A DNA stretch of 31,485 nucleotides from a virus: positions 1-31,485 of the IMG/VR virus record IMGVR_UViG_3300030380_000181; one strand, 5' to 3'. The position numbers and the translations under genes were made by a program. The notes below the pieces were generated by a model. The model ran no database searches. It saw only the letters and a program-made list of their open reading frames with translations, and was not told the origin of the DNA. Position 1 is the stretch's first letter, and each line of letters starts with the position of its first letter. Below are positions 1 to 31,485 of this stretch, one piece after another.

Positions 1-1937
1 CTACTGGTGCGAATAACACAGCAGTAGGTTATAAAGCACTTGAGGCCAACACCACCGCAAACAGCAACGTAGGCATTGGTTATCAGTCTTTGTACCTAAA
101 CACTACAGGCGCAAAGAACGTAGCTGTTGGCACAAACGCACTTGATACCAATACGACAGGTTCTAATAACGTAGCGATTGGATTTGAGGCATTAGATGGA
201 AACACCACCGCATCTCAAAACACGGCTGTTGGTTATCAGGCTATATACACTAATACTACTGGTGTTGAGATGGTGGCTGTAGGTTATGAAGCCTTATATT
301 CAAACACAACTGCTCATACCAATCATGCTTTTGGATATAGGGCTTTAAAAGCTAATACTACTGGTTCTAGCAATGTTGCTGTTGGGCATAGTGCGTTAAC
401 AGCGAACACCACCGCAAATAACAACACAGCGGTTGGCTATCAGGCTGCGTATAGTACTACTACTGGTGCGTTCAACACTGCATTTGGCTATCAAACTTTA
501 CTAGACAATACTACAGGTTACGCTAATGCGGCTTTTGCGGCTGACGCAATGGGTAATAACACTACTGGTTTTGACAACACCGCTCTAGGCAATGCGGCAA
601 TGTTTCAAAATACTACAGGGTCATATAATGTTGCTTTAGGTCGTGCCGCTTTACAAAACAACAGCACCGCAATTGGTAATACTGCGGTTGGCTATCAGGC
701 TGCTTATAGTAATACTACTGGGGATAACAATACAGCCGTAGGCCGAGACAGCTTGCTTACCGCAACAACTGCATCTGATAATGTGGCTGTTGGTAGAGAG
801 GCAATGAAAAGAGCTACAACTGGAACTGCAAATACAGGCATTGGTACAGAAGCCCTAAAAGAGACAACTACAGGTAGTCATAATACTGCACTTGGCAATG
901 ACGCTCTCCTGTCCAACACCACCTCAAGCAACAACACGGCTGTGGGTTATCAGGCAGGGTATGCCGCAACAACGGAAGGTAGCAGTGTTTATGTTGGCTA
1001 TCAAGCTGGGGTTGCCGCAAACGGCTTGTTTAACACTTTTGTAGGATATGAAAGCGGTCACGATGTTACCTCTGGCGTAGTTAATACTTTTGTGGGTTAT
1101 GACAGTGGTTCACAAATAACGACTGGCTCCAAGAATGTCGTTATAGGCAACTACAACGGCAACGAAGACAGCCTAGACATCCGCAGCGATACTGGAAATG
1201 TTGTACTTTCAAACGGTGATGGAACGGTAATGGCTCGTTTCATAAGCAACAGAGATATGCTTATGGGTACTGGTCAATTTACAGCTGGAGCAACTAATAC
1301 TTCTTCTGGTATATTTTTTCGTGCAGGTGATCGTTCACAATTTAACACAACAAGTGGACCAGCGTTAGCGTCAAACAGACTTGGCGATGATGGTAGTGTT
1401 ATGGAGTTTAGGCAGGGCGGAAGTATTGAAGGAAGTGTAACTATATCAGGAACAACAACTTCATTTAATGGTGGTCATTTATCACGTTGGGCGCAACTTA
1501 GTAATGGATCAAAAGATACAAGTTTTCTTAAAGGCACAGTAATGACCAACCTTGATCAAATGGCTGTATGGCCCAACAGAGACTTTGATGGTGTTGCAAC
1601 TGAAGGTAATGAAGATAATGAACAATTAAACTGTATGGCAATTTCATCTGTAGAAGGTGATGCAAATGTTGCTGGTGTTTTTGTTAATTGGGATGAAGAT
1701 GATGATCTTGTAAATGACATGAACATAGCCATGACAGGTGATATGGTTATTCGTATTGCCCAAGGAACAACAGTCGCAAGAGGTGATTTACTTATGTCGG
1801 CTGGTGATGGCACAGCTAAACCTCAAGGTGATGATATTGTTCGAAGCAAAACAATAGCAAAAGTAACATCAATAAATAAAAGTCGTACATACGATGATGG
1901 TTCGTACTTAGTGCCATGCGTGTTGATGGCTTGTTAA
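1..1937 (+). CDS. Tail fibre / receptor-binding protein, 5'-truncated
   Basis: The reading frame is open from base 3, so the gene starts before the window; the TTG at 90 is only an internal codon. The first 1.15 kb encodes about 22 tandem copies of a 17-residue repeat, consensus NTTGxxNxAVGYxALxx. This resembles the head repeats of trimeric autotransporter adhesins and of marine phage fibres, which form trimeric beta-rolls. After the repeats comes a non-repetitive stretch, then a C-terminal domain of about 100 residues ending in DGSYLVPCVLMAC. That ending looks like the conserved tip/intramolecular-chaperone-like end I recall from marine phage fibres. Expected role: host attachment at the virion tail. 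It leads the structural block, and the next gene starts 22 bases downstream after a good ribosome site. Class is confident; exact fibre type and receptor are unknown. Confidence 0.82.
   Translation, partial: TGANNTAVGYKALEANTTANSNVGIGYQSLYLNTTGAKNVAVGTNALDTNTTGSNNVAIGFEALDGNTTASQNTAVGYQAIYTNTTGVEMVAVGYEALYSNTTAHTNHAFGYRALKANTTGSSNVAVGHSALTANTTANNNTAVGYQAAYSTTTGAFNTAFGYQTLLDNTTGYANAAFAADAMGNNTTGFDNTALGNAAMFQNTTGSYNVALGRAALQNNSTAIGNTAVGYQAAYSNTTGDNNTAVGRDSLLTATTASDNVAVGREAMKRATTGTANTGIGTEALKETTTGSHNTALGNDALLSNTTSSNNTAVGYQAGYAATTEGSSVYVGYQAGVAANGLFNTFVGYESGHDVTSGVVNTFVGYDSGSQITTGSKNVVIGNYNGNEDSLDIRSDTGNVVLSNGDGTVMARFISNRDMLMGTGQFTAGATNTSSGIFFRAGDRSQFNTTSGPALASNRLGDDGSVMEFRQGGSIEGSVTISGTTTSFNGGHLSRWAQLSNGSKDTSFLKGTVMTNLDQMAVWPNRDFDGVATEGNEDNEQLNCMAISSVEGDANVAGVFVNWDEDDDLVNDMNIAMTGDMVIRIAQGTTVARGDLLMSAGDGTAKPQGDDIVRSKTIAKVTSINKSRTYDDGSYLVPCVLMAC
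3..1160 (+). repeat. Tandem 51-bp coding repeats (about 22 copies)
   Basis: The DNA behind the 17-residue fibre repeats has a 51-base period. Copies differ mainly at codon positions 5-6, 12-13 and 16-17 of each unit, while the NTT, AVG and YxAL positions are kept. Some segments, such as those encoding NTAVGYQAAYS, recur almost identically. That leaves room for recombination between copies and length variation of the fibre. Confidence 0.85.
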
Positions 1938-1959
1938 TTAGACAGAAAAGGAGAAAGAA

Positions 1960-2181
1960 ATGTCTGATGAAATAACTAAAGAAGAAATTGCAGAGAACTA
2001 CACAGCAATGGGTCACAGTGTTGATCTGCTAAACGCAGGAAAACCTGCTGACATGGAAGCAGACGATTGGACTGCAACCAAAGCTCGTAACGTAGAGCAT
2101 TTAAAAATAATGAAAGCCAAGACTTATTGGACTTCAGAAGATATGACTGCTGTAGATAAAGCTATTGCAGATAATAAATAA
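1960..2181 (+). CDS. Small acidic hypothetical protein (73 aa)
   Basis: Starts at ATG after a strong AAAGGAGAAAG ribosome site, 22 bases downstream of the fibre gene. The protein is acidic and predicted soluble, with no signal peptide or membrane segment. A central AGKPADMEADDWTATKARNVEHL segment looks helical. Small proteins directly after the fibre are common in marine phages, where they may act in fibre assembly or attachment. Its position is the only evidence for that here. I do not recognise a named family. Confidence 0.7.
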   Translation: MSDEITKEEIAENYTAMGHSVDLLNAGKPADMEADDWTATKARNVEHLKIMKAKTYWTSEDMTAVDKAIADNK

Positions 2182-2203
2182 ACTATAACAAAGGAGAATA
2201 GCA

Positions 2204-2443
2204 ATGGGAAAAAATGAAAAAACCCCTATAACTATCAACGACAAAGAATATTTAATAGAAGATTTAACACAAGAACAACAAACTATGGTTAATCATGTAG
2301 CAGATTTAGATCGTAAACTATCAAGTGCTAGATTTAACTTAGACCAACTAAGCGTTGGGCGTGAAGCTTTTGTTAATCTTCTTGCACAATCTGTGGAAGC
2401 ACCAGTAGAAGCAGAAATTGTAGACGAAGATAAGGCTGCATAA
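2204..2443 (+). CDS. DUF6447-like small protein (79 aa)
   Basis: Starts after AAAGGAGAA, with normal spacing. Residues 8-18 read ITINDKEYLIE, followed by DLTQEQQTMVNHVADLD and a heptad-like helix, then an acidic Ala/Glu-rich tail. The order 'short beta strand with NDKxY, then LTxEQ, then coiled helix' matches the small DUF6447-type proteins I recall from cyanophages, found near tail and fibre genes. Function is unknown. The family assignment is from memory of the pattern and would need a profile search. Confidence 0.68.
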   Translation: MGKNEKTPITINDKEYLIEDLTQEQQTMVNHVADLDRKLSSARFNLDQLSVGREAFVNLLAQSVEAPVEAEIVDEDKAA

Positions 2444-2446
2444 AAA

Positions 2447-2629
2447 ATGAAATTTGAGCAAGTCATTGGTATTGTTGCATTAGGTTTATTAAGTTGGGGT
2501 TCACTCCAAATATACCAAATCAATGCCAAAGTCTTGCTCATGTCATATAAAGTAGATGAAAACCACAAGATGATCAAACCTATGTGGGAAGACTTCTTGG
2601 TTCGTAACTCACAAGTAGCGAGTAAATAA
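2447..2629 (+). CDS. Small single-pass membrane protein (60 aa)
   Basis: One hydrophobic segment spans roughly residues 5-22 (VIGIVALGLLSWGSLQIY), followed by a short soluble tail with charged residues. The stop codon overlaps the next start (TAATG at 2627-2631), suggesting coupled translation with another N-terminally anchored protein. Such pairs between tail and internal virion genes could be lysis accessory or tail-associated membrane proteins. Nothing in the sequence decides between these. It begins 3 bases after the preceding stop and has no clear ribosome site of its own. Confidence 0.62.
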   Translation: MKFEQVIGIVALGLLSWGSLQIYQINAKVLLMSYKVDENHKMIKPMWEDFLVRNSQVASK

Positions 2630-2991
2630 TGGAAAATATGAAACTTCCCATAGCATTAGTTGCAGCAATGGCTGTACAATTAGCAGGTGCAGTCTGGTGG
2701 GTATCTCAACAGGCAGCTACTATATCATCCCTAGAAGAAAACGTAGAACAGTTTGCTAGTCGCATGGCTGTAGAAAATACAGTAAATCTTAAACGAGATG
2801 TGCAAGAAAGTAAGTCTGACATAATAGAACTGTGGGAAGACAGTGATGAACTATGGGAAGAGATGGCAGCAATGCTTGCTTCATTTAGTTCTATCAATGA
2901 TCTCAAACAGAGAATTGCTTTACTTGAAACAGAGTTAAAGTACATGAACCGTGACCATAACAGAATGATAATGAATGATGATGGAGTCTAA
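2629..2991 (+). CDS. Membrane-anchored coiled-coil protein (120 aa)
   Basis: Residues 5-27 form one hydrophobic segment (LPIALVAAMAVQLAGAVWWV). The rest is strongly helical and charged, with heptad character from about residue 30 to 110 (SSLEENVEQF, ELWEDSDELWEEM, LKQRIALLETELKYM). The topology of an N-terminal anchor plus a long coil resembles inner-membrane spanins (Rz), but no partner lipoprotein gene overlaps it here. Start overlaps the previous stop by one base. Function inferred only from shape; a tail or ejection role is equally possible. Confidence 0.65.
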   Translation: MENMKLPIALVAAMAVQLAGAVWWVSQQAATISSLEENVEQFASRMAVENTVNLKRDVQESKSDIIELWEDSDELWEEMAAMLASFSSINDLKQRIALLETELKYMNRDHNRMIMNDDGV

Positions 2992-2993
2992 TT

Positions 2994-3452
2994 ATGGACC
3001 CCATAACGATCCTTTCAGGAATAAAGTTAGGTTTAAGCACAGGCCGTAGCGTAGCTGCACTATCTAAAGACATAGGTAAATTCTTTGATGCAACAGATCA
3101 AGCTAAAAAAACTTTACAGAAAAAAGGTATCTCTAGTAAAAGTGTTAATGCCACTGCACTAGATCGTTGGGCAAAGGTACGTCAAGCAGCAGAAGCTGAA
3201 AGTGAATTGCAGGAATGGATCACACAGACGTATGGCAGGAGCAAGTGGTTGGAACTCCTTCGCATACGCAAGGAAATTCTACAAGAAAAACGTGAAGCCG
3301 AAGCTCAAGCAAGACGTGAAGCTATGGCAAGACAAGAGTTAGCAATAACCATAGCAGGTATCTTCTTTCTTATTACAGCCTCTGCTATTGGCTCTACAGC
3401 CTACCTACACCACATGGGATGGATAGACATAAAAGATTATTGGCCTTGGTAA
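2994..3452 (+). CDS. Hypothetical protein with C-terminal membrane segment (152 aa)
   Basis: Starts 2 bases after the preceding stop. Residues 1-50 are amphipathic (MDPITILSGIKLGLSTGRSV). The middle, about residues 70-118, is a charged, Arg/Glu/Ala-rich helix. A hydrophobic segment near 119-140 (LAITIAGIFFLITASAIGSTAY) is followed by an aromatic tail ending in KDYWPW. I recall similar proteins next to internal virion genes in metagenomic marine phages. I do not know a function. Membrane insertion during infection is possible given the neighbours. Confidence 0.65.
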   Translation: MDPITILSGIKLGLSTGRSVAALSKDIGKFFDATDQAKKTLQKKGISSKSVNATALDRWAKVRQAAEAESELQEWITQTYGRSKWLELLRIRKEILQEKREAEAQARREAMARQELAITIAGIFFLITASAIGSTAYLHHMGWIDIKDYWPW

Positions 3453-3479
3453 TTTTATAAATATAAATAGGTAATTATA

Positions 3480-5798
3480 ATGGATAGAACTCAAACACAA
3501 ACTTATCTAAATAAATTTTGGAACTATAATGGTTCTAACCAATCGGATGAGATACAAGCTTTTCTTGCATCTAATCCCGGTGCAGCTTCTGGTGTTGGGA
3601 GAATGTCCAGTGCATTAAATAAAATGACTATGGGAAAACCAATAGCAAAATTAAATAATGGTGGTTATATAAAAGGTTATGATGAAGGTGGTTTAGAAAT
3701 GCCTAAAAGACCTACTGAACCTAAACTAGTAGAACAACCAACTTCTATAGGAAATGAACCACCTAGATACGCAGGTGGTTATAACAGAACCGACAACAAA
3801 ACATTTGAATATGGTACTGCTTATCAAGTAGGTGTTGGAGATGCTAATACAGATAATCCAGTTACTCAGAGATATCCATTAAGTACACCTAACAGAAAAA
3901 GTGTAATTGCTAGTGCTGTTGCTGCTTGGTTAAAAAATGCAAATAAACCACATGAAGATTGGAAAGTACAAAATGCAAAGTATCTTCAAGATAAAGCAGC
4001 TTATGATAAGTATGTAGCAGATAAAGCTCAATATGATAAAGATGTTGTACAGTATCAAAAAGATGCAGATGCTTACAATGAACAGGTACAAAAACAAACA
4101 CAAGAAAGACTGTTAGAAATGACAGCAGCAAGTTCAGACTTGCTTAAAGGTGCTTTAACAGATCCTGAAGGTACGATTAAAAAACCAGAAACAAAACTAA
4201 TTGATGTAGGAGATTCAACAACTACTTTATTACCTTCGGATATAGGTCAAATACCAGAGTTTAGGGTTGATCCTATTTCAGGTTTAGGTATAGTGTCTCA
4301 GCCCGGTTATACTGCTACTAAAGCTACAACATCACAAATAGCTGCTGCAGACCCAATAGATGCAAATTTATATCAAGCTACTCAAACACAAGCAGATGTC
4401 GGTAAAGCAGTACAAGGTGTACAGGCAGAACAAGGTGAAATTTCTGCAGAGGCATTAGCTCAAGCTGCAACAGCAGACCCAACTAAAACTGCTGTTGGTA
4501 ATATGCAAGCTGCCCAAGGCACTGGTATTATGATGAATAACCCTGTGCAAAGAGAGATACAGCAAGGTGAGCTTGTTTCTGGTGTCGCAGATGCACAAAA
4601 AGCTGTTGCATTTACAGAACAAGTACAAGCTGCACAAGCAACTCCATCTCAAAAAGCTATGGTACAAGAACAATTATCTGGCTTAATGCAAGATTTTGAG
4701 GGTGGTGCTACACCTGCATGGGCTGCAGGAGCTATGAGAGCCGCTATGGGTAAGATGGCAGCTAGGGGATTAGGTGCATCTAGTCTTGCAGGACAGGCTG
4801 TTGTACAGGCTGCTATGGAGTCTGCATTACCTATTGCCCAAGCTGATGCACAAACAGTTGCACAATTTGAAATGCAGAACTTGTCAAACCGTCAACAACG
4901 TGCTATGCTATCAGCACAGCAACGTGCTCAGTTTATTGGTCAAGAGTTTGATCAAGCATTTCAATCAAGAGTACAGAATGCATCTCGTATTGCTGACGTA
5001 GCTAATATGAATTTTACTGCGGAACAACAGGTAGCTTTAGAAAATAGTCGTATTGCAAACACGGTAAATTTACAAAACTTAACTAATCAACAAGCTATGG
5101 TAATGGCAGAAGCTGCTGCTGTAGCAAACTTAGAAGCACAGAATTTATCTAATGAGCAACAAGCTGCAGTACAAAATGCAAATGCATTCTTGCAAATGGA
5201 TATGACTAATTTAAATAATAGACAAGCAACTAATATGTTTAAAGCTCAGTCTATGGTACAATCTTTATTTAATGATGCTGCTGCAGATAATGCTGCTAAA
5301 CAGTTTAATGCTTCAAGTCAAAATCAAACAGATCAGTTTATGGCAAACTTAGTATTTCAAACAGACCAGTTTAATGCTTCTGCTTTAAATGCAACAAGTC
5401 AATACAATGCAGGTCAAGATAATGCTGCTAAACAATACAATGCAGGATTAAGAGAACAAAGAAAACAATTTAATGCTACAAACAGATTAGTTGTTGCACA
5501 AGCAAACACTCTTTGGAGACAAAATGTAGCAACATTAAATACTGCAGCAGAGAATGAAGACAATAGACAGTTTGCTAAAGATGTAAATGCACTTACAAAT
5601 AAAAATTTAGATGAGCTTTGGCAAAGAGAAAGAGATATTATGGATATGGCTTTTAGGGCTGAAGACTCTAGAATGACTAGAGTGTTGAGTCTTTTGTTAG
5701 CAGATAAAGATATGGAAGCTGTTAGAAAACAATTAGAATTTGCAGATGAGAAAGCAAAGACAAGTTTTTGGATGGACTTGTTATGGCCTTTTGATTAA
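3480..5798 (+). CDS. Asn/Gln/Ala-rich virion protein, putative internal or tail-tube protein (772 aa)
   Basis: The N-terminal 60 residues are globular-like. A Lys/Tyr/Asp-rich helical stretch (about 165-200) follows, then a variable low-complexity region. From about residue 410 to 720 there is an extended Asn/Gln/Ala-rich helical region with recurring motifs such as NLxNxQQA and QFNAxxxNQTDQF. A segment GKMAARGLGASSLAGQA near residue 420 recurs in large structural proteins of marine podovirus-like metagenomic phages. It lies among virion genes, directly before the lysozyme gene, so a virion or DNA-ejection role is inferred. There is no recognised catalytic motif. The start has only a weak ribosome site in an AT-rich leader. 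Confidence 0.72.
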   Translation: MDRTQTQTYLNKFWNYNGSNQSDEIQAFLASNPGAASGVGRMSSALNKMTMGKPIAKLNNGGYIKGYDEGGLEMPKRPTEPKLVEQPTSIGNEPPRYAGGYNRTDNKTFEYGTAYQVGVGDANTDNPVTQRYPLSTPNRKSVIASAVAAWLKNANKPHEDWKVQNAKYLQDKAAYDKYVADKAQYDKDVVQYQKDADAYNEQVQKQTQERLLEMTAASSDLLKGALTDPEGTIKKPETKLIDVGDSTTTLLPSDIGQIPEFRVDPISGLGIVSQPGYTATKATTSQIAAADPIDANLYQATQTQADVGKAVQGVQAEQGEISAEALAQAATADPTKTAVGNMQAAQGTGIMMNNPVQREIQQGELVSGVADAQKAVAFTEQVQAAQATPSQKAMVQEQLSGLMQDFEGGATPAWAAGAMRAAMGKMAARGLGASSLAGQAVVQAAMESALPIAQADAQTVAQFEMQNLSNRQQRAMLSAQQRAQFIGQEFDQAFQSRVQNASRIADVANMNFTAEQQVALENSRIANTVNLQNLTNQQAMVMAEAAAVANLEAQNLSNEQQAAVQNANAFLQMDMTNLNNRQATNMFKAQSMVQSLFNDAAADNAAKQFNASSQNQTDQFMANLVFQTDQFNASALNATSQYNAGQDNAAKQYNAGLREQRKQFNATNRLVVAQANTLWRQNVATLNTAAENEDNRQFAKDVNALTNKNLDELWQRERDIMDMAFRAEDSRMTRVLSLLLADKDMEAVRKQLEFADEKAKTSFWMDLLWPFD

Positions 5799-5814
5799 TA
5801 GAAAGAATTAAACT

Positions 5815-6606
5815 ATGGCAGAAGAAACTAATTTAGGTGATAAACAAACTAGGGTAGGTACTTTTTCATCTAGGATGAAAGACCTAGAAAAACCAAAAGT
5901 AATGAGATCATCTGGTAGTATATTAAAAAGATTTAAAGAGACTCAAGAAACTACGGAAGAAGAACCTATATCAGATGTTATAAGTGGATACTCTTCTAGT
6001 ATTTCTGAATATGACTTTGGCACTCTTACAGCCTCAGATATTATTGATGAGCTTGAGGATAGAGAAAAAAGACCAAAGACTAGAGCAGAAGGTGTTGGTG
6101 CTACAGCAGTGGCTAAAGGTGCTAACTGGAAAGAAATATCTAGGAATAGTTTAATACAGTTTGAGGGTTTTAAAGATAAAGCTTATTGGGATGTTGATCA
6201 TTATAGAGTAGGATATGGTACAGATACTTTGTATGATGACACTGGTAAGCCAGTTGAAGTTACACAAGACACTGTTGTAAGTAAAGAGCAAGCATTAAAA
6301 TCTTTAGAGAAAAGAATAACAGATGACTTTGTACCAATAATAAAAAATACTATCGGAGAATCTTGGGATAGTTTATCTGATAATGCTAAAGCTGCTACAG
6401 TGTCTATTACATATAACTACGGAAGAGTTCCAAAAAGAATTAGAGAAGCTCTAAAGTCTGGTGACAACGACAGAATAGCAGAAGCAATACTAACACTAAC
6501 TGAAGATAATGATGGTGAAAATAGAAACCGTAGAATTATGGAAGCAGAGTTAGTTAAGTTACCAGCTACAAACTCATCACTAGTACCAAGAAGGACAGGT
6601 AAATGA
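5815..6606 (+). CDS. Lysozyme-domain protein (GH24-like), probably virion-associated (263 aa)
   Basis: Residues 1-100 are a charged, likely disordered extension with no signal peptide. From about 103 to 255 there is a phage-lysozyme-like domain. The segment around residues 116-138 carries the T4-lysozyme pattern: catalytic Glu117 in FEGF, Asp126 in YWD, and the RVGYG strand. By alignment, the position of T4 Thr26 is Arg131. A later NAKAATVSITYNYG segment matches the conserved helix of such lysozymes. Expected reaction: cleavage of peptidoglycan MurNAc-GlcNAc bonds. The long extension and the position between virion genes suggest a wall-degrading virion component rather than the lysis endolysin. 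Ends with an ATGA overlap with the next gene. Confidence 0.8.
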   Translation: MAEETNLGDKQTRVGTFSSRMKDLEKPKVMRSSGSILKRFKETQETTEEEPISDVISGYSSSISEYDFGTLTASDIIDELEDREKRPKTRAEGVGATAVAKGANWKEISRNSLIQFEGFKDKAYWDVDHYRVGYGTDTLYDDTGKPVEVTQDTVVSKEQALKSLEKRITDDFVPIIKNTIGESWDSLSDNAKAATVSITYNYGRVPKRIREALKSGDNDRIAEAILTLTEDNDGENRNRRIMEAELVKLPATNSSLVPRRTGK

Positions 6607-7130
6607 AACAAGAAGCCTTTGATTTTACAGCACCGATACCGGGACAATCTCTTGTAAGAGAACCGGGTAATGCACCATACGAACAACCACCAGAAATAGT
6701 TAATGCTGAACAAGCTTTGATGGGGCATATAAATTATTTTAATGATGCTGATGTAATGGAAAAAGTTATAGCTGCAATAGACTTTGGTTTTGATGTAGAA
6801 ACATTTGTTGAAGGTTATCTTCGTTCTGCTGTATTAGAGGGTATACACACTGTTGATGTAAGTCTTGCAGTAAAGAAACCACTTATGGAGTTCATAGCTA
6901 AAATATTAGATGCTGTAGGTGTACCATACGCAATGGTTGAACAAGATTTATCTGAAGAGGTAGATGCAAGCCTTAAAGAAATAGATAGAGAACTTCAAGA
7001 CTTAAAGAAAAATGAGTCGGCAAGAGAAGTATTTATAGATGAAGTTAGTGAACTTGATATGGAAGAAGAACCTACAGAAGAAGCTCCTAAAGAAGAAGCT
7101 CCTGTAGGTTTAATGGCAAGAGGTAATTAA
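6603..7130 (+). CDS. Virion structural protein, unknown role (175 aa)
   Basis: Overlaps the lysozyme gene by ATGA (6603-6606), implying coupled translation. The N-terminus has an FDFTAPIPGQSL motif followed by GNAPYEQPPE, which I recall from conserved structural proteins of marine myo- and podovirus-like phages. The middle is helical (VMEKVIAAIDFGFDVETFVEGYL). The tail is strongly acidic with PTEEAPKEEAP repeats. There are no catalytic signatures. Role inferred from its place in the virion cluster. Confidence 0.7.
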   Translation: MKQEAFDFTAPIPGQSLVREPGNAPYEQPPEIVNAEQALMGHINYFNDADVMEKVIAAIDFGFDVETFVEGYLRSAVLEGIHTVDVSLAVKKPLMEFIAKILDAVGVPYAMVEQDLSEEVDASLKEIDRELQDLKKNESAREVFIDEVSELDMEEEPTEEAPKEEAPVGLMARGN

Positions 7131-7131
7131 T

Positions 7132-8217
7132 ATGTCGTTAGGTTTTTGGTCTGGAGCAAATGAGTTTAGAAAAGAAAAGAAAGCGCAAAGAGAAGCTAGA
7201 GAAAGATTTAAAGCTGAGTCTTTAGAAAAAACAAAATCTATTGTTATTCCAGAACTTTTAACTAGACTTGAGAATAATAATAAAAAGTCTGCAGTAAGAA
7301 AAGAAAGAGTTGCTGCAGCACAAAACATGGGTTTCAGTCGTAAGGCAGCTTTGGCTTTAGAAAAAACTGGACAGTTAGAGTTTGAATTAAATAAACTACA
7401 AAAAATTGGACCTGATAAAGTATCTCAAGGTTGGATAAAAGAACTTACTAAAATGGTTGAAAATGAATTAGATCCTACTGATCCTAATTATGATGAAACT
7501 CTAGCTAATGCTGTTACTGCAGGATTAGATATTAGTAATATGAAAGATGATGATGAACGTCTAGAAGGTTTATTAAAAGCAATTAATGCAACTAACGAAG
7601 AAGATTTAAATGCAGCATTAATAGATCTATTGCCTACTACAGAAACAGAAACTAAACCATCTAAAATAGATTATAATACTAAAAAAGGTAGGGGAGTAAG
7701 TAGACCTGAAAGAGAAGGTATTAGATCAGAGCTTGCAAAAAGAATTGGTCCTATGCTTGGTTCTGTTTATACTGATGTACCTAATCCATATAATCCGGGT
7801 TTAACACTTAGTCAATTAACTGATCCAGAAGTAAACAAGATACTTTTAAAAATTACAGATACAGTAATTGATCAATATATTGCACCTCTTATATATACAG
7901 AAGAATCTGATTTAATTGATTTTGCTGGTAATGTAGTACAAGATTATGCTGACTATTTAAGAACTCAAGGTACAGATAAAATTCGTGAACTTGTAGATCC
8001 AAATCATTTTAAAAATAATTTTGATGAAGTATTCTTAACATATCTGCAGAATGAAAATAATATGTTTGATGGTGTTAAGTTGTGGGAACAAAAATTACAA
8101 CCACCAACTATTGAACCAGTGGAAACACTTGAACAAGCTGTACCAATAGTTACTAATATAGTTGAACAAAACCTTCCAAATTATGATCCTAACCAATCTG
8201 AAACATTACAAAATTAA
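7132..8217 (+). CDS. Hypothetical structural protein (361 aa)
   Basis: Starts one base after the preceding stop. The first 70 residues are highly charged and helical (FRKEKKAQREARERFKAES). The rest is Asp/Asn/Leu-rich with no membrane segment. A short GRGVSRPEREGIRSELAKRIGP stretch lies near residues 188-210. Codons here are visibly AT-rich compared with the fibre gene. Its position between the lysozyme-type protein and the giant 1189-residue protein suggests an internal virion component. No family recognised. Confidence 0.68.
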   Translation: MSLGFWSGANEFRKEKKAQREARERFKAESLEKTKSIVIPELLTRLENNNKKSAVRKERVAAAQNMGFSRKAALALEKTGQLEFELNKLQKIGPDKVSQGWIKELTKMVENELDPTDPNYDETLANAVTAGLDISNMKDDDERLEGLLKAINATNEEDLNAALIDLLPTTETETKPSKIDYNTKKGRGVSRPEREGIRSELAKRIGPMLGSVYTDVPNPYNPGLTLSQLTDPEVNKILLKITDTVIDQYIAPLIYTEESDLIDFAGNVVQDYADYLRTQGTDKIRELVDPNHFKNNFDEVFLTYLQNENNMFDGVKLWEQKLQPPTIEPVETLEQAVPIVTNIVEQNLPNYDPNQSETLQN

Positions 8218-8232
8218 TAAGGCATATAATTA

Positions 8233-11200
8233 ATGGCTGAGTACATACAAAAAGCAGAAGATAATTATTTTACAGATTTAATTGAGGATGAAACTTTTGG
8301 GCAAGACCTTAAAAAGTTTTTTACTGGTGGTAGATATAATTATTCTGAAAAAGAAATAGAAGAAAAAGGTATAGATGGTCTTGCAAATGATTTTGTAGAG
8401 CATATGAGATATCAATCTACGAATGAAACAACAGCAGTAAAAGATCTACTTTATGTACAAAGAGATTTTGAAACGAATGAAAAAGTAGCTGGATCAAAGA
8501 GTAGAGATAGACAATTTAAAGAAGGTAAAAAAGCTTTTGGTAGGTTGATGAATGCTTACGATGTTAGTGCAGGTGGTGGCACTGGTGTACTAGAAGGTGC
8601 AGGAGATTACCTTAGAGCTTTTGCTTCGTCACCATCTACAATAGCAACAGTGGGAACACTAGGTACTGGTATCTTTTCTAAGATAGCAGCTAAAGGTGCT
8701 TCTAAAACTGCACAGTTATCTCTTCGTGCTCATATGTCAAAGCTATTATCTGAAGGGGTAAAGGAAGCTGCAGTAAAAGAAAAATTTAAAAAGACTTTCA
8801 CAGCAGGTGCAGCTAAGGGTGCAGGGATATCTTTTGCCATAGAAGCACCCCTTGGTGGTGGTATGGCATATGCACAACAGGAAGCAAGAGAAGAAACAAT
8901 AGATGATTATACATATACAAAGGGTGATGTACTACGAGATGGTTTAATAGCAGGAGCTTTTGGTGCAACTATGGGAGGAGCTTTCGGTGCATTAGATGTT
9001 AAGAAAGCAAACAAAGCTGTAGATATTACCATGAGAAATATACAAGTTGGTAAGAAAGCTAGAGCAAAAGCAAACAGAGAAGCAAATACAGTTATTACAA
9101 ATGCAAAACCAAAGGTAATAAATGAAACTTTAGAAGATGTGGTTGATGCTCTTAATGTTGTACGTGCAAAAAAACTTAAAGAAAAATTAGATCCACTTGA
9201 TCCTGATCTAGTCGCAAGAGGACAGGAGCTTAAAGATAAAGTATTAAACTCTAAAGGTAACAGGATGTTAGATGCAGGTCTAGATACTGATACTGTAAAA
9301 GGTATTGTAGCTGCATCTATTGAAATGAAAGATATATTGGAAATAGATCCGGGTGAACGAATAACATCTGCTATAGCACGAAAGTTAAAAGATCCTGACA
9401 GTAAATTAATGTTAGATTCTAAAAAGGCAAATGAAATAAGAGAGAAATATAATTTATCTGGAGAAGAGTTTTCTTATATATTTTTAGCAGAATTATCTAA
9501 AGCAGGTAGATTACTTGGTGAAGTGGGTCAGGTAAAAAGGGCGTTTGCAAACATAGATATATTAGCAGAAAATAATATTACAAGTTTAGCAGACAGAGAA
9601 GTTGCAGATTTATTTGAAGCTGTAGGTGGCAGGGAACAAGGTTTTAAAAATAAAAATCAAGATGCACCTAGTATCCCTCAAAAAATATTTAAAACTATAC
9701 AAGAATCAGATGCATTAAGAATTGCATTTATGACTTCTCAGGTAGGTACAACTGTTGCCAACGTAACAACACAAGGTTTTAATACTTTTATTGATATATC
9801 AGATCACTTCTGGAAGAATGCTATTCGTGTTGGTCGTGGAGAAAAACTACCTGATGGTAGTATAAACAGACGTTGGGTAGGTGGTACTCTTTCTAATCTT
9901 CGTGGTTTAACTATGAACCGTGATGAAGCTATGGTTGCAAAAGATATGTTAATGGAGAATGCACCGCTTAAATATAGAGATTTGTTTTATGAAAATAGTC
10001 GTGCATTAAATCATTTAGGTAGTCAAAGTTGGATGGCTAATGCAGGTAGGGTTGTAAACAAACTTAACATTATGACTGATGCTGTATTTAAACAGAGTGC
10101 TTTATATGCATCATTGGATAGACAGTTAAGAGAAGCAAACAACGAATACATAGGAAAAAATTTCTCCCAGTTTATTTTAAACGGTGGAACTTTTAAAGAT
10201 CTTCCAGATGAAGTGTTAGATAAAGCAATAGATGAAGCAAAGAGATTTACATTCCAAAGAGACTACAAAAAAGACGCTTCTTTATTTGGTAAAGGTGCAT
10301 CAAAACTACAACAGATACATAGGAAATACCCATACATAATTTCTGCAGGTGCAGATATACCATTTCCAAGATATATAGCAAACCATTTAGAATATATTAA
10401 CGACTATACACCTATCGGTATGGTTACTGGTGGGTTAAATAGATTTGAAAAAGTTATGGGTCGTGCATTCAGTGATCCTATTAAGACAGGTGATGATAGA
10501 ATTGCTAGACAGATAACAGGCGCATCATTGTTTTTAGGTGGAGTATACGCAGCAGCCGCCAAGCAAGGTCAAATAGATTTTGATAGGTTAGAATTAGAAG
10601 GTGGAGCAGGTGAGATAGAGTTAGCTAGGGTTGCTGGACCTTGGGCAGCTAATCTTTTGTTAGGTGATCTAGTGTATAGATACATGAATGGTCTGCCTTG
10701 GAACACAACTACAACAAAAGAAAATGTATTAGAAATACTGGGGGGTGTTCCAGATTTAAGGACAGGTACTTTTAGTCTTGAGTTTCCTATTGTAAGAGAG
10801 ATTGTTAAATCTACACAAGAACGTGGGGCTACAGAAGGTTTAGAAAAAGAACTGGGTAATATTATTGCTACCTTTAGTTATCCTGCAACTATTGCTAAAG
10901 ATGTTTATGCACAGATTAATTTTGATGCAGCAGGTAATCCTTACACAAGGACTTTACTTCCGGGGGAAAAGGATAGGACAGATATATATGGAGAAAGAAA
11001 CTTTATATCTGATATATTTAATAGTGAACTATTAAAAGCTCAAGCAACTAGATTTTTACTAGACAGCAATATGTTTAGCTATAATCAGTCTCGAACACCA
11101 ATATCTGGCAAGCAGGGTTATGATTATAAACTATATAATATTTTTACTCCGTATGCAGTGGGTAGCTACAACCCCATAACTAAACAGTTTGGTACGACAC

Positions 11201-11802
11201 AAGAACCACCAAGCACTGGACTACAAAAAGAAATTACAAGGCTTAATTTAAAAGATTATAAGTTGTACACAAAAAATAAAGTTAAAAATAATACTCTTGC
11301 ACACCAAGTTGAATACAATTTATCTCAAAAATTATATGCAAAGTTTGATGTATGGAGAGATAGAGGTAAAATAGGTGGAAAATCTAAGTATTCTGAACTT
11401 AGTTATGACGAGCTTGATGAATTACCAATTCGTGCAGAAGATAAAAATAGTTTAAAGATAAATTACTTAACTGCTTGGATTAATCAAGAAATAGATTATG
11501 AAGAAGAAGCAGTAAAAAGAGTTTTTGAAAGTGCTTTAAATAATCCTAAGTTAAAAAAGAGAACTATAGGATATATAAGAAATAGTTACGAACTAGAAAC
11601 TGCTAAGGTTGGTGGTAAAAAAGTAGATAATATTATCTCCAGATACCCTGACAAATTTAACGATGCCAGAAGTGCCAAAGAATATCTGGAGAGATCTACA
11701 GATATTATAGATGAAATAAATAGAAGACAACTAATAATAGATGTGATTAGTAAAGAGGAAGATGGTACAGATATTGGACCTGTAATACCTATTAACCCTT
11801 AA
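8233..11802 (+). CDS. Very large internal virion / DNA-ejection-type protein (1189 aa)
   Basis: The last and largest gene of the late block. Soluble residues 1-110 are followed by Gly/Ala-rich, weakly hydrophobic stretches at about 118-145 (LRAFASSPSTIATVGTLGTG), 190-215 and 235-255 (LIAGAFGATMGGAFGAL) that could insert into a membrane. The remainder is long, helical and charged, with another hydrophobic patch near 765-785. Size, position after a lysozyme gene, and membrane-active segments fit the ejectosome proteins of T7-like phages (gp15/gp16 role), though I see no direct similarity to T7. Its stop codon shares the palindrome TTAA with the convergent minus-strand gene, leaving no room for a terminator. 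Confidence 0.75.
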   Translation: MAEYIQKAEDNYFTDLIEDETFGQDLKKFFTGGRYNYSEKEIEEKGIDGLANDFVEHMRYQSTNETTAVKDLLYVQRDFETNEKVAGSKSRDRQFKEGKKAFGRLMNAYDVSAGGGTGVLEGAGDYLRAFASSPSTIATVGTLGTGIFSKIAAKGASKTAQLSLRAHMSKLLSEGVKEAAVKEKFKKTFTAGAAKGAGISFAIEAPLGGGMAYAQQEAREETIDDYTYTKGDVLRDGLIAGAFGATMGGAFGALDVKKANKAVDITMRNIQVGKKARAKANREANTVITNAKPKVINETLEDVVDALNVVRAKKLKEKLDPLDPDLVARGQELKDKVLNSKGNRMLDAGLDTDTVKGIVAASIEMKDILEIDPGERITSAIARKLKDPDSKLMLDSKKANEIREKYNLSGEEFSYIFLAELSKAGRLLGEVGQVKRAFANIDILAENNITSLADREVADLFEAVGGREQGFKNKNQDAPSIPQKIFKTIQESDALRIAFMTSQVGTTVANVTTQGFNTFIDISDHFWKNAIRVGRGEKLPDGSINRRWVGGTLSNLRGLTMNRDEAMVAKDMLMENAPLKYRDLFYENSRALNHLGSQSWMANAGRVVNKLNIMTDAVFKQSALYASLDRQLREANNEYIGKNFSQFILNGGTFKDLPDEVLDKAIDEAKRFTFQRDYKKDASLFGKGASKLQQIHRKYPYIISAGADIPFPRYIANHLEYINDYTPIGMVTGGLNRFEKVMGRAFSDPIKTGDDRIARQITGASLFLGGVYAAAAKQGQIDFDRLELEGGAGEIELARVAGPWAANLLLGDLVYRYMNGLPWNTTTTKENVLEILGGVPDLRTGTFSLEFPIVREIVKSTQERGATEGLEKELGNIIATFSYPATIAKDVYAQINFDAAGNPYTRTLLPGEKDRTDIYGERNFISDIFNSELLKAQATRFLLDSNMFSYNQSRTPISGKQGYDYKLYNIFTPYAVGSYNPITKQFGTTQEPPSTGLQKEITRLNLKDYKLYTKNKVKNNTLAHQVEYNLSQKLYAKFDVWRDRGKIGGKSKYSELSYDELDELPIRAEDKNSLKINYLTAWINQEIDYEEEAVKRVFESALNNPKLKKRTIGYIRNSYELETAKVGGKKVDNIISRYPDKFNDARSAKEYLERSTDIIDEINRRQLIIDVISKEEDGTDIGPVIPINP

Positions 11803-12002
11803 TCATCTTCTAACATATAGTCTGCCCAATCGTAGGCTGTTCTCTTTACATCTGCCATTTGTGAAGCCCCTTTCACGCTAGGAAGTAACCCAGCAAGTGC
11901 TTGACCTGCTAGGTATCTTCTTGCCGTGAGGGGCTTCATAGCTTTAGAGGTTCGTTTCTTCTCTGTAAACTTTTTCGCTTCTTCTGCTAATTTTTTGCTC
12001 AT
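11799..12002 (-). CDS. Small basic hypothetical protein (67 aa), last gene of leftward block
   Basis: The protein begins with a lysine-rich helix (MSKKLAEEAKKFTEKKRTSK), followed by MKPLTARRYLAGQALAGLL and an acidic end (YDWADYMLEDD). It looks like a genuine helical protein rather than random translation. Its first 59 bases overlap the 3' end of the 81-aa gene in another frame, which is long for a phage overlap. The ribosome site is weak (AAAGAG close to the ATG). Its stop is shared with the convergent late gene at 11799-11802. Function unknown. Confidence 0.55.
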   Translation of the reverse strand: MSKKLAEEAKKFTEKKRTSKAMKPLTARRYLAGQALAGLLPSVKGASQMADVKRTAYDWADYMLEDD

Positions 12003-12189
12003 ACTCTTTTACTTTTTTTAGGTTGGTGAAGTATGCAGTATTAAAACCAAACTCCCAACTTCTGTTATTGTTAGTATTGGTTGGGTATGGATTACCCAAC
12101 TCACCTTTTCTAAAAGCAACCTGACCTTCATTGAAGGGATTTATTTTCTTTTTTCCTTCATTGTGTCTAGCATTTTGTTTAGATACCAT
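11944..12189 (-). CDS. RMF/CrpP-like small protein (81 aa)
   Basis: Residues 15-58 show the pattern INPFNEGQxAFxxGxxxNPYP followed by W(E)FGFNTAYF. This matches the small ribosome-modulation-factor/CrpP-like fold often found in phages: G..A, then NPY, then WxxGxxxA. RMF itself dimerises 70S ribosomes into inactive 100S particles. Whether this phage version touches ribosomes is unknown. It has a good ribosome site (GGAG, 8 bases from ATG). It overlaps the DUF3310-like gene upstream by 49 bases and the 67-aa gene downstream by 59 bases. The last 25 residues are a basic tail outside the motif. Confidence 0.66.
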   Translation of the reverse strand: MVSKQNARHNEGKKKINPFNEGQVAFRKGELGNPYPTNTNNNRSWEFGFNTAYFTNLKKVKEYEQKISRRSEKVYREETNL

Positions 12190-12374
12190 TGTGCTTTCTC
12201 CATATCTTCTATAGGGTTAGTCTTGTATCTGTGTCGATGTTGATACTTTATCATATTACCGTGACAGTATGCTATGAAACCATCCTCACCTAACACTTGC
12301 TTTATATAATCAATACACTCTACACCACCATTTAAATTGTAGTGGGCAGGTTTGTTGACAGGATCAAAATTCAT
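12141..12374 (-). CDS. DUF3310 protein (77 aa)
   Basis: The N-terminus carries the DUF3310 signature: VNKPAHYNLNGGVECIDYIKQ at about residues 6-26. A GNMIKYQHRHRYK segment and a helix EDMEKAQWYLNKMLDTM follow. This family is widespread in phages. I recall it as related to the C-terminal part of T7 gp1.7, a nucleotide kinase, but a stand-alone domain of this size need not be a kinase. Its start overlaps the preceding stop by ATGA (12371-12374). Position at the end of the nucleotide-metabolism cluster fits a role around nucleotides. Confidence 0.85.
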   Translation of the reverse strand: MNFDPVNKPAHYNLNGGVECIDYIKQVLGEDGFIAYCHGNMIKYQHRHRYKTNPIEDMEKAQWYLNKMLDTMKEKRK

Positions 12375-12841
12375 AGTGTAACTAGCTCCGCTTCAGTGTA
12401 AGGAATATGAAAGAAGTATTCTTTTCTTCTAGCATTGGCTAACCATATCTCCTTTGCACACTCTTCAGTGAGTTGGTAGTCTTTGATTCTCCATGCTTGT
12501 TTACAGTCGTGACGTATTACATAAAAGTTACAGTAAGTATTGTCACCCTCTACTTTCTTGTACTTATTAATTAGTCTATACTTTCTGTATGGTATACGTA
12601 TCTCTTTCCATTTAGGATTCCAATCACCTGTCCACTGGTTCTTCATCTCTACTTCAGAGTAATACATACCACCATTCTTTTCACTCTTTATATCAAAAGA
12701 AAAATCTTCTTCTGTATCAAGGATAGTATGTCCGATACCCTCTAGGTAATTTGTTATTACTGTTTTAGCTTTACTGTCATTCTCCTTATATGACTGCGGT
12801 TGAAACTTTCTGTAGTATGATCCTTTAATTGGTTGTAGCAT
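12371..12841 (-). CDS. Putative PD-(D/E)XK-type nuclease-like protein (156 aa)
   Basis: Residues 46-70 contain Asp50, then a strand YYSEVEMKNQW carrying Glu65-Met-Lys67. This is the D...ExK arrangement of PD-(D/E)XK nucleases, preceded by a helix (residues 23-40) of the usual length. A conserved-looking CNFYVIRHDCKQAWRI strand follows. The fold assignment is by motif only. It has a good ribosome site (TTAGGAG, 6 bases from ATG) 9 bases after nrdJ, and an ATGA overlap with the DUF3310 gene. Alternative: a non-nuclease protein with a chance motif. Confidence 0.6.
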   Translation of the reverse strand: MLQPIKGSYYRKFQPQSYKENDSKAKTVITNYLEGIGHTILDTEEDFSFDIKSEKNGGMYYSEVEMKNQWTGDWNPKWKEIRIPYRKYRLINKYKKVEGDNTYCNFYVIRHDCKQAWRIKDYQLTEECAKEIWLANARRKEYFFHIPYTEAELVTL

Positions 12842-12850
12842 TATATACTC

Positions 12851-14749
12851 CTAAGTTATATCTACAATTTCACAAACGTCACCAGTACAAGCAAACTGCT
12901 GACTAGAACTAGTACCATCTTCTTTCTCATAGTCCGAGAGTTTAGACCAATCAATTTTCTTTGGCATGGTTAATAGTAAACTATTGTAAGTCTGCTTGTC
13001 AACCTCTTGATATGGCGCTTGTTGGTACGTATGCTCATTATATGGTAAGAAAGATACACCTGACATTTCATCGAAGTGTTCATATACAAACGCTCCGACT
13101 TCAAACCACTCATCCTTTTTAACATTGATAGTCACACTTGGTTTGTGTTCACACCAATTACGTTGATAGATTAACCACATCTCTAGCTGCTCAATAGCAG
13201 TTTGATCTGCAGTAACAACTGAACCCCTTGGTGATTTGATTGGGAAACTAAATACTGTTGTAGTATCTCCTTTCATAACACAAGGTTCACTTGGTATTCC
13301 CTGATCCATCATAAACTGTGTCAGTGGATCTTTGTTATCTCCTCTAACTGTTCTGATGTAATATGGGGAATGTCTGGAATGGATACCACTGGCTGAGTCA
13401 ACAAGTTGTGAAACAGTACCAGAAGGTTTGACACAAGTGATAGAGACAGACTGAGATATACCAAGTAAGTCAGCATACTCATGATTAGTAGCTTCTGCAA
13501 CAGCACGTAAGTTTGCAAGTGTCTTTTCCAATCCTTTATTCTTTGTAGTCATTAGTGGGTTGTCCATTATTCCAGTGAGCGACACACCCAACAATCGTTC
13601 TTCTTCGGTATTTCGTTGCCACACTTTTCGCAGATATGGGAACTTAGTGAAGGTAGACTGAATAGTTCCAAGAATTGTTGCCAACCTAACCTTACGTGCC
13701 AGATCGTCATACGTATCTGTAGCTCTAACGACAACCTCAGTGAGGTTACAAAACTGGTAAGGACGTAGGATAATTTCCGAGCACGGGTTAGTACCAAACT
13801 CGTAGTTGGGGTCACGTCTGCCATACTTTGCAGCTTGTTTCTTACTCGCTTCACGATTGAATATACCACGTTCTCCACTCCCTGATTCTACTAATGCCAT
13901 CCATTCCCTCATAAAAGATATGGCATCTGGTTTCTCTGTATAAGACACAGAGTTATTAGCTAATGCACGTTGTGGTTCGTTCTCCCACCACTGACCTGAC
14001 TTAGCATGTCGCATACGATCATCACTCAGGTTAGATAGAGAGATCATAGCACTACGTCTAACACCACCTACTACAACCACTTCACCAATCTTACACATTA
14101 TATCATGGCACTCTATTGATGATAGCCTACGTCCTTGTGAGTCTTTAAACATTTTGATAACAAAGTTAAACAAGTCTACCAAAGGGGCAGGGCCACTAGC
14201 TCTACCACCAAATGTCTTTAGCCTAGAACCTGCAGGTCTAACATTTGATACATCCCACTTAGGTATCTCGCCACTATATAGTAATGCTATTACTTGTCGC
14301 AGTGCTTTTGCCCAACCTTCTTTACTATCTTTTACTGCAATAACAGTATCACTATCGTACAGTTCAGGAACTTCTGGTAGTTGTTGTATGAACTGACGTT
14401 CTACAGAAAAGCCTACACCAGTACCACATAGTAATATAAACATAGCTTCATCGAAAGACTTAGGGTCATCTACTGGCAGATAAGAACAGTTGTACATACA
14501 GGTATTATCTCTGTCAGCAGCAGGGCCAGCAGTCATCATTGCTCTCATACTAGGCATTACTTCTAACCCAAGTATAGCTTGTTCTATTTTGTTTGTTGTT
14601 TCTTCATCTACATTTGCATGGACAACATTAGATACATATCTACCCACTGTCTCAGTCCATGACTCTCTTCGCCCCTCACTCTCTAGCCAACGTGCATAAC
14701 GTGAGGTGTGTATAAAACTTTGATAGTCTGTTGGTAATAAGTTACTCAT
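12851..14749 (-). CDS. nrdJ: Adenosylcobalamin-dependent (class II) ribonucleotide reductase, monomeric type
   Basis: Converts ribonucleoside triphosphates to deoxynucleotides using a B12 cofactor, supplying phage DNA synthesis without oxygen or a small subunit. The 632 residues match the Lactobacillus leichmannii-type monomer. Visible features are the disulphide-forming Cys88 in MYNCSY, the GTGVGFSVER loop near 109-118, GGVRRSAMISLSN near 228-240, and NPCSE at 321-325. In NPCSE, Cys323 is the expected thiyl-radical residue and Glu325 its partner. Cys334 in FCNLTE lies 11 residues on, as in C408/C419 of the model enzyme. KPSGTVSQ precedes the C-terminal shuttle pair Cys621/Cys626 (ACTGDVCE). 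All key residues are present. Its start overlaps the upstream lipoprotein-like gene by ATGA. The host must make or import cobalamin. Confidence 0.96.
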   Translation of the reverse strand: MSNLLPTDYQSFIHTSRYARWLESEGRRESWTETVGRYVSNVVHANVDEETTNKIEQAILGLEVMPSMRAMMTAGPAADRDNTCMYNCSYLPVDDPKSFDEAMFILLCGTGVGFSVERQFIQQLPEVPELYDSDTVIAVKDSKEGWAKALRQVIALLYSGEIPKWDVSNVRPAGSRLKTFGGRASGPAPLVDLFNFVIKMFKDSQGRRLSSIECHDIMCKIGEVVVVGGVRRSAMISLSNLSDDRMRHAKSGQWWENEPQRALANNSVSYTEKPDAISFMREWMALVESGSGERGIFNREASKKQAAKYGRRDPNYEFGTNPCSEIILRPYQFCNLTEVVVRATDTYDDLARKVRLATILGTIQSTFTKFPYLRKVWQRNTEEERLLGVSLTGIMDNPLMTTKNKGLEKTLANLRAVAEATNHEYADLLGISQSVSITCVKPSGTVSQLVDSASGIHSRHSPYYIRTVRGDNKDPLTQFMMDQGIPSEPCVMKGDTTTVFSFPIKSPRGSVVTADQTAIEQLEMWLIYQRNWCEHKPSVTINVKKDEWFEVGAFVYEHFDEMSGVSFLPYNEHTYQQAPYQEVDKQTYNSLLLTMPKKIDWSKLSDYEKEDGTSSSQQFACTGDVCEIVDIT

Positions 14750-14955
14750 TTATCTTCCCCTATATTTGTTGGTGCGTACACCTCACCATTATATTTACTT
14801 CCTGTTGAACCTTTTCCTGTTTCTACTCCACTATTACAGCCTATTACAACTACTAGTAAGAAAGACGTAGATACGTACAGTACTCTCTTTGTCCACAATA
14901 TAAACCCTTCAAAAGTTTTCTTTGCTTCTGTCTCTGCTGATTGTCTTGGTGTCAT
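14746..14955 (-). CDS. Small putative lipoprotein coupled to nrdJ (69 aa)
   Basis: I chose the ATG at 14955 because it forms an ATGA overlap with the preceding 48-aa gene; a longer frame starts at 14979. Residues 23-40 read KRVLYVSTSFLLVVVIGC. That is a basic border and hydrophobic core ending in a lipobox-like VIGC (Cys40), which fits export and lipidation after an unusually long 22-residue N-region. The predicted mature part would be only about 30 residues (NSGVETGKGSTGSKYNG...). Its stop overlaps the nrdJ start by ATGA. Function unknown; a membrane protein inside the nucleotide operon is unexpected. Confidence 0.62.
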   Translation of the reverse strand: MTPRQSAETEAKKTFEGFILWTKRVLYVSTSFLLVVVIGCNSGVETGKGSTGSKYNGEVYAPTNIGEDK

Positions 14956-15098
14956 TCTGGTACAGTCCAAGGATAACAAGGTACAATACTTTGCTTACAA
15001 TACTTTGCATTGTCTACCAACAAGACAGGTAATATACATATAACAAACACACAAAACAATAGAGGCCACACTAAACCTTTCATATCACAATAGTTCAT
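14952..15098 (-). CDS. Tiny membrane protein between mazG and nrdJ (48 aa)
   Basis: The frame starts with MNYCDMKGLVWPLL, has a hydrophobic core at about residues 8-28 (VWPLLFCVFVICILPVLLV), and a short soluble end with two cysteines (NAKYCKQSIVPCYPW). It is joined to both neighbours by 4-base ATGA overlaps, at 15095-15098 with mazG and at 14952-14955 with the lipoprotein-like gene. This is strong evidence that it is translated. No family recognised. It may be a secreted or membrane-held peptide with a disulphide. Confidence 0.66.
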   Translation of the reverse strand: MNYCDMKGLVWPLLFCVFVICILPVLLVDNAKYCKQSIVPCYPWTVPE

Positions 15099-15457
15099 CT
15101 TTTATCTCCACTACCTTGTATCTTACCACGACTTTTTCTATCCTGTAATTTATCTAAATTCTTTTGTGCTATGTCAGCCATCTCTACATTTAGGTCACGA
15201 CATAGTGCAGCTATGTACCACAGACAATCTCCTACCTCATCTGCAATGGCATCCCTGTCAAAGTTTCCGTCACGTAATATCTTCTTAACCTTATTAGCCA
15301 CTTCACCTGCTTCTGCAGCCAATCCTAGTGCAGGATAGATTACCTGATGTGCATCTTTATACACTGCTGTTTCTGCAGCACGAGATTGATACCAAGTCAT
15401 TTCCATATTAGGTTCATTCCAGTATTTAAAATGATCCATATCTTCTTTCGTTATCAT
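15095..15457 (-). CDS. mazG: MazG-like nucleotide pyrophosphohydrolase (120 aa)
   Basis: The all-alpha NTP pyrophosphatase metal site is visible: Glu49 and Glu52 in GLAAEAGEVANK, then Glu74 and Asp77 in IADEVGDCLWYIA. The enzyme hydrolyses NTPs or dNTPs to monophosphates and pyrophosphate. In phages it is thought to clean non-canonical nucleotides or tune alarmone and nucleotide pools. At 120 residues it is a single-domain MazG, as usual for phages. Both ends are ATGA-coupled, to a 53-aa gene upstream and to the 48-aa membrane peptide downstream. This places it in one translational chain with nrdJ. Confidence 0.92.
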   Translation of the reverse strand: MITKEDMDHFKYWNEPNMEMTWYQSRAAETAVYKDAHQVIYPALGLAAEAGEVANKVKKILRDGNFDRDAIADEVGDCLWYIAALCRDLNVEMADIAQKNLDKLQDRKSRGKIQGSGDKR

Positions 15458-15615
15458 AGTCTTGTTACCTCACATTCAATTATTTCTACATCTTCTATGT
15501 CATACAAAACATTTTCCATAAGTTCTTTTACATCATCTGAGTTGTTGTCTTTTCCTAACTCAAATATATAAGAATCTGGATCTATTTTTAATTTTATTAT
15601 TACCTCATATTCCAC
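15454..15615 (-). CDS. Small acidic protein with GTG start (53 aa)
   Basis: The frame begins at GTG 15615, preceded by AAGGA with 8 bases of spacing, and reads (M)EYEVIIKLKIDPDSYIFELG. It ends IEDVEIIECEVTRL, and its stop overlaps the mazG start by ATGA (15454-15457). The alternating strand-like start and acidic helix resemble small phage proteins of unknown function that sit beside mazG. The overlap and the ribosome site are the main evidence that it is real. Confidence 0.68.
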   Translation of the reverse strand: MEYEVIIKLKIDPDSYIFELGKDNNSDDVKELMENVLYDIEDVEIIECEVTRL

Positions 15616-15653
15616 AGCTAAAGTCCTTAGTTATACTCAAGTAAAACTCAAAG

Positions 15654-15896
15654 TCAATCACGATCATCAATCTCTAATTCAAGAGGTTCAATGTTAGACT
15701 GAAAATATTTTACCATTTCATACGCATCATTAAAGCTATCAAAAAAGTATTCCATCTGTATTACCTTCCCTTCTATCTCAACTTTGCATACATTGTAGTG
15801 TACGTCTTGTTCATCAGGTAGATCACATTGGTATGGACCTGATAGCACATCCCAAATCTTAACCTGTTTCATTTGTACTACGTCACTGTTTGCCAT
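15654..15896 (-). CDS. Hypothetical protein (80 aa)
   Basis: Soluble, acidic protein with mixed strand and helix character: VKIWDVLSGPYQCDLPDEQDVHYNVCKVEI, then FFDSFNDAYEMVKYFQ. The start at 15896 has AAGGAG 11 bases upstream and overlaps the endonuclease gene by 14 bases; a second ATG eight codons in would also be possible. No family recognised. It lies within the nuclease-nucleotide cluster. Confidence 0.65.
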   Translation of the reverse strand: MANSDVVQMKQVKIWDVLSGPYQCDLPDEQDVHYNVCKVEIEGKVIQMEYFFDSFNDAYEMVKYFQSNIEPLELEIDDRD

Positions 15897-16239
15897 CTTT
15901 TGTTAAACTCCTTATCAGTTTAAGGTAGTGTGGTAGTTCTGATATTACTAACCATTGATGTCTATCTGATCTGTAGAAAACTACAGGGTCACCTTTGTCA
16001 TGGTTAGTACATTGCTTTATCCAATCATACACAGTCTTGAGTGCAGACTTTCTTCTTTTTACTTCTATAGAAATAGGTATGTATTTTCTAGCAGCAGGGG
16101 ATAACTGGATATCTGCACCAGTTTCTCCCATAACTGTAGACTTTACATCGTCTGGTTCTAGTTCAGGAAACGACTCAAGCAAAGCATCTCTTATTTCCTG
16201 TTGACCTAATCTCCCTTTTTGTTTGGCACGTCTACTCAA
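15883..16239 (-). CDS. PD-(D/E)XK endonuclease, Holliday-junction-resolvase-like (118 aa)
   Basis: A basic start (MSRRAKQKGRLGQQEI) with Glu15 is followed by GADIQLSPAARK (Asp43) and the strand IPISIEVKRRK with Glu59-Val-Lys61. This is the E...D...ExK active site of small phage PD-(D/E)XK nucleases and archaeal-type Holliday resolvases. A C-terminal strand VVFYRSDRHQWLVI completes the core. Expected role: resolving branched replication or recombination DNA before packaging. It is translationally coupled by ATGA (16236-16239) to the Fe-S exonuclease upstream. Substrate specificity is inferred. Confidence 0.8.
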   Translation of the reverse strand: MSRRAKQKGRLGQQEIRDALLESFPELEPDDVKSTVMGETGADIQLSPAARKYIPISIEVKRRKSALKTVYDWIKQCTNHDKGDPVVFYRSDRHQWLVISELPHYLKLIRSLTKDGKQ

Positions 16240-17087
16240 TCTATAAGCTCCTCTACTCTGGGCTTTTTAACTACGTCAATTAGATACTCTTTACCATGTG
16301 AGTATTTAAATACACGAGCTTCAGGCCAACATATCTTACGATACTCGCATGAACTACATGCATAAGATAGTTTAGTATTCTCAGATGCACCTGACTGTGG
16401 TACAGGTTTCAGTCTTTGATCTGGTAATTTACCAGTAACTATATTTTTTACTTCCTCTATTTCTTTTTCTTTAGTAGTAAGTTCTTTATCAAAGTCGTAC
16501 ATATCTAAGTGTAGTTCGAAACTATCTTTTTGTACGACAAGAAAAGCACCACGATTTTTGTCTGTAACTAGAGGATCATCTTTACCTGCATAGACATAGG
16601 AACTAAGCTGACTTATATAACCATAGGGATCATCGTTACGTAATGAGTTTGTCTTAAACTTATTCATACCATAACGTGAGGTAGACTTTACATCAATAGT
16701 AATACCATCAATGACCGCATCTCTGTGACCTTTGATACCATGAACTGATAGTCTGTCCTGCTCACCTTGAACATCATGTCCTGCCGCTTTAGCAAGCGAA
16801 AGGACTAAGGCTTCTAAAAGATCCCCGTAAAAGAAAAGACCAAGTAGTTGAGGTTTTAGCGGTGCAGCTTCCTCTGTTTTATTTATTCTATACCAAGTCT
16901 TTCTTTTACAGGGTGAACCCACAGAGGATAAACTTAAATACCCTCTGGGTTTCTGAGGTTCTTTAAACCTTGATTCAGCTATTTGAGAAATATTTTTTGC
17001 TAGATAATCTGTGATTGTCTTATCCCACCCACCCTTTCCTTCAATGACACCATAGATATCTTCAACGAGTGTTTCAATGTTAGGCAT
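16236..17087 (-). CDS. Cas4/RecB-like exonuclease with iron-sulphur cluster (283 aa)
   Basis: PD-(D/E)XK core: HRDAVIDG (Asp123), then ITIDVKSTS with Asp132-Val-Lys134, and the QxxxY motif Gln160/Tyr164 in YISQLSSYVY. Four cysteines fit a 4Fe-4S cluster of the Cas4/AddB type: Cys60 in GSPCKRKTWY, and Cys244, Cys247 and Cys253 in YACSSCEYRKIC. Such enzymes digest or process DNA ends. In a phage replication cluster the likely jobs are recombination or host DNA breakdown for nucleotide recycling. It lies 10 bases after ssb, with an AAGGAG site, and is coupled to the endonuclease gene downstream. Confidence 0.88.
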   Translation of the reverse strand: MPNIETLVEDIYGVIEGKGGWDKTITDYLAKNISQIAESRFKEPQKPRGYLSLSSVGSPCKRKTWYRINKTEEAAPLKPQLLGLFFYGDLLEALVLSLAKAAGHDVQGEQDRLSVHGIKGHRDAVIDGITIDVKSTSRYGMNKFKTNSLRNDDPYGYISQLSSYVYAGKDDPLVTDKNRGAFLVVQKDSFELHLDMYDFDKELTTKEKEIEEVKNIVTGKLPDQRLKPVPQSGASENTKLSYACSSCEYRKICWPEARVFKYSHGKEYLIDVVKKPRVEELID

Positions 17088-17097
17088 TACTCACTCC

Positions 17098-17613
17098 TTA
17101 AAATGGGATTTCTTCAGCAGCGACTTCCTTTGTAGCAGTTGAAGCAACATTCTGTGTGAATGGATCTTCTTTATCAGAGGAAGATGAGTCATACTCCAAA
17201 TGTTTGATTACCTTTACTCTCTCAAGTCGAGTAGTAGTAGTACCATAGTTTTTATTTTTGTAGATGTCTAATTCTACAAGAACTTCTGAACCATTACCAA
17301 TGACACCATCGGTCTCAAAGTTCCACAGACTACCATCTGACTTATACACTGATGGTGCTCCACCATCCCAATCATTTGGTGTCTCAAACTTACGTGAGAA
17401 CTTTATGTCCATACCACGTCCTTGTGGATCATCCTTACCATTAGACATACACCCTGCATTCTTTACCTTAGAATAATTATCTTCATCTAAGATAACATTG
17501 ATAGTACAACGTCCATCAGTATCTTTCCACTGACCCTGATAACCTTCTAGGTCACGGTTCTCTTCAAATACTTTTGCCCATTGAGCGATTCCTGTTACAG
17601 TAATTTTAGCCAT
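17098..17613 (-). CDS. Single-stranded DNA binding protein, T7 gp2.5-like (171 aa)
   Basis: The N-terminal MAKITVTGIAQWAKVFEEN leads into a beta-rich OB-like domain to about residue 135. A Ser/Asp/Glu-rich linker follows, then an acidic tail ending EEIPF. The acidic tail closing on an aromatic residue is the hallmark of gp2.5-type SSBs, which use it to contact polymerase and helicase-primase. Its place just downstream of the polymerase gene supports this. It is preceded by its own promoter (17643-17672) and a strong AAAGGAG site, fitting its need in large amounts. Confidence 0.85.
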   Translation of the reverse strand: MAKITVTGIAQWAKVFEENRDLEGYQGQWKDTDGRCTINVILDEDNYSKVKNAGCMSNGKDDPQGRGMDIKFSRKFETPNDWDGGAPSVYKSDGSLWNFETDGVIGNGSEVLVELDIYKNKNYGTTTTRLERVKVIKHLEYDSSSSDKEDPFTQNVASTATKEVAAEEIPF

Positions 17614-17642
17614 TTGCTAACTCCTTTAGTGTTTAGAATTGA

Positions 17643-17672
17643 ATTGTAGCATGTATCAAAAAGCACATGCAA
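17643..17672 (-). promoter_or_regulatory. Leftward sigma-70-type promoter of ssb
   Basis: On the minus strand: TTGCAT (17667-17672), 18 bases, then TGC-TACAAT (-10 at 17643-17648) with an extended -10 TG. It lies in the 66-base gap between the polymerase stop and ssb. It matches the promoters at 21324-21353 and 29939-29968, including part of the spacer. Confidence 0.72.
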
Positions 17673-17679
17673 GACTTTT

Positions 17680-19542
17680 TTAATGTATTTCAGAATATTT
17701 ATTTCCGAACTGTACATCTATTCCTAATTCAACATTTAATTTTAACTCCTCATTTAGTTTATTAATAGCAGATACAAGTATAAACTTGTGTCGTTCTTCT
17801 TCACCCTCTTTCACGAGGTTGATTGATTCATCGTGGAACTGTCCACATATATTAGGTCTGGACTTACGATAGATAGCTAACCATTTATCGAAGCAGTAAG
17901 AACCAGTGGATTGATTAAGTGTGGAGAATACATCTTTCTCATAACGAAGTGTATGCCAAAAATTACTTATAGGATTCTTTATCCACATCTGTCCTGCAAT
18001 CTTTCTAACTCTCTTTAGGCTATCAGTAGAGAACTTAGCCACTGACCAGTTCCTTGCCCAGTATGCATTCAAAAGTTTTTTTGCTTCTAGCTCTGTCATA
18101 CCTGTCTCTCTAGATAACTTAGCCGCACCTACACCGTAGGTCGCAGAGTAGTTCACCACCTTATAGTTCTTACGTAGATCTTTCAAAGATACTTCACCTG
18201 AATTGTGCTTATCTATATCCTGTTGTGTAATAGCACCTGCATGTTTTGCTAAGTCTAAGTGTGGATCAAACCCATCACGAGACATTTCTTCTACGTATAC
18301 AGGATCGTATGGTTTCATATAGTGTCGCTTAGTTGTATCCTCAAGAGAAGTCATATCAGCACCACATAACTTGTAACCTTCTGGTGCAATCAAGCACCCA
18401 CGTATCTCCTTACCCCAAGGTTTATCAATACTAGGTAAGTTGACCAGAGGTTTGTTATGTTTGAAACGAAAAGTATTTGTAAGACCATTCACACTCGCTT
18501 GTACATACCCATCCCTCTCGCATTCGATTAACCCTTCAAAGATACCGAGTCTGTGTTGTATAACTGTGAGTCCATCTAGTACACCTACAACTGGGTTCTT
18601 TTCTATTAATAGTTTAACTGATTTAGTAAGCTCACCATTCTTTCTGACTTGTGGTATGAGCCTTGTTTCTGTTGGTGACTCTTTAATATATTTAAAGGTA
18701 CAAGGTTCCCAACCTAAAGAGAACAACCATTCTTTAACTTGATCAGATGATTTTGGATTAGCTTCCTCAACACCTTTAACAATATTTATTTCCCTAGAAT
18801 AGGTAGATGGTAGGTCATGCTCAAACAATAGTGCATTCCATTCTTCACCTTGTTTAGATAGTGAACCATCTTTTTTATACATGACCTTTGGTCTAGACTT
18901 CTTACGAAACAAAGTCCTCATTGGCATAACTGTTTTAAGTTCAACTACTTTTTCTTCCTGCTCTGTTTTTAGTTTATCTATACAACTAAGTGCTAACTCT
19001 TTATCAAGTTTCCATCCGCTTTCTTCTGCAGCATATGCACATTGCATTTTAAATGTTAGGTACTGGTAAAATCTATTTAAATGATCCTGACTAATATACA
19101 ACATCATGTACCTATCATTTAGGTTTTTGTAAAGCTTGTGGTTTATTCTAACATCTTGTTCGCATCTGTGTTTATATACACGAGCATCAAGGTTTTCCCA
19201 ATCCTCTACAACAGGTTTAGGTATACCAAACTCTTCACCAAATGATTCTAGTTTATGATTGGCTCTGTCTGTATTCATCACCCAAGACATAGGTAAGGTA
19301 TCAATCAATCTAGATTTTATTTTTATTCCTAATATCTTTTCTAGTAATGGTACATCATACCTGACTATGTTGTGTCCTATCAGACATTTTTCTCTTCGTA
19401 GTATCCTACGCATGTACTCATAGTTATCTGTGGTTTGTATACTTAATCCATCTCTAGTATAAGACATACAATGTATTCTGGTTGCATCTTCAAGCAAGCC
19501 ATCTGCTTCGATATCAAATATAATTCCTTGCTCTATCGCCAT
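17680..19542 (-). CDS. Family A DNA polymerase with 3'-5' exonuclease (620 aa)
   Basis: Replicative polymerase. Exonuclease domain: Asp10 and Glu12 (FDIEADG), Asp63 in IGHNIVRYDVPLLEK, and Asp130 in HRCEQDVRIN. Polymerase domain: motif A Asp396 and Glu401 (GADMTSLEDTT), motif B Arg457, Lys461, Tyr465 and Tyr469 (RKNYKVVNYSATYG), motif C His570-Asp571-Glu572 (GQFHDES). Tyr465 occupies the position of E. coli Phe762; T7 also has Tyr there. In motif A the usual ELR after the catalytic aspartate is EDT. Length and order match T7-type polymerases. Its start overlaps the zinc-ribbon gene by one base (TAATG), and helicase-primase lies just upstream. Confidence 0.96.
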   Translation of the reverse strand: MAIEQGIIFDIEADGLLEDATRIHCMSYTRDGLSIQTTDNYEYMRRILRREKCLIGHNIVRYDVPLLEKILGIKIKSRLIDTLPMSWVMNTDRANHKLESFGEEFGIPKPVVEDWENLDARVYKHRCEQDVRINHKLYKNLNDRYMMLYISQDHLNRFYQYLTFKMQCAYAAEESGWKLDKELALSCIDKLKTEQEEKVVELKTVMPMRTLFRKKSRPKVMYKKDGSLSKQGEEWNALLFEHDLPSTYSREINIVKGVEEANPKSSDQVKEWLFSLGWEPCTFKYIKESPTETRLIPQVRKNGELTKSVKLLIEKNPVVGVLDGLTVIQHRLGIFEGLIECERDGYVQASVNGLTNTFRFKHNKPLVNLPSIDKPWGKEIRGCLIAPEGYKLCGADMTSLEDTTKRHYMKPYDPVYVEEMSRDGFDPHLDLAKHAGAITQQDIDKHNSGEVSLKDLRKNYKVVNYSATYGVGAAKLSRETGMTELEAKKLLNAYWARNWSVAKFSTDSLKRVRKIAGQMWIKNPISNFWHTLRYEKDVFSTLNQSTGSYCFDKWLAIYRKSRPNICGQFHDESINLVKEGEEERHKFILVSAINKLNEELKLNVELGIDVQFGNKYSEIH

Positions 19543-19700
19543 TATTCTTCTTCCTCTTCATCCTCATTCGGGTAGTACACAAGTACTAAAGATTTACATT
19601 TAGGACAACTTAGATTTGTTTCCATAACAAAAGCACTATCTTCGTGGCAGTCATGGTCACCACCCCAAATCAATCTTGTGTTACAGTGCCAACATCTCAT
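19542..19700 (-). CDS. Zinc-ribbon protein between helicase and polymerase (52 aa)
   Basis: Begins MRCWHCNTRLIWGGDHDC and ends in a glutamate run. Two CxxC pairs (Cys3/Cys6 and Cys32/Cys35) form a four-cysteine zinc ribbon. The gene is wedged between primase-helicase (ATGA overlap 19697-19700) and DNA polymerase (TAATG overlap at 19542). Both overlaps show it is a real gene. I recall near-identical small zinc proteins at this exact position in marine metagenomic phages. It may help assemble the replisome; nothing direct shows that. Confidence 0.84.
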   Translation of the reverse strand: MRCWHCNTRLIWGGDHDCHEDSAFVMETNLSCPKCKSLVLVYYPNEDEEEEE

Positions 19701-21295
19701 GCTACTTCAGCCTCATTTGTGAATAGATCCTCTCTTAGTATTGTGGTTGTAGGATCGTAGTATACAGAACCTGCTCTACCTAGTTTAGCAAACGGTCTGT
19801 TCTTATCTACGATAAAGTTTGTAGTGTTCTGCTCTACTTCATCCTCACTCTCTGCTGTACGTTCAAGCTTGATACAAATGATTGCCTCTTCTTCAAGAGA
19901 AGCCGCATACTTTGTACGTCCATCATCATTTACTTGTGATATGAATACGACACCAATGTTTAACTCTTTAGCTAACTGAGCCATTCGAGATCCTAGTGTG
20001 GTGAGTGTACTGGTAGCACCATCAACACCTGAACTGGACAGGTATGCAAGGCGTTGTACATGGTCAATAAATACATACCCTGCACCATAGACGGTTGCAG
20101 ATAGTCTCACGTAGTCCAACACCTTGAGTGGATCATCATGTGACATCATCTCAAAGATGATTGACTTCTCACCCTTGGTAGCAATCTTTGCCGCTTCAAT
20201 GACATTACTCTCTGATACGTTATTGTGTGCCGCATCTTCTTTTGTTCTCACGTTCACACCTAGCTCATACGTAGCCATAGCTCTGTATGTGGTAGACTTC
20301 ATCTCTTCCATGTGAAGCATAGCTACAGCATCTTCACCGTTAGCCAGTAAGCCTGTCTCGAAATATCGAATTACTTCTGTCTTACCAGTACCACGAGGTG
20401 CTTTGATGAATGTAAGCCCACCCTTAACCATACCACGTATCTTTTCATCTAATCCTGTATGACCTGTAGGTACGTACTCATATGGGTTCTCATTCTTAAT
20501 TGCTGCTTCTACATCAGCATCAGAACAGAAGAAGTTCTCTGGTGTGTATCTCTGTGGCGATCTAGCCGCCCACATTATCTTGTCCTGCTTACCTGTCATA
20601 AGGAACTCATTAGCATCCTTACACTCTGTCATAGGTACATAGAAAAACTTCTCAGGGAATGCCTGATACAATTTATCTGCGGCTCTACGCCCCGGTGGGT
20701 CTAACTCACCTGCATACACTATCTCTTTAAACGATGATAGATATTTAAGATTGTGTTTGATGAACTTCTCACCGATAGAAGATGAGGGTAGTGACTTAAC
20801 AGGAAATGACTTACCAAGTATCTGGTATAGTGATGCTGCATCAAACTCACCTTCTGTTATGTATATACGCTTGCCTGTACCTGCATTAAACTCAGGTCCG
20901 AAAAGATAATTCATACCAAGGCCACGATCCTTTACCCATGACTTGGATTTATCATTACACATTCTGTATTTGATTGTGTGTGGATACTTGAATGCGTACC
21001 TTATATCCTCACCATTTGAACCTGTCTGTATCTGGATACCATACAACTGACAAACGTCAGGGTCTATGTCTCGTATACCTGTATACTTAACACCTGATAC
21101 CTGTATGTTCTGTGGCTGTATACGTTCTTTTAATGGATAGGTTTCTGCAACCCACTCGAAAGTCTCAGGCATGTTCTTCATTGGGTATGCTCTATGGCAT
21201 GAGTGGCAGTGACCGTAACCATCGTCATTCCAGTTGAATGCATCCGAAGAACTGCACTCTCTGTATGGGCATGGTTGGTGTGGATTATCTGACAT
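19697..21295 (-). CDS. Primase-helicase, T7 gp4-like (532 aa from the chosen start)
   Basis: An N-terminal zinc ribbon (Cys9, Cys14, Cys30, Cys33) is followed by a TOPRIM primase-like domain with TEGEFD near 147-152 and ELDPPGRRA near 197. A RecA-type hexameric helicase domain follows: Walker A APRGTGKT at 299-306, HMEE at about 328, Walker B YVFIDH ending at 412, and a sensor FISQ near 454. It unwinds DNA and primes lagging-strand synthesis with the adjacent polymerase. A longer frame begins at 21337, but I chose ATG 21295 because AGAGGA lies 6 bases upstream and the promoter -10 (21324-21329) falls inside the extension. The first Asp of TOPRIM DxD is Glu here. Confidence 0.94.
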   Translation of the reverse strand: MSDNPHQPCPYRECSSSDAFNWNDDGYGHCHSCHRAYPMKNMPETFEWVAETYPLKERIQPQNIQVSGVKYTGIRDIDPDVCQLYGIQIQTGSNGEDIRYAFKYPHTIKYRMCNDKSKSWVKDRGLGMNYLFGPEFNAGTGKRIYITEGEFDAASLYQILGKSFPVKSLPSSSIGEKFIKHNLKYLSSFKEIVYAGELDPPGRRAADKLYQAFPEKFFYVPMTECKDANEFLMTGKQDKIMWAARSPQRYTPENFFCSDADVEAAIKNENPYEYVPTGHTGLDEKIRGMVKGGLTFIKAPRGTGKTEVIRYFETGLLANGEDAVAMLHMEEMKSTTYRAMATYELGVNVRTKEDAAHNNVSESNVIEAAKIATKGEKSIIFEMMSHDDPLKVLDYVRLSATVYGAGYVFIDHVQRLAYLSSSGVDGATSTLTTLGSRMAQLAKELNIGVVFISQVNDDGRTKYAASLEEEAIICIKLERTAESEDEVEQNTTNFIVDKNRPFAKLGRAGSVYYDPTTTILREDLFTNEAEVA

Positions 21296-21323
21296 TTTGT
21301 TTCCTCTAAATTTCTCAGTTGGA

Positions 21324-21353
21324 ATTATAGCACTCAATTAAAATTAAATGCAA
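21324..21353 (-). promoter_or_regulatory. Leftward sigma-70-type promoter of the replication operon
   Basis: On the minus strand: TTGCAT (21348-21353), 18 bases, then TGC-TATAAT (-10 at 21324-21329). The -10 is perfect and extended by TG. It lies between the 59-aa gene and the primase-helicase start and argues for the ATG at 21295. Confidence 0.75.
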
Positions 21354-21355
21354 CA

Positions 21356-21535
21356 CTAATCTTTTACTTCCCAAGCATCCTCTACCATCCAGTGGTGTCC
21401 TTCATCTGACTTTTCCCATTCAACATTTTGTTCTGCGTCCTCTCTAGCTAGGGTAATAGCTTCCTCCAAAGTGTCAGCTTCTACTACAGCCTCATATCCT
21501 ACGTCCAACGTAGCTGTTACTCTATATCTAGGCAT
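21356..21535 (-). CDS. Small DpnD/PcfM-like protein (59 aa)
   Basis: Begins MPRYRVTATLDVGYEAVVEA, then DTLEEAITLAREDAEQNVEW. A beta strand with 'VEAD' followed by an 'EEA' helix is typical of small DpnD/PcfM-like and related phage proteins. The start lies 8 bases inside the preceding 82-aa gene. The stop falls 3 bases before the -35 of the helicase promoter, so it closes the upstream transcription unit. Function unknown. Confidence 0.7.
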   Translation of the reverse strand: MPRYRVTATLDVGYEAVVEADTLEEAITLAREDAEQNVEWEKSDEGHHWMVEDAWEVKD

Positions 21536-21776
21536 TGTTCATTCTACTCCTATACATTGCTCGTAATCTTTCTTCATCAGTCATCTCACGTATTGAGGTA
21601 TTAATATTATCTTCCTTGTACTCTACGACAACACCAGTATTCCAGTTGCTCATTTCTTTTAGCGCACCCTCGATAGTATCAAATATTTTTGGGTCTGGGT
21701 AATTAGGAAAGCCATTCGTATCCTCTGGCACATACATAATGTCACCGTCTACATCAATAAGAACTGCGTATTTCAT
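21528..21776 (-). CDS. Hypothetical protein (82 aa)
   Basis: Soluble protein: MKYAVLIDVDGDIMYVPEDT, an FDTIEGALKEM helix, a VVVEYK strand and a charged helical end (DEERLRAMYRSRM). The early DVDGD could bind a metal but no enzyme family is evident. A TAAAGGAGTAG ribosome site precedes the ATG. It overlaps neighbours by 23 bases upstream and 8 bases downstream. Confidence 0.68.
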   Translation of the reverse strand: MKYAVLIDVDGDIMYVPEDTNGFPNYPDPKIFDTIEGALKEMSNWNTGVVVEYKEDNINTSIREMTDEERLRAMYRSRMNNA

Positions 21777-21975
21777 TGTCTACTCCTTTAATTGTACAAA
21801 CAATCCCTGTAATTGGATCATTAAAACCTGCTATTGCTATTACTTCTACAGCAAGTGTGTCTGCATTGTCAGGACTGTTTACATATTCTACACATGCATC
21901 TTCATGCTCGAATGTTTTGTATGGTATAACGAATGGGTCACCCATAGATAATGTAACAAGTATAACCCAGTTCAC
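21754..21975 (-). CDS. Small exported-looking protein with two cysteines (73 aa)
   Basis: I placed the start at GTG 21975 because it overlaps the thyX stop as GTGA; a tandem GTG at 21978 is the alternative. Residues 2-12 are hydrophobic (NWVILVTLSMGD), followed by FEHEDACVEYVN, AxTLAVEVIAIAGF and GIVCTIKG. The pattern of short hydrophobic start and two spaced cysteines suggests export with a disulphide. The 57-aa gene at 22845-23018 has a similar plan. Function unknown. Confidence 0.66.
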   Translation of the reverse strand: MNWVILVTLSMGDPFVIPYKTFEHEDACVEYVNSPDNADTLAVEVIAIAGFNDPITGIVCTIKGVDNEIRSSY

Positions 21976-22655
21976 CACTCTTCTTCCTTATACATTTCTG
22001 TTCTTAGTGCATCCCAAGATATAGGAAATAACTTGAACATCACATCACTAATACTAACAGCAACTAATTTTGTTTCATATTGTGTGTCATCTGCACATCG
22101 TAAGCTACACATCTTAGCAAAAGCATACAAGCTACCTGACCAGTACCACTCTGTCATCATAGACTGTGGTAATACCATACGTGCTTGCTCTGGTGCTACA
22201 CCTGCATTAAGTAATGCTGTATAGTTTCTGATTGACCACATAGATGCTTTAGAGGAAACCCTCATAGTTTCTCCAGAGATAGGTACAACACCTTCACTAC
22301 CCTGCTTCTTGTCTGCACTACGTCCACGCCATTCATCAGGCTCATAGAACTCAGGCTTACTGTCAACATATCTACGACTGATTTCATTCCAAGGCATGTA
22401 CTCATGCTTCTGTAACTGCCTAGCTACAAAGATAGGTGCTTTGACATGAAAGGTAGCAAAGGCATGGTTGAATGGTGACTTGTGATTATGTTTAGCTAGA
22501 TAATTAATTAGCTTTTCATCCTTACGTGAAAGCTCCCACTTACCTTTTATCATATCAGTGCACTCGTACTTAGACTTCTTACCGAAGGATACACGTGCAG
22601 AGTTTACTACACTAATATCATCACCCATATGATTTATATATGTCACTTCAATCAT
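21972..22655 (-). CDS. thyX: Flavin-dependent thymidylate synthase ThyX (227 aa)
   Basis: Makes dTMP from dUMP with methylene-tetrahydrofolate, FAD and NADPH. Visible features are NSARVSFGK near residues 18-26, HNHKSPFNHAFATFHVKAPIFVARQ at 56-80, and the NEISRRY motif at 90-96. The classical RHR-x7-S signature reads KHE-x7-S here (Lys83-His84-Glu85...Ser93). Marine phage ThyX proteins often vary at this site. C-terminal AGVAPEQARMVLPQ (151-164) carries the conserved arginine. Length is normal. With nrdJ and mazG it supplies dNTPs. Starts one base after the preceding stop. Confidence 0.95.
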   Translation of the reverse strand: MIEVTYINHMGDDISVVNSARVSFGKKSKYECTDMIKGKWELSRKDEKLINYLAKHNHKSPFNHAFATFHVKAPIFVARQLQKHEYMPWNEISRRYVDSKPEFYEPDEWRGRSADKKQGSEGVVPISGETMRVSSKASMWSIRNYTALLNAGVAPEQARMVLPQSMMTEWYWSGSLYAFAKMCSLRCADDTQYETKLVAVSISDVMFKLFPISWDALRTEMYKEEEW

Positions 22656-22656
22656 A

Positions 22657-22848
22657 CTAATAATCCGCAGTAAATGTTTCTAGTGTGTGGTCTTTGTCTT
22701 CTTTCAAGAGTTTCTGCTCATGCAGAATGATATCTTCTACCATACCTAACCCACTACTTACACGAACAAGATCATGGTCACATGCTTCGTAGTATAAGTC
22801 TTCGACTTTCTTTAAAGCGTCTGCCATCCATTTCTCTTTATCAGTCAT
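22657..22848 (-). CDS. Hypothetical protein upstream of thyX (63 aa)
   Basis: I chose ATG 22848, which forms an ATGA overlap with the preceding 57-aa gene; an ATG at 22872 gives an eight-residue longer frame. The protein reads MTDKEKWMADALKKVEDLYYE and continues as an amphipathic helix, with VRVSSGLGMVEDIILHEQKLL. No cysteine motif or membrane segment is kept. No family recognised. It is probably co-translated with thyX, one base downstream. Confidence 0.68.
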   Translation of the reverse strand: MTDKEKWMADALKKVEDLYYEACDHDLVRVSSGLGMVEDIILHEQKLLKEDKDHTLETFTADY

Positions 22849-23018
22849 TGTCTCGTATCCACTTCTAAACATGCTAATGTTTCTGAACTATGGTTCACCA
22901 GAACCACTGCTTCTTTTAATGCCAACTGGCATTCCTCTACCTTACCATAGGTTCCCAACTGGTAGTAATCAACTCCTTGATTAGTCACGAGTTGCATCCA
23001 TACTAGTATCCACATCAT
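22845..23018 (-). CDS. Small exported-looking protein (57 aa)
   Basis: Begins MMWILVWMQLVTNQGVDYYQ, with a short hydrophobic start. Then LGTYGKVEECQLALKEAV and SSETLACLEVD place two cysteines (Cys30, Cys50). It overlaps the upstream stop by TAATG and the downstream start by ATGA, which supports translation. AAGGAG lies 9-10 bases before the ATG. A signal peptide is possible. The layout resembles the 73-aa protein at 21754-21975. Function unknown. Confidence 0.66.
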   Translation of the reverse strand: MMWILVWMQLVTNQGVDYYQLGTYGKVEECQLALKEAVVLVNHSSETLACLEVDTRQ

Positions 23019-23395
23019 TAATTTATCTCCTTGTGTTTCTTTGCTTCTTTGATTTGCTCCACTAGCCTAACATTTTTATTAAGTAAAGCTTTTCTAATAA
23101 GTTCTTTACCCTCATTGTATTGTCCACTGCATAGCTTGTCATAGCCCCATGCAAAGTAAGATAGAGCTTTACTATTTAAGTCATTATCTCTGTGTTCACT
23201 AGGTATGTACACCTCGTAGTGTGTCTCAGTCTTATCGTTATTAGTGTGAGAGGCAACCTGATGTAGATTAAGGAACTTCAGTAGGTTAGGCTTGTCCACT
23301 GGTACATCAATAGTACTATAGTCTTTGCCACAAATCTTACGTGCATCGGCTTTTGTACCTGCCCAAACACCATTGCTATTCTTGTATAACTTCAT
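23018..23395 (-). CDS. Hypothetical protein (125 aa)
   Basis: Residues 1-30 (MKLYKNSNGVWAGTKADARK) resemble a start I recall from many phage early proteins. Then VPVDKPNLLKFLNLH, a linker, and a helical C-terminal half (ALSYFAWGYDKLCSGQYNEGKELIRKALL) that looks like a single helix-hairpin. No catalytic motif. Coupled by ATGA to the 45-aa gene upstream and by TAATG downstream. Confidence 0.72.
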   Translation of the reverse strand: MKLYKNSNGVWAGTKADARKICGKDYSTIDVPVDKPNLLKFLNLHQVASHTNNDKTETHYEVYIPSEHRDNDLNSKALSYFAWGYDKLCSGQYNEGKELIRKALLNKNVRLVEQIKEAKKHKEIN

Positions 23396-23529
23396 TCAGT
23401 ATCCTTTCCTTTATGCTTCTGCTTTCGCAGAGGTATAGGTTTCTTCTTATCAGGTATTACCTGTTGTTTAAACTTAGGTTGCCGTACAGCTTTTGCGACA
23501 GGATTAATTTTAATGATATGTCGTATCAT
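23392..23529 (-). CDS. Very basic small protein (45 aa)
   Basis: Reads MIRHIIKINPVAKAVRQPKF then a run of basic residues (KKKPIPLRKQKHKGK). About one third is Lys/Arg/His, so nucleic-acid or ribosome binding is likely. The HIIKINPVAKA start is one I recall from short, conserved phage proteins of unknown function. Stop overlaps the next start by ATGA; the first 20 bases overlap the preceding gene. Confidence 0.72.
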   Translation of the reverse strand: MIRHIIKINPVAKAVRQPKFKQQVIPDKKKPIPLRKQKHKGKDTE

Positions 23530-23704
23530 AAAAGTCACCACCATAAGTCTCTCTCATTTGAGTGTTGAACTCAGCATTAGCAGATAACAACATCAATAGT
23601 TCTGCTAACTCTGGTGCATACTCATCCTCTAACGTACCATCTGCAAAGCAGTTAGCCCAGTGTCTAAATACTTTAGCAGGTATTACTCTTCTTTCAACCA
23701 TCAC
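23510..23704 (-). CDS. Hypothetical protein (64 aa)
   Basis: The start is GTG 23704 (GTGA overlap with the upstream stop) or the ATG immediately after it at 23701. The protein is soluble: VERRVIPAKVFRHWANCFADG, then YAPELAELLMLLSANAEF and YGGDFYDTTYH. Helical with an aromatic end. No family recognised. Confidence 0.65.
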   Translation of the reverse strand: MMVERRVIPAKVFRHWANCFADGTLEDEYAPELAELLMLLSANAEFNTQMRETYGGDFYDTTYH

Positions 23705-23892
23705 GCCACCTCCACTGTTATGTTGCGATCACAACTCTCTGTTAAAAAATAACTAGGATCTTTGCTTTTGATCCATTGCTCAATTACAGGAGCACAAAGA
23801 CTGTACAATTCTTCGTGGGCAAAGGTTGCTTGAATAGATACGCCCTTGCCGTCCTCCAGATACGCAATCGTATCAATATAAACTTCTTCCAT
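23701..23892 (-). CDS. Hypothetical protein (63 aa)
   Basis: Acidic soluble protein: MEEVYIDTIAYLEDGKGVSI, then LYSLCAPVIEQWIKSKDPSYF. Overlaps the upstream 36-aa gene by TAATG at 23890-23894 and the downstream gene by four bases. Evidence that it is real is mainly this tight packing. Confidence 0.62.
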   Translation of the reverse strand: MEEVYIDTIAYLEDGKGVSIQATFAHEELYSLCAPVIEQWIKSKDPSYFLTESCDRNITVEVA

Positions 23893-24002
23893 TATTTCTT
23901 ATCCTTACTCTTTACATAATTTTCTACTATCCTTTTATCCCTAGAGATAATAAGGATCTTACCATCATCACCGTAAGCAATGAACTTATTGTTATGTTCC
24001 AT
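23892..24002 (-). CDS. Tiny hypothetical protein after integrase (36 aa)
   Basis: Reads MEHNNKFIAYGDDGKILIIS then a basic helix (RDKRIVENYVKSKDKK). Starts 2 bases after the integrase stop and overlaps the next start as TAATG. The strand-turn-strand start plus a basic helix is compact and plausible. No family recognised; confidence rests on spacing. Confidence 0.55.
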   Translation of the reverse strand: MEHNNKFIAYGDDGKILIISRDKRIVENYVKSKDKK

Positions 24003-24004
24003 AA

Positions 24005-25087
24005 TCATTTCTTTCTTTTTTCCAATGCTGAAGTAGCAGCATCAAGTGTGTGTTTATGATACGGATTGAGTGACGATATATTCTGGTGACCAGTGACAGA
24101 CATGATCTGTAAATGGTCTACACCAGAGTCAATCATCTCAACAATCCCACTCTTTCTGAGGTTACCAACCTTCAAAAATTTTGGTAGTCCACAGTTCTCT
24201 TTTACCCTGTTTGCATAGAGGGATATATGAGATCTCGTTAGGGGTCTGTATGCCCCGTCTGATGGCCTCTGATAAGGTATTACATACTCTTGGAAGTCCC
24301 AATCTTTCCTCTGGTCAGAGAGCATCTGCTTTATCTCGTTAGAGATGGGTAGTTGTACAGTAGCACCACGTTTTGTCTGAGTAATAGTTACCACGGATTT
24401 ATCCATGTTCAAGGCATCCCACTTTAATAATCGTATATCGTTAGGTCTTTGTGCCCACTCGTAACAGAGCAATACGACAAGACCAATAGCTCTCCACTCC
24501 CACCTAGAGAATGCAGTGTCTAGAAATAATTCTACCTGCTCCTGAGTCCATACCTCTGAGACAGGCTGATGCTTTTTCTTTTTAATCTTCGACATAGGAT
24601 TATGGTCTATCATATCTAATGATATGCAGTAGTTTAGTAGTACAGATAAAACCCTAGATAGTTGGTTGGCCTTGGCTGTACTACCACTAATTACCCAAGC
24701 CTCGTAAGCTTGCGAACAATGGAAAGCATTTAAATCTCCAACCTTAATAGAACCTAAAGTTCTACCACCAATAATAGTATTACTTATAGAGTTCATAGAA
24801 TATTCGTATTGTCTTTGAGAACTGTAAGCTAAAGACCTAAAGTTATTAGTACTAATATAATACTTATATACTTGTAGTATTGTACTGGTCGCACCAATAT
24901 TACCTGCAACAATTTTTCCATTACGGAAATCATCCACCATCTGTATCAGTCTAGGTATCTCATACCTAGCAGTCCTTCCATCGTGAAAGGTCTGACGTGA
25001 TACCACCTTCGCATCTATTGCAGATTGAGGTGGGGTAAATCGCCACACCCAACCAGATTTTAATTTTACTTTTTCTGTGTATCTCAT
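24005..25087 (-). CDS. int: Tyrosine recombinase, phage integrase (360 aa)
   Basis: Expected to catalyse site-specific integration or excision. An N-terminal arm-binding-like region and a SAM-like core-binding domain (about 65-165) precede the catalytic domain. From the chosen start, the active site is Arg214 (WAQRPNDIRLLKW), Lys239 in the beta-turn TKRGATVQLPI, Arg311 (GNLRKSG), His334 (VTGHQN) and nucleophile Tyr343 (NPYHKHT). The first His of HxxR is replaced by Gly308. I used ATG 25087 rather than TTG 25111 because AGGA lies 6 bases upstream and it makes an ATGA overlap with the 35-aa gene. It sits inside the early operon rather than next to an obvious attP or excisionase. Confidence 0.93.
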   Translation of the reverse strand: MRYTEKVKLKSGWVWRFTPPQSAIDAKVVSRQTFHDGRTARYEIPRLIQMVDDFRNGKIVAGNIGATSTILQVYKYYISTNNFRSLAYSSQRQYEYSMNSISNTIIGGRTLGSIKVGDLNAFHCSQAYEAWVISGSTAKANQLSRVLSVLLNYCISLDMIDHNPMSKIKKKKHQPVSEVWTQEQVELFLDTAFSRWEWRAIGLVVLLCYEWAQRPNDIRLLKWDALNMDKSVVTITQTKRGATVQLPISNEIKQMLSDQRKDWDFQEYVIPYQRPSDGAYRPLTRSHISLYANRVKENCGLPKFLKVGNLRKSGIVEMIDSGVDHLQIMSVTGHQNISSLNPYHKHTLDAATSALEKRKK

Positions 25088-25191
25088 ATCTTTCCTATCC
25101 AGTGTGTGCAATCGTCATGCGGATCATCCACATAGGACATCCTATTCCACCAATAATATACCATCGCATTCCCCAAAGCTAATAGTAACAT
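25084..25191 (-). CDS. Tiny protein before integrase (35 aa)
   Basis: Reads MLLLALGNAMVYYWWNRMSY then VDDPHDDCTHWIGKI. The first half is hydrophobic and aromatic and could associate with a membrane. It ends in an ATGA overlap with the integrase start (25084-25087). It has no strong ribosome site, so the evidence is the overlap and the otherwise empty 140-base gap. It is too small and lacks the basic character expected of an excisionase. Confidence 0.45.
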   Translation of the reverse strand: MLLLALGNAMVYYWWNRMSYVDDPHDDCTHWIGKI

Positions 25192-25228
25192 AACAAGGCA
25201 CTGTAAAACAATACCTTGTTATTATTTT

Positions 25229-25429
25229 TTATATTCTGACACCATCATCTTCCCAAGATAAGACTTTTGTAATCTTTTCGTAAGCGTCTAACCCGTGTAT
25301 GCATTCGTATATACGGACAAGACACCCCTTGTAGGAAGATTGATTAGCAATATCAACACTATGAGATAGTAAATCCTGATAGGATTTGCATACTGTCTCG
25401 TCATTATATGTAATTTCTACAAGGTACAT
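25229..25429 (-). CDS. Hypothetical protein (66 aa)
   Basis: Reads MYLVEITYNDETVCKSYQDL, then a helix, a CLVRIYECIHG strand and an end WEDDGVRI. Mixed alpha-beta and soluble, with three spaced cysteines. TAATG overlap with the upstream gene at 25429. No family recognised. After its stop there are about 37 non-coding bases before the next small gene. Confidence 0.66.
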   Translation of the reverse strand: MYLVEITYNDETVCKSYQDLLSHSVDIANQSSYKGCLVRIYECIHGLDAYEKITKVLSWEDDGVRI

Positions 25430-25695
25430 TACGCTTTACCTCCTTCGATAACTATTAGTTGTGGTCGAGATGGCCTAGAAGTCAAGACATTTTTTATCTC
25501 TTGATATCTTTCTGGGTCATAGTCTCTCATAGCCAACACTGGTTCGGTATCCCAAACATCAAACACGGCTTCGGGGAAAGCCTCGTTTAGTAAACCACAA
25601 ATATGATCTGCACCTTCACAAGTCGAGCACCTCATAATGAGGCACTCGTTTAGTTCATCTACATATAGTTCTACAACGTAGTAATGTTTCCACAT
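25429..25695 (-). CDS. Hypothetical protein (88 aa)
   Basis: Reads MWKHYYVVELYVDELNECLI, then MRCSTCEGADHICGLLNEAF with a CxxC, and DYDPERYQEIKNVL. A single CxxC plus one further cysteine (CSTCEGADHIC) hints at metal or disulphide, but it is not a full zinc ribbon. One base separates it from the 75-aa gene upstream; TAATG overlap downstream. Confidence 0.67.
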   Translation of the reverse strand: MWKHYYVVELYVDELNECLIMRCSTCEGADHICGLLNEAFPEAVFDVWDTEPVLAMRDYDPERYQEIKNVLTSRPSRPQLIVIEGGKA

Positions 25696-25696
25696 G

Positions 25697-25924
25697 TCAA
25701 CCTGCGAAGTGATGTAGTTTACGCATAGAGGTACGGTTAGGTTTACGCTCTATGTAGATAGATCGTTTACCTAGATGTATGTTAGTCATACACCTACCCC
25801 TTTCGATAGTCCAACCACGATTGATTACACTACGCTTACGGTAGATCCCCTTGATACCAAGGAAGTTGTAACGGAAACCTTCACATCCGTCTTGAGTTGG
25901 TTTAGTTGCGAATAGTACAAACAT
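25697..25924 (-). CDS. Basic hypothetical protein (75 aa)
   Basis: A strong ribosome site (AAGGAG, 5-6 bases before ATG) decides this start. The protein is Arg/Lys-rich (KGIYRKRSVINRGW, KRSIYIERKPNRTSMRK) with aromatic residues. It has few acidic residues, so nucleic-acid binding is possible. It follows a 116-base gap that carries a possible promoter. No family recognised. Confidence 0.62.
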   Translation of the reverse strand: MFVLFATKPTQDGCEGFRYNFLGIKGIYRKRSVINRGWTIERGRCMTNIHLGKRSIYIERKPNRTSMRKLHHFAG

Positions 25925-25977
25925 TTTTTACTCCTTATGCTTGTGAATGATTACAGTAATATAGTAAGTTCCCCCAA

Positions 25978-25983
25978 TGTCAA
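25978..25983 (-). promoter_or_regulatory. Possible -35 box of a leftward promoter
   Basis: A perfect TTGACA on the minus strand in the gap before the 75-aa gene. The best -10 candidates are off: TATATT lies only 14 bases downstream, and the 17-base position reads ATTACT. Only a weak promoter call is possible. Confidence 0.3.
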
Positions 25984-26040
25984 TACCCAATACTACAAAT
26001 ACAGAAAAAGTTTGGATACGACAGAGGGGAAACTACCACC

Positions 26041-26886
26041 TCATGCAGCTTGTAGCTGAGTGAAGCGGTTATCTGATACCCATTTAGATACCTCTTGTTC
26101 TCTTGAGAACATAGATACAGCCTGAGTATCGTTACCAGTGTCACGTAACTTGAAGCCGTTACGTTCATCTGCATATGATGCATAGTTCGTAAAGGCAGAG
26201 TACAATGCCCACTTGTTAGCACCACGTACTTGTCTCTCTATATTATAGAGTTCGTACATTCTCTGTGCCTTTCGTTTAGATGGTATCATTGTTTCTAACA
26301 ATGCTTCCACATCTACATACTTGAGGTCAGTCTTAGCCCAGACTTTCATCTTGGCAGTCTCTTCGTAGAAGTCTCTACGAGAGTTCTGTAGTTCGTTGAT
26401 GAAACCATCTAACGTAAAGTTAGATGTATTCTTCTTGCGGATCTTATCATACTCACCACGTATCATACCATTGGTACAAAAGAAATCTATCTGACCAAAG
26501 AATACTTGGTTGGAACAAGAACCATCAATACCATGTAATGATATGATACGATTACCAATCGTAGTTGTGTGTCTATCTGTCTCGATATCCACCTGCATAT
26601 CAGGTAAGGTAATGTCAAGCATAGCCCATGCATCACCTCGTGCTCTACTCCAATTATATTTAGCATTCATTGTGTCCTCTGGACGTAGAGTCTCTGTGAT
26701 TGTGTTTTGTACACGTCTAAAGAAATCACCGTGGTTCGCACACTTGAAGTCTTTGCCAACAATACCAAGGTATTCACCTGTATCGGCATTGATAACGTAC
26801 TTCTTGTCTTTGAACTTGGTAGGTTCAAACTCTACTTCAAAGTCTAGGGTTGTTGGTACAAAGTCTGTAGTATAATCGAATGGCAT
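26041..26886 (-). CDS. DUF932 / phage-plasmid-like protein (281 aa)
   Basis: I chose ATG 26886 (MPFDYTTDF), with AAAGGA 6 bases upstream; a longer frame starts at 26901. Typical DUF932 order: YVINADTGEYLGIVGKDFK near 25-43, a long middle with GDAWAMLDITLPD and QVFFGQIDFFCTNGM near 125-140, and helices plus NKWALYSAFTNYASYAD near 220-238. The family is common on plasmids and phages. Its function is unknown, though links to DNA transfer and early replication are suspected. A palindromic element lies in the 42-base gap upstream (26910-26931). Confidence 0.85.
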   Translation of the reverse strand: MPFDYTTDFVPTTLDFEVEFEPTKFKDKKYVINADTGEYLGIVGKDFKCANHGDFFRRVQNTITETLRPEDTMNAKYNWSRARGDAWAMLDITLPDMQVDIETDRHTTTIGNRIISLHGIDGSCSNQVFFGQIDFFCTNGMIRGEYDKIRKKNTSNFTLDGFINELQNSRRDFYEETAKMKVWAKTDLKYVDVEALLETMIPSKRKAQRMYELYNIERQVRGANKWALYSAFTNYASYADERNGFKLRDTGNDTQAVSMFSREQEVSKWVSDNRFTQLQAA

Positions 26887-26909
26887 TTGTTTTCCTTTCA
26901 TTCGGTTTC

Positions 26910-26931
26910 ATTCACGGAAATTCCGTGATTA
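26910..26931 (-). repeat. Palindromic start-associated element, copy A
   Basis: Plus-strand core TCACGGAAATTCCGTGA is a perfect palindrome around one base. It spans the stop of the GP88-like gene and precedes the DUF932-like gene. Confidence 0.85.
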
Positions 26932-27627
26932 GTGTTCAGATAGATGAACTATCTGGGTTCGGTTAATAGTCTTCTGTGCAAAGCAACCTGCCTTGCAGTC
27001 TTTACAATGACCCTTCAGACCCTTGTGTGTCTTAGGACAAGCAAACATACGTTTGCCATATACAGGGTCATGTGTCAACGTATCATCACCATAGAACATG
27101 ATGTTCCAATCATCGTCAATCAGCATCTGCCATTCGGCCTCGCTGTTAGATGGGTCTAGTGAAGCATTAATTGCACAGTTGTCAAGAGGCATTAGCTCTT
27201 TCTCAATCAAGGATTTTATCCTTGGGTTACGCCATGCTCGTGTCGGTATCCACCATAGGATGTCGGGATTGAGCAAGCACATAGTCTTTACACGATAGAC
27301 ATCTTTGATGTCTTTGAATGCCTCACCCCTAGTCATGTGACGAACACGACTAGTGTCGTAACGTTTACGACTAAAGAACTGAGTGAAGTCAGAGTTAGAC
27401 TTGTCTAGCTTCTGCCAGATAGTCTCGCACCTATCGTCACGGTTAGCCATGTTCTCATACATATTGTATAACTTAATGTTATAACAGGTCTGGTCACAAT
27501 AGTCTGTCCTATGTATGCAAGAACCTTCATGGTTCTTAGTATCGTTGATGGGTCTATCAGATGCCGCCATGCCTATGTCTTTGCATTCTCTGAATAGATC
27601 ATTTAGTTCTTGAGTTGTTACAGTCAT
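26929..27627 (-). CDS. GP88-like cysteine-rich protein (232 aa)
   Basis: Features resemble the phage GP88 family: an N-terminal cysteine cluster (CIHRTDYCDQTCYNIKLYN, about 37-55), MTRGEAFKDIKDVY near 98-111, WWIPTRAWRN near 125-134 and INASLDPS near 152. A second cysteine cluster follows at the C-terminus (FACPKTHKGLKGHCKDCKAGCF, about 197-218). The spaced cysteines suggest metal binding, perhaps an iron-sulphur or zinc site. Biochemical function is unknown. Its start codon and the preceding stop both lie inside one palindromic repeat copy (27626-27647). Confidence 0.78.
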   Translation of the reverse strand: MTVTTQELNDLFRECKDIGMAASDRPINDTKNHEGSCIHRTDYCDQTCYNIKLYNMYENMANRDDRCETIWQKLDKSNSDFTQFFSRKRYDTSRVRHMTRGEAFKDIKDVYRVKTMCLLNPDILWWIPTRAWRNPRIKSLIEKELMPLDNCAINASLDPSNSEAEWQMLIDDDWNIMFYGDDTLTHDPVYGKRMFACPKTHKGLKGHCKDCKAGCFAQKTINRTQIVHLSEH

Positions 27628-27647
27628 TCTCGGAATCTCCGTGATTA
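27626..27647 (-). repeat. Palindromic start-associated element, copy B
   Basis: Core TCTCGGAATCTCCGTGA. It fills the whole gap between two genes: it contains the TAA stop of the 132-aa gene and the ATG of the GP88-like gene, with GGAG inside. Confidence 0.85.
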
Positions 27648-28043
27648 GGTTTCTAGTAATTGTTCTGCTTGATCCAAGCTTGCTACCTTGATAACAGGTT
27701 TATTTTGTTTGTCAAGGTACATGAATCCAACATCAGCTTCAAAGATAGGATCTTCGTTCTCGTCCACAAATGATGTGTACTTGTACGGGTTGTAACGTAC
27801 AGTTGTGTAGCCATCCAGTATGTCAAAGGGTATTACCTCATCCATACCTTGATACCCTTCGGGTCTAACGAAAGCATGAACATTCTTAGACTTGTCTCTA
27901 AGAACACGTTCACGTCCACCTTGCTGTACAACAAACGTAGGTCTGACTAGACCCACCCATCTCTTGTGTGCAATCACCTTACCGTGTCGTTCTCTCACAG
28001 AGAACAGTCGCTTATGTAGGTTAAAATAGATTTCAACTTTCAT
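27645..28043 (-). CDS. Conserved phage early protein (132 aa)
   Basis: Recognisable conserved opening: KVEIYFNLHKRLFSVRERHGKVIAHKRWV. Then FVVQQGGRERVLRDKSKNVHAFVRPEG, a pattern I recall from many phage early proteins without known function. The centre is strand-rich, and the end is a helix after VIKVASLDQAEQLL. ATG 28043 is preferred (AAGGG 7-8 bases upstream), with GTG 28046 as an alternative. Overlaps the preceding gene by 11 bases. Confidence 0.82.
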   Translation of the reverse strand: MKVEIYFNLHKRLFSVRERHGKVIAHKRWVGLVRPTFVVQQGGRERVLRDKSKNVHAFVRPEGYQGMDEVIPFDILDGYTTVRYNPYKYTSFVDENEDPIFEADVGFMYLDKQNKPVIKVASLDQAEQLLET

Positions 28044-28254
28044 CACGTACCCTTTCTGATACTTTCATGGCAAGCCATGTGTCAGTCTTATAGTCTTGGC
28101 CTAGTACATCTTGCAGATGTCTAGCCTTTTCAAGAGCCATCTCCTTGCTATCACTAGATAGATGTACTCTACCCCAATGCTTCCAGATAATCTTAGTGCT
28201 GTCTGGGTTAGCTTCCTTGTTCATATTATGAACTATGTTTATTTCGTATTGCAT
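28033..28254 (-). CDS. Hypothetical early protein (73 aa)
   Basis: The start at ATG 28254 is supported by AGGAG 7 bases upstream; a longer frame from 28275 would run through that ribosome site. The protein reads MQYEINIVHNMNKEANPDST, then WKHWGRVHLSSDSKEMALEKARHL, mixed strand-helix and soluble. A palindromic element lies 20 bases before the start. No family recognised. Confidence 0.68.
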   Translation of the reverse strand: MQYEINIVHNMNKEANPDSTKIIWKHWGRVHLSSDSKEMALEKARHLQDVLGQDYKTDTWLAMKVSERVRDES

Positions 28255-28414
28255 TTGTAGTCTCCTGTTTTTCATTCACGGAAATTCCGAGATTAGATTT
28301 AGCGAGGTCTAACTTGATTGTCAAGCCCCGTTGAGGCATCAACATCTGCTGTAAGAAAACAGATTGCCAATACTTATCTGCACGTCTGGCAGACCTGTTG
28401 CGTTTAGGTATCAT
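28226..28414 (-). CDS. Possible basic small protein overlapping a regulatory repeat (62 aa)
   Basis: From ATG 28414 the frame reads MIPKRNRSARRADKYWQSVF and continues through LTIKLDLAKSNLGISVNEKQ. Its 3' third runs through the palindromic repeat at 28274-28296 and the ribosome site of the next gene, and overlaps that gene by 29 bases. The N-terminal half looks protein-like and basic, and fills an otherwise empty 150-base gap. A shorter true product or a non-coding gap with a promoter are alternatives. Confidence 0.4.
   Translation of the reverse strand: MIPKRNRSARRADKYWQSVFLQQMLMPQRGLTIKLDLAKSNLGISVNEKQETTNAIRNKHSS
28274..28296 (-). repeat. Palindromic start-associated element, copy C
   Basis: Core TCACGGAAATTCCGAGA, 20 bases before ATG 28254. 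A weak promoter (TTGACA 28319-28324, 17 bases, TAAATC 28296-28301) would place this copy at the transcription start. Confidence 0.82.
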
Positions 28415-28646
28415 GTTTATCAATCTCATCACGAACTTCTATTAATCTCTCGATTAAACTGTCTAGCGTTCTGCCATAAAATGTTATGTCATAGGGAATA
28501 CTCTCCCATGTTTCGCCCTTGTCTTTATCGGGTAGGACAGCGATCTCTCGATCATCATATCTATTACCCATATTTCTGTGATCAGAGATAGATATCTCTC
28601 TGCTTTTGTGTGTTACATACACGTTGTTCATGTCTGGTAGTTTCAT
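28404..28646 (-). CDS. Hypothetical early protein (80 aa)
   Basis: Begins MKLPDMNNVYVTHKSREISI and ends in an acidic helix (TLDSLIERLIEVRDEIDK). The start follows GGGAGAATACCT, the same ribosome site and spacer as in the next gene upstream (start 28829). Soluble and mixed alpha-beta. No family recognised. Confidence 0.68.
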   Translation of the reverse strand: MKLPDMNNVYVTHKSREISISDHRNMGNRYDDREIAVLPDKDKGETWESIPYDITFYGRTLDSLIERLIEVRDEIDKHDT

Positions 28647-28661
28647 AGGTATTCTCCCAAG

Positions 28662-28829
28662 TTAAATTTCTTTTATCCAAAAGGTTAAGATTGCTAGTGT
28701 ACCGAATGGTACAAGTACTATTAATGCTACTGGGTCTAACCCAAACATAGCTACACCAGTAATAATTAATATTACTAAGAATGTCATAAGAACCCAAAGG
28801 GTTGTGAAGATAAAGTTAAATAATACCAT
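28662..28829 (-). CDS. Small two-pass membrane protein (55 aa)
   Basis: Almost entirely hydrophobic: MVLFNFIFTTLWVLMTFLVI, LIITGVAMFG, then LDPVALIVLVPFGTLAILTF. Two membrane segments (about 4-28 and 33-51) are joined by a GLDP turn, with a short basic end WIKEI. The start has TTAGGAGAATACCT directly before ATG. As an early gene it could act in superinfection exclusion or membrane takeover; that is only inference. It follows the terminator at 28970-28993. Confidence 0.75.
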   Translation of the reverse strand: MVLFNFIFTTLWVLMTFLVILIITGVAMFGLDPVALIVLVPFGTLAILTFWIKEI

Positions 28830-28903
28830 AGGTATTCTCCTAAGTTTAAAGGTCTAGTTTTGCAGAGGTCTCTTTTTTTTTTTATTTTAAAAGAAGAAAA
28901 AAT

Positions 28904-28964
28904 AAACTTCTTTGAAGTTTACCATTCACGGAACTTCCGAGATTGATATACTTCAAAGAAGTAT
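28904..28964. repeat. Two palindromes that also form one long inverted repeat
   Basis: AAACTTC-TTT-GAAGTTT (28904-28920) and ATACTTC-AAA-GAAGTAT (28948-28964) can each fold alone. Their 13-base cores, at 28906-28918 and 28950-28962, are also perfectly complementary to each other. The palindromic element at 28924-28946 lies between them. Confidence 0.75.
28924..28946 (-). repeat. Palindromic element, copy D
   Basis: Core TCACGGAACTTCCGAGA, placed between two complementary hairpins. It shares the flank GTTTACC next to the element with copy F. Confidence 0.82.
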
Positions 28965-28969
28965 AAACT

Positions 28970-28993
28970 AAAAAAGCCCTCCGAAGAGGGCTT
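28970..28993 (-). terminator. Leftward intrinsic terminator
   Basis: On the minus strand: AAGCCCTC-TTCG-GAGGGCTT followed by a T-run. The 8-base-pair stem has a cUUCGg tetraloop. It begins 3 bases after the stop of the 58-aa gene, so it should end the first early transcript. Confidence 0.85.
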
Positions 28994-28996
28994 ATT

Positions 28997-29173
28997 TTAA
29001 ATCTGACCAAGTTGGATCAAACAATCTATAAAGCCAAAGGCTTTAAGTTTTGTTGGTACGTTTAACTCATCACCATAGTGATTAGTTAATGGCTTATTAG
29101 GGCAACCATTATATATAAATATATAATGTTTTTTATCTTCAACCCAAACTAGTTTGACACCACGATATTCCAT
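28997..29173 (-). CDS. Small early protein (58 aa)
   Basis: Reads MEYRGVKLVWVEDKKHYIFI, then YNGCPNKPLTNHYGDEL and KLKAFGFIDCLIQLGQI. Soluble, mixed strand-helix. The start is preceded by GGAG in the loop of a small palindrome, 7 bases from the ATG. The terminator follows 3 bases after the stop. No family recognised; a real gene by ribosome site, position and composition. Confidence 0.7.
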   Translation of the reverse strand: MEYRGVKLVWVEDKKHYIFIYNGCPNKPLTNHYGDELNVPTKLKAFGFIDCLIQLGQI

Positions 29174-29175
29174 TT

Positions 29176-29190
29176 TTAATCTCCGATTAA
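29176..29190 (-). promoter_or_regulatory. Ribosome site in a hairpin loop (58-aa gene)
   Basis: Minus strand TTAATC-GGA-GATTAA. The GGAG Shine-Dalgarno sits in the loop and first stem base, 7 bases before ATG 29173. It has the same design as 29883-29897. Confidence 0.55.
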
Positions 29191-29194
29191 AGTT

Positions 29195-29215
29195 AATCTC
29201 GGAAAATCCGAGAAT
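29195..29215 (+). repeat. Palindromic element, copy E (opposite orientation)
   Basis: Core TCTCGGAAAATCCGAGA. The AATC...GAATG polarity is on the plus strand, unlike the other copies. It lies between the first and second early genes. Confidence 0.8.
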
Positions 29216-29219
29216 GGAA

Positions 29220-29237
29220 GCTTCCCCGAAGGGAAGC
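29220..29237 (-). other. Stable hairpin with UUCG loop after the first early gene
   Basis: Minus strand GCTTCCC-TTCG-GGGAAGC: a 7-base-pair stem closed by the very stable C(UUCG)G tetraloop, 7 bases after the stop codon at 29245. There is no T-run, so it is more likely an RNA end-protecting or processing structure than a terminator. Confidence 0.65.
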
Positions 29238-29244
29238 CCAAGTT

Positions 29245-29880
29245 TTATTTGGCTGTAAGAGTTAATAACTCTTTCACTACCAATTTCAAATTGAAGTTAT
29301 TAACTTCAACACAGTCCAGTATTTGCTCTGCAAATTCAACTTCGTTCTTAGGAACGACAGTTTCAAAAACTGTGTTTTTGATCTCGGTAACTTCGTTACC
29401 AGCCATTGTAGTCTCTGAGGAAGCCTTTGGCTTGCCCTTTGAAGTATTACCTGCACTGTTCTTCTTTGAAGAACCACCTTTTTTCTCAACGATTTTCTTC
29501 TGTATAGAAGAAAGCCCAAGAGGATCTCCGTTTTTCTTAAAGAGTTCACCACTCTTTAACATGGACTGAACAAGCTTCCATTCGGAAGCTACGAGCATCA
29601 TGTTATATCGATCTGATGGATCGATAGAAGCCAAATCTGTTGTTGCTATCCACTGACCGAAGGTCTGCTTTGAACCACCAACAAATGCTTTCATGGAAAG
29701 CATAAGGTCACCATTTTCTTTCCATAAAGGAAAGACAGCTTCGCCAAAGTCTCTGACTAAGAGACTTATTGTATCGTTGTTAGCAACGATATGATCAATA
29801 CCATCTTTGATGGTGTAAGATTTTCTGCCGACCTTGATTTTGCCGTTCAAGTTTACTTGAGCTGTTGCTGTATTTGTCAT
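29245..29880 (-). CDS. First gene of the leftward early operon, unknown (211 aa)
   Basis: The globular N-terminal half includes GKIKVGRKSYTIKDGIDHIV, then FGQWIATTDLASIDPSDRYNMMLVASEW near 74-101. The latter loosely resembles DUF3102-type phage proteins with a helix-turn-helix-like region. A Lys/Ser/Gly-rich linker spans about 132-160 and a helical C-terminal part about 165-211. No membrane segment. It is expressed directly from the promoter at 29939-29968, so it should be among the first proteins made. A regulator or antiterminator is a reasonable guess but is not shown by sequence. Confidence 0.72.
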   Translation of the reverse strand: MTNTATAQVNLNGKIKVGRKSYTIKDGIDHIVANNDTISLLVRDFGEAVFPLWKENGDLMLSMKAFVGGSKQTFGQWIATTDLASIDPSDRYNMMLVASEWKLVQSMLKSGELFKKNGDPLGLSSIQKKIVEKKGGSSKKNSAGNTSKGKPKASSETTMAGNEVTEIKNTVFETVVPKNEVEFAEQILDCVEVNNFNLKLVVKELLTLTAK

Positions 29881-29882
29881 AT

Positions 29883-29897
29883 CAATTCTCCGAATTG
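29883..29897 (-). promoter_or_regulatory. Ribosome site in a hairpin loop (first early gene)
   Basis: Minus strand CAATTC-GGA-GAATTG. GGAG in the loop lies 7 bases before ATG 29880. The hairpin could expose or mask the ribosome site. Confidence 0.55.
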
Positions 29898-29938
29898 GTT
29901 AAAGGGTTTTGCTCCGACACCGTTGCCGAAGCCCTTAC

Positions 29939-29968
29939 TTTGTAGCACTGATCAAAATCGGAAGTCAA
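29939..29968 (-). promoter_or_regulatory. Main leftward early promoter
   Basis: Minus strand TTGACT (29963-29968), 18 bases, TGC-TACAAA (29939-29944). The predicted start near 29932 gives a leader of about 50 bases. A hairpin (29977-29994) and a palindromic element (29998-30019) lie just upstream of the -35. It matches the promoters at 17643-17672 and 21324-21353. Confidence 0.72.
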
Positions 29969-29997
29969 GCACTTTTTAAACTCTAAAGAGTTTACCC

Positions 29998-30019
29998 ATT
30001 CACGGAAATTCCGAGAATG
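29998..30019 (-). repeat. Palindromic element, copy F
   Basis: Core TCACGGAAATTCCGAGA, 30 bases upstream of the -35 of the main early promoter. It is preceded by hairpin AAACTC-TAAA-GAGTTT. Confidence 0.82.
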
Positions 30020-30125
30020 CTATTCCCCTTTAGGGGAAAACTTTCTCAACTTTTGGTGGGCATAATGCACAAGGAAAAGCTAGGGGTATATATGCAGGAT
30101 TGATCCCAAGGGGATATGGTTGTCT

Positions 30126-30149
30126 CTAGGTAATTTTACCTAGCTTTTT
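30126..30149 (+). terminator. Rightward intrinsic terminator-like hairpin
   Basis: CTAGGTA-ATTT-TACCTAG followed by CTTTTT on the plus strand. The 7-base-pair stem can be extended to 8 with a tighter loop. No plus-strand gene lies upstream for more than 18 kb, so it may end a short non-coding RNA or antisense transcript. Confidence 0.6.
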
Positions 30150-30287
30150 AAAATCATTCATAAATATCTTGATATTTACAGGTAGATAATCCTTTATTGT
30201 TTGTAAAAACAATAGAAAACAATGCTTTAGCATTGTATGTAGCTGTAAATCCTACGGATTTCACACATGTATAGTCATGGTATGACC

Positions 30288-30311
30288 ACCCGGGCAGGAG
30301 CCATGCCGGGT
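30288..30311. other. Strong GC stem-loop in the control region
   Basis: ACCCGG pairs with CCGGGT (30306-30311). An inner CA/TG extension is reached across one bulged G. The loop reads GGAGCCA. There is no T-run on either side, so it is not a standard terminator. Confidence 0.6.
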
Positions 30312-30575
30312 ATGTAGGTACGTATATACCCATAATGCCAGTGGGGTGGTATTTTAGTTGGTAACTACTTCTAGGTTACCACCTATATAGAATAATATAT
30401 AGTAATAACAAGGGTTTAATACTTTTATTGGAAATATATTCTTTTATATGTAGTATTTACGCAAGGATATTCTTTTTATCGGCAAATAAAAGAAGATTCT
30501 TCTCTTGACTTTGGCAGAATGTATATAGTTCAAAGACATATATGTAGTGTTTTCATGTTGATAACAACATATATT

Positions 30576-30593
30576 AATATTATTAATAATATT
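30576..30593. promoter_or_regulatory. 18-bp perfect AT palindrome upstream of a promoter
   Basis: AATATTATTAATAATATT is a perfect palindrome, 14 bases upstream of the -35 at 30608. A second dyad, ATGTTG-ATAA-CAACAT, lies at 30555-30570. These are operator or UP-element candidates. Confidence 0.5.
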
Positions 30594-30607
30594 TCTTATA
30601 TTAGGGC

Positions 30608-30635
30608 TTGACATATGATGATATGGCGGTATAAT
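30608..30635 (+). promoter_or_regulatory. Consensus rightward sigma-70 promoter
   Basis: TTGACA (30608-30613), 16 bases, TATAAT (30630-30635). Both hexamers are perfect. Transcription would start near 30642 and run about 160 bases before the first rightward gene. Confidence 0.78.
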
Positions 30636-30646
30636 TACTTATAGTA

Positions 30647-30692
30647 TAATACTTAGAGGTATTAATACTTAATAGATAATAATACTTAATAG
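30647..30692 (+). repeat. Three iteron-like copies of TAATACTTA(ATAG)
   Basis: Copies at 30647-30656 (TAATACTTAG), 30663-30675 and 30680-30692 (both TAATACTTAATAG), with starts 16 and 17 bases apart. They lie just after the consensus promoter in very AT-rich DNA. Confidence 0.55.
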
Positions 30693-30761
30693 TTATTATT
30701 ATTAATAGTTATATTCTTTAAGGCATATGAAAAATTTTTTTGTCGTAGGTAATAAAAATCC

Positions 30762-30789
30762 TTGACATCGAATTTGCAAAACGTATAAC
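30762..30789 (+). promoter_or_regulatory. Second rightward promoter close to the first gene
   Basis: TTGACA (30762-30767), 16 bases, TATAAC (30784-30789). The predicted start near 30796 would leave almost no leader before the TTG at 30803. Confidence 0.6.
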
Positions 30790-30802
30790 TAAGGATAATT
30801 AT

Positions 30803-31051
30803 TTGCCCAAGATGTATTCTCACGATAATGTAATTGAAGAGTTCTACAAAGCTCTTGCAAATGAAGATGAGGGCAGACTCAGAAGAGTTCATATCCCAAG
30901 ATCAGATGTATTCTATGTACGAAAGAAAATACACGAAGACACTGGGGTAAAATATTCTTTGGATCATGTAGAACGTGCAATGTATCTAGAGGGTATGCTG
31001 GAACGAAGAGATGTATTTGAACCAAACAGAAAAAGAGATTGGGAAAAATGA
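30803..31051 (+). CDS. Conserved small phage protein, first rightward gene (82 aa)
   Basis: The TTG at 30803 has AAGGA 7 bases upstream, whereas the ATG at 30812 is 16 bases away, so TTG is preferred unless the transcript starts at 30796. The protein reads MYSHDNVIEEFYKALANEDEG from the ATG. IPRSDVFYVRKKIHEDTGVKYSLDHVERAMYLEGML follows, a helical pattern I recall next to holin and terminase genes in marine phages. A small helical DNA-binding or packaging-related role is possible but unproven. ATGA overlap with the next gene. Confidence 0.72.
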   Translation: MPKMYSHDNVIEEFYKALANEDEGRLRRVHIPRSDVFYVRKKIHEDTGVKYSLDHVERAMYLEGMLERRDVFEPNRKRDWEK

Positions 31052-31251
31052 CAATAGCAATGGAAAGAGTTTTACAGTGGAAGATCATGCCACGTTTAAT
31101 GATGCTAGTAATGACTGGTATGTATATCCGAGTTATAGAGTGGGGAATGTCACTACCTGATTTGTCTACACAACAAAGTGCTATGATTTCGGTAGTGAGT
31201 GGTGCAATGACAGGTGCATTTGCAGTCTGGCTAGGAAGTGAGAAAAAATGA
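31048..31251 (+). CDS. Putative holin, two membrane segments (67 aa)
   Basis: I used ATG 31048, which forms an ATGA overlap with the preceding stop. Hydrophobic segments lie at about 13-31 (MPRLMMLVMTGMYIRVIEW) and 46-63 (AMISVVSGAMTGAFAVWLG), joined by LPDLSTQQ. The short two-segment layout, the charged end SEKK and coupling to another membrane gene fit a holin or holin-like protein that times lysis. I recall near-identical small proteins ahead of terminase genes in marine phages. Confidence 0.72.
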   Translation: MTIAMERVLQWKIMPRLMMLVMTGMYIRVIEWGMSLPDLSTQQSAMISVVSGAMTGAFAVWLGSEKK

Positions 31252-31485
31252 TAGGACAATTACTTGGGCCAATAGCAAACTTAGCAGGTACTTGGCTTAA
31301 CGGCAAGGTAGAACAGAAAGCTGCACAGAACAAAGTCAAGGTAGCTAAGGCAGAGGCTGAAGCAGCCATCATGGTGTCAGCCGCTACCAGTGAAGCAGAG
31401 TGGGATCGCATCATGGCGAATGCATCAGCTAACTCGTGGAAAGACGAATGGTTGACTATTTTATTTTCAATACCATTAATTTTGG
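31248..31485 (+). CDS. Holin-family (3-TM, GTA-holin-like) protein, 3'-truncated
   Basis: Starts with ATGA overlap at 31248. It reads MIGQLLGPIANLAGTWLNGK, then an Ala/Lys/Glu-rich helix (KVAKAEAEAAIMVSAATSEAEW), NSWKDEWLTILFSIPLIL and runs off the window. This order, an amphipathic N-terminal segment then a long charged helix then WKDEW before membrane segments, is the signature of the 3-TM holin family also used in gene-transfer-agent release. Expected to lie in the inner membrane. The C-terminal membrane part is outside the window. Confidence 0.78.
   Translation, partial: MIGQLLGPIANLAGTWLNGKVEQKAAQNKVKVAKAEAEAAIMVSAATSEAEWDRIMANASANSWKDEWLTILFSIPLIL

Follow-up and report, generated by a model that had tools for sequence, protein, structure and literature searches.

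The window analysed here is a 31,485-bp virus record from a marine podovirus, taken at its full length. Late genes are read rightward at its left end and again from position 30803, early and replication genes are read leftward from 29880 down to 12371, and a non-coding gap of ~920 bp (29881-30802) separates the two divergent operons and contains both the hairpins and the conserved core described below. The replication genes include those for ribonucleotide reductase, primase/helicase, ThyX and an integrase, and the DNA polymerase is closest to that of roseophage CRP-6 (56%). A late protein matches HMO-2011 (58.7%) and CRP-9 (52.9%), with no match in CRP-6, CRP-4 or PA11. This gene content fits a published group that combines CRP-6-type replication genes with an HMO-2011-type late module, mostly together with an integrase (PMC8528129), and HMO-2011-type phages rank with the most abundant marine phages (PMC9038755, PMC8528129). 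Since an integrase gene is present (24005-25111), the phage may be temperate. A tRNA and tmRNA search of the window returned none, and no DNA similarity to 29900-30800 was found among named phages.

On the late side, a perfect sigma-70 promoter (TTGACA-16-TATAAT; 30608-30635, plus strand) stands before the rightward operon in the sequence alignment. In nearly all relatives the core is followed by a near-perfect TTGACA-TATAAT promoter, and the order of core then promoter is the same in phages phiM6 and RHph_N3_19. A second promoter-like site (TTGACA-16-TATAAC; 30762-30789, plus strand), conserved within the clade in the alignment, directly precedes the first gene of the late operon (30803-31051, plus strand), which encodes 82 aa, has no function assigned by sequence and has relatives on 597 IMG/VR stretches, in HMO-2011 and in the CRP phages. 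At 30762-30810 the conserved TTGACw-TATAACTAAGGA brings the promoter -10 over the ribosome-binding site of this gene, which suggests that the leader is very short or that translation starts at a later codon. Three AT-rich direct repeats with a spacing of 16-17 bp (30646-30711) lie between the late promoter and the late gene and are a possible operator.

Between the operons lies the divergent control region of this phage, a marine podovirus of the HMO-2011 type. Within this region, the stretch at 30020-30381, which a first-pass annotation made from the letters of the window had treated as a single row of about ten stem-loops, is two different things: the start of a hairpin array and a core conserved in sequence.

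Stem-loops of the non-coding gap

The non-coding part of the array extends over 29977-30290 and comprises about ten stem-loops, at 29977-29994, 30003-30013, 30023-30038, 30103-30115, 30126-30143, 30161-30178, 30195-30214, 30219-30236, 30247-30261 and 30274-30286; it would form the leader of the leftward early transcript. All ten stems of the first-pass annotation exist, seven of them to the exact base. The stem at 30359-30381 agrees to within one base, that at 30309-30330 is present as an imperfect hairpin, and that at 30288-30311 is confirmed by direct reading (ACCCGG...CCGGGT). Three hairpins had been missed, one inside the interval (30161-30178) and two just to its left (29977-29994 and 30003-30013). 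The rightmost stems have a different standing from the rest. Those at 30288-30311 and 30309-30330 fall within the conserved core and find no support in relatives, in which the core lacks excess structure (mean z -0.1 / -0.6), and the stem at 30359-30381 is paired in 37.5% of alignment cells, is kept by few relatives and is likewise unsupported.

The structure had been expected to fold more stably than shuffled sequence and to show compensatory changes across homologues, and both are seen. The folding energy of 30020-30400 is lower than that of 100 of 100 dinucleotide shuffles on both strands (z -3.2 on the plus and -4.35 on the minus strand). Among 11 aligned sequences, 24 pairs are altered on both sides, compared with 16.4 in shuffles, none of 500 of which scored as high, and with 6-13 when the structure is slid along the alignment. 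These two-sided changes occupy 49 cells, a figure never reached in 500 shuffles, and the covariation score in the same 11 sequences is 0.195 vs 0.107. Relatives align as the same row of hairpins with altered sequences, so that one place is occupied by CTAGGTAATTTTACCTAG, TTGGTACAAGTACCAA, AACCCCTTGGGGTT or TTGGTCTAAAGACCAA, and some non-coding hairpins flip to their own reverse complement between relatives. Between the window and its relative L002, 0 of 96 stem bases have changed, compared with 35 of 226 others (p 1.8e-6).

One first-pass reading of 30020-30381 was a stand-alone structured non-coding RNA. The compensatory changes in the non-coding part would fit such an RNA, as would an intrinsic-terminator-like hairpin on the plus strand (30126-30143), but the window has no match to any Rfam family at gathering score and only chance-level matches at E up to 10. 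The hairpins are independent and short and do not make up one fold, the core within the interval is without excess structure, and a T run after a GC stem, as in intrinsic terminators, is carried by only a minority of the array. The hairpins also pass unbroken, and at higher density, into the protein-coding early genes, so a free-standing RNA is very improbable indeed. The ten hairpins are instead the non-coding start of an array that extends leftward across the early genes as far as about 24 kb.

Hairpins within the early genes

Perfect hairpins (stem of at least 6, loop of 3-6) were counted along the window. Per 500 bp, the late genes hold ~0.4; the count is 11-12 between 29 and 30 kb and 8 between 30 and 30.5 kb, and it drops to 0 at 31 kb. 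The first-pass view that hairpin density in the gap is far above that of neighbouring coding DNA is therefore right for the right-hand side and wrong for the left, where the coding gene is the denser of the two (11-12 vs 8). This first early gene (29245-29880, minus strand) encodes a 211-aa protein of no known family and contains 16 perfect hairpins in its coding sequence, compared with 2.0 +/- 1.3, and at most 7, in 500 codon-preserving shuffles. Just before it, a further perfect hairpin (29883-29897, minus strand) holds the ribosome-binding GGAG in its loop; among relatives the stem varies and the loop is constant. The genes farther along the early operon (24005-28646, minus strand), among them the integrase, DUF932, GP88 and L5 gp82-like genes, show a weaker excess that rises towards the control region. 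By the codon-shuffle test the excess is significant at 24005-25111 (integrase), 26041-26901, 26929-27627 and 28033-28275, weaker at 27645-28046 and 28404-28646, and lacking at 25429-25695 and in the late and replication genes.

Within the first early gene, the positions of the hairpins are kept in relatives while the stems change together, and in the region of this gene the pair L008/L026 differs at 8 of 304 stem bases vs 59 of 494 elsewhere (p 8e-7). The array thus shows the marks of selected RNA structure, namely more pairing than in codon-preserving controls, compensatory changes and stems under constraint; it is densest in the leader and the first gene, and it is kept by selection with compensatory changes.

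Two particular hairpin types occur along the early operon. A repeated element of the TCACGGAAATTCCGAGA type lies in its gaps in both orientations (26912-26928, 28276-28295, 28926-28945, 29197-29216 and 30000-30019), with copies in relatives too, and at 28974-28993 there is a strong hairpin of bidirectional terminator shape, with UUCG as its loop and a T run on the minus strand. No leftward promoter was found.

To ask on which strand the array acts, four groups of phages were oriented with the early genes as sense. Sense-strand loops are A-rich (0.41-0.49, compared with a background of 0.31-0.33 and with 0.20 in array-free controls), and several loops are one-sided, with AAA seen 14 times vs TTT once, GTAA 9 vs TTAC 0, GCA 7 vs TGC 0 and TTCG 5 vs CGAA 0. 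Loops of the coding part include GNRA- and UUCG-type loops on the sense strand and the ribosome-binding sequence. Among hairpins with one non-Watson-Crick pair, sense G-U pairs number 59 vs 32.6 expected (p 3e-6) and antisense ones 26 vs 32.9 expected, where p-values are approximate because the pooled sequences come from related phages. Sense G-U pairs and loop composition together make the coding and downstream regions strand-specific, although for the GT/AC test the window's clade near the core is insufficient alone and the signal appears only with more groups. From the A-rich sense loops and the sense G-U enrichment, the array most likely acts in the early mRNA. Some observations point the other way. 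The first early gene is mostly perfect Watson-Crick, which is unusual for RNA, and has no clear G-U excess (12 vs 7.5, p 0.11), hairpins near the core are perfect in 185 cases and have one mismatch in 42 (late genes, 44 vs 92), some hairpins flip orientation, and loop asymmetry within just the non-coding part reaches p 0.06, with CTTG loops on the plus strand. For the non-coding part, the minus strand is therefore a proposal, drawn from loop composition in the coding members.

The same perfect pairing (185 vs 42) raises the question of whether the hairpins might be a functionless by-product, in which inverted repeats are made and perfected by template switching where small palindromes lie close to a DNA end or an origin. 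The flipping of non-coding hairpins between relatives and the drop in density with distance from the control region would also be expected of such a process. However, template switching does not predict stems that change less than their flanks (p 1.8e-6 and 8e-7), and strand-asymmetric loops, the enrichment of sense G-U pairs, the lack of any hairpins right of the core and the restriction of the array to phages with one early protein family all speak against it, which makes a by-product improbable. Perfect pairing and loop flips would equally suit hairpins that act as DNA, extruded or single-stranded, in a replication origin or primosome assembly region, and the AT-rich DNA right of the core and the position in the sole divergent region of the genome point the same way. 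Against this, the array spans some 6 kb of coding genes, its loops and wobble pairs are strand-specific, and CRP-9, CRP-13, CRP-2 and CRP-207 have the same genome plan and no array; a role as DNA is quite improbable.

The array keeps company with a particular protein. The nearest relatives share it, with 23-29 hairpins in the densest kilobase, and in the codon-shuffle test it is found in HMO-2011 (8 vs 0.76 in gp74; 5 vs 0.86 in gp01), CRP-1 (9 vs 1.46) and CRP-345 (5 vs 0.81). It is missing from CRP-6 and CRP-4, and from CRP-2, CRP-207, CRP-13 and CRP-9. The first early proteins of the array-bearing phages are homologous (profile comparison, P 2.4e-6), and the first-read genes of the last four phages look unrelated to them by eye. 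An initial search gave no relatives of the window's first early protein, and an alignment query found them. Built from the CRP-1, CRP-345 and HMO-2011 proteins, a model detects the window ORF at E 6.6e-5 as well as its relative L009, and, HMO-2011 itself aside, no further match among the ORFs of all loci. Scans of IMG/VR for the family give 65 loci; of 45 distinct genes, about 35 show a strong hairpin excess. One subgroup, related to the family in its N-terminal part alone, lacks the array, so the association is strong but not strict. The protein is predicted to be helical (mean pLDDT 75); the model has no PDB or viral structure match at E 0.001, and comparison of the protein with Pfam, PHROGs and NCBIfam gave nothing convincing. 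A literature search for hairpin-dense early phage genes returned nothing relevant.

The conserved core and the probable start of packaging

The core (30293-30368, plus strand) is a 76-base element that is conserved in sequence, single-copy and fixed in orientation, and reads GGCAtGgGCCA, a G/C-rich variable run, GTAcGTATATACcCaaATGACAGaG, a T-rich run and GTTAACcAC. Profiles are needed to follow it, because blastn with a 91-bp core finds just CRP-9, at E 0.8. With a profile built from 30280-30390, one copy in the same orientation is found in 64 of 80 IMG/VR loci that share the next gene; the other 16 are contigs that end 456 bp or less upstream of that gene, so that the core is present in 64 of 64 related loci that reach far enough. 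It also occurs once each in CRP-1, 2, 9, 13, 207, 345, 603 and ctYwJ313, and in HMO-2011 as a single copy at 53556-53631, the best match in that genome. The core is absent from CRP-6 and CRP-4, which match the window in their replication genes but not in their late genes. Across phages with different replication modules, the core therefore tracks the packaging/late module and not the replication module. The first-pass suggestion of a replication origin is disfavoured by the same facts, as an origin would be conserved with its cognate replication genes, yet CRP-6 and CRP-4 share those genes and carry neither core nor array, and other replication modules joined to an HMO-2011-type late module do carry the core.

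Several details of the core and its surroundings were noted. The G run becomes a C run in L080, L065, L027, L068, L019 and L022 with the flanking blocks unchanged, an odd substitution; because C runs replace G runs in several relatives, a G-quadruplex was rejected, and pairing of the G/C runs across the core is not consistent. The best match in PA11 (4.5 bits, in the divergent gap, opposite orientation) is treated as chance. Downstream of the core, an operator-like palindrome of the TTTGTGATCACAAA type is repeated in L045, L063, L071, L078 and L081, and upstream of it L082 (CRP-9) has several imperfect AGTTTAATNTTAAAC-type repeats, which resemble operators and not the hairpin array.

A single-copy cis element conserved with the packaging module is what would be expected of a pac site, and one cultured phage allows a comparison. 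Sinorhizobium phage phiM6 packages by the headful mechanism according to PhageTerm, with pac set as position 1 (PMC6256558). The best core match in its 68-kb genome lies at 60-94, in the same orientation relative to the terminase operon and 59 bp from the published pac position (PMC6256558). Taken alone, this match is weak (7.7-8.5 bits, E 0.09-0.26; E 0.008 within the gap), and its weight comes from its position and from the match in RHph_N3_19. By chance, the best match in a genome of 68 kb would land on the correct strand and no farther than 100 bp from position 1 with a probability of ~0.0015. When the gaps of phiM6 and RHph_N3_19 are compared, the two clearly conserved stretches are the core element (71 bp, 79%) and, further on, the sigma-70 promoter, and the core profile finds the element in RHph_N3_19 at E 8e-4. 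In CRP-9, the small terminase subunit gene lies about 4.5 kb from the core and is not adjacent to it as in many pac phages. On these sequence comparisons, the core is most likely the pac site for headful packaging, and the packaging signal proposed at first pass survives for 30293-30368 only. By analogy with phiM6, the first cut in the window's phage might fall near 30240, inside the hairpin tract.

The ends of assembled contigs bear on this reading and on its alternative, that the core is a cos site or regulates the late promoter as an operator/enhancer. Contig IMGVR_UViG_3300020173_000001 (L007/L169; 54,756 bp) has ends that overlap by exactly 127 identical bases, which indicates a closed genome cut inside the control region, and the core lies inside long contigs such as L026, L046, L052 and L064. 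Both observations fit, but do not prove, virion DNA that is circularly permuted and terminally redundant. Among left-truncated contigs, 31 of 54 end in the kilobase upstream of the late operon, spread and not at one base; either terminus enrichment or strain variability would produce this concentration, and the spread ends and core-spanning contigs could also be explained by intracellular concatemers. A cos site would account for the concentration of ends, for the two contigs that begin inside the core (L004 and L086) and for the G/C-rich run, which varies where the blocks on either side are conserved, as a cos overhang might, and an operator would account for the promoter downstream. A cos site is made less likely by contigs that run through the core and by the 127-base self-closure, which is how circular or permuted DNA assembles; HMO-2011 is also deposited as circular, and phiM6 is reported as pac/headful (PMC6256558). 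For an operator, the nearest candidate for a late regulator, the ORF at 30803, has no match in phiM6. The alternative as a whole appears rather unlikely. A search of the accessible literature found nothing on where packaging starts in HMO-2011-type phages or on their early control region.

Proposed roles and comparison with known systems

The account that we narrowly favour, as somewhat probable on the sequence evidence, is that hairpins and core do different jobs, the array as a chain of stem-loops in early mRNA and the core as a pac site with the late promoter downstream. The leftward early mRNA would be a string of small stem-loops, which would protect it or adjust how it is degraded and translated as infection begins, and the first early protein, which occurs together with the array, is a candidate partner that may bind the hairpins. 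The small terminase subunit would recognise the core, with the first headful cut close by, and the sigma-70 promoter 240 bp downstream would start the late operon. The existence, constraint, place and likely strand of the array are established, and the roles that it may have include mRNA stability, translation control, avoidance of RNA-directed defence and binding by the first early protein. A bolder and more doubtful proposal is a new two-part early system, in which a mini-hairpin chain is recognised by the first early protein, or blocks a host RNA-directed defence or nuclease, and protein and array co-evolve.

At about eight times chance and with the strand marks of RNA, the hairpins constrain the coding sequence of the early genes strongly and unexpectedly. 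Whatever the role of the array, it must matter in the first minutes of infection, when host RNA decay and RNA-based defence act. With phiM6 as a fitting cultured relative, the candidate pac makes packaging directly testable from existing virion reads.

Like the pac sites of P22, SPP1 and phiM6, the core is a single-copy cis element of fixed orientation near the late/packaging operon. Unlike them, it lies in non-coding DNA between divergent operons, with the small-terminase gene several kb away and neither overlapping nor adjoining it, and it is spread across phages with different replication modules, in a group for which the cut has been mapped in phiM6 only.

The array shares short, GC-containing intergenic hairpins with REP/BIME-type repeats and intrinsic terminators, and some have true terminator shapes (28974-28993), but it is not one repeated sequence and most of its hairpins lie inside coding sequence. 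Base pairing inside coding sequence is also selected at the RNA level in RNA viruses with genome-scale ordered RNA structure (GORS) and in structured phage mRNA leaders, and the array resembles both in this respect. It differs from both in consisting of discrete, tandem, nearly perfect hairpins of 6-9 bp with loops of 3-6 nt, at up to 25-28 per kb, and in being limited to the early genes of a dsDNA phage, where it is found with one early protein family.
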